Source: Candidatus Ruthia sp. Cpac_8_S14 (GTDB lineage Bacteria > Pseudomonadota > Gammaproteobacteria > PS1 > Pseudothioglobaceae). Taken from it: a stretch of 64,000 nt of DNA. This document shows positions 1 to 64,000 of the stretch, piece after piece. The first letter of the stretch is position 1, and every line of letters starts with the position of its first letter. A model generated the notes under the pieces. The model was not told where the DNA came from. It saw only the letters and a program-made list of their open reading frames with translations, and made no database searches. Both the position numbers and the translations under genes were made by a program. The stretch spans positions 434,001 through 498,000 of the forward strand of contig CP072533.1 of NCBI GenBank assembly GCA_021730205.1, read 5' to 3'.

Positions 1-399
1 ATCCCTATCTACTGACGTAATCACCACATATTTAAGCTGCATTTTTTTAATGGTATCAGCTAAATGTTTAGGTTCATCTACATCAAGTGCCTTTGGCTTA
101 CCATGAGCCACATCGCAAAATGGGCAACGACGTGTGCAAATTTGCCCCATAATCATAAAGGTGGCAGTACCATGATTAAAACACTCGCTTAAATTTGGAC
201 ATTGCGCCTCTTCACAAACTGTAAATAATCTTTGTAATCGAAGTGTGTGTTTTAATTCATCAACTTTTGAGCCAACAGTGTGTTTAATGCGAATCCAACT
301 TGGCTTTCTAATGGGTAGTTTGTCAGCATCGGGTTTAATTTTTAGGCGAGCCATTTTGGATTTGCCTTTTAGGCTTTTAATGTCTATTTCTTGTAACAT
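1..399 (-). CDS. lipA: Lipoyl synthase LipA (N-terminal part, runs off the window)
   Basis: Radical-SAM enzyme that inserts two sulfurs into protein-bound octanoyl groups to make lipoate. The 133 visible codons, read leftward from an ATG at 399, are open. They contain the N-terminal cysteine cluster region (CEEAQCPN), the radical-SAM motif [15 protein letters not shown] and the following VITSVDRD stretch, all typical of LipA. The C-terminal two thirds lie outside the window. The first 23 bases overlap the end of lipB, so the two are co-transcribed and probably translationally coupled. Both steps of lipoate attachment are thus encoded together. Confidence 0.95.
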
Positions 400-991
400 A
401 ATTAATGAGTATTTGGCTAAGTTTCTCAGCAACGGTATTTAAGGTATCGCTATTGTTCGTTAAATCACAAAGCTGTGTTACTTTCAATCCTTGATATCCA
501 CAGGGGTTAATTTGCATAAATGGAGATAAATCCATATCCACATTAAGGCTCAAACCATGATAAGTTTTTGATTGTTTAACCTTTAAGCCCAGCGCTGCAA
601 TTTTAGCGTTATTAACATACACACCCGGTGCACCTGATTTTAGATGCGCTTTAATGGCGTAAATTTTTAATAAATCAATGATTGAATTTTCAATGATTTC
701 AATCATTTTTTTAACCCCAATCTCAAGACGTTTAAGGTCAATTAAGCAATAAATAACCGCTTGACCAGGGCCGTGATAAGTAATTTGCCCGCCACGATCG
801 GTTTGAATAATGGGAATATTACTGCTTGAAAAAACATATTCTGGTTTACTAGAAATACCTTGCGTAAATACAGGACTGTGCTCTACAATCCACAACTCAT
901 CTTTGGTGTTTTTATCACGAGTGTTAGTAAATATTTTCATCCGTTCCCAGATGTTTAAATAGTCTTGACGCCCTAAGTTGATAATACGCAT
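377..991 (-). CDS. lipB: Octanoyl-[ACP]:protein octanoyltransferase LipB
   Basis: Transfers octanoate from acyl carrier protein to lipoyl domains, the step before LipA. The 204-residue length is normal. The conserved [12 protein letters not shown] block is at about residues 66-77. The catalytic pair is visible as Lys130 (in AKIAALG) and Cys164 (in NPCGYQG). The gene sits between ybeD and lipA in the order ybeD-lipB-lipA known from other gammaproteobacteria, and its 3' end overlaps lipA. Confidence 0.96.
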
Positions 992-997
992 AAGAAT

Positions 998-1276
998 TTA
1001 TAAAACATAAGACACTAGATGGCAGTCTTGTAAATCTTGATTAATGGCATCTAATTGAGCTCTACTACTGACAATAATACGGATGGTAAAAGATACATAA
1101 CTACCTTTAGAACTGTGCTTTTTTGTTATTTGATTGGGGTGTAATTTGTCAGTGTGATGCTCAACAATACTGCAAATTGTGTGCTGAAATGCTTCACAAT
1201 CTTTGCCAAGTATCTTAATAGGGTAATCGCAAGGAGAATTAAATAGCGCTTCTGAAGTGGGATTAGTGGTAGTCAT
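998..1276 (-). CDS. ybeD: YbeD/DUF493 family protein
   Basis: A 92-residue protein of the YbeD (DUF493) family, which has an ACT-like fold and no firmly established biochemical role. Family features seen are the N-terminal FNSPCDYPIKILG motif (usual form: FPC.+P+K++G) and the C-terminal LDAINQDLQDCHLVSYVL. It lies 6 bases upstream of lipB and is probably the first gene of the lipoate operon. The family link to lipoate synthesis rests on this conserved neighbourhood rather than on a known reaction. Confidence 0.9.
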   Translation of the reverse strand: MTTTNPTSEALFNSPCDYPIKILGKDCEAFQHTICSIVEHHTDKLHPNQITKKHSSKGSYVSFTIRIIVSSRAQLDAINQDLQDCHLVSYVL

Positions 1277-1338
1277 ATCAGGTAATTTTATCTTTTGTTA
1301 CTGTAAAATAGGGCTTGTTTTAATAATTTCAAGTATTC

Positions 1339-1930
1339 ATGCGTCCAGAACAAGTCAGTAAAATCCTTAATGAAGAGTTAATATCAGTGATGCAAGGTCA
1401 TCATACACCTGTTATGTTATGGGGCGCACCAGGGAATTGGCAAATCCAAAATCATCTCTCAAATGGCGACCAAGAATGGGGTTAATATCATTGATATTCG
1501 CTTATCAACTCATTCTTGACCGTTGTTTAGGTGATTATGGGGTTAATATCAATTGTGTCTGAGTGTTGGGTGATATTTTCTGCAGGCAATCGTCAAGGTG
1601 ATCAAGATGTTACTTATTCCATGCCCGTACCTTTTGGTAAATCGATTTTCGCATTTTGAGCTTGATGCTATTATTAATTCAATTTCCAAAGGGCTTGATT
1701 TGCAATATGCAATTTGTGCAGCGCTAACAGATAGAGTAATCGACGTTAAAGGTACCAATCATGCTGAAAAGGTGTGGGATAATATTCTTAATTTTGCTAA
1801 AAATTTTCCACAAAAAGAATTGGGCGTTATGCTAGTATCAGATATGCAGCGCGTCATTGATGGTGATATTTTTACCATTTCTGAATTTTCCGATTGGGCA
1901 AATAAAATTGCCGATGTCATGTTTGACTAA
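1339..1930 (+). pseudogene. MoxR-type AAA ATPase remnant
   Basis: Starts with an ATG at 1339 and reads MRPEQVSKILNEEL...TPVMLWGAPG, the Walker A region of a MoxR-like ATPase. The frame is lost right at the GKS of the P-loop. The sequence then resumes in another frame (KSKIISQMA...NIIDIRLS). A deletion has removed the Walker B region. The last third (from about 1580) reads AGNRQGDQDVTYSMPVPLVNRFSHFELDA when frames are joined and continues open to 1930. Such ATPases normally pair with a VWA-domain partner; a decayed one lies at 3210-4100. Clearly non-functional. Confidence 0.85.
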
Positions 1931-1935
1931 AACCG

Positions 1936-2812
1936 ATGGTTAGACTTAATCAAAATAATACCTATCCAATAACGCCCTTTCTACGCTCAGGATTTAGGGT
2001 ATTTTTTTTATGGCAGCAGGTTTAGTTAGTGTTTTTTCAATATTGTTGTGAGGTGTTTTTTTTCCACACATCGATATTAACTAGCAATATCAACAGTACT
2101 ATTTGGCATGCACATGAAATGATTTTTGCCTACACAATGATGGTTGTTGTTGGTTTTTTATTAACTGCTGTTAAAAATTGGACAGGTGTGCAAATCTTAT
2201 GTGGTAAGCCTTTATTGATGCTTTTTTTATTGAGTGCGGGTTGAGGCTTGATTATGAGTTAAAAAATTCTAAATTCTTGGATTTATCAAGTCTGATTTTA
2301 TTGGTGATATTTATACCAATTGAAGTTTTTTTTAACACATCTAATTGTTCTTGCTTTGGCTTTATTACTCATTCATAGTATAAGATTGACAGGTTGGTAT
2401 CACGCTAAAATTTGGACAAAACCCCTATTGTGGTGGCTTTATTTAGCTTACGGATTTTTGATATTGGATTTTGGTTTTAAAGGTTTATCTTATTATTTTG
2501 TAACTTTGCCACTTAATTTGGATGTCCATAGTTTTACTCTTAGTATTGGTTTGATTACCATTGGCATGATGAGCCGAGTAAGTCTAGGTCACACTGGCAA
2601 TGATGTTTTCAATCCACCTAAAAAAACTCAATTTAATTTTCGTATTATTGACATTATTTTTTGTGCTTAGAGTTATTTTCCAGTATTAGACATGACATAT
2701 TACAATGAGTAGGTCTTAATAGCACAATTCTTATGGATTAGTGCTTTTATGATGTTTTTACTTATTTATATATCACTATTTTTCAAGCCTAGAATTAATG
2801 GTTAGTTTGGAT
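1936..2812 (+). pseudogene. nnrS: NnrS family membrane protein remnant
   Basis: NnrS proteins are polytopic, heme- and copper-containing membrane proteins linked to nitric-oxide stress and denitrification. Signature pieces survive in shifting frames: an N-terminal PFLRSGFRVFF (1960-2010), WHAHEMIFAYTMMVVVGFLLTAVKNWTG (2100-2190), and near the C-terminus HSFTLSIGLITIGMMSRVSLGHTG (2530-2600), ending in FKPRING near 2810. At least three frameshifts or stops and an internal deletion are present; the remaining length is well short of the roughly 400 residues usual for the family. Confidence 0.85.
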
Positions 2813-2813
2813 A

Positions 2814-3205
2814 ATGAAAATAGCTGATGAACTTTTAATCTTGACTAGAGAACATCACGTATCACTATCGTTAGCAAACACGTGTATTAACACGGAAAGA
2901 TCAAACAATGCTTTTAATATTAAATAAAAAATAAATCAGACTTACTTTTAAAGTTGTGCAACCAATTGATTGATGAACATCAACGATTGTATAAGCTAGC
3001 TGAAAATTTGCCTAATCATCCAGAATACTTGCTAAGCTTTGGTGGCTTATTAAAGTCTCATTTTCGATCAGAAGACAGACAACTATTTTCAAAAATTGAT
3101 TTATTATCAGACAGCTAAAAACTTGCTATTATTAAATCAAGCTTATGCCATACGTCCATAGTTAAAATAAACTATCAATTTTGGCAAAATAACATTGATA
3201 AGATT
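2814..3205 (+). pseudogene. Hemerythrin HHE-domain protein remnant
   Basis: Reads MKIADELLILTREHHVSLSLANTC from an ATG at 2814, then shifts frame and continues as CNQLIDEHQRLYKLAENLPNH and GGLLKSHFRSEDRQLF. These carry the spaced His/Glu residues (REHH, EHQ, HFRSED) of a di-iron hemerythrin domain. Position between nnrS and VWA remnants suggests a former NO- or oxygen-response cluster. Stops and a frameshift after about residue 35 make it inactive. A short tail (to about 3205) still looks like the last helix. Confidence 0.65.
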
Positions 3206-3209
3206 GACT

Positions 3210-4100
3210 TACAAGCAATTGAAGTAAAGCTAACTAAAGCACGCACACAACTTATTCTTGACAAGCCTTTTTTTTAGGTAATTTAGTGCTCCGATTACCG
3301 CTTAAAGCTGCTGGCTCTTAGTGTAGGACCAGTGCTACTAATGCCAAAAGTTTTTACTACAATCCAAGTTTTATTAACCAACTTAACAATCATCAAGTTA
3401 AGTTTATGTTTATTCATGAAGCCTTGCATTGTGCATTAACGCATTTTTCTCGTTGTGGCAATCGGCTTAAACATAATTTGCCTATTTTCATAAATATAAA
3501 GGTATGATCACAGAAGAAATCTACTCAATGATTGATGATAGTATTGATACTGAACCCATGGACCAACATTTATATAATAACGATCTAAAAGATGACGCAA
3601 ATGAGTCTGATAGGGGCTGTGTGAAGATGACTTACAAAATAATTCAACAAAAGACAACGACAAAAATAATCACCAAAATAACACAAATTCTTCTGGCTTA
3701 GCAGATAAACCCAACTCTTTAATACCTGATGAAATTCAACAATTAGGCAGTAAATGGCAAAAAAAACCTTGCCTCAAGCGCACAACTTGCACAACAAGCG
3801 AGAAAATTGGGCGGTGAATTTGTTAAATTAATTGATTTTTTCTTGGCAGTCTTTATTGTCTCAATATATGTTTAGTTTTGCACGTGATGATTTCTTCTAC
3901 GCTAGATCATCACGTCGTAGTGGCAATGCAATATTACCATCACCTAGATCTAGCTAAATTGATATTACTGTTGCCATTGATACTTCTGGCTCAATCTCTG
4001 AAGATGAGATTAATGAGTTTGTGGCAGAAATTAATGCCATTAAAAGCAATATACGCGCTTCAATTACATTGATTACTTGTGATGAAAAAATCAGTAGGTT
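3210..4100 (+). pseudogene. VWA-like / putative metallopeptidase (DUF2201-type) remnant
   Basis: Joined frames give a start like DLQAIEVKLTKARTQLILDKPF, then LVLRLPLKAAG and a zinc-peptidase-like HEALHCALTHFSR (about 3417-3455). A low-complexity Asp/Asn-rich linker follows (3500-3700), and a C-terminal VWA-like segment IDITVAIDTSGSISEDEINEF (about 3957-4020) with the DxSxS metal-binding motif. This order matches the DUF2201 family, usually encoded next to the MoxR-type ATPase found at 1339. Multiple frameshifts and stops are present. Confidence 0.75.
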
Positions 4101-4360
4101 CAGGCGGCAAGTAGTCAACCTTTTGCAAGAATTGTTTATAGGTTTAAAGTCAAAACTGGATTGATGTTTAATATTCCACTGGTCAATTTTCTTTTGTAAG
4201 TTGTCACGTGTTTGCAATAATTGTATATTTGCATCTTGTTAACAATGTCTGCTAATGATGAAAAAAATCATCAGTTTTAATACTTAAACCCGGCATCACT
4301 TCTTGCTCTATAAATAACAACACCTGCCCAGTAGTTGTCAACTGATCGCTTAGCATAGCA
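4100..4360 (-). pseudogene. glcB: Malate synthase G N-terminal remnant
   Basis: Reading leftward, the sequence gives GQVLLFIEQEVMPGLSIKTDDFF, then QTRDNLQKKIDQWNIKHQSS and QFLQKVDYLPPEPTDFF. These correspond to the N-terminal 100 or so residues of malate synthase G (FINDEVLPGTG..., RDxLQxxIDxWH, YKxFLxEIGYL). Frameshifts occur between the blocks, and nothing of the catalytic TIM barrel is seen. It lies on the same strand as aceA, consistent with a former glyoxylate-shunt cluster. The 3' boundary with the plus-strand VWA remnant is approximate. Confidence 0.65.
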
Positions 4361-4500
4361 CAACGTTTAGAACCTCCAGCATCGACAACCAGCACTTTGT
4401 TTTCACCATTAGTACCTAATTACTTCCTTAACCAATGAATTGTCCTCAAAATACTTAACCATTTCAATTTGTCCTGAGAAACTTGTGGAAGCACCATAAG
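4361..4500 (-). pseudogene. rraA: RraA-like (ribonuclease E inhibitor) remnant
   Basis: Leftward reading gives YGASTSFSGQIEMVKYFEDNSLVKEV and, after a frameshift, NGENKVLVVDAGGSKRCAMLSD. Both match RraA (F.GQI.TVKCFEDNSLV and GRVLVVDGGGSLRCALLGD). RraA binds RNase E and modulates its activity. Only about 45 residues survive, followed directly by the glcB remnant, so a deletion has fused the two. Confidence 0.65.
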
Positions 4501-4584
4501 TGTGATAAGTTAATTCTACGTATTACATTTCAGGGTGTAATTTGTCTGATATGTCTAGTGTTGCCGATTGCGTCATCATTTTGT

Positions 4585-6130
4585 ATTATAGATTTTAAAC
4601 ATTCTGTCTTCAGGTTTGTAAGGGTAATAATCTTTAGCATTTCCCTGCCTAAAGCTGTCGTGTATTGTTTGCCAATAGTTAACATCTAGTAATTTGTTAT
4701 AACGCTGGTTAAATATTTATCTATTTTTATGATCAGAAAACATAAAGAATTTAAACCCTTCTGGAAATATATTATTTGGACCTACGTAATACCAAGATTC
4801 AGATGCCATTTCATCATAATCATAGAAAATCACTCGATTCTGTCGAGTTATGCCAAAATTTTTAGCGAGCCATATCCCCAGGAAAAATATCAATAATATG
4901 TTATAATTTGCATAGGTTTGACGGTATCATTTTATTTTCCATATAGAAGTGCTTAATAATCAAGAGATCTCCTTCTATGGAGATGCTGAAATCAGTCTTA
5001 CAGTCAACTCTTTTAATAAATCCGAGCCTAAATCACGAATGGAAAATGCCACATTAGAAAACTCCCAAGTATCTGTTGAACGTTCAATTCTGTAATGGCT
5101 TTTAACAAAGAAATATTTATCTTTAACCTTTTTTTTGGCGTGCTTGATTTAGAGGGTGCAAATTTATCATTAATCACCTTAAAAACACAAGGAAACATAG
5201 GGAAAGTGAATACGGTCATCACCATACCTTTATGCCTGGTGCAATAATTAATTTTTCATCAGTCACTTTGGAATATTTTAAAAATGTTCCATAAAACAAA
5301 TTTTTACCATGTTTGTGTAAGCTAGTTGCACTGTACAAATCTGCTTTAATTTTGGTAGGTAAGATTGATTTTTGAAAATCAACAATCACCGGTAGGGTAG
5401 TAGATATTAATAAAAAAATATGGCCTTGAAAAGCCAAAGACCATAGAGATACTACTAACATTTGTTAACAAAGCATCCATATATCAGCCAGTTTTTCATC
5501 ATTCAGAATGGCAATTAACAAAGGATGGGATATGTTATTGTGTGAAATAATTTTGCCAATTAAGTAACTTGCTTTTCTTCTGAGAAATGGCGAGCTAATT
5601 ACTTGAATCTCACAAGATTGTCCCTTCAAAAGATTTGTTTGTTTAATGAGTTGTTTTACTAATCTTTGTACATCACGATCAATATTTTCATAGTTTTCAT
5701 TAAAAGAAAAACTGTTTAGAATTGATTTAGCGATTGTTTCAAGATTTTTATTTTTTGTTGTCTATGTCAATAAATATTATGGAAATACTTGGTTTTACAA
5801 AAATAAAGTTATTGTTATAAAAGTGTTTATCAAATAAACGACAAAATACCGAATTGTAAAAAGCTTCTGCCAGTTCAGACTGATTGCAAATGGAAATTAA
5901 GTTAATGTAGGCAAACTTAGTATTTACCCATAAAGTTTCATCAAATTGGCCGATATTAATGCTTTTTCAATGTCCCTACAATTTTTTTTAACTTGTTTGT
6001 CGTAGAAAAATATTCTTTGTTTTGAATCTTTTAATAATTGCATTCATTGGCCTTTTTTTAAAAGCCTTGTAATGTATCTCAAAGTCACTTGGTATTTCTT
6101 TTGCAGTGATTATTGAAAGATTATTTTCCA
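4585..6130 (-). pseudogene. aceK: Isocitrate dehydrogenase kinase/phosphatase AceK remnant
   Basis: AceK switches isocitrate dehydrogenase off by phosphorylation, sending isocitrate to isocitrate lyase. Remnants run the whole length, immediately downstream of aceA as in aceA-aceK operons. Near the start: IPSDFEIHYKAFKK (about 6090). Middle: LLTNVSSISMVFGFSRPYFF (about 5400-5470), then GKNLFYGTFLKYSKVTDEKLIIAPGIK (about 5230-5320) and MVMTVFTFPMFPCVFKVINDKF (about 5160-5225). C-terminus: [18 protein letters not shown] and [18 protein letters not shown] (about 4760-4880). Many stops and frameshifts separate the blocks. Nearly the full family length is preserved, so decay appears driven by small indels rather than large deletion. 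Confidence 0.85.
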
Positions 6131-6229
6131 TGGTATTATCATTTGACTTGTGTTGATTTGCTTAATTTATCACTTTACTTGTCTACATTCAGATGCCACC
6201 TCAAGCAAATTTGAAATGGGGTAAGTGCT

Positions 6230-7534
6230 TTAAAATTGCGCCTCCTCTGTTGAACCTGTTAAGGCGGTTACTGAGGATATGCCACCTTGAATAACGGTAG
6301 TAACATCATCAAAATAACCCGCCCCAACCTCTTGTTGATGAGAGGCAAATGTATAGCCTTTTTCTGCTGCTGCAAATTCAGGCTCTTGAACTTTTTCAAC
6401 ATAGTGCTTCATACCTTCACCTTGAGCATATTCATGAGCAAGCTCAAACATGTTATACCACATATTATGAATACCAGCCAAAGTGATGAATTGATACTTA
6501 TATCCCATGGCAGCAATATCTTCTTGAAAGGAAGCTATTTGACTATCGGTTAAATTCTTTTTCCAATTGAACGAAGGTGAGCAATTATACGCCAGTAATT
6601 GTTCTGGATTGCCAGCCAATACTGCTTGAGCAAATTCACGAGCAAAACCTAAATCTGGCTTTCCAGTTTCACACCACACTAAGTCAGCATATGGTGCGTA
6701 TGAAATTCCGCGCGAAATGGCTTGTTCAAGACCATTTTTAACAATATAAAGCCCTTCTGGGGTACGTTTACCAGTCATAAATTTTTCATCTCTAGGGTCT
6801 ACATCAGATGTTAATAAATTTGCCGCTTCAGCATCAGTTCGTGCTAATACAATCGTAGGAGCGCCCATTATATCTGCTGCTAAGCGTGCTGAGGTGAGTT
6901 TTTGAATCGCTTCTTGAGTGGGGACTAGAACCTTACCACCCATGTGTCCACATTTCTTAACCGAAGCTAGTTGGTCTTCGAAATGAGCCGCCGCTGCACC
7001 ATTGACAATCATATTTTTCATCAACTCATAAACATTTAATACACCACCAAAACCAGCTTCAGCATCAGCAATAATAGGTAGAAAATAATCAACATATTCT
7101 TTATCGTTTTGATTAATACCTTTTGCCCACTGAATTTCATCAGCACGCTTAAAAGTATTGTTAATGCGGCGTACCATTGTTGGCACCGAATCATATGCAT
7201 ACAAAGATTGATCAGGGTACATAGTTTCTGATGTGTTGCCATCAGCAGCAACTTGCCAACCTGATAAATAAATTGCCTCAATACCTGCTTTTGCTTGTTG
7301 CATTGCTTGACCTGCTGTGATTGCACCCATGCAATTAACATAACTTTTTTTAGAAGAACCGTTAATCAGTTTCCATAATTTTTCAGCACCTAGTCGTGCA
7401 TAAGTATATTCAGGTTGTATGGAACCACGTAGACGTACAACGTCTTGTGCATCATAAGCACGTTTCACATTTTTCCAACGTGGATTCTCAGCCCAGTCCT
7501 TTGTCAGTGCATCTGCTTGTTTTTGTCTATTCAT
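6230..7534 (-). CDS. aceA: Isocitrate lyase
   Basis: Cleaves isocitrate to succinate and glyoxylate. The 434-residue frame is intact and full length. The catalytic KKCGH signature is at residues 193-197 (Cys195), with substrate and Mg-binding stretches such as [10 protein letters not shown] (91-100) and [10 protein letters not shown] (155-164) present. The start is supported by GGAG about 6 bases upstream of the ATG. It is the only intact gene in a cluster whose kinase (aceK), a malate synthase (glcB) and a probable IclR-type regulator have decayed. Without malate synthase elsewhere in the genome it would supply glyoxylate and succinate rather than complete the shunt. Confidence 0.95.
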
Positions 7535-7699
7535 GAAAATCTCCTAGTGTGTTATTTTTACTTAAACGGTATTGCATTAATTTAATAGTTAAATGTTTGT
7601 TTCAAAATCAATCATACATAGGTAGCTTGAATTTAAGGTTTTATATGAAAAAAATAACGAACAAAAGAAATGACTGCCATAGAAAAAAAGTTTGTCTAT

Positions 7700-8105
7700 T
7701 TTTTCTATGGATAAACCCATGTTAAGTTTGAAAAGAATTTGTACCAGAGTAGAATTTAATCTCTCAACCTCGTATCGAATATTGCAAACTTTAACTGATT
7801 ATGGCTACGTTGTACAAAAACTATTGCATTAGCACGCAAGATTGACCAAGGCACCAGATTAGAGTTTAACCGAGGCGCTTCAGGGCGGATAATTTTGGCT
7901 TATGGTCAGCGTAAAATAACCCTAGTGGTTTTTTTAAAAATATTCGTGACAAGGGGTTATTATGTTCCAGTTAATGAACATAATATTTCTTTTTTTTGCA
8001 GTTTTAATGCCAATTATTGCTGATAATAGTCATTTTGTGGGGGTATTTTAATCGTAAGACAGAAGGAATTATTATCATTGTTAACCAAATATGTGCGCAA
8101 TATTC
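7700..8105 (+). pseudogene. IclR-family transcriptional regulator remnant
   Basis: Divergent from aceA. Pieces in different frames match an IclR regulator: the winged-HTH end LSTSYRILQTLTDYGYVVQ (about 7757-7820), then LARKIDQGTRLEFNRGASGRIILAYGQ (about 7833-7915; compare LNRGASGKVLLAF of the family) and KGYYVPVNEHNISFF (about 7951-7997). IclR proteins classically control glyoxylate-shunt operons, so this may be the lost local regulator of aceA. That functional link is inference; the family call rests on two short motifs. Confidence 0.55.
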
Positions 8106-8118
8106 ACATACCTTTAAG

Positions 8119-8862
8119 CTATAAAAGACGTTGTCTATTTACCTCAAAGAGTGTCACCCCTGTGGCGACAGACACGTTTAAACTCTCTGCCACACCTTGC
8201 ATGGGAATTCTAGCCAATTGATCACAAGATTTTTTGGTTAGCCTTCTAAGACCAGAGCCTTCAGCGCCCATAATAATAGCGTTTGGTGTGGTTAAATCTA
8301 TTTGGTAAATGGAGGTACTGGCAGAGCCATCTAAACCAATTACCCAAATATTTTGTTGTTGTAGTGCTTTAATGGTACGTGACAAATTGGTCACTTGGAA
8401 AATTTTTAGTTGATTAAGCGCACCTGCAGAAGTTTTATGCACCAGTGCGTTAATAGGTGCTGAGCCATCTTTATTAATGACCACATAATCAACCCCAGCT
8501 GCATTAGCACTGCGCAAGCAAGCACCCAAATTTCTAGGGTCTTGAATAGAATCAAGTATTAAAATTAAACCAGTATTATCCAATTTAGATACATAAGGGA
8601 TTAATTCGTCTTGATTGGGCAGGGCAGGTAATAATATTTCAGCTGCAACGCCTTGATGGGTTTGATGATTACTTAATTTATCTAATTGGATTTTGGCGCA
8701 CTGCTGAACACTAATGCCAAAATTATTAAGCTCAGAGGTAAGGGTATTTAAGCGTTTATCACACCTACTGTTTAGTGTAAAAACCTTAATAAAACATTCA
8801 GGACTGAATTCTAGTTGTGCTTGAATAGCATGAAAACCAGTGATAATAATTGGTTTTGACAT
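8119..8862 (-). CDS. rlmB: 23S rRNA (Gm2251) 2'-O-methyltransferase RlmB
   Basis: SpoU/TrmH-family methyltransferase of 247 residues, the normal RlmB length. An N-terminal substrate-binding domain (about 1-75) is followed by the SPOUT knot: motif 1 LILDSIQDPRNLGACLRSANAAGVD (about 98-122), motif 2 IIMGAEGSGLRRL (about 197-209) and motif 3 IPMQGVAESLNVSVATGVTLFE (about 219-240). The ATG abuts the surA stop codon (8863), so it forms the end of an lptD-surA-rlmB operon. RlmB modifies the peptidyl-transferase region of 23S rRNA. Confidence 0.95.
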   Translation of the reverse strand: MSKPIIITGFHAIQAQLEFSPECFIKVFTLNSRCDKRLNTLTSELNNFGISVQQCAKIQLDKLSNHQTHQGVAAEILLPALPNQDELIPYVSKLDNTGLILILDSIQDPRNLGACLRSANAAGVDYVVINKDGSAPINALVHKTSAGALNQLKIFQVTNLSRTIKALQQQNIWVIGLDGSASTSIYQIDLTTPNAIIMGAEGSGLRRLTKKSCDQLARIPMQGVAESLNVSVATGVTLFEVNRQRLL

Positions 8863-9759
8863 CTACAACTTATTATCAAAAATTTCAATATAAGCTTCTT
8901 TTTTTATTTTTTTTATCCAGTTATTAAAATAGGTATTTTCTTTTTGACGCACTAATTTAGCTTTAAGCTCAATCAAGTTATTATCAATACTACGCTTATC
9001 AATAATTTTAACAATTCTCCAGGCTTGTCCTATTTTAAATGGCTGTGATAAGTCACCTACTGGAAGGTCTTTTAAATTCTGTTGAAAAACTTCCGGCAAT
9101 TTTAACAGATCAAGCCAATCAGATTCTCCGCCATTTTTATAAGAAGCATCTTGCGAGTGAAGTTTTGCTAAAGTAGAGAATGAATCACCCTTCTTAATTT
9201 TCTCACTTAAATCAATTAAGAAGTCTTTAACTAAATCATCTTTTGATCGCAATAATGAGTCTGCTTGATTAATAGAATTAACGGTGATTTGTGCAATTTT
9301 TATTTGTTGCTCTAACTTGTTTGAATAGTTAGGAATTTTGAGAAATTGCTTAGTTATTTCAGCCTCAGTAAGTTTAATATCAAGATTTTCAACAATAAAC
9401 TGCCTAAGGCCCTCTAACGATAAACTCTGTTTTACATGGTCAATAATTTCATCAAATTTAGGTAAAGATTGTAATTGCATTAAACTTAAATCATTATTTG
9501 AGGCAATATTACTTAATACGTCATTAATCGCATTTGCTTTTGGCGTAATGCTTAGTTGTTTAATTTTCTGTAATTGTAAAATTAAGTTTATTTGCTGATT
9601 GACCAAGACCAATTTTTGAACTTTGGTATGGTTAGGTTTAATGTTAGCGCTAATTTGGTCAAAAGTGACCAAATCATCATTAACAATGGCAATAATGCTG
9701 TTAGGCATGGCAAATGCATTCAATGAAAATGTACAAATTAGTAGTAAAGTTTTATTCAT
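8863..9759 (-). CDS. surA: Periplasmic chaperone SurA (single parvulin domain)
   Basis: Periplasmic chaperone and peptidyl-prolyl isomerase for outer-membrane proteins. I choose the ATG at 9759 because it gives a clean signal peptide (MNKTLLLICTFSLNAFA) and lies 1 base after the lptD stop; an upstream ATG at 9774 would overlap lptD. After the SurA N-terminal domain (about 20-150) there is one parvulin domain (about 155-265; KIAQITVNS..., FSTLAKLHSQDASYKNGGESDWL). The protein is 298 residues against about 430 in E. coli, which has two parvulin domains. Its position next to lptD, its most demanding client, supports the name. Confidence 0.88.
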   Translation of the reverse strand: MNKTLLLICTFSLNAFAMPNSIIAIVNDDLVTFDQISANIKPNHTKVQKLVLVNQQINLILQLQKIKQLSITPKANAINDVLSNIASNNDLSLMQLQSLPKFDEIIDHVKQSLSLEGLRQFIVENLDIKLTEAEITKQFLKIPNYSNKLEQQIKIAQITVNSINQADSLLRSKDDLVKDFLIDLSEKIKKGDSFSTLAKLHSQDASYKNGGESDWLDLLKLPEVFQQNLKDLPVGDLSQPFKIGQAWRIVKIIDKRSIDNNLIELKAKLVRQKENTYFNNWIKKIKKEAYIEIFDNKL

Positions 9760-9760
9760 T

Positions 9761-11968
9761 TTAAAAATCATCAAGGTTGGCTAAATAATTAGGTACATCT
9801 TCTTCTAAGCGTTTGTATAAACCTAGAGAAGTGGTGGCTAAGCCCTTGAGTACGAGCTCAATTTTAGTCACGTAGTCGTAATCACCATCACTAACATGCT
9901 CTTTAAAGTGCGCTAAACGTAGCGCCCAACAACAAGATTCATAAGCAATGCCTGTGGTTTCTTTGTTGGTAATTGAATCACTAATGGATCGGTTAATACC
10001 AGCAAATACATGTATTTTTTGTGTTAATGGATAAGCACCATACAATTCAGCTGATTTTTTGCCACTATCATCATAATGTGCCAAGGTTAAAAACTTTCTA
10101 GGGCTTAGAATATAACCAACTGAACTATTGCGCTTACTTATTTTATTGGTTTTTGGGTTGTATTGTAGTGAGTTATTAAAGGCAAAATCACGAATCGTTA
10201 AATTAGCTGACATGGCAATATCAGAATATTTTCTTTGACTAACTAAGGCGCCACTACTGTTCATACCCATGTCATCAAATCGGTATGCTTGAGCTATTTT
10301 TAAGCTTAAATAGGTATCACCTGTCTCTTCATCAATAAAATCTGACTCAAGGCCAAAAGTAAGGTCATTGGCACTGGCAATTCTATCAATGCCTGTAAAT
10401 TTTTGCCCTGAAAACAGACCTTCATATGAATCATTTTTATCATCTGAGTCAAAATTAGGCAGCGCACTTTGGTCTTTTTTAGGTGTGTAATTGTAAGCCA
10501 GCCTTGGGGTTAGAGTTTGGGTTAAACTTGTACCAAATAAGGATATTTTCCTTTTTAAAAATAATTTAGAATCAAGATTAAAATTAACAATATTGCGCTT
10601 TTGATTAGCAATATCATCCATCGTGTAATCAATTGTTGATAAATTCAAACTTGGGGTAAGGGAATAGTTATTACTCCTTATTGAGCGGCTAAATTTTGCT
10701 TGTGCGTAAGTGCGAACCCCGGTTTTATTGGTTGCGGTATTTGAGTTTTTGTGCGTAAATTTTGTACTAACCAATGATAAATTAACATGACGCCCGCCTA
10801 AGCCTTTATAGCCTTTATTAATGGATAATTCTGGTGCACGCGTGTACGAGGCACTGCCATTATTAATGAGTTGCTCTGACTCGGCAAATAAAGACATGGT
10901 TAAATTTTGCTTTTGGTCTTTATAGGACAAATCAACATGAGATTGCAATTCTGAATCCGAAGTATTGCTATGAGCAATTTCTTTAAAATAATCTGAATCC
11001 GACACCCGGTTAGTAACAACACTTAAATCAGTTTTGGCATTAAGTGATAAATCTAATTTTGAATTTAATAGCCAGCGTCTATTATTTGTAATTTTATCTT
11101 TATTTAAATAATGACCCTCAATTTCAAAACGCCCATCGTCCAAGTAATTATTATTAGTAATAAGTTGACGATATTTGCCTTCAAGTACACTACCACGACT
11201 TGACAGCTGATTAAGCGTTAAAAGAAAATCATAATCAGGGGCAATATTAAAATAATAAGGAATTCTAACTTGGTAGTTGCTACCTTTGTCAGTGTCTGAT
11301 TCATTGTAACCACCAAATGCTGGTGCTAAAAATCCAGAGTCACGACCTTTCAACACCCATTCATGGTGGGGAGAATAAAAAATAGGCATGCCTAAAAACT
11401 CAATAGTAACATCCTCTGCTGTACCCTTGTTTGTTGAAGAATTTAATGTGATTTTATCAGCCTTCATTTGCCAATCAGAATTACCAAGTGGGCATAAACC
11501 ATAGCTACCTGAGCTAAATACTTGTTTAGTGCCATCATTAGTTATAACTTGAGCGCGACCATTTATCCTTGAATCAGGGTAGTGAAATTTGACCTGATTT
11601 AGTGTTGTGTGAGTCACTTCGCCTTGTTTTTTAACCACAGCCTTATCACCAGTCAGCATAAGCTCGTTATCTTGAAATTTAACATGACCAATTGCTGTAG
11701 ATACTTTACTAGATTTGTCAATACTAATTTTATCAGCACCTAAAAAATAAGCACTTGAATTTAATGAGACATTGCCTTTTAAAAAATAATTGCCACCTTT
11801 AATAACTTCACTATAATCTGCTTGAACATCAAGATCTTTGATTTTATCTGAAAGGATTTGTTTCGGGAAAAGCAAGGCATTGTTTTGACAATTTAATACT
11901 AAGCTTTCGGCGTTAATAGTATTAGATAGTAGGGTAAATAATGAATAAAGAGCTAATTGCTTTTTCAT
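9761..11968 (-). CDS. lptD: LPS-assembly outer-membrane protein LptD
   Basis: Outer-membrane beta-barrel that places lipopolysaccharide on the cell surface. The start at 11968 gives a signal peptide (MKKQLALYSLFTLLSNTINA); an in-frame ATG at 12001 would add 11 residues before it. An OstA/LptA-like N-terminal domain (about 45-190) precedes a long barrel with alternating strands. Cysteines near the N-terminus (LNCQNN), at GLCPLG and a CC pair near the C-terminus (YESCCWALR) match the disulfide-forming residues of LptD. Slightly shorter than the E. coli protein (784). Operon order lptD-surA is conserved. Confidence 0.93.
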   Translation of the reverse strand: MKKQLALYSLFTLLSNTINAESLVLNCQNNALLFPKQILSDKIKDLDVQADYSEVIKGGNYFLKGNVSLNSSAYFLGADKISIDKSSKVSTAIGHVKFQDNELMLTGDKAVVKKQGEVTHTTLNQVKFHYPDSRINGRAQVITNDGTKQVFSSGSYGLCPLGNSDWQMKADKITLNSSTNKGTAEDVTIEFLGMPIFYSPHHEWVLKGRDSGFLAPAFGGYNESDTDKGSNYQVRIPYYFNIAPDYDFLLTLNQLSSRGSVLEGKYRQLITNNNYLDDGRFEIEGHYLNKDKITNNRRWLLNSKLDLSLNAKTDLSVVTNRVSDSDYFKEIAHSNTSDSELQSHVDLSYKDQKQNLTMSLFAESEQLINNGSASYTRAPELSINKGYKGLGGRHVNLSLVSTKFTHKNSNTATNKTGVRTYAQAKFSRSIRSNNYSLTPSLNLSTIDYTMDDIANQKRNIVNFNLDSKLFLKRKISLFGTSLTQTLTPRLAYNYTPKKDQSALPNFDSDDKNDSYEGLFSGQKFTGIDRIASANDLTFGLESDFIDEETGDTYLSLKIAQAYRFDDMGMNSSGALVSQRKYSDIAMSANLTIRDFAFNNSLQYNPKTNKISKRNSSVGYILSPRKFLTLAHYDDSGKKSAELYGAYPLTQKIHVFAGINRSISDSITNKETTGIAYESCCWALRLAHFKEHVSDGDYDYVTKIELVLKGLATTSLGLYKRLEEDVPNYLANLDDF

Positions 11969-12110
11969 GGTGATTGTGTATATTTTCTCAAATATTGACA
12001 TTTTAACATTTATATACCGTAATAATAGATTGCTTATTAATTACATAAGCTTGCTTTAGTTTGGGTAAAATAACCCCGATTTTCACTATATTTGGACACA
12101 CATAAATAAG

Positions 12111-13274
12111 ATGGCTTGGAATGACAACAACAATAAAAACCCTTGGGCTGGTAGTAATCAAACACCACCAGAATTAGAGGAAGTGATTAAAGATTTTAAA
12201 AATAAATTTGACGGTTTCTTTAGTAATAAAAAATCATTGAGTGCTGGCGTATCTAAAATGCCCTCAAGTGGTTTTAAATATATATTCATTTTGGTTTTAT
12301 TGGTTTGGTTGTTGTCAGGTATTTATATTATTGATCCAGCTGAAAAAGGCGTTGTGTTACGTTTTGGTGCATTCCAAGAAGAAACCTCTCAAGGACCTCA
12401 TTGGCATATTCCTTATCCGATTGAAACTTTAAATAGAATTAATGTTGAACAAATTAGAACAGTTGAAATTGGTTATCGTAACGTGGTTAACGGCAATCGA
12501 CGCTTTGGAGGGAATGTTTCATCCGAATCTTTAATGCTGACTAAAGATGAAAATATGATTGAAGCTAAGTTTGCAGTTCAATATAAAGTTAATGATGTTC
12601 AAGCTTATTTATTTAATGTTGCCAATCCAGATACAACACTTCGTCACGTCTCTGAAAGTGCCATTCGACAAGTTGTTGGTCAAAACACTATGGATTACAT
12701 CTTAACTGAAGGTCGAGTTAATATCGCTGATGATATTAAAGAAAAATCTCAAAGTTTACTCAATAAATATGAGACTGGCTTGTTAATAACAACGGTTAAC
12801 ATGCAAGATGCACAGCCACCAGAAGAGGTGCAATCTGCTTTTTCTGATGCGGTCAAGGCTCGTGAAGACAAACAACGTTTGATTAATGAAGCACAAACTT
12901 ATGCCAATGATATTTTACCAAAATCTCGTGGTAAAGCTGCGCGTATGCTTGAGGAATCAAAAGCTTATGAATCTAAGGTAGTTTCTAAATCAGAAGGTGA
13001 GGCGTCGCGCTTTAAGCAAATTTTAGCAGAGTATGAAAAAGCACCCAAAGTTACTAGAGAGCGTTTATATCGCGAAACCATGGAAAATGTACTGGCTTCT
13101 ACCAGTAAGGTAGTGGTTGATTCTAAGGCTAACAGTATGATGTACTTACCTATTGACAAATTGATTAATGCTAGACAAACGAATACTCAAGTTATTGCCC
13201 AAGAATCATCAACAAAACAAAACAATCAAGGTGATAATATTAGAGACATTTTCCGCAATAGAGGAGGCAGATAA
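12111..13274 (+). CDS. hflK: FtsH protease modulator HflK
   Basis: Inner-membrane SPFH/band-7 protein that forms a complex with HflC around the FtsH protease. 387 residues: a Gly/Asn-rich N-terminus containing MAWNDNNNKNPWAG, one transmembrane helix (about 55-75), the band-7 domain starting GIYIIDPAEKGVVLRFG, and a coiled-coil rich in Ala/Glu (about 240-320). It reads divergently from lptD across 109 bases. The stop codon overlaps the hflC start (TAATG). Confidence 0.95.
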   Translation: MAWNDNNNKNPWAGSNQTPPELEEVIKDFKNKFDGFFSNKKSLSAGVSKMPSSGFKYIFILVLLVWLLSGIYIIDPAEKGVVLRFGAFQEETSQGPHWHIPYPIETLNRINVEQIRTVEIGYRNVVNGNRRFGGNVSSESLMLTKDENMIEAKFAVQYKVNDVQAYLFNVANPDTTLRHVSESAIRQVVGQNTMDYILTEGRVNIADDIKEKSQSLLNKYETGLLITTVNMQDAQPPEEVQSAFSDAVKAREDKQRLINEAQTYANDILPKSRGKAARMLEESKAYESKVVSKSEGEASRFKQILAEYEKAPKVTRERLYRETMENVLASTSKVVVDSKANSMMYLPIDKLINARQTNTQVIAQESSTKQNNQGDNIRDIFRNRGGR

Positions 13275-14131
13275 TGCAAAAAATAGGTTTATCAATAATT
13301 GCTGTTTTATTCTTAGTATTGAGTTCAGCACTTTACACAGTTAACGAAACCCAAGTCGTTATTAAATTGCGTTTAGGTGAGATTGTCACTGTTGAGGAAT
13401 CTCCAGGTCTTAAGTTCAAAATGCCGTTTGTTAATAATATTGTAAAATTTGACAATCGTATTCAAACTTTAGATGCAGCAGCCGAGCGGTTTTTAACAGG
13501 TGAGAAGAAAAATGTAATTGTTGATTCTTATGTTAAATGGCGCATTATTGATGCTGAGGAGTTTTACAAATCAACAGGTGGTAATATAGCAAGAACCAAT
13601 AATCGTTTAACACAGATTATTAAAACCGGTCTTAAGAGTGAGTTTTCAAAACGCACGATTGCTGATGTGGTTTCTGGAGAGCGTAGTGAAATTATGTCCA
13701 ATATTGTCAGACTTGCTAAAAAAGACATTGCTCAATTTGGTATTGAAATTATTGATGTGCGTATTAAACGAATTGATTTGTCACAAGAGGTATCTAATTC
13801 AGTTTATCGTCGTATGCAAGCAGAACGCCAACGAGTGGCCAAGGAATTTAGATCCAAAGGTGCAGAAGAGGCTGAAATCATCAGAGCGGCAGCTGACAAA
13901 GAGCGTACCATTATCTTGGCAAATGCTTATCGCGATTCTGAGAAAATTCGAGGTAAAGGTGATGCAGTTGGTGCAAATAACTATGCGCAAGCCTATAATA
14001 AGAATACAGATTTTTATGCTTTTTATCGTGCGCTAGAGTCATATAAAAAGTCATTTTCTAATCAAAACAATATTTTAGTACTTAATCCAAATACGGAATT
14101 TTTCCGTCACTTCAACTCGCAAATTAAATAA
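13274..14131 (+). CDS. hflC: FtsH protease modulator HflC
   Basis: Partner of HflK in the large periplasmic cage that restrains FtsH. 285 residues with an N-terminal membrane anchor (about 4-22), the band-7 domain (YTVNETQVVIKLRLGEIV, about 22-40) and the diagnostic C-terminal VYRRMQAERQRVAKEFRSKG motif followed by DFYAFYRALESYKKSF. Coupled to hflK by a TAATG overlap with GGAGG just upstream. Confidence 0.95.
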   Translation: MQKIGLSIIAVLFLVLSSALYTVNETQVVIKLRLGEIVTVEESPGLKFKMPFVNNIVKFDNRIQTLDAAAERFLTGEKKNVIVDSYVKWRIIDAEEFYKSTGGNIARTNNRLTQIIKTGLKSEFSKRTIADVVSGERSEIMSNIVRLAKKDIAQFGIEIIDVRIKRIDLSQEVSNSVYRRMQAERQRVAKEFRSKGAEEAEIIRAAADKERTIILANAYRDSEKIRGKGDAVGANNYAQAYNKNTDFYAFYRALESYKKSFSNQNNILVLNPNTEFFRHFNSQIK

Positions 14132-14136
14132 TTAAA

Positions 14137-15093
14137 ATGGGGGCGTGGCAACTACCTGAAGGCATAGATGAACTCACTAACAGTCAAGCATTAGTTTTTG
14201 AATCTCTGCGCCGTCAGCTTTTGGATTTATACGCTGATAAAGGTTTTGGCTTGGTCATTCCACCTATGGTTGAACATGTCAACTCACTCTTGTTGAACAG
14301 TGATGCTGTTGATAAAAAAACCTTTAAATTATTAGATCCTATCAGTGGCAAGATGCTAGGTGTGCATGCTGATATTACCCCACAAATTGCACGTATTGAT
14401 GCCAAACGTAGCAGTGACTTAGTTGAAAAATATTGCTATATTAATTCAATTTTAAAAACCAAGGCAGATGATTTTTATGCCTCACGCTCTCCCATTCAAG
14501 CTGGTGCTGAGTTGTATGGTTCAGATGAAATTAGCGCTGATATTGAAGTGATTAAGCTAATGCTAGAAAGCTTAAAACTGTTATCAATTAGCCCAATCGT
14601 GCTTAGTTTGGGTAATGTTGCAATTTTTGATGCACTGATAGCACAAGAAGACATTTCAACACAAACTATCATACAACTGCGAGCAATTCTCTCACATCGT
14701 TCAACCCCAGATTTGGCAGTATTTTTAAATAATAATGCGCTTAAAAATGCTGATTTATTTACTCGTTTGATCAAACTAGAAGGGGAGTCAGATGTTTTAA
14801 GCAAGGCATTGACAATATTTAGCCATCTTGATCAAGCCAAGGTAGCCATTGAGGATTTAATTACCATTGAGAAACAACTTAGTACCAAAGGTATTAAAGC
14901 CATTTTTGATCTTAGTGAATTACAAGTTCATGAGTATCACACTGGCATTGTGTTTTCAGCTTATAACGAAAACTACTCCAAAGCATTGGTACAAGGGGGG
15001 CGTTATAATGGCATTGGCAGATCTTTTGGCAAATCAAGAGCGGCTACTGGTTTTTCATTTGATTTGAAATTTTTATCTCAACGTCATTTTTAG
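14137..15093 (+). CDS. hisZ: ATP phosphoribosyltransferase regulatory subunit HisZ
   Basis: Histidyl-tRNA-synthetase paralogue that activates the short HisG in histidine biosynthesis. Seen are the N-terminal LPEGIDEL, the HisRS-like motif-2 region ADITPQIARIDA, SPIQAGAELYG, and near the end LVQGGRYNGIGRSFGKSRAATGFSFDLK. At 318 residues it is about 70 shorter than typical Pseudomonas HisZ because the sequence ends just after the GFSFDLK block. It starts 5 bases after hflC in the conserved order hflK-hflC-hisZ-purA. Confidence 0.92.
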   Translation: MGAWQLPEGIDELTNSQALVFESLRRQLLDLYADKGFGLVIPPMVEHVNSLLLNSDAVDKKTFKLLDPISGKMLGVHADITPQIARIDAKRSSDLVEKYCYINSILKTKADDFYASRSPIQAGAELYGSDEISADIEVIKLMLESLKLLSISPIVLSLGNVAIFDALIAQEDISTQTIIQLRAILSHRSTPDLAVFLNNNALKNADLFTRLIKLEGESDVLSKALTIFSHLDQAKVAIEDLITIEKQLSTKGIKAIFDLSELQVHEYHTGIVFSAYNENYSKALVQGGRYNGIGRSFGKSRAATGFSFDLKFLSQRHF

Positions 15094-15135
15094 TAAATGG
15101 TTTTGAGCAAATACTTTTTTAAAAACATTAAATAG

Positions 15136-16464
<1,329 letters not shown>

Positions 16465-16468
16465 TTAA

Positions 16469-18586
16469 ATGTCAGATCCCCATTATAAAAGAGAGTCAGA
16501 AAAGTACGACAACCCAATCCCTTCAAGGGGATATATCCTTAGTTTTTTTGAAAATAAATCACACACATTACATGAGTTGTTCGATTTATTGGTCATTGAG
16601 CATCATCAAAAAAAACCCTTAACGCACCGCCTTAAGGCTATGGTTCGTGACCAACAGTTAAATTGTGATCAGCGTGGCGTGTATCACAAATTTAGTGCAA
16701 GAAGCGGGGTGATGACTGGTACAGTGATTGCCAACCCAAGAGGCTTTGGTTTTATTGCACTAGGTGAAGGTGGTAAAGATTTAAGACTGTCATCAAAACA
16801 AATGCAATTGGTTTTTCATGGCGACCGAGTCAAAGCACGCTTGCTTAACCAGCGCGGTGACGCGCAAATTATTAAAGTTATCAAAAGTGTTGAAACTGTA
16901 GTAGGGCGCCTACATCTTGAAAAAGAAAGGACTTATGTTGTGGTTGACGACAAGCGTATTAAGCATAATATTAGCATTCCAAAGATTAATAAAGAACATC
17001 TTGATGAACAAATTGTGATTGTTAAAATCACCAAATCCCCAACTTTAGAAAGTCAAGCGGTGGGTGAAATTGTCCAAATTTTAGGCAGTTACATGGATGA
17101 AGGCGTAGAAATAGATTCTGCCCTTTATCGCAATGGTATTCCAATTGATTTTTCACCCGAAGCACTCGTGCAAACCGATAAATTATCAAGCACAGTAATC
17201 GATAGCGATAAAAAAGGTCGAGTTGACATCACTAAAATGAAATTAGTTACGATTGATGGTGAAGATTCTCGCGATTTTGATGATGCTGTTTACGCACAAG
17301 CCACTAACAAAGGCTGGAAATTGGTTGTTGCCATTGCTGATGTATCGCACTATGTGAAAGAAGGCTCAGACTTAGACAAAGACGCCATAGATCGTGGCAA
17401 TTCGGTATATTTCCCACGCCGTGTTGTACCAATGCTGCCTGAGGCTTTATCGAACGGTTTATGTTCAATCAATCCTGATGTTGAACGCTTGTGCATGACT
17501 TGTGAGATGAATATTGATACTCATGGCAATTTATTAGATTATAAGTTTTATCCTGCCGTTATGTTTTCACATGCACGATTGACCTACACCAAGGTGAGCC
17601 AAATTTTAGAACATCATGATGTCGAACTCGCTCAGCAGTATGCATCAGTGATGGATAATTTAAATGCACTGTATGATTTATACAAAGCCCTTAAACACGC
17701 TAGAATTAAGCGTGGGGTGATGGATTTTGACTACATTGAATCACAAATTTTATTTAACGATAATGGTAAAATTGACAATATTGTTGCCTGCTCTCGCAAC
17801 GATGTCCACAAACTGATTGAAGAATGCATGTTAATGGCCAATCAAGCCAGTGCTAAATTTTTAAACCATCATAATGAGGATTTTTTATACCGAATTCATC
17901 CCAAACCTACGGCAGAAAAAGTAAAAGTTACTCGCCAGTTTTTAACCGCCATTGGCTTAACGCTTGAAGGTGGTACGCAACCAGACTCTAAAGACTTTGC
18001 CAAAGTGCTTGAAAGTGCCAAAGGCAGAGATGATGAAAACATCATTAAAACCATTGTTCTACGCACCATGAAACAAGCCGTTTACACCCCTGCTAACGAA
18101 GGCCACTTTGGCTTGGCATTTGAAAACTATACTCATTTCACCTCACCTATCAGACGCTACCCTGATCTTTTGGTACATCGCGCTATTAAACGCGTTTTAG
18201 ACAAGAAGAGCAGAAAACCCAGCAAAAAAATGCTTGAAATTGGCGCACACTTATCCATGACCGAGCGTCGAGCAGACGACGCCTCACGCGATGTTGAACA
18301 ATGGCTAAAATGCGAGTACATGCGTGATAAAGTAGGGAATACCTTTAATGGTGTTATTTCTGGCGTTGCTAGTTTTGGTATCTTTATCGAGCTTACTGAC
18401 GCATTTGTCGAAGGCATGATTGCCATGCGTGACATGAAAGATGACTATTATACTTTTGACGACCTCCATCATCAACTCAAAGGCGAACGCACTGGCAAAG
18501 TTTATCAACTAGGCGACACCATCAAAATTCAAGTTGTTTCTGTTAATCTTGACGATAGGCAGATGGTGTTTGTGCCAGCTAAATAA
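16469..18586 (+). CDS. rnr: Exoribonuclease RNase R
   Basis: 3'-5' exoribonuclease that degrades structured RNA. 705 residues: an N-terminal winged-helix segment (about 20-75), cold-shock domains (about 80-230), the RNB catalytic domain (about 255-600) with the conserved VTIDGEDSRDFDDAVYA, and an S1 domain (GVISGVASFGIFIEL, about 625-700). It ends right after S1 and so lacks the Lys-rich C-terminal tail that extends the E. coli protein to 813 residues. It follows purA by 4 bases. Confidence 0.95.
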   Translation: MSDPHYKRESEKYDNPIPSRGYILSFFENKSHTLHELFDLLVIEHHQKKPLTHRLKAMVRDQQLNCDQRGVYHKFSARSGVMTGTVIANPRGFGFIALGEGGKDLRLSSKQMQLVFHGDRVKARLLNQRGDAQIIKVIKSVETVVGRLHLEKERTYVVVDDKRIKHNISIPKINKEHLDEQIVIVKITKSPTLESQAVGEIVQILGSYMDEGVEIDSALYRNGIPIDFSPEALVQTDKLSSTVIDSDKKGRVDITKMKLVTIDGEDSRDFDDAVYAQATNKGWKLVVAIADVSHYVKEGSDLDKDAIDRGNSVYFPRRVVPMLPEALSNGLCSINPDVERLCMTCEMNIDTHGNLLDYKFYPAVMFSHARLTYTKVSQILEHHDVELAQQYASVMDNLNALYDLYKALKHARIKRGVMDFDYIESQILFNDNGKIDNIVACSRNDVHKLIEECMLMANQASAKFLNHHNEDFLYRIHPKPTAEKVKVTRQFLTAIGLTLEGGTQPDSKDFAKVLESAKGRDDENIIKTIVLRTMKQAVYTPANEGHFGLAFENYTHFTSPIRRYPDLLVHRAIKRVLDKKSRKPSKKMLEIGAHLSMTERRADDASRDVEQWLKCEYMRDKVGNTFNGVISGVASFGIFIELTDAFVEGMIAMRDMKDDYYTFDDLHHQLKGERTGKVYQLGDTIKIQVVSVNLDDRQMVFVPAK

Positions 18587-18589
18587 GGT

Positions 18590-19745
18590 GCTATAATTTT
18601 TTCTAGTAGAACAATTAAAAACTAAATTTTATAGTGATATTCTTTTATAAAAATAAAGAAATAGGTTTTATTTTTAATATTTCAAAATGGCAATGGATTA
18701 AAAAGAACAATGCATAGAGGCGGCATATCTTAGAATATGGCTCATAGGCCGCCTATAACTGGCTTTGTGAGCGCAAACATGCTGATGGAAAAAAACTATC
18801 ATTACTGAAAGAGATACCAAAGGTTTTAGAGTATCAGATGCAATTTGAAAGGTATTTAAGCGTGGGAATACAGGGGGCTGGCCGAATTTTATTGAAAAGG
18901 ATGAGAAACTTGCGTTTGACGTAACTGTAGAAGATGAAAAATTATGGCATGACGAAGAAACACGTAATTTGTTAAAGAAAATAACATGGAAGGAACGTTC
19001 CTGATCCTCATTTTTTTATAACGGCACCAAATATTTATAATGCCGTAGAGGATCGACATAGGAAGTTACACCATGTTTGGTTCGAGGAAGAAAATTCTGA
19101 GTATAGCAGTGAACCTGATGCTATTATTCTCAGGATAGAAAAACAGGTTAAAAGCCCATTGCCAAGATTCTCGATGTAACCCCTGAAAATAATAAGTAGG
19201 TTGCTTTAGAGATAAAAAATATGACATTCACAAGAATCGAAAAGGAAATAATATTTTTAAAGACTGTTCAAGAATTAATTGACAATAGGTAAAGACCCTG
19301 ACTCTGAAATAAGATTTAAGAACAACAACACATCAACGTTTCTTCAATATTATCCTAGTGGATTTCCTTTCCAAGTCAGATGAAAATGTCACGGGAGAAA
19401 AACTATCGTATCTTTATCAGTGAATGGAAAAGACACTTTAGCAGTTGAAATTAGTCATATATCAAATTTCGGCATATGTCTTTTGACACATCGAAAGGAA
19501 TTATTTATGTCCTATGAATATTTTCCTTTAGGTAGTCTATCTAAAAAAAGTAGCTGTTTAGTTGTGTAAGTTATAAAGTTCAAACATTAGTTATTTAAAA
19601 GCATTTAACAATAATTAGGCTTGACATTCGATTTATTCTAATAGAAATCTTTGCATAATATCAAATCGGCAAAGCTTGTCATTTTGTTAACCATCTCTGT
19701 TTATGTAAAGGACTCTCATTAAGATTTAACCAAGTAATTGAATAG
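18590..19745 (+). other. Decayed region without intact gene; traces of a DUF2442-like domain
   Basis: No frame longer than about 60 codons fits a gene. Short coherent peptides occur in different plus-strand frames: WPNFIEKDEKLAFDVTVEDEKLWHDEE (about 18880-18960), FITAPNIYNAVEDRHRKLHHVWFEEEN (about 19016-19096) and, last, LAVEISHISNFGICLLTHRKELFMSYEYFPLG (about 19437-19533), which resembles a DUF2442 domain. The first two I cannot name. The region looks like one to three plus-strand genes in advanced decay. Confidence 0.4.
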
Positions 19746-21410
19746 TTAATCAGTAACCGCACCTTCAGAGGCAGATTTAGCTAACTTGGCAAACTTAGCC
19801 AATACGCCTTTAGTGTAGTTTAGCTTAGGTTGTATCCAATTAGATAAACGTTTATCAATCATAGTTTGCTCAATTAATAATTCTAAAATGTTGTTTTTTG
19901 CATCAATTAAGATTTCATCTCCATCTTCAACCACAGCCAGTACACCACCTTTAAAGGCTTCAGGGGTGATGTGACCAACTACAAAACCATGTGTACCGCC
20001 AGAGAAGCGACCATCAGTAATAAGGGCAACCTTGCCGCCTAAGCCTTTGCCCATAACTGCAGAAGTGGGGGCGAGCATTTCGCGCATACCAGGACCACCG
20101 ACAGGACCTTCATAGCGAATGACGATAACGTCACCCGCTATTATTTGGTCATTTAGAATGGCTTCAAGCGCATCTTCTTCGCGAGAAAAACATTTCGCAC
20201 TACCTTTGAAGCTCAAGCCTTCTTTGCCAGTGATTTTTGCCACAGCGCCATCAGTTGCAAGATTGCCACGTAGAATTCTAAGGTGTGAATCTCTTTTTAT
20301 TGGGTTGTCTAATGTTCTAATGATTTCTTGGGAATCAGCGTATGGCTTAACGTTTTCTAAATTTTCAGTTAGAGTTTTGCCTGTTACTGTTAGGCAGTCT
20401 CCGTGCAATAGTCCTGCATCAAGTAGCATTTTCATTAGTGGCAATGTACCGCCAATTTCAACCAATTCACTCATCATATATTTGCCTGATGGTTTAAGGT
20501 CAGCAATAACGGGCACTTTTTTGCCAATGCGAGTAAAGTCATCAATTTTAAGATTAACCTCAGCAGCACTTGCCATGGCAATTAAATGCAAGACAGCATT
20601 GGTTGAGCCACCCAGTGCAATAATCACGGTAATGGCATTCTCAAATGCTTTTATGGTCATAATGTCACGAGGTTTAATGTCTTTATTTAATAAATTAAGA
20701 ACGGCTTGTCCAGCTTGAACGCAATCGTTATTTTTATCATCTGAAATAGCATCTTGCGCGCTAGAATTTGGCAAACTCATGCCCAATGCCTCAATTGCTG
20801 ATGCCATAGTGTTAGCCGTGTACATACCGCCACAAGAGCCAGAACCAGGAATGGCTGTTTTTTCAATATTTTCCAGTTCAATTGCATCAATTGCATGATT
20901 GGCAAATTGGCCAACTGCTTCAAAAACACTCACTACATCTGTATGATTTTTACCTGGCTGAATGGTGCCACCATAAACAAAAATACTAGGGCGGTTAAGG
21001 CGTGCCAAGCCGATAATACAACCAGGCATGTTTTTATCACAACCACCAATAGCAACCACACCGTCAAAACCTTGACAGCTAACAACAGTTTCAATTGAAT
21101 CAGCAATGACCTCACGTGAGACTAAAGAATACTTCATGCCCTCAGAACCCATAGAAATACCATCTGAAATAGTGATAGTGTTAAAAATAACGGCTTTTCC
21201 ACCTGTGGCATTGACTCCTTTTGATGCTTTATCAGCCAATTTATTAATGTGCATATTGCACGGCGTTACCATTGACCAAGTGCTTGCTATGCCTACTTGA
21301 GGTTTGTTAAAATCCTCTTTTGTAAAACCAACCGGGTAAAGCATAGCGCGACTTGGTGCGCGCTCAAACCCATCAACAACTTGTGAGGAATATTTTCTTG
21401 GGTTGCACAT
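19746..21410 (-). CDS. ilvD: Dihydroxy-acid dehydratase
   Basis: Iron-sulfur dehydratase that forms the 2-oxo acids for valine, isoleucine and leucine. 554 residues, normal for the short IlvD form. Iron-sulfur ligands are seen in [13 protein letters not shown] (about 117-129) and [14 protein letters not shown] (about 189-202). The C-terminal [19 protein letters not shown] block is present. It stands alone on the minus strand; a long antisense open frame over its middle is a composition shadow. Confidence 0.97.
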
Positions 21411-21486
21411 AATATTTTCTTCGTATGATAAAAAGATTAAATTTTAGACTAAAATAGGCGTTTCATTAAGCATTTTAGCCGTCAAC

Positions 21487-21912
21487 TTGATTAAAGCCGA
21501 ACAAATTTTAATCCTAGTCAAGCCTTTTGTTAAGGAGGGTAAAATATTGCCCAGAAGTAAAGCGCAAATTAATGAAAATCTTGGAGATTTTGTTTGTCTG
21601 ATGGACGACAATCAATTACTTGCTTGTGCAGGTCTTAAAGACTGTAAAGAAGGTGGTGTAGGGGAGATTTATTCATTGGCAGTGTCTAAAAAAGCGCAAA
21701 AAATAGGACTTTCATTAAAACTGCTTGATAAGGTTATGAAAAAAGCAAAAGCTGAAGAATTTTCCAAGGTTTTTGCATTGACCAAACACAGCACAGATTG
21801 GTTTATTAAAAATGGCTTTACTCAAATGAAAATCACTGATTTGTCCAAAAAACGTCAGGCCTTATTTAATCAAGACCGCAACTCATCAATTTTTTTTAAA
21901 GATGTTAGTTAA
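21487..21912 (+). CDS. Short N-acetylglutamate-synthase-like GNAT acetyltransferase
   Basis: A 141-residue GNAT-fold protein resembling only the C-terminal acetyltransferase domain of ArgA: VKPFVKEGKILPRSK at the start, AVSKKAQKIGLSLKLLDKV as the acetyl-CoA loop, KVFALTKHSTDWFIKNGF, and the end KKRQALFNQDRNSSIFFKD (ArgA: LP..R+.LYN..R.S...K). The kinase-like regulatory domain of classical ArgA is absent. The likely role is acetylation of glutamate for arginine synthesis without arginine feedback; the substrate is inferred. The only start giving the whole domain is TTG at 21487. It overlaps rnt by 11 bases. Confidence 0.75.
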   Translation: MIKAEQILILVKPFVKEGKILPRSKAQINENLGDFVCLMDDNQLLACAGLKDCKEGGVGEIYSLAVSKKAQKIGLSLKLLDKVMKKAKAEEFSKVFALTKHSTDWFIKNGFTQMKITDLSKKRQALFNQDRNSSIFFKDVS

Positions 21913-22489
21913 AGATAGAATTCGTGGCTACTTACCAGTAGTCATTGACATCGAAACGGGCGGTTTTAACGAGAAAACCGATGCCATATTGGAGATTTGC
22001 GCCATTGTGATTGGTGTTGATAAAATTGGTAATTTATATCCAAAAGAGCCACAACATTTTCATATTGAACCTTTCAAAGGTAGTGTGTTAGAGCCTAGTG
22101 CGCTAAAGTTCAATGGTATTGATATTGACAATCCATTGAGAATGGCAATTAAGGAGGTTGACGCCATTAAGCAAATTCATACCAAGGTATATGCTGAACT
22201 TAAACAAGAGAGTTGCACTCGTGCTATTTTAGTAGGGCACAATGCTTTTTTTGATTTGAGTTTTTTGCGTGCTACAACTGGTAGATGTAAACTTAAGAGC
22301 CCATTTCATCAATTTTCAACCATAGATACCGTTAGTTTATCAGCCTTATATTATGGCGAAACTGTATTGGCTAAAGCCATGCGTAAGGCTAATATTGAGT
22401 GGGATGATGCTTGTGCGCATTCTGCACTATACGATACACAAAAAACAGCTGAGTTATTTTGTAAGATTTTTAACACTAAACCAATTTAA
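21902..22489 (+). CDS. rnt: Ribonuclease T
   Basis: DEDDh-family 3'-5' exoribonuclease that trims tRNA and other stable RNA ends. 195 residues. ExoI is VIDIETGGFNEKTDAILEI (Asp16, Glu18), ExoII is VGHNAFFDLSFL, and ExoIII is CAHSALYDTQKTAELF with the catalytic His and Asp. The motif HIEPFKGSVLEPSALKFNGI is typical of RNase T. It overlaps the upstream acetyltransferase gene by 11 bases, so the two are probably co-translated. Confidence 0.95.
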   Translation: MLVKDRIRGYLPVVIDIETGGFNEKTDAILEICAIVIGVDKIGNLYPKEPQHFHIEPFKGSVLEPSALKFNGIDIDNPLRMAIKEVDAIKQIHTKVYAELKQESCTRAILVGHNAFFDLSFLRATTGRCKLKSPFHQFSTIDTVSLSALYYGETVLAKAMRKANIEWDDACAHSALYDTQKTAELFCKIFNTKPI

Positions 22490-22494
22490 ATTCC

Positions 22495-23165
22495 AAAATA
22501 ACCTTAGAAATTAATTCTTCCCCATTCTAAAAATTTAGAAACGATTCATAAGGAAATAAAGTATCTAATATTTAATGTTGAAGAATTGATTAAACACCAC
22601 TCTTTCTTCTTATGCTTTATTAATATTGATCAATTCAAATCTAAGATGGTGGTCATTGGATTGTTTCTGTGCAAGTTTGGTTAAATCTAGTGAAAATACG
22701 GTACTAATTTTCGGATAGTCACTAATGGTTGGTGCATCTTTTAATAACAATGGGCAAGCCATCTGTGGCAATTTTTACACTACCGTAACTTTTCACCGCC
22801 TTCAGAAATCATTTTAGTTTGTTTTAAATCAATAGGCGCGCCTTGCAAGAAGCGACAGCCTGTCATTGGTAATTTGATAAGTCTGATTAAAAAATAAATC
22901 ACGTTGATTAACGTTAAATTCATTAAATTGATAACAAAGTAATAAGCGCAAAGTAATGTCTTTGTTGTAATTTGGGATGTATTGAATAAGCATCAAACGT
23001 TCTCTTGTGTCGAAAGATTCAGCATAATCTAGTGTTTCATCCATCACGCTACAATATGCTTTTATCATCACCTGTATGCCCGCCACAGAGCAATATTTAT
23101 CATATCAATAAGTGGCATAATATGTGTATCAGGATTGGGTGTTAAGCACTCGCCCAAATCACAAT
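22495..23165 (-). pseudogene. 5-oxoprolinase PxpA/PxpC remnants
   Basis: Leftward from about 23165 the sequence gives PNPDTHIMPLIDMINIA and GGHTGDDKS, as in PxpA (LamB/YcsF). It passes through broken frames into pieces of PxpC: LFFNQTYQITNDR (about 22860-22900), LQGAPIDL...MISEGG (about 22800-22840), DGLPIV...DAPTISDYPKI (about 22700-22760) and HHLRFELINI (about 22635). This cleaves 5-oxoproline to glutamate with ATP in other bacteria. Little or nothing of PxpB is visible, so a deletion probably joined pxpA to pxpC. An 85-codon open frame in the middle is part of this wreck, not a gene. Confidence 0.65.
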
Positions 23166-23233
23166 TAATTAATTAATTTTTTACTTGTCAAGTGTTGCAT
23201 TATAATTCTTGATATTTTTTATAAGGGTTTATA

Positions 23234-23887
23234 ATGAGTCAAATTAAGCAAATGTTTGAATTGCAACAACAATTAAATGACAACATCAACGGCCCTGAGT
23301 GGCGTAATGGCATAACCAAAGATGGACGTTATATTTCTTGGTTGCGTTGTATTTATATGGAGACCGCTGAGGCGATTGATTCGTTTAACTGGAAACACTG
23401 GAAAGACATTGAAGGGACGCATGATCTGGATAATGCTAAAGTTGAATTGGTGGATATTTGGCATTTTATTATGTCTGAGGCTATTCATTTTGGCGATACT
23501 CAATTTGCTCAGAGCTATGAAAATACAAAGCCAGAAAGGCAGGCAAATCCAGAACTTGTGATAGAGATTTTAGAAAAACTGGTGGCTGCAGCAAGTGGTG
23601 CTAATGTAGATAAATCTCAAAATGCTTTATATGAAATTACGGGACTTTTTTTTAAGGCGCTAGCAACTATGAGTATGGACGTGACAGAGCTTTACAAACG
23701 CTATCTTGTTAAAAATCAACTCAATACCCTTAGACGAAAGTATGGCTATAAAGAAGGCACTTATATTAAGAATTGGGGTGCGGTGGAGGATAACGTTATT
23801 GCCTTTCGTATCATGGAAAAACACCCTAATTTAACGTCAGAACAATTGTATAAAGAATTAGAAAAAGAATACGAACTAATTAGTTAG
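23234..23887 (+). CDS. Dimeric (all-alpha) dUTP diphosphatase
   Basis: Hydrolyses dUTP to dUMP, keeping uracil out of DNA and feeding thymidylate synthesis. 217 residues of the all-alpha NTP pyrophosphatase superfamily. The metal-binding helices are seen as WLRCIYMETAEAIDSFNWKHWK (about 36-57) and DNAKVELVDIWHFIMSEA (about 66-83), the EXXE and EXXD motifs typical of dimeric dUTPases. This is unrelated in fold to the trimeric Dut common in gammaproteobacteria. AAGGG lies upstream of the ATG. Monocistronic. Confidence 0.85.
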   Translation: MSQIKQMFELQQQLNDNINGPEWRNGITKDGRYISWLRCIYMETAEAIDSFNWKHWKDIEGTHDLDNAKVELVDIWHFIMSEAIHFGDTQFAQSYENTKPERQANPELVIEILEKLVAAASGANVDKSQNALYEITGLFFKALATMSMDVTELYKRYLVKNQLNTLRRKYGYKEGTYIKNWGAVEDNVIAFRIMEKHPNLTSEQLYKELEKEYELIS

Positions 23888-23929
23888 ATTGTAAAGTTTC
23901 TCCTAAAGTGTTGAGCACACTATTCTAAT

Positions 23930-24265
23930 GTCATCATTTGGCGAGTATAAAGATGCTAATCTCTTAATAGACAATGATATAAATGATAGTGCTGCTCGGA
24001 CGCATTGCTGCCACTAATACTATTAGTGATATTTATACAATGGGTGGCACGTCTATTGTGGCAACTGCTTGTTTTGGCTAGCCACTAGAGAAACTCCCTG
24101 TAAGAGGGTAGGACGACAAGTTATTGATAGCGGTAGAAGTGTATCATGCTTTCTGATATGAGGTTCTAGCAGGTTGTGGGCATAGCATTGATTCTCCTAA
24201 GCCTATTTTTAGTTTGTGCGTCACAAGGGCGCGAGTAAAGACCGAGCATTTAAAAGAAAATTCAT
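23930..24265 (+). pseudogene. selD: Selenophosphate synthetase SelD remnant
   Basis: In changing frames the sequence reads LLGRIAATNTISDIYTMGGTSIVATACFG, PLEKLPV, IDSGRSVYHAF, then LAGCGHSIDSPKPIFSLCVT. These correspond in order to the SelD core (FGRIAATNALSDIYAMGG..., WPLEKLP, GGHSIDAPEPIFGLAVTG). At least three frameshifts or stops occur and both ends are missing. It is directly followed by the mnmH remnant, so the whole selenouridine pathway has been lost here. Confidence 0.85.
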
Positions 24266-24279
24266 AGGATAATCGACTT

Positions 24280-24495
24280 ATGAATGCAATAAAGCCCATA
24301 GCTATTGGCGGACAAACAGGTTGTGGTAAGACACTATTATTGGATAAAATTAAGGTAAAGATTGATTTAGAAGGCTTAGCCAATCATCGAGATTCAGTTT
24401 TTGGCAATACTATAAATGAACTGGCGATTGAGTTGATTAAGAAGCAACATTACACCCATTTAATTTTTGAAGATGAAGGCTCAAATAAATGCTAG
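24280..24495 (+). pseudogene. mnmH: tRNA 2-selenouridine synthase remnant
   Basis: A 71-codon open frame carries the P-loop and the following motifs of MnmH (SelU/YbbB): [18 protein letters not shown], then [14 protein letters not shown] and [22 protein letters not shown]. The rhodanese domain that should precede it and the C-terminal third are absent, and the frame lacks a plausible independent function. It follows the selD remnant on the same strand, as in intact selD-selU pairs. Confidence 0.85.
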
Positions 24496-24527
24496 CGAAG
24501 TCTTGGAATATTTAAACACTTGCTTAA

Positions 24528-24791
24528 TTAATCTCTTGAGCCAATTTTAATATCCGTAACGGGCGTTGCTCTACAAGCTAAAATCTCTCCTTGTGATAAA
24601 GGTACTAGAGAATCCTGATGGATGACATCACCAGATAAAAGCTGCAATATGCAACTGCCACAATGCCCTTGACGACAAGAGTGGTTAATAAGCACATTGT
24701 GCTGTTCAAGTTCGGTAAGAATGGAGCGGTCTCCATGGACATATAATAACTCAGTTTTGCCATTAATGTTATCGACTTCTATTCTGAACAT
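24528..24791 (-). CDS. yfaE: 2Fe-2S ferredoxin associated with ribonucleotide reductase (YfaE-like)
   Basis: An 87-residue plant-type ferredoxin with cluster ligands Cys39, Cys44, Cys47 and Cys73 (SCRQGHCGSC...ACRA). In E. coli, YfaE delivers electrons for building and repairing the diferric-tyrosyl radical of NrdB. It lies 8 bases downstream of nrdB, so that role is well supported by position. Last gene of the nrdA-nrdB operon. Confidence 0.92.
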   Translation of the reverse strand: MFRIEVDNINGKTELLYVHGDRSILTELEQHNVLINHSCRQGHCGSCILQLLSGDVIHQDSLVPLSQGEILACRATPVTDIKIGSRD

Positions 24792-24799
24792 TTAGTTAA

Positions 24800-25936
24800 C
24801 TACAATTTAAAGCCGTTAAAATCAGGGTCTTGTTCATTCAAAGTATTATCAATAGCACTGACCAAATAAGAGGTAATTTCAGTTTCTTGTGGTGCAACTT
24901 GCACATTATCGGAATCTAGCCAGTGGTTAATCCAAGGTAGTGGATTGGTGCATTCATTAAATATGGGATTTAGGTTTAAAGCTTTCATACGTACGTTAGT
25001 GATGTATTCTAAATATTGTTTTAAAATTTGTGCATTTAAGCCAATCATAGAACCATCACGAAACAAGTATTCTGCCCAGTTTTTTTCTTGCTCACAAGCT
25101 TCTCTAAACATGGTGATTGCTTCATTTTGACATTCTTTGGCAATTTTTTGTATATCAGGGTCGTCTTTGCCATCACTCATTAAATTAAGTATATGTTGGG
25201 TGCCTGTTAAATGGAGCGCTTCATCGCGAGCAATCATTTTGATAATCTTGGCATTGCCTTCCATAATCTTGCGTTCAGCGAAAGCAAATGAACAAGCAAA
25301 ACTAACGTAGAATCGCACTGCCTCAAGAATATTGACCGACATAATTGTAAGATAAAGTTGCCTTTTTAAACAGTACAAGTCAATTGACACTTCTTTTTCT
25401 TGGACTTTAATCTTGCCTGTGCCATGTAGCAGATAGGTTTGAGTGCATTTAATTAGTTCGTCATAATGTTTGGAGACACTTTCAGCACGTTGAATAATTT
25501 CATCTGTTTTCATAATATCGTCAAATACCATATCTGGTTCATTAACGATAGCGCGAATAATATGCGTATAAGAACGTGAATGAATGGTTTCAGAAAATGA
25601 CCAAGTTTCAATCCAATTTTCCAACTCTGGCAGTGACACAATTGGCAAAAAAGCAATATTAGGAGCGCGTCCTTGCACCGAATCTAGCAAAATTTGGTAT
25701 TGTAAATTGGAGATAAAAATATGCTTTTCGTTAGGCAGTAATTTAGCAAAATCTATTTTATCTTTAGAAACATCAATTTCTTCTGGGCGCCAAAAGAATG
25801 AAAGTTGTTTCTCGGTGAGTTTTTCAAATATCTCAAATTTTTGCTTATCAAAACGTGCAACATTCACGCTGTCGCCAAAAAACATAGGCTGGATTAGCGT
25901 ATCACTAATTTTTTTGTTAAAAATACTGTACGACAT
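24800..25936 (-). CDS. nrdB: Ribonucleoside-diphosphate reductase beta subunit
   Basis: Carries the di-iron/tyrosyl radical of class Ia ribonucleotide reductase. 378 residues. Iron ligands and the radical site are in the block [23 protein letters not shown] (about 111-133; the tyrosine in SRSYTH is the radical candidate) and in [13 protein letters not shown] (about 237-249). The C-terminal tail that docks on NrdA is present. It follows nrdA after 71 bases and precedes the ferredoxin gene. Confidence 0.96.
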
Positions 25937-26007
25937 AATATAACTCTTTTATTTGATTCCCCAAGCAAAGATTTTTAATCTTTTATTTAAAATTTGATAT
26001 TGATGGT

Positions 26008-28281
26008 TTATAGTTTACAAACACCATCTGTACATGCGTTATCATCTTCTTTTTCTTGCCGTTCATTGCCACCATCGCGAGTTGTGTGATAATAAAGCGT
26101 TTTAATGCCGTATTTATATGCTTTTAATAAATCCATTAAAAACAACTTCATCGGCACTCTATTACCTTCAAATTGTGAAGGGTCATAATGCGTGTTGGTA
26201 GAAATAGATTGGTCTACAAATTTTTGCATAATCCCACAAAGTTGTAGATAACCCTCATTGTCTTTAATGTCCCAAAGTAATTCATATTGATTTTTCAATA
26301 ACTCATAATCAGGCACAATTTGCTTTAAGATGCCATCTTTAGATTGTTTAATAGACACAAACCCTCTAGGTGGCTCGATACCATTGGTTGAATTGGAGAT
26401 TTGTGATGAACTTTCACATGGCATAAGCGCTGTTAAAGTTGAGTTTCTAAGTCCTGTTGATTTAATATTTTGGCGTAGCGTACCCCAGTCAAGCTCTAAT
26501 TTGCAATCACAAAATGCGTCAATGTCTTTTTTATAAGAATCAATGGGCATAATACCTTGTGAATATTGGGTTTGAGAAAATAATGGACAAGTGCCCAATT
26601 CTTTTGCCAATGTATTTGAAGCCTTTAATGAATAATATTGCAATGCTTCAAAGGTTCTGTGAATGAGCTGATTGCCTGATCCATCAGAGTATTTTGCACC
26701 ATTTTTGGCTAAATAATAAGCAAGATTGGTGACACCAATACCGAGTGTACGGCGGTTTTTGCTAGCAAGTTCAGCTGCTTTAATTGGATAATCTTGATAA
26801 TCAAGCAAACAATCTAATGAGCGTACAATAATATCAGTTAGTGCCTCCATCTCGTCTAAAGAGTCTAATGCACCAAGATTGATTGCTGATAACGTACAAA
26901 GCGCCACTTCACCTTGCTCGTCTTGAACTGAGTACAAAGGCTTAGTTGGTAAGGTAATTTCCATACAAAGATTGGATTGTTTAATAGGGGCTTGCTTGGC
27001 ATCAAAGGCACTGTGGGTATTACAATGATCAACATTTTGTAAATAAATACGGCCTGTATTGGCGCGTTCTTGCATAAATTTGGCAAACAACTCTCTGGCC
27101 TTAATGGTTTGTTTCCTAATCGAATCGTCTTGTTCGTATTGCTCATACAAGCGTTTAAATTCTTCTTGGTCAGCAAAAAAGGCGTCATATAAATCAGGTA
27201 CATCATGTGGTGAAAATAAAGTAATATCAACATCTTTTAGAAAACGTTGATACATTAGTCCGTTAAATTGTACGCCATAATCAAGGTGACGAATGCGGTT
27301 TTCATCCGTACCTATGTTATTTTTAAGCACCAACAAGCTTTCAACTTCCAAGTGCCACAAAGGGTAAAACAAAGTGGCTGCACCACCACGCACGCCACCT
27401 TGGGAGCAAGATTTAACCGCAGTATGAAAATGTTTATAAAAAGGGATACAACCCGTATGTATTGCCTCGCCACCCCGAATTGGGCTGCCAATTGCGCGAA
27501 TTTTGCCACCATTAATACCAATGCCAGCACGCTGAGAGACATATTTTACAATAGCACCAGCAGCAGCACTAATTGAGTCTAAATCATCATCTGCCTCAAT
27601 CAATACACAAGATGAAAACTGGCGTGTAGGCGTTCTAACACCCGCCATAATAGGGGTGGGAAGAGAAATTTTAAACAAACTCACTGCATCATAAAAACGC
27701 TTCACAACATCCATGCGTACGCTAGTTTCATACTCTTGGAATAGACACATACCCACCAACATATAAAGCAATTGTGGGGATTCGTAGATTTCGCCAGTGA
27801 CGCGATTTTGGACTAAGTATTTGCCTTCTAATTGCTTAACTGCGGCGTAAGAAAACTTCATATCACGCCAATGGTCGATATAGACATCTAAGGTTTCAAT
27901 TTCTTCTTTTGAGTATTTATTAAGAATGTCTTTGTCATAAATACCCAAATCTGTAAATTTTTTAATATGTTCAAAAAGTGGAGGCGGGGTGAAGGATTTA
28001 AATGCCTTTTTACGCAAATGAAAAATAGTCAAACGTGCTGCTAAATATTGATAATCTAGCACCTCTATTGAGATTAAATCTGCTGCTGATTTAATAATAG
28101 TTTCATGAATGTCTTCTGTCTTAATGCCATCAAAAAATGCCAATTGGGCATTAATTTCAACTTGACTTATACTCACACCTTTTAAATCTTGTGAAGCCCA
28201 GTGCACAACTCGATGAATTTTCTCCATATCAATGGATTCTTGTTGTCCGTTGCGCTTGGTGACTTTAATGTCTTGGTTCAT
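26008..28281 (-). CDS. nrdA: Ribonucleoside-diphosphate reductase alpha subunit
   Basis: Catalytic subunit that reduces ribonucleoside diphosphates. 757 residues: an N-terminal ATP-cone (VTKRNGQQESIDMEKIHR, about 7-24), the active-site cysteines in FSSCVLIEADDD (about 223-234) and NLCMEITLP (about 434-442), and the C-terminal redox pair CTDGVC five residues or so from the end. The ATP-cone indicates dATP overall-activity control. Two NrdR-type boxes lie just upstream, suggesting transcriptional control by NrdR. Confidence 0.97.
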   Translation of the reverse strand: MNQDIKVTKRNGQQESIDMEKIHRVVHWASQDLKGVSISQVEINAQLAFFDGIKTEDIHETIIKSAADLISIEVLDYQYLAARLTIFHLRKKAFKSFTPPPLFEHIKKFTDLGIYDKDILNKYSKEEIETLDVYIDHWRDMKFSYAAVKQLEGKYLVQNRVTGEIYESPQLLYMLVGMCLFQEYETSVRMDVVKRFYDAVSLFKISLPTPIMAGVRTPTRQFSSCVLIEADDDLDSISAAAGAIVKYVSQRAGIGINGGKIRAIGSPIRGGEAIHTGCIPFYKHFHTAVKSCSQGGVRGGAATLFYPLWHLEVESLLVLKNNIGTDENRIRHLDYGVQFNGLMYQRFLKDVDITLFSPHDVPDLYDAFFADQEEFKRLYEQYEQDDSIRKQTIKARELFAKFMQERANTGRIYLQNVDHCNTHSAFDAKQAPIKQSNLCMEITLPTKPLYSVQDEQGEVALCTLSAINLGALDSLDEMEALTDIIVRSLDCLLDYQDYPIKAAELASKNRRTLGIGVTNLAYYLAKNGAKYSDGSGNQLIHRTFEALQYYSLKASNTLAKELGTCPLFSQTQYSQGIMPIDSYKKDIDAFCDCKLELDWGTLRQNIKSTGLRNSTLTALMPCESSSQISNSTNGIEPPRGFVSIKQSKDGILKQIVPDYELLKNQYELLWDIKDNEGYLQLCGIMQKFVDQSISTNTHYDPSQFEGNRVPMKLFLMDLLKAYKYGIKTLYYHTTRDGGNERQEKEDDNACTDGVCKL

Positions 28282-28299
28282 TAGTGCTCCTAGTAAAAA

Positions 28300-28315
28300 A
28301 AACTACATATAGTGT
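28300..28315 (-). promoter_or_regulatory. NrdR box 1 upstream of nrdA
   Basis: The 16-mer AAACTACATATAGTGT matches the palindromic NrdR box (ACACTATATATAGTGT) at 13 of 16 positions. It lies about 20 bases before the nrdA start codon. A second box begins exactly 32 bases further upstream. NrdR is the ATP/dATP-sensing repressor of ribonucleotide reductase operons; its gene is not in this window. Confidence 0.8.
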
Positions 28316-28331
28316 TAGTAAAAGTTAATTG

Positions 28332-28347
28332 CAACTAAATATAGTGT
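28332..28347 (-). promoter_or_regulatory. NrdR box 2 upstream of nrdA
   Basis: CAACTAAATATAGTGT matches the NrdR consensus at 13 of 16 positions. Its spacing of 32 bases from box 1 equals about three helical turns, the arrangement usual for paired NrdR sites, so both face the same side of DNA. Confidence 0.8.
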
Positions 28348-28534
28348 ATTTGAATTATTTTTGCAAGTGCTAAATTCTACAGTTTATGGGAAAAAATGCT
28401 TAACATATTGCTATGAAAGAGATTGCTAGATTGAAAAAAAAATTAGCATGATTTTTGACAAAAATACTATCGTTTTATAATGTATTTTGGTTGCAAAAAT
28501 CATAAAGCTTGGCGTGACAATCTTTTTAGAGGCT

Positions 28535-29080
28535 AATATTTAAAAAAACATTAAACTCTGATACGATAATCATATCTTTGAGCCGATCAACAATAAATAT
28601 TCGCCCTTGTTTGTCCATATAGCCCATATAAGAAAAATACCCATCTTAGGTAAAATACTTGTTGATTTAGAACTTGTTTATGCCAATAAGAGGTCATCTG
28701 AGGTGAGGGTCTTTAATGCTTATTTCACCAACTTCATTTGTTTTTAGCACTTAGTGAGATTTATCTAAGATTTTGATTTGTGTTTCTTAAGGGCCTGCCT
28801 GCCAACAGAGCCACTAAATTTATTAGTTTGATACCCTTTAGTACTAACCACAGGTGAGCATTCAGTTAATCCATAGCCTTACAATTGGCTTTCCAGTGAT
28901 TGATTGCCATTGGGTCTGAGATATTTTTATCCAGTGACATGCCCCACTTGAAATAGCTAGTTTTAATAATGATTGCTTGATATTATAATAGAGTGCTAAA
29001 ATTCAAAAATCTCCAATCTCCAATCAATACCTTGAACAGAGCGAGCAATTCTGATTCTCAATTTGGTAAGCTTTAATCAC
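28535..29080 (-). pseudogene. Long-chain acyl-CoA synthetase (FadD-type) remnant
   Basis: Leftward, joined frames read LKLAISSGA, SITGKPIV, YGLTECSPVVS (the AMP-binding A5-like motif), FSGSVGRQ, NEVGEISIKDP and, near the left end, YMGYMDKQGRIFIVDRLKDMIIVSEFNVF, which is the conserved adenylate-forming hinge region. Only the C-terminal half remains, with several stops. The remaining 3' stretch towards hemH (29080-29225) and the nrdA upstream region (28350-28530) show no gene. Confidence 0.8.
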
Positions 29081-29225
29081 CCCTTATTCTTTTTTGTAAA
29101 ATCCAGCCTTGGTTTTTTTCACCTAAAAAGGTGGTTTTCTACCATGATATCCAACCAAGTAAGTGTTATTAAAATAATAATGCCAAAAATATATTATTTA
29201 ACATAATATAAATTATGCGAAGTTG

Positions 29226-30221
29226 TTATAAGTGAGTGGAAATTAAATCGATGAGCATCTTTATATGATCATTTCTATCGTTTAATGCAGGAATATAGCT
29301 AAACTGACGACCGCCAGCTTGAATAAAATAATCACGGTTTTCACACTCAATCTCTTCTAGAGTTTCCAAACAATCAGCTGAAAATCCTGGACAAATAACT
29401 TGAATATGTACAACACCATTACTAGCCAATGCTTCTAACCTTTCTTTGGTTTGTGGCTTAGTCCATGGCTCTCGTCCGAAAATAGATTGGAAGCTAAACA
29501 AATAGTCGCTTTCATCCAAATCTAACTTTTTAACGAGTAATTTAACCGTGCCAATGCAATGGTCATAATATACATCTCCATTATCGACATATCGTTGAGG
29601 AATACCGTGAAATGAAATCATTAATTTATCCGGCTTCCCATGCTTAGTTTGATGCTCTAACACCGAATTAGCGAGAGATTGAAGATAGCCATCATTGTCG
29701 TAATAGTGTTCAATGATGGCTATTTTGGGCTTTTTCGTCCAAGGATCCAATGTTTGATTAATGGTATCCAATGTTTGATTAATGGTATCCAATGTTGAAA
29801 GTGTGGTTGTGTTTGAATATTGAGGATAAAGTGGCAGGACAATGATTTTTTCACAACCTTGAGCGTGTAACTTATTCAAAGCTGATGAAATAGAAGGGTT
29901 TCCATAACGCATACCTATTTCAAATATTAAGTTTTTATGCTGTTTGAGCAATGTTTTTTTAACGCCTTGTAATTGCAACTTGGTGATGCTTAATAATGGA
30001 GAACCAGTGCCAATTTTGTCCCAAATTTTGGCGTAAATTTTGGCTAATTTTTTAGGTCTGATATTAAGAATAACAACATTTAATGTCAGCCACCATATTA
30101 ATTTATTAGGCGGGTCGACCACTCTAGAGTCTGATAAAAATTCAGACAAATATCGTCTTGAAGCACTCTTTGTAGGCGCATCTGGGGTGCCAAGATTGGT
30201 TAGTAAAATACCTGTTTTCAT
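29226..30221 (-). CDS. hemH: Ferrochelatase
   Basis: Inserts Fe2+ into protoporphyrin IX. 331 residues, normal length. LLTNLGTPDAPT is at the N-terminus; the active-site histidine is in MISFHGIPQRYVDNGDVYYDHC (about 203-224); SFQSIFGREPWTKP (about 243-256) holds the conserved glutamate region, with Ile where Arg is common; ICPGFSADCLETLEEI (about 279-294). A 7-residue in-frame duplication (LDTINQT twice) at about 143-156 comes from a 21-base tandem repeat. Confidence 0.95.
   Translation of the reverse strand: MKTGILLTNLGTPDAPTKSASRRYLSEFLSDSRVVDPPNKLIWWLTLNVVILNIRPKKLAKIYAKIWDKIGTGSPLLSITKLQLQGVKKTLLKQHKNLIFEIGMRYGNPSISSALNKLHAQGCEKIIVLPLYPQYSNTTTLSTLDTINQTLDTINQTLDPWTKKPKIAIIEHYYDNDGYLQSLANSVLEHQTKHGKPDKLMISFHGIPQRYVDNGDVYYDHCIGTVKLLVKKLDLDESDYLFSFQSIFGREPWTKPQTKERLEALASNGVVHIQVICPGFSADCLETLEEIECENRDYFIQAGGRQFSYIPALNDRNDHIKMLIDLISTHL
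29745..29796. repeat. 21-base in-frame tandem duplication inside hemH
   Basis: The unit ATCCAATGTTTGATTAATGG+T occurs at 29745-29765 and again without mismatch at 29766-29786, followed by a 10-base partial third copy (29787-29796). Being a multiple of three it keeps the hemH frame and adds seven residues. Typical of replication slippage. Confidence 0.95.
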
Positions 30222-30237
30222 TTAAATTTAGTCAATA

Positions 30238-30600
30238 AAATGACGAATAAAATTCGTGCGATTGTACCGAGTGGAAACGATCAACCTCTTCACCTTTAAT
30301 AAAAACGATAACGGTTGGAAAAACCCATGCACATGATAACGACCAACAATTTTCATATTCTCGTCTCACGCTCATTGTGCTCATTAACAACTGGTTTAAT
30401 CATGGGCTCTAAAATCTTATACACCACTGCGCTGAAATATCTAATACTACCAAGCGCTTGTGAGATTCATCAAGCATTAAATTTTGAAAGATATCAATTG
30501 AAACATCAGTATAGGACGTACTTGTCAATTTATTGTATAGTATAAGCAAAAATTCAAGAAAAAACACAAAAATAAGTGATATAAAAATTATTAACAATCA
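30238..30600 (-). pseudogene. Thioredoxin-like (YbbN-type) protein remnant
   Basis: Read leftward, TDVSIDIFQNLMLDESHKRLVVLDISAQWC is followed after a frame change by LEPMIKPVVNEHNE, then, in yet another frame, WVFPTVIVFIKGEEVDRFH. This is a thioredoxin fold: strand-helix, active-site WC, then the cis-Pro segment PTVIVF.KGEEVDRF. The second active-site cysteine region is damaged (WCIRF). Thioredoxin itself or the N-terminal domain of YbbN/CnoX are both possible. The gene is broken by at least two frameshifts. Confidence 0.6.
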
Positions 30601-30742
30601 ATAGCTCATAAAAAATAAAGCAAATACCCTTATTTTTTAAACGATTTTATGTAAATTTAAGGCTAGTCATTACTTTTTAAAAGCTTGTAAGAGTTAGAAT
30701 TTAGAGCTAAGGACTAAAAAAGGTTTTAGCTAAAATTTACGC

Positions 30743-31165
30743 TTATATCGCATTTACATTAACAAACTGTTTGGTGAGCCTGTACTTTTGTTTCGGGCTT
30801 TTGGGTTTTTCTGGAATGGTTCGCTCAAAGAAGCCGTATTCAAGTAACGGATTTAAAATATCATTTTTGAATCTTGTCTTGTGTGTTCTTTTTAAAATTT
30901 TCATCAATTCGTCAGCACTGCTTTCAGCACTACATTGTTTTAAAATTTTAACTTGGTCTGGGCTTATTTCTACATAATTAAAGCTTAGTCCTTTCTTAGG
31001 ACAAAGTATATCTAAATTACTATATTTATCAATGTTTTCTTTAAAACTAAATTCTTGTTGTTCTGCAATATTTTTTAACGAATTATTGCGTTTTAAATCT
31101 TTACGCCAGTCCTGATTTTTATCAAACTTCTGTGTGTGTTTTTTGTATTTACTGAATAAGCCCAT
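30743..31165 (-). CDS. Small protein with a C-terminal winged-helix-like motif; possibly a truncated gene
   Basis: 140 residues, open and starting with ATG, highly basic in its first 40 residues (MGLFSKYKKHTQKFDKNQD). The C-terminal 75 residues (SPDQVKILKQC..., LNPLLEYGFFERTIPEKPKSPKQKYRLTK) resemble the winged-helix tail found at the end of Fic-family and AlbA/RecG-type proteins (PLLE.GLIE.T.PDKP.S..QKYRLT). No catalytic domain is present. It is either a small regulator or the end of a larger gene whose front was replaced. Function unknown. Confidence 0.45.
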   Translation of the reverse strand: MGLFSKYKKHTQKFDKNQDWRKDLKRNNSLKNIAEQQEFSFKENIDKYSNLDILCPKKGLSFNYVEISPDQVKILKQCSAESSADELMKILKRTHKTRFKNDILNPLLEYGFFERTIPEKPKSPKQKYRLTKQFVNVNAI

Positions 31166-31254
31166 TGATTAGATAAATTAGTTTAAAGACAATAAAAATA
31201 GTTTACCAAAAACCAAAGTTTGAATAAATATTTCAAAATAGGTGTCATTGAGTT

Positions 31255-31665
31255 AATATTTGATTTAGAAGCAGGCGTAACCTGTTTGATTCTGGGTTGT
31301 TAAAGAAGGTATCTGACTCATTCTGTTCAATAATTTGTCCCTCATCCATAAAAATAATGCTTTTTCCTTTGCCTTTTGCTTGTATTGTGTATCCAAATAA
31401 GCGTAAGGGTTAAATTGTTAATAATACTAAGATGTGGAAAAAGATTAAAATGCTGAAAAATCATAGATACTTCAAATCTAATTTTCCTGATTTTCTTGAC
31501 ATCATCAGTCAGTTTGGTATACCGTCTACAATAATACTACCCTCTTGAAACTTTTCTAAAAAATTAACGAACATATCAGTGTTGATTGGCCACTGCCAGA
31601 AAGCCCGAAAATCACCATACCACTTGTTTAACTCCTTTAATTGTAATAATGTCGTTTGTTTTCAT
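31255..31665 (-). pseudogene. Amino-acid ABC transporter ATPase (AapP/GlnQ-type) remnant
   Basis: From an ATG at 31665 the sequence reads MKTNDIITIKGVKQVV, then broken frames with FSG, TKLTDDVKKIRKIRFEVSMIFQHFNLFPHLSIINNLTL (about 31410-31520), the Q-loop region of a polar amino-acid ABC ATPase. Walker A, signature and Walker B are lost or mangled. It is the last gene of the decayed transporter locus extending to about 32470. Confidence 0.75.
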
Positions 31666-31679
31666 GTTAATTCTCTTTT

Positions 31680-32255
31680 AATATTGTGTATTAAAGCGTC
31701 TTTCTAAAGCTTTTGAGTAGCGCGACATTAGATACAACAATGTCCAAATCACAATGGCAATAAAAACAACGCCCTCGGTTTTTCTTTAAACAGTGCAATA
31801 AATAAGTCAACAATATTAGGAATGGATATTTTGAGCGCTTGAGGCAATATAACAAACACCATTTTTTGAGTAAAATTAAACCCAGCTGCATCTGTAGCCT
31901 CATATTGTCCTTTAGGTACGCGGGGCTTGCAATCCACCTTGAATAACCTCAGCGATATAGGCAGTTTGGAATAAAGCAATCTCAATAATTAGCCCCCCAA
32001 CATACTTGCAAAAATAAAGATTGCTCGAATCAGCCATATATGTGATTAAATGTTTGGAAATATCACAAAACCTGCCCTAATGCCTAAAAACCAAAAACCA
32101 CTGAAAATATCCAAACGATCAATGTTGTAATTTAAATTGCTAACAGCATAATAAGCAACAAGGACAACAATCAATACTACAATAATTTTAAATAAAACAA
32201 ACCTATTTTTGTTGTTGTTTAAAAAACCAAATATGGTGGTCTTTGAACGCGTAAT
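31680..32255 (-). pseudogene. Amino-acid ABC transporter permease (AapQ/AapM) remnant
   Basis: The right part (32100-32250) resembles the N-terminus of AapQ: LFKIIVVLIVVLVAYYAVSNLN and, after a frameshift, FSGFWFLGIRAGFVI. The left part matches the permease EAA loop of AapM: VPKGQYEATDAAGFNFTQKMVFVILPQALKISIPNIVDLFIALFKEKP (about 31760-31920). The distance between them is too short for two permeases, so a deletion has probably fused aapQ to aapM. The substrate was probably general L-amino acids. Confidence 0.75.
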
Positions 32256-32265
32256 GTAGGTTAAA

Positions 32266-32294
32266 AAAAACAGTCTTAATTTAAGACTGTTTTT
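32266..32294 (-). terminator. Hairpin between binding-protein and permease remnants
   Basis: An almost perfect inverted repeat (AAAAACAGTCTTAA / TTAAGACTGTTTTT) flanked by A and T runs. It sits between the AapJ-type and AapQ-type remnants, where such operons often carry a hairpin that limits permease expression. It is intact although the genes on both sides have decayed. Confidence 0.6.
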
Positions 32295-32470
32295 AAGGGT
32301 TTATATCTAAATGGCGGTGAGTATAAAATGCCTACCATCTTTTCATAAGGCATTTAAGCCTCTAGTAATGTTAATTGGCGTATTAACACCGATATTACGC
32401 TCAAAGCTTTCAGAATAATTAAACCATTTATCACCACTTTGACGCACCACACAGGGCCTAGTGGCTCTTT
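32295..32470 (-). pseudogene. Amino-acid-binding periplasmic protein (AapJ) C-terminal remnant
   Basis: Leftward, the frames give VRQSGDKWFNYSESFERNIGVNTPINITRGLNAL followed by LYSPPFRYKP in another frame. AapJ proteins end in ERNLG...SPLKIERGLNALW..GG..YAPP.R. Only this last part, with an internal gap, remains. It heads the decayed transporter locus. Confidence 0.65.
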
Positions 32471-32499
32471 ATAGAGTTATTGTCTAATGCATAGTTTTT

Positions 32500-32840
32500 T
32501 GTTTATTAGTTGGATGATGATTGATTGTGTGGAGCTGGAGTTATTCAGTGATGCTCTGGCGTGCCATTCGTTGACTTTTTGCTCGTTCATTTGTGTGCTT
32601 TCGCCATTTAAATAAGCGCACCAAACATTAAATTAAGAGACTAAGTGCGTGCCCTATTGGATTGCCCTTCTTATACCAATAAAAAAACATTTGCATAATT
32701 TTGAGCAACACCCATCCTTGCCTTTTTGGAAAATATCAGCCAATTGATATTGCGCTTCAGCGTTGCCAAAATAGGCTTGATTCTGCTAATAAGTGTTTGT
32801 AAATTTGGCTCATTAATCACCTCTCATTTGTTATTTAGTT
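32500..32840 (-). pseudogene. Sel1-repeat protein remnant
   Basis: Leftward frames show FGNAEAQYQLADIFQKGKDG, GVAQNYANVFLL, and GAYLNGEST, that is, pieces of the 36-residue Sel1/TPR-like repeat (G.A.AQ..LG..Y..G.GV.Q.Y..A..W). Stops and frameshifts are frequent. No further gene is visible up to the nadE start. Confidence 0.55.
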
Positions 32841-32982
32841 AGATGCGATATACCAACAATTTATATAGTATTTATGATGTTTTTACCACCACTGGTATTT
32901 TTTAACTAATTTAATGACCAAATATAGGCAGTAAAAATTAACTATAATAGGTAAAAAATACATTGAAATTAAGTTGCAAATA

Positions 32983-34863
32983 ATGACAAATAAGACCAAA
33001 GAGTATCTGGCTAAAGTACGCAAGAAGACTAGCTTTTCAGATTATAAAATCTCACAAGAATATTCAATTAATCAATCCAATTTAAGCAAATATAAATCAG
33101 GAAAAGCCGCCCTTTCTGAAACCCATGCTTGGCTATTTGCCAATATTTTAGGCATCAATCCTGCAGAAGTTGTTGCTCACACCAAACTTGAACATGCAAA
33201 AATTACTGGCAGTAAATCAAAGGCCGTATTTTGGCAAAAGCAACTAGAAAAACTTGCAAACAACTCAAAGTCTATCAAAATAGATATTGCACAAATTAAC
33301 CCCATTGTTGGCGATTTGGATGGAAACTCTCAAAAAATTATCAAGTTAACTAAAGAGACGCATGCTCAAGGGTGTGATTTGTTGATTTTTCCCGAATTAT
33401 CACTGATTGGCTATCCTCCTGAAGACTTACTGCTACGTGAGGGCTTTATTCAACAGATGGAAGACAAAATAATCCTAATCAAACAAAGCATTCCTAAAGA
33501 TATTGCCATTATATTTGGTGCACCTTCTAAACAAGATGGCGCTTTATACAACGGCGCTTATCTTATCCAAAACTCGCAACTGCGAGTTTATCACAAGCAA
33601 AACCTTCCAAATTATGGCGTGTTTGATGAAAAGCGTTATTTTGAATCGGGTCATGAGACTTTTATTTTTGAATGCCAAGGTAAAAGAATTGGCTTGGTCA
33701 TTTGTGAAGATGCTTGGACACCAAAGGTTATCTCTACCACGGCCAATCAGGGCGCACAAATCATCATCAGTATTAACGCCTCCCCATTCCAAGTTGGCAA
33801 ACATTCACAACGAATTGAGCAAATTAAGCAACGCGTATTAGCAACCAAAACTGATTTTATTTATGTTAATATGATTGGTGCGCAAGACGAATTGGTATTT
33901 GACGGTGCATCTTTTGTGATGAACTCAAATGCTGAAATCACCCTGCAATTACCCTTATTTAAAGAAACAGTCAAAAGAGTTAGCTTTACCCCCCCTACCA
34001 CACTGCCTGATACCGATCCTATTGAAAAAACCATTTATAATGCCTTGGTGCTCGCCACTAAAGACTACATTGAGAAAAATGGGATTCTTAATGGCGTGGT
34101 AATTGGCTTATCTGGCGGTATCGATTCTGCACTGACCCTTGCTATTGCTGCTGATGCCATCGGTACTGGGAATATTAAAGCCATTATGATGCCCTATGAA
34201 TACACCTCAAATATGAGCCTTGAAGATGCCAAAATACAAGCCACAGCAATGAATATTGATTATCATGAAATCAGCATTCACACTATAGTGGATAGCTTTA
34301 ACACACAACTTAACACACTATTTAACGGCATGGAAGCTGATACCACTGAGGAGAACCTTCAGGCTCGTGTGCGTGGTACTCTACTAATGGCAATCTCTAA
34401 TAAATTAGGCAAAATCGTACTCACCACAAGTAACAAATCTGAAATGGCAATAGGTTATGCTACTTTATATGGTGATATGTCAGGCGGCTTTGCCCCTCTT
34501 AAAGACGTTAGTAAAACCTTAGTTTACCAACTAACCAAATACAGAAATACCCTATCAATCATCATTCCAGAACGTGTTATCGACAAAGCACCTTCTGCTG
34601 AACTTGCTCCTAACCAAATTGACCAAGACTCTCTACCCCCGTATCAGGAGTTGGATGCAATTTTGGCACTATTTATCGAACAAAAACATTCCGTTGAATG
34701 CATCATAAAACAAGGCTTTAGTGAACAAATCGTTAAACGCATTACCAAAATGGTACTTAACAACGAATACAAACGCAGACAAAGTGCACCCGGCCCTAAG
34801 ATTAGCCAAAACGCCTTTGGCAAAGAACGTCGTTATCCCATGACATCAAAATTTCAACCTTAA
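32983..34863 (+). CDS. nadE: Glutamine-dependent NAD synthetase with N-terminal HTH extension
   Basis: Makes NAD from deamido-NAD using glutamine-derived ammonia. From the ATG at 32983 the protein has 626 residues, about 90 more than usual. The first 70 or so form an HTH-like domain (FSDYKISQEYSINQSNLSKYKSGKAALS) followed by a charged linker. The nitrilase-type glutaminase follows (about 97-330) with the triad Glu138 (FPELSLIGYPPEDL), Lys205 (YHKQN) and Cys241 (VICEDAW). The synthetase domain holds the P-loop GLSGGIDSALT (about 375-385). No ATG, GTG or TTG lies in frame near the glutaminase start, so the fusion is needed to express it. A TTG at 32974 is an alternative start. Monocistronic. 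Confidence 0.93.
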   Translation: MTNKTKEYLAKVRKKTSFSDYKISQEYSINQSNLSKYKSGKAALSETHAWLFANILGINPAEVVAHTKLEHAKITGSKSKAVFWQKQLEKLANNSKSIKIDIAQINPIVGDLDGNSQKIIKLTKETHAQGCDLLIFPELSLIGYPPEDLLLREGFIQQMEDKIILIKQSIPKDIAIIFGAPSKQDGALYNGAYLIQNSQLRVYHKQNLPNYGVFDEKRYFESGHETFIFECQGKRIGLVICEDAWTPKVISTTANQGAQIIISINASPFQVGKHSQRIEQIKQRVLATKTDFIYVNMIGAQDELVFDGASFVMNSNAEITLQLPLFKETVKRVSFTPPTTLPDTDPIEKTIYNALVLATKDYIEKNGILNGVVIGLSGGIDSALTLAIAADAIGTGNIKAIMMPYEYTSNMSLEDAKIQATAMNIDYHEISIHTIVDSFNTQLNTLFNGMEADTTEENLQARVRGTLLMAISNKLGKIVLTTSNKSEMAIGYATLYGDMSGGFAPLKDVSKTLVYQLTKYRNTLSIIIPERVIDKAPSAELAPNQIDQDSLPPYQELDAILALFIEQKHSVECIIKQGFSEQIVKRITKMVLNNEYKRRQSAPGPKISQNAFGKERRYPMTSKFQP

Positions 34864-35441
34864 CACTATTAAAATGCAAAGAATATCAACATAAAATTTC
34901 AATTATTCTGTTTGCTAAGTTGAAATCGTGGATTGAGTTGGTTATTTTTGAATAAATTTATTTCAATATCGAATTATAAGGAAACATATCCTCATAATAA
35001 TAGTTAGATGCAACCCGCAGAGCAGTCGCATCTAACGGGTGGCGATAACAGATTTTTTTACTTTAATCCGCCTTTGGTGTCTAACAAACCAATTGCCCTA
35101 CCCTAGTAATTAAAAATAGAGTAAAATTTGACAAGTTATAGCCACCCTTATATGTGTAAGTGACAATATTAATTTTACTCAAACCTTTGTTTTAAAAACA
35201 CGTATCATTTTAAAGAAAAAAAGAACATACAACGAAAAAACATTCATCATTTTAAGGAAGAACAAACACAAACTATGCAAGCTTCAACAAACTCTATCAA
35301 CACCAACTCTGTACAAGTTGTTACCCCTAATAAGGCGCTCCACCTGATGACCGCCTTTCCGATGGCTCCTACGTCGCCCACTCCAAGTTGTCAGGTGAGT
35401 TTTGGCGTTAACCTACTAATAAAGGTAAAGGTGTTGGAAAA
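34864..35441 (+). other. Intergenic region with an inverted repeat and an unidentified remnant
   Basis: No complete gene. At 35008-35032 an inverted repeat GTTAGATGC / GCATCTAAC with a short loop precedes a run of T residues (35053-35059). At 35275-35430 a plus-strand stretch beginning ATG reads MQASTNSINTNSVQVVTPNKA, then, one frame over, PPDDRLSDGSYVAHSKLSGEFWR; I do not recognise it. It runs up to the marC start. Confidence 0.4.
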
Positions 35442-36065
35442 ATGAATTTATTATTTGAGCATGCAGTGACAATTTTTATGGCATTTTTTGCCATTATGAA
35501 TCCTATTGCAAGCACGGCAGTCTTCGCTGGATTAACAAGAAATATAGGGAAATCTGAACAAACTAAAATTGCTATTAAATCCCTCATTATCACCTTTGTT
35601 ATAATTTTGCTATTTTCTGTTTTAGGTAAATCAATTTTCCACCTTTTTGGAATAACTCTTCCTGCATTACGAATAGCGGGAGGTATTCTGGTATTTCTTG
35701 TTGGATATCATATGCTTCAAGGAAATGTCTCAAAGTTACATACAACTCAAGAAAGTATCCATTCAAATGTGGCCGTATCACCTCTAGCTGTACCACTTCT
35801 TGCTGGGCCAGGCACTATTGCAACAGCTATGAATTATTCAGCAGCAGAAGGATGGGGAGAAACTTTTGTAACAATATCTGTGTTTGCAGTCCTATGTCTT
35901 ATCACTTTTTATTGTTTTATTTTTAGTTCGAAAATATTGATAATAATAGGTAGAGATGGGCTTGGTATTGTTACTCGTTTAATGGGTTTGATTTTGGCTG
36001 TAATTGGGGTTCAAATGTTGATAGTTGGTATTTATGGTGCCATCCATATTTCGACCGTAAGTTAA
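35442..36065 (+). CDS. MarC family integral membrane protein
   Basis: 207 residues with six predicted membrane helices in the MarC/UPF0056 pattern: FFAIMNPIASTAVFAGLT at the N-terminus (the NP motif in helix 1), ALRIAGGILVFLVGYHML in the middle, SPLAVPLLAGPGTIATAM, and the C-terminal TRLMGLILAVIGVQMLIVGI. The family has no proven transport substrate; it is not itself a multidrug-resistance determinant. A GGAAAA stretch precedes the ATG. It is intact in an otherwise decayed 3-kb region. Confidence 0.9.
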   Translation: MNLLFEHAVTIFMAFFAIMNPIASTAVFAGLTRNIGKSEQTKIAIKSLIITFVIILLFSVLGKSIFHLFGITLPALRIAGGILVFLVGYHMLQGNVSKLHTTQESIHSNVAVSPLAVPLLAGPGTIATAMNYSAAEGWGETFVTISVFAVLCLITFYCFIFSSKILIIIGRDGLGIVTRLMGLILAVIGVQMLIVGIYGAIHISTVS

Positions 36066-36336
36066 ATAAATTTCTGAAAGATATCAGGGAAAACATTAAT
36101 TACTTAAGAACATCCCACGCCTAATATATAAAGATGTTGATTTTAGGAAGGCATGATGATGAAATCACCTGCAATATTGCCAAAATTTTCAATCATAAAT
36201 TCTTATTCTGGAAAGAGAGAGTCATAAATTGAGTGGCATCTAACAAACTAATCAATTTAACTTATATAGATTTGAAATAAAGTAAATTTTTTATAAGCTT
36301 ACTAGGTAAAAAAATATACTAACAATGGTATAACGC
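36066..36336. other. Intergenic region, nothing recognised
   Basis: AT-rich sequence with no frame above about 40 codons and no recognisable peptide. It contains GGCATCTAACAAAC near 36235, similar to sequences near 35024 and 35070. Confidence 0.4.
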
Positions 36337-36817
36337 TATTAGCAGAAACATCAAGTTTTATAAATAATTTATATTGGATTACTTTATTAGCAGTCATCGT
36401 ATCCTCAGCATCACAGGCGTATTAAAAGCTGGCGTTGAACAATTTGATTTGTTTGGCGTCATTATAATTGTGCAATTAGCCCTCTACAGGTTCTTTACGA
36501 GAATAGCAGCAGGTATTTTGGTTTTCTTTTGCTTGCTGACGCCATCTATGTTAATCGCTAGTTTTATGGGTGTAATAAAAGGCACAATGGGTGGTATATT
36601 CCGAAATGTGCTTTGCAATGAACAACCAGTAGTATTTTCAAACTCGTTCTATGCAACGGTTTCTTGGGTAGGTCCCTTAATTGTTTATAGGCTTACTTTA
36701 TTTACATATAGATATAACGCTCTTAGCTATATAGCTTCTGATTCAAGTATATTTGTATCAAAATTATTAGCTATTTATTATAACATTGGTCTACCGAAAT
36801 TTAGATTTAAGTCATAA
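36337..36817 (+). pseudogene. UPF0126/TRIC-type (YadS-like) membrane protein remnant
   Basis: The front part LYWITLLAVIVSSAS is in one frame and the rest, GVLKAGVEQFDLFGVIII...FMGVIKGTMGGIFRNVLCNEQPVVFSNSFYATVSWVG, in another. The duplicated three-helix GxGGG/GGxxRDxLL pattern of the family (SG...AG....D.FGV.... and MGV..G..GG..RDVLCNE.P.VF....YA) can be followed. The first repeat has lost its conserved GGGT-RD part. The later 147-codon frame is open but lacks the N-terminal helix in frame. Read as a young pseudogene; a truncated working protein is unlikely. Confidence 0.7.
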
Positions 36818-36889
36818 GATTTAGAACATAAATCGTCTAACAACTAATCTAATATTGATCCATTTTACGTCTGTAAAAATAAAGGGCAT

Positions 36890-37440
36890 TTAAAACATAC
36901 TGGTTAATTAGTGATGATGGTATTTTGTGACTATTGGTCACAAAATATGATTTTTAGGATACGATTGAAAGATAAAATAAGAATCTTTTTGCCAACGCCT
37001 TTTAAGCCAAAATTTAATTTAATTTAATTGTGCATGCTTCAAATGAAGTAAACAGTGCACTTAAAGAAAGGCAATACTTCTTTACTGGTATTAAAGAGCA
37101 AGGGATTATGATGATTATTTTGATAGTGTAAATGATTTTTTTGAAGGATTTGTGTTTTACAAATAAGTAACCGAGCACTATTACTTTTGCTTATCTTTAG
37201 TGCTAACCTAATACAAAGCTTATGCCTATAATTTGTAATAATTCAGCATTGATACTTTTCCACACGACAGTAAATTTAAACTCCGTTGTTTTTAGCCATT
37301 GAAACAAGCCTATGTTAAAACGCGCTATTCTAGGCATTGTAAAATTACAGAAGAAGAATTAAACTACCTTAATGAGAGAGTGACTGACTCGCAAACTTTA
37401 ACCAAACAGAGCTTTTTTTGTAAGGAAAAGATTAAATTGC
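36890..37440 (+). pseudogene. Nucleotidyltransferase-HEPN protein remnant, copy 1
   Basis: Pieces on the plus strand match the homologous remnant at 50157-50570: DTIER.NKNLF (36960-36990) lines up with NTIEDRVRIF there, and the tail LNERVTDSQTLTKQ..FCKEKIK with LSEKVVQLQTLTKRLCKEKIK. Between them VNSALKERQYFFTGIKEQGI (37047-37106) is the HEPN-domain signature and KTRYSRHCKITEEELNYLNERV (37318-37385) the last HEPN helices. Such MNT-HEPN proteins are often toxin-antitoxin related. Many frameshifts. Confidence 0.6.
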
Positions 37441-37565
37441 ATCACTAGATTTTATGGTGCTAATGCCAAATAAAAAGTCATTTCTACAAGATGGCAATTA
37501 GGAATCACACACTATCAAAAAAAATTGCTTAACTCGTTAGTAGAACGTTATACAACTAATTTAAA

Positions 37566-37960
37566 ATGGAAAGCATTACGCACTTCTTTATTACTGTTGT
37601 ACTCTTGGTCGCTGTATTGCCAACAATGAGTTATGCAGAGAAAAAGACTAAACACGAAGAAACCGAAAATGTTTTTGAAATTAAAGTACTTCCTCATGAT
37701 TTACGTAACTTGCTTGCTCAAGAAATACAAGTATTATAAAGCGGAATGATGAACATCATTCCTGCATACATTTCTGGAAACTGGGGAGAAATTGAAACCA
37801 CTGTTAAGAAAATGAAAAGTAGTTCTATATTGAAACAAAGCTTAACAAAAGACCAGATAAAAAAAGTTGTATTCAGCACTACCACATAATTTTTCTGAAA
37901 TTAATAAGTCGTATGTTGATTGTCATACAGCTTTTTGTAATGCATAACCTCCGACACTAA
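37566..37960 (+). pseudogene. Secreted protein remnant, possibly cytochrome c'-like
   Basis: From an ATG at 37566 the sequence reads a clear signal peptide (ITHFFITVVLLVAVLPTMSYA) and a mature start EKKTKHEETENVFEIKVLPHDLRNLLAQE, then meets a TAA. After it the same frame continues as SGMMNIIPAYISGNWGEIETTVKKMKSS and QSLTKDQIKK. The GMM..IP....G.W.....TA..IK.S...KQ.LT pattern resembles four-helix cytochrome c'-like proteins, but no intact CxxCH is visible. The rest to 38045 holds nothing recognised. Confidence 0.5.
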
Positions 37961-38045
37961 CGGCTAAAGACAAAGGGCGAGTATTACATTAAAATATATG
38001 ACAAATCATACCAATCATCGTCAGCATGCTGGTTGCATTTAGACA

Positions 38046-39335
38046 TTATACAAAAATCTGAAGCATTCCCTTGGCTTTGTACTTGGTTTCTTGCAACTCT
38101 TGTTTGGCAATAGAGTCAAATACAATGCCCGCCCCTGCCCTTAAAGTTAATAGATTTTCTTGTTTGCTAATGGTGCGAATAAGGATGTTAAAATCCATTT
38201 TTCCGTTACTACTAATATAGCCTAGCGAGCCTGTGTAAGTTTGGCGCGGCATCTGTTCTAGTTCTTGAATAATTTGCATACAACGAACTTTAGGACAACC
38301 AGTGATGGTGCCACCTGGGAATAATGCACTGATTAGGTGCTTAATAGTGGTGTGTAGCTTGATTTTGCCTTTGATGTTTGAAACGATATGATGTACAAAG
38401 GGATAACTTTCCAACCCCATAATTTCATCAACTTTGATACTGCCGTATTCGCACACCCTGCCCAAATCATTGCGCTCTAAATCAAGCAGCATAATATGCT
38501 CTGCTTGCTCTTTAGGATGATTAATGAGTTGTTGTTTAAGGCGTTTGTCTTCATTGCCTGTACCACGTGGACGGGTGCCTGCAATGGGCCTTGTTTGTAT
38601 GACGCTACCATCCACGCTAAATAGGCGCTCGGGAGAGGAGGAAATAATGCTAAACATTTGGAATTGCGCCAGTGCGGAGAATGGGGCGGGGTTGGTTTTT
38701 TTTAGTGCTTGGTAAATTTGGGTTGGGGTAATGTCATTGGTTAAGTGGTATTGCCACTGTCTTGAGAGGTTTACTTGGAAAACATCCCCTGCTTTAATGT
38801 ACTCGCGACTCTTTACCACACCTGATAAAAATTTAGCCTCGTCTTCAGCAGATAAAGCGCCTGCTAATTTGCTTTCAGGCACGGCTTTTAATTGCTCAAT
38901 ATCTACCAATACTCGGTCTATTCTGTATTGGTTGGCGAATTGATCTAATAAATAAGTTTGATGATTGGCATGGTCAATGACAATGGCTGTGGGAATTTGA
39001 ACGGCAATGGCAATAGGTTGACTACTTGTGCGCATTGTTTGTTTTAAAGTCGTCTCTATTTGCCCAATTAATTCATAAGACAGATATACAAACCAACCAC
39101 CAGTAAAAGGCAAATTATTGTGAATAAGTGGTGTATCAATACTGGCAGTGAGCTTGTCTAAAAAATCAAACTCTTCTAAGTGGCTTAGTACAATTTGTTT
39201 ATCAGGATGTGCAAATAGTATCGAAAAACGATTGTTAGCATTGTGATTAACGCTTTCTAGCAAAAATGGATAGCGCACAGGATTGGCATAAGATAACGCC
39301 TCTAAAGCAACATCAGGAATGGGTAGAACTTTCAC
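38046..39335 (-). CDS. pabB: Chorismate-binding enzyme: aminodeoxychorismate synthase component I (or anthranilate synthase I)
   Basis: Amination of chorismate for folate (PabB) or tryptophan (TrpE). 429 residues: a short N-terminal domain with LPFTGGWFVYLSYELIGQIE (about 75-94), as in PabB-type proteins, then the chorismate-binding domain with KAGDVFQVNLSRQW, SSPERLFSVDG, RPIAGTRPRG (about 246-255), LLDLERNDLGRVCEYGSI and FPGGTITGCPKVRCMQII. The PIAGT signature is the anthranilate-synthase form; E. coli-type PabB has PIKGT. The length and N-terminus favour PabB. It is 32 bases downstream of cpoB on the same strand. Confidence 0.8.
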   Translation of the reverse strand: MKVLPIPDVALEALSYANPVRYPFLLESVNHNANNRFSILFAHPDKQIVLSHLEEFDFLDKLTASIDTPLIHNNLPFTGGWFVYLSYELIGQIETTLKQTMRTSSQPIAIAVQIPTAIVIDHANHQTYLLDQFANQYRIDRVLVDIEQLKAVPESKLAGALSAEDEAKFLSGVVKSREYIKAGDVFQVNLSRQWQYHLTNDITPTQIYQALKKTNPAPFSALAQFQMFSIISSSPERLFSVDGSVIQTRPIAGTRPRGTGNEDKRLKQQLINHPKEQAEHIMLLDLERNDLGRVCEYGSIKVDEIMGLESYPFVHHIVSNIKGKIKLHTTIKHLISALFPGGTITGCPKVRCMQIIQELEQMPRQTYTGSLGYISSNGKMDFNILIRTISKQENLLTLRAGAGIVFDSIAKQELQETKYKAKGMLQIFV

Positions 39336-39367
39336 CTTAATTAATGGTTAATTTATTTATCTTTGGC

Positions 39368-40018
39368 TTAGGGGTAGATCTTGCTAAGCAGTTGCTTAGC
39401 TCTATTAATTGCTTTATGCGAAGGGAATTTAACCAACATTGCGCTTAACAAACTACGTGCCTTGTCTTGTTGATTAAGTTCTATATACACCTTAGCCAAC
39501 TCAAACAAAGAGTTTGAAAACTTATAATGCAATGGGTTCTGTTGTTGAAATGCAATAAAAGTATTTCTAGCATTGTAAAAATCTTCCTTGGTTAAATAAG
39601 ATTTGGCTAACCAATAGTACACATCTGAGGCCTGATTATTATTCGGATAAGTGGCTAAATATTCTTTAAACAAGTTAATGGCTTGGTCGTATTGATCCGT
39701 CACTAATAAACCGCGCGCTTGGATATAAATGCGTTTGGCTTTTTGATCACGCTCTCTGACTCTGAGCGTGGTTTTTACAATGGCGGCACTGGATTTTTGA
39801 TAAGTGATTAAGCTAAATAACTCTTTGATTTTTCCAGTGCTTATTTTTTGTTGTTGCTCTAAAAGCTCAATCTTTCCCAACAAGGCTTTATTTTTACGTA
39901 CCAAACGCTTTATTTTTTGATTGTGGTCCATTATCACTTTTTCTGTATTAATGTCCGCAGCACTGACAGGGTGACAGACAAAAATACCTAAAAAAGCGAC
40001 TAAACCAAGGTGACGCAC
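39368..40018 (-). CDS. cpoB: Cell division coordinator CpoB (YbgF)
   Basis: Periplasmic protein that links peptidoglycan synthesis to Tol-Pal constriction. 216 residues: signal peptide MRHLGLVAFLGIFVCHPVSA, an N-terminal coiled coil (about 27-70, rich in Lys/Glu/Gln), then TPR-like repeats (about 95-216; YDQAINLFKEYLATYPNN, DVYYWLAKSYLTKEDFYNA, HYKFSNSLFELAKVYIELNQQDKA). It starts 8 bases after pal. Confidence 0.93.
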   Translation of the reverse strand: MRHLGLVAFLGIFVCHPVSAADINTEKVIMDHNQKIKRLVRKNKALLGKIELLEQQQKISTGKIKELFSLITYQKSSAAIVKTTLRVRERDQKAKRIYIQARGLLVTDQYDQAINLFKEYLATYPNNNQASDVYYWLAKSYLTKEDFYNARNTFIAFQQQNPLHYKFSNSLFELAKVYIELNQQDKARSLLSAMLVKFPSHKAINRAKQLLSKIYP

Positions 40019-40026
40019 TAAGTTTT

Positions 40027-40596
40027 TTATTGATAAACAAACTCAACGCGTCTGTTTTTCTGCCATGCACCTTCATCGTGCTGTTGTAGCACGGGCTTTT
40101 CCTCGCCAAGACTAATAACTTCAACCCTTGAAGAAAGATCATACAGACCTAATATTTCTTTAACGCTTAAAGCGCGATTTTCACCCAGTGCTAGGTTGTA
40201 TTCACGCGAGCCACGCTCATCTGCATGCCCTTCTAAACGTAAATTTAGTGCTGGATTGTTGCGCATAAAATCTGCGTGTTTGATAATTTGCTTGATCGAA
40301 TCTTCATCAATCTTAGTGCCATCATAGGAAAAATACAAAATAAAACTAACATCCGTGTTTCTAAAATCTGCCACGACAACTGATTCGACAATGTTTGATG
40401 TATTTACACCACTTCTAGAAAACCCCTGTGATTGAAAACTAGACTGATCCACCTTAATAATATTTTCTTGTGTATTTTCCGTCCTATCCTCAATGGTAAC
40501 CGTCCTTGGCTTGGGCAATACTTTTTTATACAAATCATCCACAGATGAACATGATGACAACAGCACTATTGTTGTTAGGGATATTATTTTTAACAT
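40027..40596 (-). CDS. pal: Peptidoglycan-associated lipoprotein Pal
   Basis: Outer-membrane lipoprotein that anchors the outer membrane to peptidoglycan. 189 residues: lipobox LLSSC with lipidated Cys16, a linker (about 17-75), and an OmpA-like domain (about 80-189) with YFSYDGTKID, LRLEGHADERGSREYNLALGENRA and a C-terminal NRRVEFVY. Lies between tolB and cpoB. Confidence 0.96.
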   Translation of the reverse strand: MLKIISLTTIVLLSSCSSVDDLYKKVLPKPRTVTIEDRTENTQENIIKVDQSSFQSQGFSRSGVNTSNIVESVVVADFRNTDVSFILYFSYDGTKIDEDSIKQIIKHADFMRNNPALNLRLEGHADERGSREYNLALGENRALSVKEILGLYDLSSRVEVISLGEEKPVLQQHDEGAWQKNRRVEFVYQ

Positions 40597-40606
40597 TTAA
40601 CGCCTC

Positions 40607-41881
40607 CTATTTTAAATAATGGGACCAATTTGGCTCTCTAACTTCGCCTGCCTTACTAGCCAGCTCGAAAGTTTGACGATCCAATATTGAAACCACAGAA
40701 AGTACACCAGAATTACCTTTATTAGTAGCGAAGATAATCATACCGCCATTGGGTGAAAAAAACGGCGATTCGTCTAATTGATTATTTGTCATAATAGTCA
40801 AATCCTTAGTGGCAATATCCAGTAAAGCAATGCGATAATCTTTACCCACTCTATGCACCATAGCCAAGCTTTTACCATTGGGTGAAAAAACGGCTTTGGC
40901 GTTGTATCTGCCTTTAAAGGTTGCCCTGTTAATTTTACTGGTTTTTAAATCTTTAATGTAGACTTGCACTTGTCCAGAACGATTAGAGGTAAACACAATT
41001 TTATCACCCTCTGGTGAGTAGCTTGCCTCAGTATCGATGCCCACGTCTGTGGTTAGCCTTGTTAGTTTTTTAGAGGCTAATTGATAAGAATAAATATCTT
41101 TATTGCCGTTTTTAGACAACGTAAGCAAAAGGCTTTTGCCATTCGGATGCCAAGATGGCGCTGAAGCAATGCCATCAAAATAAGGCAGTTTTTGTGTTTT
41201 TCGGCGTACAAATGGGTATTGAATGAACACCTCTGAACGAGCGTTTCTAAAAGACACATAAGCAATTTTATTTTGGTCGGGTGACCAAACGGGTGATAAA
41301 ACAGGCTCTTTGGATTTTAAAATGGTTTGTGGATTTTGCGCATCAGAATCTGATATTTCTAAGCGATATTCGCGCTCACCTTTGCCTTTATTGGTAACGG
41401 TAATATAAGCTAGGCGCGTATCAAAAGAGCCTCTTTCACCCAATAAGGCATGATAAATTTGATCAGACAAGTAGTGTGCAATTCTTCTGATGCCACTATT
41501 GTGTACGGCAAACTTATCTTTATAGAGTATTTTATTAGAATAAACATCCAGTAGTTCAATTTCGACATTAAAGACTTTTTTGCTGATTTTTTCTAGCTTG
41601 CCAAGCACGATGGCTTCAATTTTTTTTGCCTTCCATTTGTCAAAATTGGGCTTATTATTAATCACATAATTTGCACTAGAGGCGCTAAATTTGCCTGATC
41701 GATTAAAATTATCACGCATAACGTGTGCAATGATTTTGCCTTGATTTGCATCTCCCACAACAGAAAAATCAGAAATAACAATGGGAAAAACGTTTTCATC
41801 TTGTTTGAGAATGGTGACTTCTAATACCGCCCAAGTGAGGCTTGTATAAAGTGATAAAACAAAAACAATAAATTGCCTCAT
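40607..41881 (-). CDS. tolB: Tol-Pal system periplasmic protein TolB
   Basis: Periplasmic beta-propeller that interacts with Pal and TolA. 424 residues: signal peptide MRQFIVFVLSLYTSLTWA, N-terminal TolB domain (about 20-160), then propeller blades with repeated SPxG and FTSNRSGQVQVY-type motifs (EASYSPEGDKIVFTSNRSG, KAVFSPNGKSLAMVH). tolQ, tolR and tolA are not adjacent. The first bases overlap the end of iscX by 4. Confidence 0.95.
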   Translation of the reverse strand: MRQFIVFVLSLYTSLTWAVLEVTILKQDENVFPIVISDFSVVGDANQGKIIAHVMRDNFNRSGKFSASSANYVINNKPNFDKWKAKKIEAIVLGKLEKISKKVFNVEIELLDVYSNKILYKDKFAVHNSGIRRIAHYLSDQIYHALLGERGSFDTRLAYITVTNKGKGEREYRLEISDSDAQNPQTILKSKEPVLSPVWSPDQNKIAYVSFRNARSEVFIQYPFVRRKTQKLPYFDGIASAPSWHPNGKSLLLTLSKNGNKDIYSYQLASKKLTRLTTDVGIDTEASYSPEGDKIVFTSNRSGQVQVYIKDLKTSKINRATFKGRYNAKAVFSPNGKSLAMVHRVGKDYRIALLDIATKDLTIMTNNQLDESPFFSPNGGMIIFATNKGNSGVLSVVSILDRQTFELASKAGEVREPNWSHYLK

Positions 41882-42072
41882 TTTTTTTCTTCTATCCAGT
41901 TCATTTGGATGGCTTCAAGGATTTTTTCGCCTGATTTATTTACATCATCATCAAACTCATCCAGTGCAATCACCATTTGCCTAAGGTCAACAAAATTAAC
42001 AATACTAGGATCAACTTCTGGATGAGTCTCATCTAAGGCTATTGCAATATCTAGGGAGTCTGTCCAGTTCAT
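41878..42072 (-). CDS. iscX: IscX (YfhJ) iron-sulfur assembly accessory protein
   Basis: Small acidic protein that binds IscS and iron. 64 residues, matching E. coli IscX over its whole length: MNWTDSLDIAIALDETHPEVDP, VNFVDLRQMVIALDEFDDD and the C-terminal SGEKILEAIQMNWIEE. It overlaps tolB by 4 bases, an unusual place, since iscX normally closes the isc operon. No other isc gene is in the window. Confidence 0.9.
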   Translation of the reverse strand: MNWTDSLDIAIALDETHPEVDPSIVNFVDLRQMVIALDEFDDDVNKSGEKILEAIQMNWIEEKK

Positions 42073-42103
42073 AAAGAAACCTTGAATAAAATCCTAATTT
42101 TAA

Positions 42104-42119
42104 CCAAACTAAGGTTTGG
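42104..42119 (-). terminator. Weak hairpin after spoT
   Basis: CCAAAC / GTTTGG with a 4-base loop, followed on the minus strand by a mixed T/A stretch. The stem is short and the T run poor, so it may only slow transcription between spoT and iscX. Confidence 0.3.
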
Positions 42120-42149
42120 CATGAGTAAAAATTTAGTAGCTTTTTTAAA

Positions 42150-44252
42150 TCACACTCTGCTCACATCTCGAACAAATTCTAGCGTCTTTAGCTGTACAAA
42201 CACCTTATTTAATTGAGTGATATTTGCAACACTAATAACCATATTGAGTGATTTGATAGAATTATCTTTTTCTTGAATCTCTAAATGCTCAATATTAATA
42301 TTCATTTTTGAAATAACACTGGCAATAGAGGCAAGTGTGCCTCTCTGGTTAGCAACATCAATATCAATCATTGCTTTAAATTCCTCATCCCTATCTGCTT
42401 GCCAATCAATATTAAGCCATTGTGCATTTTTGCTTTTAGCACGAACTAAGTTGGCACAAATTGCCCTGTGAATTACCATGCCTTTAGAAGTGGTTAAAAC
42501 ACCAATCACTTTATCACCAGGAATTGGATGGCAACAATGCGCAAAACTAATGGCTTTGCCTTGGGTTTTATGAATGCTAATTTTTTGAGCTGCATGCTTG
42601 GTGTTATCACCTTGCAATTTGTTCAGTGTAACTGATACTAAAATTTCAGAGAGTCCAATTTTCATGTACATGTCTTCTTTAGAGTCACAGTTTAACGCTT
42701 TAAGACATGCTAACCACTGAGCTTCATCAATGCCATCTGTGTCTATATTTTGATAATCCAGTGCATTGGTTAATAAATACTCTCCTAATTGAATTAGTTC
42801 AGCAGCGGATTCATTTTTAAGATACGCCTTGATTGAGGATCTGGCTTTTACAGTAATGGCAATTTGCAACCAAAAAGACCTAGGCATGGCTTTATCATCG
42901 GTGATAATTTCAATGGTTTGTCCTGATTTTAATTCGGTGGAAATGGATGTGTTGACTTGGTCAACTTTGGCTTTAAGGGTGTGGTTGCCAATACTGGTAT
43001 GTACCATGTAGGCAAAATCAAGCACAGTTGATTTATAAGGTAGCTGAATAATATCTCCCTCAGGAGTAAAAACAAACACCTCAGAAGGAAACAAATCTGC
43101 CTTAGTTTTTTCCAAAAACTCAATAGAAGTGCCCGAATTTTGTTGAATATCTAGTAATGAGCCTAACCAGTTATTAGCCAATTCTGGTTTATGGTTCAAG
43201 TTACTCTTATAATGCCAATGCGCAGCAATCCCATATTTTGAAATAAAATGCATGTCAGATGAACGAATTTGCACCTCAATAAAAATTTTTTTAGGGCCAA
43301 ATAGCACCGTATGTAAGGACTGATAGCCGTTTGATTTAGGTAATGCCACATAATCTTTAAACTTGCCTGGTAATGGCTTATATAAATTATGAATAATACC
43401 TAGAGCTTGATAGCATTGTGCCACATCAGCTACAATAACTCTAAGTGCGTACATGTCTAACACCTGAGAAAATTTCAGGTATTTGATTTTCATTTTTCTA
43501 TAAATGCTACAAGGTTGCTTTCTACGACCATTAATTTCAGCATTAGGTATGCCTTCTTGGTCTAATCGATTTCTTATTTCAGTTTGAATATGACTGATAA
43601 TTTTCTTACGATTGCCACATTGTTTTTTAATTTGACTAACCAGAACCTTATTACGAAATGGATAAATAATAGCAAAACACAAATTATCAAGTTCAACCCT
43701 AATGCTATTAAGACCTAAGCGACGTGCAATGGGTGCATGTATTTCTACTGTTTCTTTAGCAATTCTAAGTTGCTTATCTCGACGCATAGAGTCAAGTGTT
43801 CGTATATTGTGCAAACGATCTGCCAATTTGATTATCATAACGCGCATGTCATTACTCATGGCTAAAAATAATTTTCTAAAATTTTGCGCCTGCTTGTCTG
43901 TATTTGAGTGAAATTCCAATCCAGTTAATTTGGATACACCCTCTACAATATGTGCAATTTCATCACCAAAATCACGCTTAATTTGCTCATAAGTAACCGA
44001 AGTATCCTCAATACAATCGTGTAATATTGCCGCCACAATACAATAATAGTCTAGTTTTAACTCTGCTAAAATCATAGCAACTGATATAGGGTGAAATACA
44101 TAAGCCTCACCCGATTGTCGATATTGCCCATCATGCGCCGTTGCTGCAACAATATAAGCTTGATAAACGCCCTCAATCTGCTCTTTAGACATATAATTTT
44201 CTAGCGTATTACATAATTCGCTAATTAGGATTCTTCTATCAGACAAATTCAT
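42150..44252 (-). CDS. spoT: Bifunctional (p)ppGpp synthetase/hydrolase SpoT
   Basis: Controls the stringent alarmone. 700 residues in the usual order: an HD hydrolase domain with GQYRQSGEAYVFHP and ILHDCIEDTSVTY (about 37-90), the synthetase domain with DMYALRVIV, PGKFKDYVALPKSNGYQSLHT and EVQIRS (about 265-360), a TGS domain (EVFVFTPEGDIIQLP, about 396-455), and a C-terminal ACT domain (about 625-700). The intact HDxxED region supports hydrolase activity. It is the only RelA/SpoT gene in the window. Confidence 0.95.
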   Translation of the reverse strand: MNLSDRRILISELCNTLENYMSKEQIEGVYQAYIVAATAHDGQYRQSGEAYVFHPISVAMILAELKLDYYCIVAAILHDCIEDTSVTYEQIKRDFGDEIAHIVEGVSKLTGLEFHSNTDKQAQNFRKLFLAMSNDMRVMIIKLADRLHNIRTLDSMRRDKQLRIAKETVEIHAPIARRLGLNSIRVELDNLCFAIIYPFRNKVLVSQIKKQCGNRKKIISHIQTEIRNRLDQEGIPNAEINGRRKQPCSIYRKMKIKYLKFSQVLDMYALRVIVADVAQCYQALGIIHNLYKPLPGKFKDYVALPKSNGYQSLHTVLFGPKKIFIEVQIRSSDMHFISKYGIAAHWHYKSNLNHKPELANNWLGSLLDIQQNSGTSIEFLEKTKADLFPSEVFVFTPEGDIIQLPYKSTVLDFAYMVHTSIGNHTLKAKVDQVNTSISTELKSGQTIEIITDDKAMPRSFWLQIAITVKARSSIKAYLKNESAAELIQLGEYLLTNALDYQNIDTDGIDEAQWLACLKALNCDSKEDMYMKIGLSEILVSVTLNKLQGDNTKHAAQKISIHKTQGKAISFAHCCHPIPGDKVIGVLTTSKGMVIHRAICANLVRAKSKNAQWLNIDWQADRDEEFKAMIDIDVANQRGTLASIASVISKMNINIEHLEIQEKDNSIKSLNMVISVANITQLNKVFVQLKTLEFVRDVSRV

Positions 44253-44347
44253 TCAATATGGTTAAAATTTAAGGATAAATCTTTGCCATTATAATACAAC
44301 CACACCAGTATAATGCCCTCACATATCTGTAAAAAATACCTTGAGTT

Positions 44348-45115
44348 ATGAAAAAATTATTCATCATCCTACCTTTTTTAACATTATTACTGAATGGTTG
44401 CTTTTGGCAAGAGGAAGCCAAAAAAGAATCTATCACCAAAGGCTGGTCACCAAAAACATTCTTCGTTCAAGCCAAAGAAGAGGCTTCATCAGGCTCAACA
44501 GACAAAGCTATTGCGCTTTTTGAACAACTACAAGCAGCCTACCCTGGTTCAAAATATGCACTACAGTCTAAATTAGAAATTGCTTATGCATTGTATAAGA
44601 GTAAGGACTATGATCAAGCAATTGATTGCTTAAATAGCTATATTAAGCTTTATCCAGAACACTTTTCAACCCCATATGCTTATTATTTGCGCGGCGTTGT
44701 TTCACAAGACAAATCTCGCTCGTTTTTGGATGACTATTTTACTAATAGTGCCCAACGTGATGTTAATTCAGTTCGTGATGCCTTTAACTACTACCTAGCA
44801 TTGATTGATAAATTCCCCAAAACTGAATATGCCGAAGAGGCCAAAACCCATTTGGTTACACTTAAGAATATTTTATCAAGACATGAGTTGTTTGTGGCTA
44901 TTTACTACACTAAAAAAGGAGCTAATATTGCTGCCATCAACCGTGCTAAATTTATCATTGAAAAATATCCAAATACACCTTCAGTACCTACGGCACTATA
45001 TTTAATGGCACGTAATTACGACGCTATTAGCGCAAACATACTGGCAAAAGATGCACGTCGCGTGCTAAAGAATAGCTACCCTTCATACACACCACTCTAT
45101 TCTTTAGAGAACTAA
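44348..45115 (+). CDS. bamD: Outer-membrane assembly lipoprotein BamD
   Basis: Essential part of the BAM complex that inserts outer-membrane beta-barrel proteins. 255 residues: a lipoprotein signal (LLLNGC, lipidated Cys18), then five TPR-like repeats (about 40-245; DKAIALFEQLQAAYPGSKYA, DYDQAIDCLNSYIKLYPEH, AYYLRGVVSQDKSRSFLDDYF). Divergent from spoT over 95 bases and followed 18 bases later by an MFS gene. Confidence 0.95.
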   Translation: MKKLFIILPFLTLLLNGCFWQEEAKKESITKGWSPKTFFVQAKEEASSGSTDKAIALFEQLQAAYPGSKYALQSKLEIAYALYKSKDYDQAIDCLNSYIKLYPEHFSTPYAYYLRGVVSQDKSRSFLDDYFTNSAQRDVNSVRDAFNYYLALIDKFPKTEYAEEAKTHLVTLKNILSRHELFVAIYYTKKGANIAAINRAKFIIEKYPNTPSVPTALYLMARNYDAISANILAKDARRVLKNSYPSYTPLYSLEN

Positions 45116-45133
45116 GATTTTTAACCTGCTCCA

Positions 45134-46309
45134 ATGAATAAACAAGAAAGAACTTTCGCGTTTAAGATTTCTTTAATCATGGCCACGCGCATGTTAGGCT
45201 TGTTTATGATTCTTCCTATATTTTCAGTTTATGCTAGTGAATACACCAGCACCACGCCTTATCTAATAGGCTTGGCTATTGGTATTTATGGCTTAACTCA
45301 AGCATTATTACAAATTCCCTTTGGCTATTTATCAGACAAGTATGGTCGAAAACCTATGTTAATCATTGGTCTTGTTATCTTTTTTATTGGCAGTGTTGTA
45401 GCTGCCAACTCAACAGACATCATAGGGATTGTTATTGGTAGAGCCTTGCAGGGTGCAGGTGCTATTTCAGCGGTATTGATGGCGTTTTTAGCAGATTTTG
45501 TTAGTGAAAATCAACGCCCCAAAGCCAATGCTTTTGTGGGTGTACAAATAGGCATGGCCTTTATGTTGGCCTTGCTATTAGGTCCTATCATTAGTGTTAA
45601 TTTAGGCATATCTGGTTTATTTTGGGTGATTGCTTTTCTTTCTATTGTTGCACTGATTATTGTTAGCACCCTGCCCAACGCCAAACCTAAAGAGCGATAT
45701 GCTTTGTCAATTGCAAACATCAAAAAAGTACTCAATATTGATTTATTACTACTAGATTTCAGTGTCTTTGCACTACATTTAATTCTAACTTGTTCTTTTA
45801 TCGCCATGCCAATTTTTTTAAAAGAAAACAACATTGTTGATATTAAAGACAGTTGGCAAATGTATTTACCCATTATTATCTTGTCCTTTATTGGTATGTT
45901 GCCAATGATTATTCTAGCTTCCAAATATCAAAAAATTAAACCTGTATTTTTAAGTGCTATTGCACTATTGATTGTCAGTCAAATTTTGTTTTACCAAATA
46001 CAACTTACTTATACTTTATTTTTCATTCTATTAACTTTATTCTTTATTGCTTTTAATGCATTAGAGGCCATTCTACCCTCGCTCATAGTCTCAAGTGCAA
46101 GTGCTGATAAACGTGGCTTAGCAATGGGTTTGTACGCCACATCGCAGTTTTTAGGTGCGTTCGTTGGTGGAATTGTTGGTGGATGGATTTACAACATATC
46201 TAATCTAAATAGTGTATTCTTACCCACCACGTTTGTTGCAATTATTTGGTGGATAATTATCCTAATAACAAAGCAAAAAATATCCATCAAACGGGCAACA
46301 GAAAATTAA
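45134..46309 (+). CDS. MFS transporter (YajR-like)
   Basis: 391 residues, about 12 membrane helices. MFS signature GYLSDKYGRKPML between helices 2 and 3 (about 66-78). The N-terminal segment IMATRMLGLFMILPIFSVYA is typical of YajR-type drug/proton antiporter-like transporters, but the C-terminal extra domain of E. coli YajR is absent. Substrate unknown. It is retained in a genome that has lost several other transporters. ssb follows after 15 bases. Confidence 0.85.
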   Translation: MNKQERTFAFKISLIMATRMLGLFMILPIFSVYASEYTSTTPYLIGLAIGIYGLTQALLQIPFGYLSDKYGRKPMLIIGLVIFFIGSVVAANSTDIIGIVIGRALQGAGAISAVLMAFLADFVSENQRPKANAFVGVQIGMAFMLALLLGPIISVNLGISGLFWVIAFLSIVALIIVSTLPNAKPKERYALSIANIKKVLNIDLLLLDFSVFALHLILTCSFIAMPIFLKENNIVDIKDSWQMYLPIIILSFIGMLPMIILASKYQKIKPVFLSAIALLIVSQILFYQIQLTYTLFFILLTLFFIAFNALEAILPSLIVSSASADKRGLAMGLYATSQFLGAFVGGIVGGWIYNISNLNSVFLPTTFVAIIWWIIILITKQKISIKRATEN

Positions 46310-46324
46310 TCGGAACAACAGAAA

Positions 46325-46816
46325 ATGGCAGGAATCAACAAAGTAATCTTAGTAGGCAATTTAGGTCAAGATGTAGAATTAAAATACACCTCTGATGGTA
46401 GAGCAGTAACCACTTTATCCGTTGCAACTAGCGAAAGCTGGACAGATAAAAATACAGGGCAAAAGGTTGATAAAACTGAATGGCACCAGGTTAGTTTATT
46501 TGGAAAATTGGCTGAAATTGCTGGTCAATACTTGCACAAAGGCTCTAAAGTTTACGTTGAAGGTAACCTAAGAACACGTAAATGGCAAGATCAAACTGGT
46601 GCTGACCGCTATACAACTGGAATAGTTGTGTCTGGTTTTAATGGCACATTGCAAATGTTAGATCGTCGCGACAATGCTGATATGGATGGCGCACCCCAAC
46701 CTCAACAATCAGCCCCCCCTGCTGCGCCTGTACAACAACAGGCCGCAGCAGGGCCAAACTCAGATTCTATCGTACCTGTTGATAATTCTAAGTTTGATGA
46801 TGACATTCCTTTTTAA
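46325..46816 (+). CDS. ssb: Single-stranded DNA-binding protein
   Basis: 163 residues: an OB-fold domain (about 1-112; [49 protein letters not shown]), a Gln/Pro/Ala-rich linker and the acidic C-terminal tip DDDIPF that binds repair and replication partners. Standard length. Confidence 0.97.
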
Positions 46817-46840
46817 AAAGTAAAAACATACAACACTGAT

Positions 46841-46866
46841 AAAAAACCCATTTTCATGGATTTTTT
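46841..46866. terminator. Terminator between ssb and the HIT gene
   Basis: AAAAAACCCAT-TTTC-ATGGATTTTTT: a stem of ten pairs with one mismatch, A run on one side and T run on the other. It can serve both convergent genes. Confidence 0.7.
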
Positions 46867-46884
46867 ATTACACATTCAAATGTG

Positions 46885-47277
46885 CTATTTATCTCGATCA
46901 CTCCAATAATCAGCTTTATTTGAAATCACCCAGCGCACACCGCCCTTAGGATTTTCAACATCGCCATTATATCTAGGAATCAAATGTACATGCAAGTGCA
47001 TAATACTCTGCCCTGCTACCTCGCCATTATTCACACCAATGTTATAGCCATCTGGGGAAAACTCCTCATCAAGAATAAGTTTAGCCGTTTGAATGGCTTT
47101 AGCAATCGCATTTTGCTCTTGTTCGGTAATATCAAAATAAGTAGCAACATGTCTTTTAGGAATAATCAGCGCATGTCCAGGAGAGGCAGGATAAGAGTCT
47201 AAAAACGTAATGGTTAAATCACATTGACCAATAATTTTTTCTTTACGCAATTGACAAAACAAGCAATCTGTATTCAT
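46885..47277 (-). CDS. HIT family hydrolase
   Basis: 130 residues of the histidine-triad superfamily, which hydrolyses nucleotide phosphoramidates or dinucleotide polyphosphates. The triad HLHVHLIPR is at about residues 95-103. An N-terminal CLFCQLRKEK carries the Cys pair seen in HIT proteins that bind zinc. Ends next to a terminator shared with ssb. Confidence 0.9.
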   Translation of the reverse strand: MNTDCLFCQLRKEKIIGQCDLTITFLDSYPASPGHALIIPKRHVATYFDITEQEQNAIAKAIQTAKLILDEEFSPDGYNIGVNNGEVAGQSIMHLHVHLIPRYNGDVENPKGGVRWVISNKADYWSDRDK

Positions 47278-47386
47278 TTTTTTTCTAAATTTAATGATTA
47301 TTTAGGATGCGTATTTTAACCCAAGCCAGCATTAATCAGACAATAAAAAACCAGCATAAAGCCGATTTTACTACGTAACTTATGAT

Positions 47387-47563
47387 TTATTGAGTATCTT
47401 CAATCGATACTAAAGACTTATCATTTTCTGTTTTAGCTGTTACTAGAATTGCTTGGTTGTAGCCATAATTCCAAAACGAATTGTCATAACTATTGCCATT
47501 CCAAAACGTGTTGTTGCCAAGATTCATTGGACTATTGCTATTCCAATTGTTATTTTTTTTCAT
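47387..47563 (-). CDS. Asn/Trp-rich small protein related to the sulfur-globule-like genes
   Basis: A 58-codon frame with ATG at 47563: MKKNNNWNSNSPMNLGNN, TFWNGNSYDNSFWNYGYN, then ILVTAKTENDKSLVSIEDTQ. The Asn/Trp/Tyr/Gly composition resembles the two neighbouring sulfur-globule-like genes, and the QAILVT tail resembles EQILVT in the decayed gene at 48115-48537. It has no signal peptide, so it may be the 3' remnant of a third copy rather than a working gene. Confidence 0.4.
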   Translation of the reverse strand: MKKNNNWNSNSPMNLGNNTFWNGNSYDNSFWNYGYNQAILVTAKTENDKSLVSIEDTQ

Positions 47564-47620
47564 ACTTTTTACTTCTTAATTAGCCCTCATTATAAACCTA
47601 ATACCTTGCTTTTAGCGAAA

Positions 47621-47646
47621 AAAAACCAGCACTAGTGCTGGTTTTT
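47621..47646 (-). terminator. Terminator of the sulfur-globule-like gene
   Basis: The perfect 26-base palindrome AAAAACCAGCACT/AGTGCTGGTTTTT lies 17 bases after the stop codon at 47663. Strong GC stem with flanking A/T runs. Confidence 0.85.
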
Positions 47647-47662
47647 AATCATAGCTTTTATA

Positions 47663-48046
47663 CTATTTTGCTGTTGGTGCTGCTGGCATAGTCGTTCTAG
47701 GTACAACTCCAGGCCCCCATGGGGTATTTGCATAACCATTAGGTGCAAAACCATAACCATTACGACCATAACCATAACCATAACCATTGCGACCATAATA
47801 ATTGTTATTATTACTCCAACCGTTGTTATCAAACTCATCAAACATATTACCCATTTCTTCTGGATACCAACGAGGGTCCCAAAAATCGTATGGGTTGTAG
47901 CCAAACATGCCATTATCTTCTTGGTAGCCATAACCGTTATAGTTGTTGTAACCATTGCTCCAAGGAGTGTTGTTACTATTCCAAAATGCATTCGCACTTA
48001 AGGTGAATGTCAGTACTACTATTGCAAGAATCTTTCTCATTATCAT
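47663..48046 (-). CDS. Sulfur-globule-protein-like secreted Gly/Asn/Tyr-rich protein
   Basis: 127 residues: signal peptide (MRKILAIVVLTFTLSANA, with MIM as alternative first codons) and a mature part made of Asn, Gly, Tyr and Trp (NYNGYGYQE, GYNPYDFWDPRWYP, YYGRNGYGYGYGRNGYGF), ending PAAPTAK. This repetitive composition and export signal match the envelope proteins of periplasmic sulfur globules (SgpA/SgpB type) of sulfur oxidisers. Such proteins coat stored elemental sulfur. It has its own strong terminator. A long opposite-frame reading across it is a composition shadow. Confidence 0.7.
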   Translation of the reverse strand: MIMRKILAIVVLTFTLSANAFWNSNNTPWSNGYNNYNGYGYQEDNGMFGYNPYDFWDPRWYPEEMGNMFDEFDNNGWSNNNNYYGRNGYGYGYGRNGYGFAPNGYANTPWGPGVVPRTTMPAAPTAK

Positions 48047-48114
48047 ATCTCCATATTAACTTTATTAAATCATTTTATATTATAACATGATAATATATTA
48101 ATTAAGATTAAAAT

Positions 48115-48537
48115 TTAAAAAGAATACGGATTACGTGACCTTGACGAGTAGTAGTAATTAGAGTAAAGGTTTGGTGCTTTACGATGGTTTGTTACTAGTA
48201 TTTGTTCAGGGTTAACAAATGACATAGCTGTAGGGTTTCATACATTAAAGCTGGCAAAGCGCTATTTTCTGCCTGATATGCCTGATTAGGCATTGGCATC
48301 TGGTTCATATTAAAGCGCGAGGCGTTGGTATTAAATGCTTGATTGTTATAGGGATAGGGGCAATTATAATGACGATTATTAGAACTGTTATTATTATTCA
48401 TCCTTTCCATCCAATGCATGAGTGTCCTAAACCGACCAATCGTTATTCTTATAACCAGAGCCATAACTGTTAAAGTCTAAAAATGCAGTTGCATTTAAAC
48501 TTGTGATTAACAATCCAAGTAATAATATCTTTTTCAT
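48115..48537 (-). pseudogene. Second sulfur-globule-like protein, frameshifted
   Basis: Begins MKKILLLGLLITSLNATAFLDFN, a signal peptide closely like that of the neighbour, then SYGSGYKNND and a stop. One frame over, the Asn-rich sequence continues (HWMERMNNNNSSNNRHYN, YPYNNQAFNTNASRF, MPMPNQAYQAENSALP). A second shift leads to SFVNPEQILVTNHRKAPNLYSNYYYSS ending at 48115. Two indels separate it from an intact gene of about 140 residues, so the loss is recent. Confidence 0.65.
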
Positions 48538-48612
48538 TATATTTCCTGCATAAATACAAAGCAGATATTACAACCCCTCTTAGAACAGAAAATTCTAGTA
48601 CTTGATGGTGTT

Positions 48613-49765
48613 ATGAGCAAAACCATGATTCAAAAGCATAAATTAACCGAGCAAAACTATCGTGGCGAGCGTTTTAAAGATTGGCATATTTTAGTTCAAG
48701 GCAACAATGACTTACTCTCACTGACTCAGCCTCAAATTATCAAAGACATTTATAAAAATTATTTGAAAGTCGGTGCTGATATTATTGAAACCAACACCTT
48801 TAATGCAACACGCACTTCCATGTTTGATTACAAAATGGAAGAGTTAGCCTATGAAATTAATATGGGAAGCGTCAAACTCGCCAAACAAGCTTGCAGTGAA
48901 CTTTCAACAACTGAAAAATCAAGGTTTATTTGGCCCAGCTTCACGTACTTGCTCGCCCTCACCAGATGTAAACGACTCTGAATTTAGAAACGTCACCTTT
49001 GATGAGTTAGTTGATGTTATATATAGAGTCTACTCGCGGTTTGATTAAAGGTGGTGCGGATATTATTTTGATTGAAACCGTCTTTGATACACTCAATGCC
49101 AAAGCTGCTATCTTTGCCGTTGAGTAAATCTTTGAAAACGATGGTATTGAACTGCCAATCATGATTTCTGGCACCATTACTAATGCCTCTGCTCCGCGCA
49201 CCCTATCTGGGCAAATGACCGAAGCTTTTTATAACTCATTATGTCATGCTTAAGCCTATTGGGCTTAATTGTGCATTAGGGCCTGAGCTAATATGTGGCT
49301 GAAATATCATGCGCGGCTAACACTTACCTATCAGCCCTATCCAAAACGCTGGCTTACCTAATGAATTTGGTGAATATGGGCCTAGAATACCTTAACCATG
49401 AGCGGGAGCAAAGTCAGCGAATGTGCAAGTAAACCAAAATGTCGCTTATCGGGGTTTGAAGCTTTTAATATTGGTGATAAATTCACTGTTTGTAAATATT
49501 GGCGAGCGAACTAATATTATAGACTCAGATAAATTTAAACGCCTTATTCTTAACGAAAGAATATGAAGAGGCATTAGAACATTTGCCGTGTGCAAGTTGA
49601 AGAAGGCGCACAAGTAGTTGATATCAATATGGACGAAGGCATTCTTGATGGCAAAGCCGCTATGGTTCGTTTTATGAATTTAATCGCCTCAGAGCCTGAT
49701 ATTGCCAAAGTGCCACTGATGGTGTGGACTCTTCTAAATGGGAGATTATCGAAGCTGGCTTAAGC
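48613..49765 (+). pseudogene. metH: Cobalamin-dependent methionine synthase MetH remnant
   Basis: Starts in frame as MetH: MIQKHKLTEQNYRGERFKDW, LTQPQIIKDIYKNYLKVGADIIETNTFNAT. After a frameshift: [28 protein letters not shown], then [24 protein letters not shown] and a stop. Further right, FVNIGERTN (about 49485-49515) and [43 protein letters not shown] (about 49596-49720), ending in [12 protein letters not shown]. These are the homocysteine and methyltetrahydrofolate domains; the cobalamin and activation domains are gone. Confidence 0.9.
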
Positions 49766-49921
49766 ACGCAAGCACGAACATTTGCAGACTGGCCAACATT
49801 CCCTCAAATTTATTTCAACTCAGAGTTAGTGGGTGGTGGTGATATTATTGTTGAAATGGCTAAAATGGGTACTTTAAAAGGCGAAATGGAGAAAGCTAGC
49901 GAAAAGTTTGATGCTAAATAG
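49765..49921 (+). pseudogene. grxD: Monothiol glutaredoxin (GrxD-type) C-terminal remnant fused to metH
   Basis: The last 52 codons of the open frame at 49724-49921 read STQARTFADWPTFPQIYFNSELVGGGDIIVEM and KGEMEKASEKFD, the C-terminal half of a monothiol glutaredoxin (WPTFPQ.Y..GELVGG.DI..EM). The first codons of the same frame ([12 protein letters not shown]) are MetH. The CGFS active site is missing. A deletion has joined the two genes in frame. Confidence 0.85.
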
Positions 49922-50156
49922 GGCTTCTTTTAGCGTATTAATACAACCAGATATAAATAGTATCTATTTGTTCTTAGAGCGGTGGAAACTTTGTTTTTAC
50001 TACCACTTAAAATTGCTTCATGTTATTGTGTAGCATTAAGAATCATCTAAAATTAGAGAATCTACCCTCCACCTCACCGTCATCACTGTATCTGTATAAT
50101 CCACACCAACAATGAATATCAACATCTAACCAACAAGCGTTTTCCGACCAAACTAA

Positions 50157-50571
50157 ATGAAAGACCCTCTTTTAGAGCATTTACCTAATAATAAGCAAAC
50201 CCATTTAAGGCAAATTCTCCAAGTCATTCGTGAAGAATTTGATTCAGTTGTAAGTGCGACGTCAGGCAAAAGAAAAACAGGTAAGTTGAGTAAGGTTATT
50301 CTGTTTAGTCCGCACGCTACGGGTAAGTGGGTGAGTAGCCAGAGACCTGGTTATATCAGTGATTGTTAATCAATATGACTTAGTAGCAAAGCTTGATTTG
50401 TGGAATACGATTGAAGATAGAGTAAGAATCTTTTTACCACTGCGTTTTAAACTAGAATGTAACTTGACTATACATACTTTAGAAGAGTCAAACTATTTGA
50501 GTGAGAAAGTCGTTCAGTTACAAACTTTAACTAAGCGGCTTTGTAAGGAAAAAATTAAGTCGTTTGGCTAG
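50157..50571 (+). pseudogene. Nucleotidyltransferase-HEPN protein remnant, copy 2
   Basis: The first frame (50157-50369) reads LLEHLPNNKQTHLRQILQVIREEFDSV, then KVILFSPHATGKWV and GYISDC: the N-terminus of an MNT nucleotidyltransferase whose GSxxxG motif has become SPHATG. The second frame (from 50359) continues VNQYDLVAKLDLWNTIEDRVRIF and ends EKVVQLQTLTKRLCKEKIKSFG, the last helix of the HEPN half. Most of HEPN is deleted. Related to the remnant at 36890-37440. Confidence 0.7.
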
Positions 50572-50625
50572 TAAAGAAAACGTAGCAACTTGTGATTGTA
50601 AAAGCTTTTAATTAGACTTATTTTT

Positions 50626-51051
50626 TTAGTTAGTTAATTCAACTTCTCTAAGTGTTTGTGCCAGTTTATCTAATGAAGCATTAATAAGTTTATGCACACC
50701 TTCTGCGCCATACAGTTTTGCCAATTCAAGTGATTCATTAATCACGACTTTATAAGGCACTTCCGGGCTAAATTTAAGCTCAAAAGCGCCTAAATATAAA
50801 ATAGCGTGTTCAACAGAGCCTAGTTGCTCAGTTTTTCGGCTAATGGTAGGTGCGATAATCCCATCTAATAAAAATCTGTTTTTAAGAATGTTGATGAATA
50901 AATTTGAAAAGAAAGCTTTTGAAATTTTGCCTTGTTTTTGGTTTAAAAATTGTTGTTCAATTTGCAATACTTCGCCACCTGATACTAGATATTGATATAA
51001 CGCTTGTACTACACGTTCTCTGGAGCGTTGCTTTGGGGTTTTAAAGGTCAT
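50626..51051 (-). CDS. nusB: Transcription antitermination factor NusB
   Basis: Binds boxA RNA with NusE in rRNA antitermination. 141 residues, all-helical: SRERVVQALYQYLVSGGE (about 9-26), AILYLGAFELKFSPEVPYKVVINESLELAKLYG (about 83-115) and the C-terminal HKLINASLDKLAQTLR. Last gene of the ribE-ribBA-ribH-nusB operon, 2 bases after ribH. Confidence 0.95.
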   Translation of the reverse strand: MTFKTPKQRSRERVVQALYQYLVSGGEVLQIEQQFLNQKQGKISKAFFSNLFINILKNRFLLDGIIAPTISRKTEQLGSVEHAILYLGAFELKFSPEVPYKVVINESLELAKLYGAEGVHKLINASLDKLAQTLREVELTN

Positions 51052-51053
51052 GG

Positions 51054-51557
51054 TTAAAAAGTTTGAATGTCTACTTGTTGCATTAAATATAGCATTCCAA
51101 TCATTGCCATGGTTGCCTCTTCACCTTTGTTGCCCTTATAGCCACCCGCCCTACCGATGGTTTGTTCCATGTTGTTTGTAGTAAGTATACCAAAAGCAGT
51201 GGGGATTTCATATTGATAAGAAACATCTGCCACGCCACGAGCACATTCGTTACAAATAAACTCAAAATGCGGGGTTTCGCCATTGATAACTGCACCTAAA
51301 GCCACGATACCATCATATAGATTTTTGCCACTTAGTTGCTGGCTTGCTAATTTTTTAGCCAATAACGGGATTTCAAATGCACCAGGAGCGTAAAACACAT
51401 TGATATTATTGGCATTAATGCCATATCTGGCTAGGGTTTCTTGTGCTGCTGATAATAACTTATCGCCAATATCTTGGTAAAAATAACCCACGATAATCGC
51501 AACTTTTGCTTTTACAAGAAAATTCCTATTGCCGTTTTTATCAAATTTAAATTCCAT
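51054..51557 (-). CDS. ribH: 6,7-dimethyl-8-ribityllumazine synthase
   Basis: Penultimate step of riboflavin synthesis. 167 residues. Seen are FYAPGAFEIPLLAKKLA (about 55-71), GIVALGAVINGETPHFEFICNECARG (about 83-108) with the catalytic histidine in PHFEF, PTAFGILTT and RAGGYKGNKGEEATMAMI. Operon with ribBA and nusB. Confidence 0.96.
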   Translation of the reverse strand: MEFKFDKNGNRNFLVKAKVAIIVGYFYQDIGDKLLSAAQETLARYGINANNINVFYAPGAFEIPLLAKKLASQQLSGKNLYDGIVALGAVINGETPHFEFICNECARGVADVSYQYEIPTAFGILTTNNMEQTIGRAGGYKGNKGEEATMAMIGMLYLMQQVDIQTF

Positions 51558-51567
51558 TATTGTTCCT

Positions 51568-52641
51568 TTACTTGCTGGTATCTACGTATTCAGTTACTTC
51601 TAAACCAAAGCCTTTTAAGCCATAAAGCTTTCTAGGACTGCCTAAAACTCTCATTCTTTTGACACCAAGGTCAGATAAGATTTGCGCACCAACACCATAG
51701 GTTTTGATATCATCATGAGCATTACCATTAACGTTGTCAATATTTTCTAAAATACTCTGGTCGGTTTGCATTCTAAGTAGCAACAAAACACCACTATCTA
51801 ACTTAGCAATATGCTTTAATGCAGCGTTAACGCTAAAACTATTTGACTTTTCTCGTAACACATCCTTAAAAACATCTTCCATGTGTACACGCACGCAGGT
51901 ATCAGTATTACTGATAATTTCACCTTTAACCAAGGCTAGATGTGTTTCATTGTGAATACTATCAAGAAATGAAATTAATCTAAAAATAGCAAATTCAGTC
52001 TTAAACTCACGCTCATTAATGCGCTCGATGGTTTTTTCGTTTTCAACTCGATAAGAAATTAAATCTTCAATCATACCTAGTTTAATGTCGTGTTTTTTGG
52101 CAAAGATTTCTAAATCATCACGTCGAGCCATTGAGCCATCCTCATTGAGGATCTCAACAATTACACTGGCTGGCTCAAGTCCTGCAAGACGTGCTAAATC
52201 ACACCCTGCTTCTGTGTGCCCTGCTCGGATTAAAACCCCACCTGGTTGTGCCATAAGTGGGAAAATATGCCCTGGTTGTACAATGTCAGCAGGCTTGGCA
52301 TCTCTTGCCACTGCATCTAATATTGTTTTAGCTCTATCTGCTGCTGAAATTCCTGTGGTTACGCCTTCTACTGCCTCGATTGAGACGGTAAAATTAGTGC
52401 TATTGGCGTCGTTATTTTTCGCCACCATAAGTGGCAAATTAAGCTGCTTACAGCGTTCTTGTGTTAAGGTTAGACAAATCAAACCACGACCATGAGTTGC
52501 CATGAAATTAATATCTTCTTTAGTAACGGTTTCAGCAGGGGCGATTAAGTCGCCTTCGTTTTCACGGTCTTCATCATCCATAAGGATAATCATTTTGCCT
52601 TGACTATACTCTTTTAAAATTTCTTCAATGGTGGACTTCAT
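51568..52641 (-). CDS. ribB: 3,4-dihydroxy-2-butanone 4-phosphate synthase with degenerate GTP cyclohydrolase II domain
   Basis: 357 residues. The RibB half (about 1-200) is complete: LMDDEDRENEGDLI (about 20-33), FMATHGRGLICL, TVSIEAVEGVTTGISAADRAKTI and RAGHTEAGCDLARLAG. The RibA-like half (about 205-357) has the overall fold pattern (LALVKGEI, TYGVGAQILSDLGVKRMRVL) but lacks the zinc-binding cysteines (C...DxxxSxxCDCG) of active GTP cyclohydrolase II. Such RibB-RibX proteins need a separate RibA; none is in the window. Operon with ribE and ribH. Confidence 0.92.
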   Translation of the reverse strand: MKSTIEEILKEYSQGKMIILMDDEDRENEGDLIAPAETVTKEDINFMATHGRGLICLTLTQERCKQLNLPLMVAKNNDANSTNFTVSIEAVEGVTTGISAADRAKTILDAVARDAKPADIVQPGHIFPLMAQPGGVLIRAGHTEAGCDLARLAGLEPASVIVEILNEDGSMARRDDLEIFAKKHDIKLGMIEDLISYRVENEKTIERINEREFKTEFAIFRLISFLDSIHNETHLALVKGEIISNTDTCVRVHMEDVFKDVLREKSNSFSVNAALKHIAKLDSGVLLLLRMQTDQSILENIDNVNGNAHDDIKTYGVGAQILSDLGVKRMRVLGSPRKLYGLKGFGLEVTEYVDTSK

Positions 52642-52649
52642 AACTGCTT

Positions 52650-53225
52650 TTAATGATGTAATAATTGCTCAAGGTGTCTGGCGATAATGTCAACTTCAAG
52701 GTTAACCTTACTATTTATTTTCAACTCGCCCAATGTTGTGTTTAGTGTGTGTGGCACAATATTGATATCAAACACGCAGTCATTGATATTATTGACTGTT
52801 AAACTCACGCCGTTAATACAAACAGAGCCTTTTTTAGCGATGTATTTTATTAAATTCTTAGGCGCATTAATTTTAAAACGTGTCGATTTGCCTTCAATAA
52901 ATCGCTCAACAACCTTGGCAATACCATCAACATGACCACTGACCAAATGCCCGTCAACGCCTTGATTAAGCCTTAGTGCTTTTTCAAGATTAACTGAATT
53001 ATTAGTGCTTAAGTGATTAAAAATTGTACACCTGAGTGTTTCTTGTGAAATGTCGGCTTTGAAATAATCATTGCCTACTTCAATAACGGTTAAACATACG
53101 CCATTTACGGCAATACTATCGCCAATTTTAACCTCATTAAAAAATGAGTTTTGCGCCTCAAAGCAGAACGTGTCTGCCTTAATGCTTTTAATTTTACCAA
53201 TAGTCTGAATAATACCTGTGAACAT
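52650..53225 (-). CDS. ribE: Riboflavin synthase alpha subunit
   Basis: Last step of riboflavin synthesis: dismutation of two lumazines. 191 residues with two similar lumazine-binding barrels: MFTGIIQTIGKI...IGDSIAVNGVCLTV (about 1-50) and VDGHLVSGHVDGIAKV...KGSVCINGVSLTVNNI (about 91-150). First gene of the riboflavin operon. No FMN riboswitch pattern is visible upstream. Confidence 0.95.
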   Translation of the reverse strand: MFTGIIQTIGKIKSIKADTFCFEAQNSFFNEVKIGDSIAVNGVCLTVIEVGNDYFKADISQETLRCTIFNHLSTNNSVNLEKALRLNQGVDGHLVSGHVDGIAKVVERFIEGKSTRFKINAPKNLIKYIAKKGSVCINGVSLTVNNINDCVFDINIVPHTLNTTLGELKINSKVNLEVDIIARHLEQLLHH

Positions 53226-53239
53226 TTATTGACCTTCTG

Positions 53240-53940
53240 CCTGACACAAACAAAAACTGCTACTTGCGCCAAATAATACCACAACTAAAAAAAATACATC
53301 CAAAGAATGAACAACAATAGCATGGATAATGCGCCATAAATCAGCTCATAAAAAGGAAAATAGTTAATATAAATTAATAATATTGATTTTAAAACCCCTA
53401 AAAAAATGCAGCAATAAAGCCTGATTTAATCGCATTTTTGAATGATACTTTTTCATTGGGGATAAAATAGTACAACAGACTCAAGCTCAATGGCTGAAAA
53501 AATGATTGGCAAACTTGATATAAAAATAACACCCATCGGTATAAAAACAAATAATGATACGCTTAGATAAGAACTCACCAGTAAATAAATAATCAAATCA
53601 ACGCCAAAATAGCGCGACTCCCAAATTGAAATAATACACCTATCTACTTGTTGAAATAAGAAAAACACAGCTAAAAGTAGAAATAAAATGCTAATGCCTT
53701 TAAGTTTTTGTGCACTTGCAATAAATTGGTGAATATACTGACTAACTCATAATTTAGGTAATAATTACTCGAACAAAAACCCTTCTAAATGCTGTTGTAA
53801 ATCAGAGAAATAAGGCGATAAAGAAAAAAATGCCAAACAGCAAAGTTAGCGTTGGCACGATGGCAAACTAAAGTTGAAAACGCCAAAATAGCCACTAAAT
53901 CAAAACCTTTTTTGATTTTAAATGGTTAAAGGTTAGCATT
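53240..53940 (-). pseudogene. yihY: YihY/BrkB-family membrane protein remnant
   Basis: Leftward: IVPTLTLLFGIFFFIA near 53840, VDRCIISIWESRYFGVDLIIYLLVSSYLSVSLFVF (53540-53650), KVSFKNAIKSGFIAA (53400-53450) and INYFPFYELIYGALSMLLLFILWMYF (53280-53370). These follow the YihY order, ending with the conserved YG.L...P.FLLWIY segment. Several frameshifts. The real function of the family is unclear. Confidence 0.75.
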
Positions 53941-54240
53941 ATATACATTATATTTTATAGAGATACTCTCGCAAATCCTTTGCCTCAATTCTTTTAATTT
54001 CTTTTGCCTTCTCATCTCACACAACCGCATAGTGACCCCAACGCTTTTTTAACGGCCAAAATCTTACTGACACTTTTATCAAAGGATTTTAATATTTCTT
54101 TCTCATCCGTCATTTTTTATGTTAAAAAATATCATCAACTATTTTTTTGATTATAAACAATAAACTTGCTTTTTTTAACTCTAAGCTATTCACTCTATTC
54201 CATCAAAGAAGTTATTAATTATTATATCAACACTAACAAC
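53941..54240 (-). other. Short decayed reading frame, unidentified
   Basis: From an ATG at 54112 leftward: MTDEKEILKSFDKSVSKI, AVKKRWGHYAVV, a stop, then DEKAKEIKRIEAKDLREYL. I do not recognise the family. The remaining 130 bases up to the ABC-F gene hold nothing visible. Confidence 0.35.
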
Positions 54241-54242
54241 TT

Positions 54243-55844
54243 TTATTTTTGGTTGGCCAAGTAGTCTTCATAATTGCCAGAATAATAATACATACCGCCC
54301 TCTTTAAGCTCTACCACCTTGGTAGACAGTGAGGATACAAATTCTCTATCATGGCTGACGAATATTAAAGTGCCTTCGTAATTATCCAGTGCTAGATTAA
54401 GGGCTTCGATGGACTCCATATCAAGGTGATTAGTAGGCTCATCCATCACTAATACATTGGGGTTTTGTAGCATGAGTTTGCCAAATATCATTCTGCCTTT
54501 TTCGCCACCAGAAAGTGATTTGATGCTCTTTCCAATGTCTTCTTTGCCAAATAACATTTTACCCAGTATTGCGCGCATTGCCTGTATGTCGTCTTTTTCG
54601 GTTTTGAATTGACTTATCCAATCAAGTACATTCATATCAGTTTCAAAATCTTTACTGTGATCCTGTGCATAATAACCAATGTTAATGTTCTCGCTCCATT
54701 TAACCTTGCCTTTGTCGGGCTTGATTTCACCAATCAAAGTACGCAGCAATGTGGTTTTACCAATACCATTTTGACCAATAATGGCAATGCGATCACCCAC
54801 CTCAAATAAGAAATTAACATCTTTTAAAATCTCAAGTTTATCATCTCCTTGAGGGCTGAAACTCTTAGACAAGTCTTTGACTTCTAATACATTTCTGTGT
54901 AATTTATTTTCTTGGTTAAAAATAATGTAGGGGCTTACTCTTGAAGAGGGTCTAATGTCATCCAATATAATTTTATCTAACTGCTTTAATCTTGAAGTGG
55001 CTTGCTTGGATTTAGAGGCCTTGGCTGAAAAACGAGAAACAAAATGTTTAAGTTCTTTAATTTTGGCCTCTTTTTTGGCATTATTCGTTTGCATTTTTTC
55101 TTGAATGGCAGTTGATGCAACCATGAAGTCATCATAATTACCAGGGAAAGTATTAAGCGCACCATAGTCTAAATCAGACATGTGTGTGCATACGCCATTT
55201 AAAAAATGCCTATCATGAGAGATGATAACCATGGTTGCTTTGCGTTCTTTTAATACACCTTCTAGCCAGCGAATTGAGTTAATATCTAAGTTGTTTGTTG
55301 GCTCGTCAAGTAGTAGAATTTCTGGGTTTGAAAACAGCGCCTGGGCCAGTAAAATACGCAATTTCCAACCTGGTGCAATTTCGCTCATTAAGCCATAATG
55401 TTGCTCTTCTGGGATGTCTAAGCCTAATAACAACTCACTGGCAGAAGCCTCTGCCATATAACCATCCATTTCTGCAAATTGCATTTCAAGTCCTGCAACT
55501 TTAATACCATCTTTCTCGCTCATTTCAGGTAAGGCATAAATTCTATCTCTTTCTTTTTTAATTTCCCATAATTCACCATGACCCATAATTACGGTGTCAA
55601 CTACACGAAAATCCTCAAAAGCAAATTGGTCTTGGCGAAGAATACCTAAACAATCGCCATCGCTAATATGAACTGTACCATTACTAGGCGTAAGCTCACC
55701 CGTTAGAATTTTCATAAAAGTTGACTTACCACAGCCATTTGCACCAATTAAACCATAGCGATTACCGCCTTGAAATTTAATAGAGATATTTTCAAATAAA
55801 GGTTTTTCACCAAACTGCATGGTGATATTGATAGTAGAAATCAT
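54243..55844 (-). CDS. ABC-F family ATPase (YbiT-like)
   Basis: 533 residues, two ABC domains without membrane segments. Domain 1: [17 protein letters not shown] (Walker A, about 32-48), [12 protein letters not shown] charged linker (about 245-300) bridges to domain 2: [51 protein letters not shown]. Length and sequence fit the YbiT subgroup. ABC-F proteins act on stalled or antibiotic-blocked ribosomes; the exact role of this one is not known. Confidence 0.9.
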
Positions 55845-55997
55845 AAGTTTGTTGTTTGTTTTTACAAAAACAAATATTATCCCATAATAGTAACAAAAAG
55901 CTCAACTAATAGAATTTGAATTTATGAATAAATCCACCCTTGAGCGTATAATTCAAATGGCGTGAAAAATAATAAACTCATTAATCATTAAGCTCTC

Positions 55998-57131
55998 ATG
56001 TTTGAAAAAACCGGCCAACTGCCTGATAAAAATCTACTTTTTTCGATTTTGACACTACTAACTTTTGGCTGGATATTGTCTTTTTCTGCTTCGCTTGGAC
56101 ATTTTAGTAGTTATGGTTACTTTATAAAGCAAACTGTTTTTATTATTTTAGGCTTGAGCCTTGGCTACAGTGTGCTTAAAGTCCCCTTATATTTTTACAA
56201 AAATCATTCTAAATTATTTTTTATTACTACTTTGATATGCCTAGCACTGGTATTTTTACCAGAGCCTATTGGTAAAACCGTTAAAGGTTCAACGCGTTGG
56301 ATTAACTTTGTGTTGTTTAAATTTCAGCCTTCTGAAATGATGAAATTGGTGATGATTCTATTCATGGCGGGCTTTTTGGTTAGGCAGGAAAAGGATTTAA
56401 GAAAGCCTTATATAGGCTTTATTAAAACGCTTATTATCATTGGTGCATCAAGTTTTTTGTTATTACTAGAGCCAGATATTGGCGCGACCTTTATTATTTC
56501 TGCAACTGCTTTTGCCATGCTGCTAACTGCTGGTGTTTACTTAAAGCAATTGTTCATAGTTGGTGCAAGTGTTGTTGCTGTTTTTATTGTCATTCTTTTC
56601 CAAATTCCCAATCGAGTTGAAAGACTAACTTCCTTTTGGCGAGAAGATTTATGGCTTAACGAATCTGAAAAAGTATGGCAAACCAAACAAGCATTAATCG
56701 GTATCGCTAGGGGTGATTGGACTGGTGTTGGACTGGGCAATGGCATCCAAAAATACACCAAACTACCCGAGCCACATACCGATATGATTTTTGCTATTAT
56801 TGGCGAAGAAACAGGCATTATTGGTATGTTATTTGTATTATTTACCTTTGCTTATATTATGCTTAAAGGTTTTAAAATTGCCAAAGACGCCCTTAAAAAT
56901 AATCGCAAATACAGTTCCTATGTTGCTTTTGGTATTTGTACTTGGCTGAGCATGCAATTTAGCGTTAATATTGCCATGAATCTTGGCTTAATTCCACCAA
57001 AAGGTTTTACCTTGCCATTGATTAGTTATGGCGGGTCAAGTATGATATTTGCATTGATATCACTGGCTATATTACTCAGAATTGATATGGAAAATCGTTG
57101 TGAATATTCTAAACAAAAACATTATGTCTAA
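55998..57131 (+). CDS. ftsW: Peptidoglycan glycosyltransferase FtsW
   Basis: Polymerises lipid II at the division septum. 377 residues, about ten membrane helices. SEDS-family motifs: [22 protein letters not shown] (about 93-114), [13 protein letters not shown] (about 155-167), [25 protein letters not shown] (about 249-273) and [14 protein letters not shown] near the C-terminus. Overlaps murG by 8 bases (murG start at 57124). Confidence 0.95.
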
Positions 57132-58140
57132 AAAAATTCTCATTATGGCTGGCGGCACTGGCGGGCATATATTTCCTGCACTTGCTATTGTTAATGAACT
57201 TAAAAATCATTCAACTAATATTCAATGGTTGGGTTCAAATACTGGCATGGAAAATGAAATTGTGCCTAAACACAATATCAAACTACACACGGTGAGTAGT
57301 GTTGGCTTGCGTGGTAAAAGTATTGTTAGCCTGATAAAAGCGCCTTTTTTGCTTAGTTATGCAACGTTGCAAGTGATGGGTATTCTTCTAAAGTTTAAAC
57401 CCGATATTGTACTTGGCATGGGTGGCTTTTCCTCTGGCATTGGCGGTTTGGTGGCTTGGATTTTTAGAGTACCACTGGTGATTCATGAACAGAACTCTAT
57501 ACCAGGTACAACCAATAAAATACTCAATAAAATAGCCACCAAAACCTTTCAAGCATTTAATGATGCTTTTATTAAAAATGCCACCACTTCTGGCAACCCT
57601 GTCGCATTCAACCCTGTTAAAAGACAAAATAATAACAATAAATTAAACTTATTAATCATCGGCGGCTCTTTAGGCTCAAAGCCTATTAATGATATCGTCA
57701 CACAACTCAATATTGACATTAATATTTGGCATCAAACAGGAAGACTACATTTTGATATAGTTAAAGCCCAATACAAAAACAATACTACGAAAGTGACTGC
57801 ATTTATTAAAGATATGGCAAATGCCTATGCTTGGGCAGATGTTGTGCTTTGTAGAGCGGGCGCAATGACAGTTTCAGAATTGATGCTATCAGCTATGCCT
57901 AGTATTTTAATTCCACTGCCTCATGCTATTGACAATCATCAATTTTATAATGCCAAAATTTTGGCAAATAATAACGCTGGCATATTGATTGAACAAAAAG
58001 ATTTAACGATTGAACTGTTAGAAAAAACTTTGCTCAATATTAACAAAAATCAAATTAAACAAATGTCTACTAATGCATTCAAACTTGCCAAACCCAATGC
58101 AGCTAAACAGATTGTAGATTATCTACTTACTTTTGATTAA
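57124..58140 (+). CDS. murG: UDP-N-acetylglucosamine-undecaprenyl-pyrophosphoryl-MurNAc-pentapeptide transferase MurG
   Basis: Makes lipid II from lipid I at the inner membrane. I use the ATG at 57124, which puts the G-loop near the start ([20 protein letters not shown], the GGTGGH motif at 10-15). A TTG at 57082 would add 14 unsupported residues. Also seen: [37 protein letters not shown] and [12 protein letters not shown] with [14 protein letters not shown]. 338 residues. Its stop overlaps the end of bioB on the other strand by 14 bases. Confidence 0.95.
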
Positions 58141-59071
58141 TCCCCAACTTTGCAAACAAATCTTGATCGCTGTTTATGTTTGGATTGTCGGTGGTGAGTA
58201 ATTGCTCGCCATAAAAGATAGAATTAGTCCCTGAAAAAAAACAAAGAGCTTGCATAGCCTCACTCATCTCAGTACGCCCTGCTGATAAACGCACAACTGA
58301 TTTTGGCATCATGATGCGTGCTACTGCAATAGTGCGTATAAACTCACTTTCTGTTGGTGGCTTAATATTTTCAAATGGCGTGCCCGGAATTGGCACTAAT
58401 AAGTTAAGTGGCACACTGTTTGGATGTGTTTTTAAGTTAGACAGTGACCTAAGCATAGAAGCGCGATCGATCTGATTTTCGCCCAAGCCTAAAATACCAC
58501 CACTACAAACATAAATATCGGCATTTTGTACTGACTCTAAAGTATTCAAGCGATCTTGAAAATTACGTGTAGTAACCACATTTGAGTAGTACTCTTTTGA
58601 GGTGTCAATGTTATGATTATAATAATCTAGACCCGCTTCTTTTAAGGTAAATGCTTGTTTTTGAGTCAACATACCTAAAGTTACGCACGTTTCCATGCCC
58701 ATGGCTTTCACACCTTGAATCATTGGAATAACCTTGTCTAAACTCTTATCGGTGGGATTTCGCCATGCAGCGCCCATACAAAACCGCGTTGCACCCTTGT
58801 CTTGTGCTTCTTTGGCTTGTTGAAGTACCAAATCAACCTCCATTAATTTTTCACGTTCAAGAGCTGTGTCGTATTTAGAGCTTTGTGAGCAATATGAACA
58901 ATCTTCAGGACAAGCGCCAGTTTTGATATTTAATAATGAGCTAACTTGAACCTGATTGGGATCAAAGTTCTGTCTATGAATACTGTGTGCTTTGAATAGC
59001 AAATCATTAAAAGGCAATGTAAATAATGCCTCAACTTCTTTTAGAGTCCAATCGTTTCTTAATTCTGCCAT
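58127..59071 (-). CDS. bioB: Biotin synthase
   Basis: Radical-SAM enzyme inserting sulfur into dethiobiotin. 314 residues: [4Fe-4S] ligands Cys54, Cys58, Cys61 ([10 protein letters not shown]), then [12 protein letters not shown] (about 95-106), [12 protein letters not shown] (about 151-162), SGGILGLGE and the Arg-containing [10 protein letters not shown] that binds the 2Fe-2S cluster. It stands apart from other bio genes and overlaps the murG tail. Confidence 0.95.
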
Positions 59072-59122
59072 AATGGGTTAATGTAAATTTGTTGTTGATA
59101 TTTTACCGTCTTATATAATAAA

Positions 59123-59148
59123 AAAAGTCGTGCAATTACACGACTTTT
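59123..59148. terminator. Terminator between bioB and glnA
   Basis: AAAAGTCGTG-CAATTA-CACGACTTTT: ten paired bases with a 6-base loop, A run before and T run after. It lies 18 bases beyond the glnA stop codon (on the minus strand) and so mainly serves glnA. Confidence 0.85.
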
Positions 59149-59165
59149 ATCGTTTTTATTAAATA

Positions 59166-60581
59166 TTACACACTGTAATACATATCAAACTCTACTGGAT
59201 GAGGAGAAGCACGTAGTGCGGTCACTTCTGTCATTTTTAATTCAATGAACGAATCAATCACATTATCAGTGAACACATCGCCTTGCTTTAAAAACTCACG
59301 GTCTTTATTCAGCGCCTCTAGTGCTTGATCTAACGAACCACAAACTTTAGGAATGGTCGATTTTTCTTTTTCTGTTAATTCATACAAGTCTTCATCATCT
59401 GGCTTTCCTGGGTCAATTTTGTTCTTAATACCATCAAGGCCTGCCATTAACATTGCTGCAAATGCAAGATATGGATTGGCTGTTGCATCTGGGAAACGCA
59501 CTTCAATACGACGACCTTTTGGATTAGACACAAAAGGAATGCGAATAGCAGCAGAACGATTTTTGGCTGAATACGCCAGCATTTCTGGCGCTTCAAAGCC
59601 TGGTACTAAACGCTTATACGAGTTAGTAGAAGCATTGGTAAAGGCATTAAGCGCTTGAGCGTGCTTGATGATACCACCAATATAATGCAGTGCTATTTCA
59701 CTTAGATTGCTATATTTGTCACCATTAAATAAGTTTTCACCGTCTTTAGAAATTGACTGATGAACATGCATACCGTTGCCATTATCAACCGCAATTGGCT
59801 TAGGCATAAACGTTGCTGTTTTGCCATAAGCATGCGCCACATTATGCACACAATATTTTAAGATTTGAGTCTCATCAGCTTTTTTCACTAACGTGTTAAA
59901 TAATGCACCAATTTCACACTGTCCAGCAGTACCAACTTCGTGGTGATGAACTTCGGTAGTAACGCCCATTTCTTTGATTGCTAAGCACATTTGCGAGCGT
60001 AAATCATGTAATGAATCTACTGGAGGAACTGGAAAATAACCACCTTTAATTCTAGGACGATGTCCTTTATTGCCGCCTTTAAAATCAGAACCTGACTCCC
60101 AATCTGCTTCCTCAGAGTGAATTTCATAAAATGCCTTGCCCAAACCGAAGCCTGTATCCCACTTAACACTGTCAAAAACAAAAAATTCTGGTTCGTTACC
60201 AAAATATGCAGTATCACCAATGCCAGTTTCATTTAAATAGGCTTCGGCTCTTTTTGCAATAGAACGAGGATCTTTTTCATAGCCCTCCATATCGTTTGAC
60301 TCGATAATATCACAAGTGATATTAAGCGTAGATTCTTCAGTAAATGGGTCTATTACCACTGTTGTTGTGTCTGGCATCATAATCATGTCAGATTCATTAA
60401 TAGGCTTCCAACCAGCAATTGATGAGCCATCAAACATCTGACCCTTTTCTAATTTTTCGGCATCAACAGCGTGTACTGGAACGCTCACATGGTGTTCTTT
60501 ACCAATGGTATCAGTAAAACGAAAATCAATGAATTTCACTTCATTGTCTTCAATCATTTTCATTACATTTTTAGCAGACAT
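59166..60581 (-). CDS. glnA: Glutamine synthetase type I
   Basis: Assimilates ammonia into glutamine. 471 residues. Motifs: [17 protein letters not shown] (about 51-67), [28 protein letters not shown]-type block ([17 protein letters not shown], about 206-222), [11 protein letters not shown] (about 264-274), and [29 protein letters not shown] tyrosine in [11 protein letters not shown] (about 396-406) is the adenylylation candidate. A clear AAGGAG lies upstream of the ATG. Confidence 0.97.
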
Positions 60582-60696
60582 ACTTTCTCCTTTTTTGACT
60601 ATTTATATTTTGCTGACAGTCTTTGTCAAAATAGCCTGCGCCGTTGCAAGCATTGTTCTTAGCTTGTTTCATTTCTTATAGAAACAGCGAACAATT

Positions 60697-60921
60697 CTAC
60701 CCTATTTTCTCTACAAGTAGAATAATCTCATCAGTTTTTTCATTAATCGAAATCACTCTATGCCCGTGTACTTTACACCAAGCAGGTATGTCATGTAATA
60801 CACCAGAATCGGTGGCAAGCATTTCAATAGTGTCACTAATTTTAATTTTTTCAATCATCTCACCTAAGCGAATCACTGGCATAGGGCACAACAAGCGCTT
60901 AACATCAAGATTATGTTTCAC
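60697..60921 (-). CDS. TusA/SirA-family sulfur-carrier-like protein
   Basis: 74 residues with the CPMPVIRLGE motif (Cys12 as persulfide-carrying residue) and the C-terminal AWCKVHGHRVI. TusA-type proteins hand sulfane sulfur to tRNA thiolation or, in sulfur oxidisers, to the Dsr/Hdr pathway. It ends the hemF gene cluster with a 1-base gap to hemF, not next to dsr genes, so the partner cannot be told from here. Confidence 0.88.
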   Translation of the reverse strand: MKHNLDVKRLLCPMPVIRLGEMIEKIKISDTIEMLATDSGVLHDIPAWCKVHGHRVISINEKTDEIILLVEKIG

Positions 60922-60922
60922 T

Positions 60923-61843
60923 CTATTCGCCCTCTTGAGGGGCGTTAATCCAATCTTGGGGTTGAATAAAACGTGTATATAGCCTTGCTTCTTCGCTACC
61001 TAACTCTGGTTCATATCTATATTCCCAACGCACCAATGGTGGTAATGACATCAGAATTGACTCGCTACAGCCATCTGTTTGCAAACCAAACAAAGTGCCA
61101 CGGTCATAAACTAAATTAAATTCAACATAACGTCCTCGACGATAAAGCTGAAATTGCCTTTCATGGTCTGTATAAGGCGTATCTTTTCTACGTTCAACAA
61201 TGGGACGATAAACTTTAATATAGCCATCACCTACACTTTTCATAAAAGCAAAGCACTCATCAAAACCACCTTCATTAAGATCATCAAAAAACAAACCGCC
61301 GATACCACGTTGTTCGCCTCTATGCTTTAAATAAAAGTAATCATCACACCATTTTTTGTATTTTGGATAGACATCTTCACCAAATGAATCGCATACTTGT
61401 TTAGCTGACTGATGCCAAAAGATTGCGTCTTCATCAAAACCATAATACGGCGTTAAATCAAAACCACCACCAAACCACCAAATAGAGGCTTCACCTTCTT
61501 TTTCAGCGATAAAAAACCGAACATTAGCGTGTGAAGTGGGCACATAGGGATTGTGTGGATGAACCACTAATGACACGCCTAAAGCGGTAAAACGTCGCCC
61601 TGCTAACTCTGGTCTTAATGCGGTGGCTGAGGCTGGCATGTCATCGCCACAAACGATTGAAAAATTAACACCTGCTTGTTCAAATACAGCGCCATTACTT
61701 AGCACTCGGGTTAATCCATTACCTGCATTATTTGGCTTTTCCCAAACATCTTTAATAAATTCGGCCTTACCATCTAATTGTTCAAGTTGTTCACAAATAT
61801 CGGCCTGCAACATTAATAAATATTTTTTAATTTGTTCAATCAT
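60923..61843 (-). CDS. hemF: Oxygen-dependent coproporphyrinogen III oxidase
   Basis: Heme synthesis: decarboxylates coproporphyrinogen III using O2. 306 residues, full length. Motifs: [17 protein letters not shown] (about 57-73), [21 protein letters not shown] (about 89-109; His residues of the active site), [31 protein letters not shown] and [20 protein letters not shown]. It overlaps tsaC by 4 bases. Confidence 0.96.
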
Positions 61844-62376
61844 CTAATTTTCTCTCCAGTTTGCAGATTAATAATTTTTGATGCTTGGGTATTATAAGTT
61901 TTTGGCGGGATAATAAAATCTAATTTTTTACCAAAAACATTTTTTAAATTCAACATACTTGTTGCACTGCGCTTGCTTGTAATATTGGCACTACTTGAAA
62001 CCAGAGCGCTATTGGTAGCTACACACAAATTAGTAATGAGTTGATTATTGCTCAATCTAAGTGCAATGGTATCAAAGCCACCTGTTAATAATTTAGAAGC
62101 ATGCTCATTCGCCTTGAGTAAATAAGTAGTTGGCTGAGCATCAATTATTACATCAATCAACAAAGAAGCATCTTCAACATAGTCAATAAAATAACGCACA
62201 TCACTGGCTAGTAGTATCAGGCCTTTAGCACTTGAGCGGCATTTAAGTTGTAGAATTTTAGTCATAGAAAGCTCAAATTTTGGTAAGCAAGTCAACCCCT
62301 GAATAGTGTCAGTAGGGTTACTAATCACACCACCTGTTTTTAAACAAGATGCTGCAAGCCTAGTCTGAAAATTCAT
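61840..62376 (-). CDS. tsaC: Threonylcarbamoyl-AMP synthase TsaC
   Basis: YrdC-domain protein that makes threonylcarbamoyl-AMP for the universal tRNA t6A modification. 178 residues: [20 protein letters not shown] (about 15-34; usual form GGVIAYPTEAVWGLGCDP), [14 protein letters not shown] (about 45-58; usual K.R...KG.IL), [16 protein letters not shown] and [15 protein letters not shown]. Overlaps both neighbours by 4 bases (xerD and hemF). Confidence 0.9.
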
Positions 62377-63269
62377 GATTTCTTAGCTCTTGGGTGGCAC
62401 TGATCATACACTTTGGACAATTCTAAAAAATCAAGATGGATATAAACTTGGGTAGATTTAATACTAGAATGTCCTAAAAATTCTTGAGTAGAGCGTAAAT
62501 CATGACTGGATTGTAAAAAGTGAGTGGCCGCTGCATGACGCAACATATGCGGATACACATTAACTTTAATACCAGCCTCTAGTGCACGTTTTTTGACCAT
62601 ATTTTGCACAGCCCTTACACTTACTCTTTGTTGCTTTCTATTCACAAATAACACATGATTTGAGTGATCAAATAAACAACGACTAATGGCTTGCTGTGCT
62701 GTCTTACCAACTGGTGTATATCTGACTTTAGCGCCTTTTCCAACCACGCGCAAAAATCCTTGATTTAAATCCACGTCATTAACATTTAAAGCAACCAATT
62801 CAGACACTCTAAGACCACAAGAGTACATCACTTCAATCATTGCCACATCTCTTAATTCAAGCCAAGTGTTTGATCTAGGCTTGAGCATAAGTAGTATGTT
62901 GTCGTAATTAAGTATATTAGGTAAGTTTTGATCAATTTTTGGGCTTTGTAAATGAATGGCGCAATTATTGCTCAATTGTTCATGATTAACAAGATAGGCT
63001 AAAAATCCACGAATTGAAGATAAATTCCTACGGATAGTGCGAGCACTAATGTCTTGATGACGCATCTCCATTACAAATAAATTAAGATGCTCACTGGTAA
63101 GATTTGACCATTGGCTAAGACTTTTCTTATGGGTGAATACTAACAACTTCTTAAGGTCGCGATTATAAGCCTGTTGCGTGTTAATAGCGTAATGACGTTC
63201 AACTTTCAAATACTGAATAAAATTAGTAATTTGTTTATGCAAAATAACCCTTGTTTTTTTGTAATTCAC
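62373..63269 (-). CDS. xerD: Tyrosine recombinase XerD
   Basis: Site-specific recombinase that resolves chromosome dimers. 298 residues: SAM-like N-terminal domain (about 12-95), catalytic domain (about 115-290) with Arg in SCGLRVSEL, Lys in VVGKGAKVR, His-x-x-Arg in HMLRHAAATHFL, His in LGHSSI and the nucleophile Tyr in TQVYIHLD. All six active-site residues are present. First gene of the xerD-tsaC-hemF-tusA-like cluster, divergent from htpG. Confidence 0.92.
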   Translation of the reverse strand: MNYKKTRVILHKQITNFIQYLKVERHYAINTQQAYNRDLKKLLVFTHKKSLSQWSNLTSEHLNLFVMEMRHQDISARTIRRNLSSIRGFLAYLVNHEQLSNNCAIHLQSPKIDQNLPNILNYDNILLMLKPRSNTWLELRDVAMIEVMYSCGLRVSELVALNVNDVDLNQGFLRVVGKGAKVRYTPVGKTAQQAISRCLFDHSNHVLFVNRKQQRVSVRAVQNMVKKRALEAGIKVNVYPHMLRHAAATHFLQSSHDLRSTQEFLGHSSIKSTQVYIHLDFLELSKVYDQCHPRAKKS

Positions 63270-63309
63270 CCATATTGATATATTTTACGTACAAAATAGG
63301 AATAAAAAA

Positions 63310-64000
63310 ATGGCAGAAAAACAAACGCACACCTTTCAAACGGAAGTCTCGCAACTATTAGATTTGATGATTCACTCTTTGTACTCAAACAAAGAGATTT
63401 TCTTGCGTGAATTGGTTTCTAACGCCTCCGATGCGGTTGATAAATTAAAATTCAAATCTTTATCAGATGATACTTTGATTGAGGATAAAGAAGAATTACA
63501 AATTCACATTGATGTGAATAAAGATGCCAGCACAATTACCATTACTGACAATGGTATAGGCATGACCGAAGCAGAAGTCAATAAGAACATCGGTACCATT
63601 GCTAATTCTGGTACTAAGAAATTCTTAAAAAGCTTAGATGAAAAACAAGCACAAGACTCTAACTTAATTGGCCAATTTGGTGTGGGATTTTATTCTAGCT
63701 TTATTATTGCTGATAAAGTTGAATTAATTACCAGAAAAGCTGGTAGCAAAGGTAAAAAAGGCACAAAATGGACCTCTACTGGCAAGGGGAAATACTCAAT
63801 AGAAAATATTGATTGTCTCAATTTTGGCACTACAGTAACCTTGCACATCAAAAAAGATGAAAAAGAATTTTTAGACGATTATCGCTTGCGTGGTATTGTC
63901 TCAAAATACTCAGATCACATTACCGTGCCAATTATGATGATTAAGGCTAGTGAAGATGGCAAGGACATTGAATATGAGCGCATTAATAAAGCCAATGCTT
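63310..64000 (+). CDS. htpG: Chaperone HtpG (Hsp90), N-terminal part
   Basis: ATP-dependent chaperone. The first 230 codons are visible and open. The N-terminal ATPase domain motifs are clear: NKEIFLRELVSNASDA (about 23-38), ITITDNGIGMTEAE (about 76-89) and LIGQFGVGFYSSFIIADKV (about 119-137). The gene continues past the window end. Divergent from xerD over 40 bases. Confidence 0.96.
   Translation, partial: MAEKQTHTFQTEVSQLLDLMIHSLYSNKEIFLRELVSNASDAVDKLKFKSLSDDTLIEDKEELQIHIDVNKDASTITITDNGIGMTEAEVNKNIGTIANSGTKKFLKSLDEKQAQDSNLIGQFGVGFYSSFIIADKVELITRKAGSKGKKGTKWTSTGKGKYSIENIDCLNFGTTVTLHIKKDEKEFLDDYRLRGIVSKYSDHITVPIMMIKASEDGKDIEYERINKANA

Follow-up and report, generated by a model that had tools for sequence, protein, structure and literature searches.

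Gene B of a Candidatus Ruthia genome, a putative sulfur-globule envelope protein, and the decaying gene cluster around it

Composition of the locus

The window analysed here is a stretch of 64,000 nucleotides (positions 434001–498000) of genome G000, a single contig of 1,184,132 bp that groups with Ca. Ruthia/Vesicomyosocius; it is the reduced genome of a sulfur-oxidising symbiont of the type found in deep-sea clams. The family (f1), which includes the cultured isolate Ca. Thioglobus autotrophicus EF1, is Thioglobaceae. An earlier note on this DNA described three neighbouring minus-strand sequences with abundant Asn, Gly, Tyr, and Trp, and these are indeed present at the positions it gave. According to alignments with homologues, they are members or remnants of three distinct paralogue families, below called A, B, and C. 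The cluster and its flank comprise the following features.

46885..47277, minus strand: HIT-domain gene flanking the cluster, used as a synteny marker (Pfam HIT, E 2e-24; adjoins it in many of the stretches read)
47387..47563, minus strand: what is left of paralogue C, 58 codons lacking the signal peptide and the centre (tblastn with the intact C of G040)
47618..47646, minus strand: intrinsic terminator of B, a hairpin with a T run (folding energy −17.7 kcal/mol, z −4.1)
47663..48040, minus strand: intact gene B, 125 aa, putative sulfur-globule envelope protein (open frame, GGAG before ATG; dN/dS)
47828..47917, minus strand: conserved core of B, residues 42–71, DNGxFGYNPYxxWDPRWYxEEMxNMxDEFD (36 homologues aligned)
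47987..48040, minus strand: signal-peptide-like N-terminus of B, residues 1–18, putative cleavage after ANA (pattern kept in alignment A1)
48079..48084, minus strand: conserved TATAAT before B, a presumed −10 element with TG one base upstream (conserved in the genus)
48115..48537, minus strand: paralogue A as a pseudogene with two indels, its frame ending after 36 codons (three-frame translation; A is intact in G039, G040, and other genera)

Beyond the HIT-domain gene, ssb lies on the opposite strand. Beside the cluster, positions 48613–49760 of the plus strand hold fragments of a gene resembling methionine synthase (E 2.5e-23 for homocysteine S-methyltransferase and 5e-9 for pterin-binding), apparently another pseudogene.

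The frame of B is open over the 127 residues previously assigned to its product, but a better start is the third of them, which stands behind GGAG and yields a protein of 125 aa. The GYGYG repeats and the strong terminator described earlier were confirmed, and a signal-peptide-like N-terminus, judged by pattern, is present as well; this pattern is conserved across the 36 B homologues of alignment A1, from which the signature DNGxFGYNPYxxWDPRWYxEEM was derived. The low-complexity composition noted for B also stands out: Asn, Gly, Tyr, and Trp make up 46% of the protein, the highest share among 17 ORFs of at least 60 aa with a crude signal-peptide pattern in a scan that covered the ORFs of the window only, followed by a piece of A (31%), with the rest at about 20% or less. 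The AlphaFold model of B, computed from an input alignment of the window sequence and 20 out of 39 B loci, has no confident fold (mean pLDDT 48).

Distribution in the Thioglobaceae and relation to sulfur-globule proteins

Matches to B were found in 48 out of 83 genomes of the family, its own counted, and in all 12 genomes of the genus; a profile search lifts the family count to 50 via two weak matches (G068, G079). The stretch around B was read in 39 of the 48 B-bearing genomes, and these loci include Thioglobus, Thiodubiliella, and Bathymodiolus-symbiont records. In EF1 (G061, read whole; genome of 1,512,449 bp, PMC4616170), genes A–B–B2–C occupy the same place, adjoining the HIT gene as the cluster of the window does, and B of the window is 60% identical to the EF1 copy (G061:C1:13918–14247). 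Besides the cluster, EF1 has two unlinked genes of a further type, D, which brings the candidates to at least six (A, B, B2, C, and two D). In genera g4, g6, g9, and g10, several genomes have A lined up with genes of the B, B2-like, or C type. In genus g8, which includes Thiodubiliella and Bathymodiolus symbionts, B stands alone in the ten read out of 12 genomes (by the composition filter), and no match to A was found in any of the 12; since some g8 genomes reach 2.8 Mb, reduction to B is not just a matter of genome size.

EF1 has periplasmic sulfur globules, and PMC6509183 lists four putative sgp genes for it, with three Sgp proteins measured. These sgp genes equal in number the four-gene row A–B–B2–C, which is suggestive, although the EF1 candidates number at least six. 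The window locus is comparable to these genes in that EF1 is a globule-forming member of the same family with A–B–B2–C at the same place beside HIT, and differs in that EF1 has the full set and two D copies, whereas B alone is intact in the window; the likeness is one of homology and synteny of the cluster, and the row may correspond to the four sgp loci of PMC6509183.

The direct comparison with known sulfur-globule proteins suggested by the earlier note yielded no match: the Pfam SGP model (PF17228) scored 8.8 bits (E 3.9) on the 127-aa frame against a cut-off of 26.7 bits, and the cut-off was reached by none of 36 B, 16 A, and 10 C proteins (best E 0.26, one B member). No PF17228 match at E ≤ 10 was found in the window's own genome or in ten genomes of the family, EF1 and R. 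magnifica among them, and no NCBIfam model reached its cut-off for B or for the four EF1 genes. Likely coat proteins of Thioglobaceae hence sit below the Pfam (B, A, and C) and NCBIfam (B and the four EF1 genes) cut-offs. Among 369 genomes of the class, 62 match PF17228 at E ≤ 0.01, 55 of them over the cut-off; 30 of these loci were fetched, an SGP-like frame was read in 16, and 11 proteins were aligned (A4), leaving out five longer SGP-like frames and 14 loci without a frame read.

At the profile level, similarity did emerge. The profile of mature B aligned to A4 with an hhalign score of 35.4 (probability 84, 60 columns). By comparison, 100 column shuffles of B reached 18.4 at most, and reversed B and reversed SGP gave 18.2 and 17.6; across all pairs with SGP, decoy scores peaked at 22.8, from the reversed decoys of A with A4 (22.8 and 22.6). 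The other paralogues behaved differently: A scored 10.3 (47 out of 100 shuffles as high), D scored 13.4 (16 out of 50 as high), and C was marginal, with 18.7 over 4 columns and a shuffle maximum of 17.8. In an earlier hhalign comparison, full-length B matched SGP with probability 97 over 53 columns, which became 66 over 12 columns when the first 20 residues were cut. Reversed alignments and column shuffles were adopted because per-sequence shuffling destroys conservation and is too weak a control, and all these scores come from pairwise tests on low-complexity proteins, as opposed to calibrated database searches. Thus B looks like SGP at the profile level beyond what composition gives, either as a distant relative or by convergence.

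SgpA and SgpB of Allochromatium vinosum are presumably assigned to PF17228. Together with SgpC and the other PF17228 proteins, they resemble B as small low-complexity proteins of rDsr oxidisers, exported in their case and predicted to be so in that of B; in place of the Gly/Met-rich core of SGP, B has the acidic/aromatic core WDPRWYxEEMxNMxDEFD and much Asn. According to PMC10386293, SgpA and SgpB can replace each other, a species has one to six sgp genes, and not all globule proteins belong to the SgpA/B/C type, as SgpD of A. vinosum demonstrates. SgpD is unlike B in possibly forming a coiled coil, a distinction drawn from its description.

The genomic context also points to sulfur oxidation. 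The gene dsrA was found over the curated cut-off in 47 out of 83 family genomes, namely, in 43 out of 48 with B and four out of 35 without it (both, 43; B only, 5; dsrA only, 4; neither, 31), an association with a Fisher p of 4e-13, which ignores relatedness. It is largely one clade contrast, mostly due to genus g5, which accounts for 29 of the 35 genomes without B and for 29 of the 31 with neither gene. The exceptions are G048, G050, G053, and G079, with dsrA and no B, and G045, G047, G055, G074, and G080, with B and no dsrA over the cut-off; in G045, G055, and G080, dsrA is in pieces. SoxB is over the cut-off in 50 out of 83 family genomes, own counted, and SoxC, the SoxCD subunit searched, in none of the 83, with seven weak matches below it; the window's own genome has dsrA and soxB over the cut-off and no soxC match.

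Taking homology and context together, a sulfur-globule function is the best available reading of B. We consider it probable that B is a periplasmic, family-specific sulfur-globule envelope protein and that the cluster, now in decay, is what remains of an ancestral set comprising at least A, B, and C. In this respect, the coat function proposed earlier holds as the best reading, given the synteny with EF1, the co-occurrence with dsrA, and the profile likeness to SGP, although the known SGP models miss the protein. B would be exported by the Sec pathway; its mature chain, in which Asn, Gly, Tyr, and Trp abound, would be largely disordered and have a single conserved segment, the acidic/aromatic core. 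It would bind and coat sulfur deposited in the periplasm by Sox without SoxCD, and the coat would hold this sulfur as small globules available to the rDsr pathway.

Alternatively, B could be a secreted low-complexity surface or matrix protein involved in adhesion, biofilm, or host contact and unrelated to sulfur, its link to rDsr reflecting clade history. Composition alone does not prove sulfur binding, the presence of B is mostly a contrast of g5 with the rest, and B is named by no curated model; moreover, Bathymodiolus symbionts carry B, yet, according to PMC4612132, mussel gills were a tissue in which no elemental sulfur had been detected. We nevertheless regard this explanation as unlikely. 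The B profile matches SGP beyond the composition controls, which A and D, likewise rich in Asn, Gly, and Trp, fail, and C passes only marginally. B is also found outside symbionts, in SUP05/Thioglobus plankton records, a distribution that does not point to a host-contact role. Finally, EF1 forms globules and gave no Pfam SGP match, and so another coat seems needed.

Sulfur globules serve as an energy store for many sulfur-oxidising symbionts. The gill symbionts of Calyptogena okutanii have electron-transparent vesicles that, as described, might store elemental sulfur (PMC4892456). If B is a coat protein, the B-keeping thiotrophic symbionts of Bathymodiolus are predicted to be able to make globules, although stored sulfur had gone undetected in the gills of mussels (PMC4612132).

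Decay of paralogues A and C, and the unlinked gene D

The upstream sequence had been described as two indels away from an intact gene. Compared to the intact A of G040, it indeed has a +1 and later a −1 indel. The intact A genes of G039 and G040 start with GTG (131 and 132 aa), and an intact GTG-started A was ruled out for the window. The first indel of the G036 gene (+2 relative to G040) nearly coincides in position with that of the window, so this lesion is possibly common to both; A of G036 further lacks 8 bases in the signal-peptide part and 2 near the end. Could A still be alive, with the indels being sequencing errors or the product being made by frameshifting? The two indels compensate each other, both flanks still resemble the intact gene, and the first indel recurs at about the same place in a relative. 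However, A of G036 has extra lesions of its own, other relatives have mere traces of A or nothing, the neighbouring C is likewise a remnant, and the first lesion, if common to G036 and the window, would itself favour real decay; we therefore find a living A highly improbable.

The third sequence, earlier reported to have no signal peptide, is a C remnant in which both the signal peptide and the centre are missing. The ILVT tail supposedly shared with A is a coincidence: ten out of ten aligned C proteins have Ile-Pro there, and among the A sequences seen only those of the window and G036 read ILVT. It was dropped as a family motif, being a chance likeness between the A and C remnants. The alignments comprise 16 members for A and 10 for C (138–199 aa), and the intact C proteins of the genus have 138–162 aa.

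Throughout the genus (n = 12), B is intact in all genomes. A is intact in two (G039, G040), broken in two (G000, G036), and present as traces in two (G034, G035), and gave no profile match at E ≤ 0.001 in the remaining six, although the DNA alignment shows short 3′ traces in some of these. C is intact in four (G039, G040, G043, G044), a remnant in two (G000 and R. magnifica, G037; genome of 1,160,782 bp, PMC3035367), and was not found at the locus in six. As these genomes are related, the tallies do not count independent events. The four genomes with intact C have 1.45–1.6 Mb, and the eight without it, 1.02–1.23 Mb; in these eight, the smallest of the genus, B alone is intact at the cluster locus.

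Outside the window, at L191:381–920 on the minus strand (G000:C1:590381–590920), beside icd, the genome has an intact gene D of 179 aa with GGSNWGPF-type repeats and a AFAKAQANAYAKG tail; a decayed piece of a second D copy is close to it. D homologues were read in G034, G051, and, as two copies, EF1. One was also read in part in R. magnifica, where a degraded D-like copy lies between icd and the D gene (G037 L188:749–967). Profiles of D and C align with a score of 47.8, the maximum of 50 shuffles being 18.4, and C and D form, by this comparison, a second group. The genome thus has at least two Sgp-like proteins, and B as the sole one was dropped as a candidate description on finding D. The earlier suggestion that paralogues were lost while one was kept stands for the cluster locus, where such loss recurs in the genus, but not genome-wide, as the intact unlinked D exists.

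In the ancestor, the coat may have been made jointly by several paralogues; the clam symbionts whose genomes are smallest would have lost A and C at the locus and kept B, with the C-like D elsewhere. More tentatively, reduction in vesicomyid-type symbionts might have repeatedly stripped the coat to B, perhaps with D, a natural knock-out in which B would be the minimal coat and A and C dispensable size or stability factors, the core of B being distinct from, and distantly related to, the motif of purple sulfur bacteria. The sulfur-globule coat is an already known kind of protein, and what is of interest is that the cluster has been trimmed repeatedly among relatives: since A and C are recurrently lost and B is retained, the question of which coat protein is essential becomes approachable by comparison, and in uncultured organisms. 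In the excerpts of the openly licensed literature, we found no paper on sgp gene loss in these clam symbionts.

Selection and expression signals of gene B

B is under purifying selection, with dN/dS of 0.13–0.22 in 11 comparisons with relatives from the genus; the HIT-domain gene yields 0.08–0.32 in six relatives. A hairpin with a T run similar to the B terminator follows the gene in 11 out of 12 genus genomes, the sole exception being R. magnifica, where none was found. TATAAT precedes B in all 12 genomes, and TGnTATAAT in 11. Seven out of 12 also have a TTTRCA hexamer, placed 17 bp before TATAAT; the window, G034, G035, G038, and G042 do not. The absence of the hexamer would fit a relic on its way out with a weakened promoter, but this explanation is very improbable, as both the extended −10 and the ribosome-binding site are intact, as are frame and terminator, dN/dS versus G036 is 0.18, and the four smallest genomes of the genus also have no hexamer and still have intact B.

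At a junction near 48099–48100 of the window (minus strand), bases upstream of the extended −10 of B are missing, including a TTTGCATA block seen in G036. On a larger scale, B lies at about 482 kb of G000:C1 on the minus strand and at about 562 kb of G041:C1 on the plus strand, and an inversion including B between the two genomes is likely, because dsrA and soxB keep their strand and rough position.
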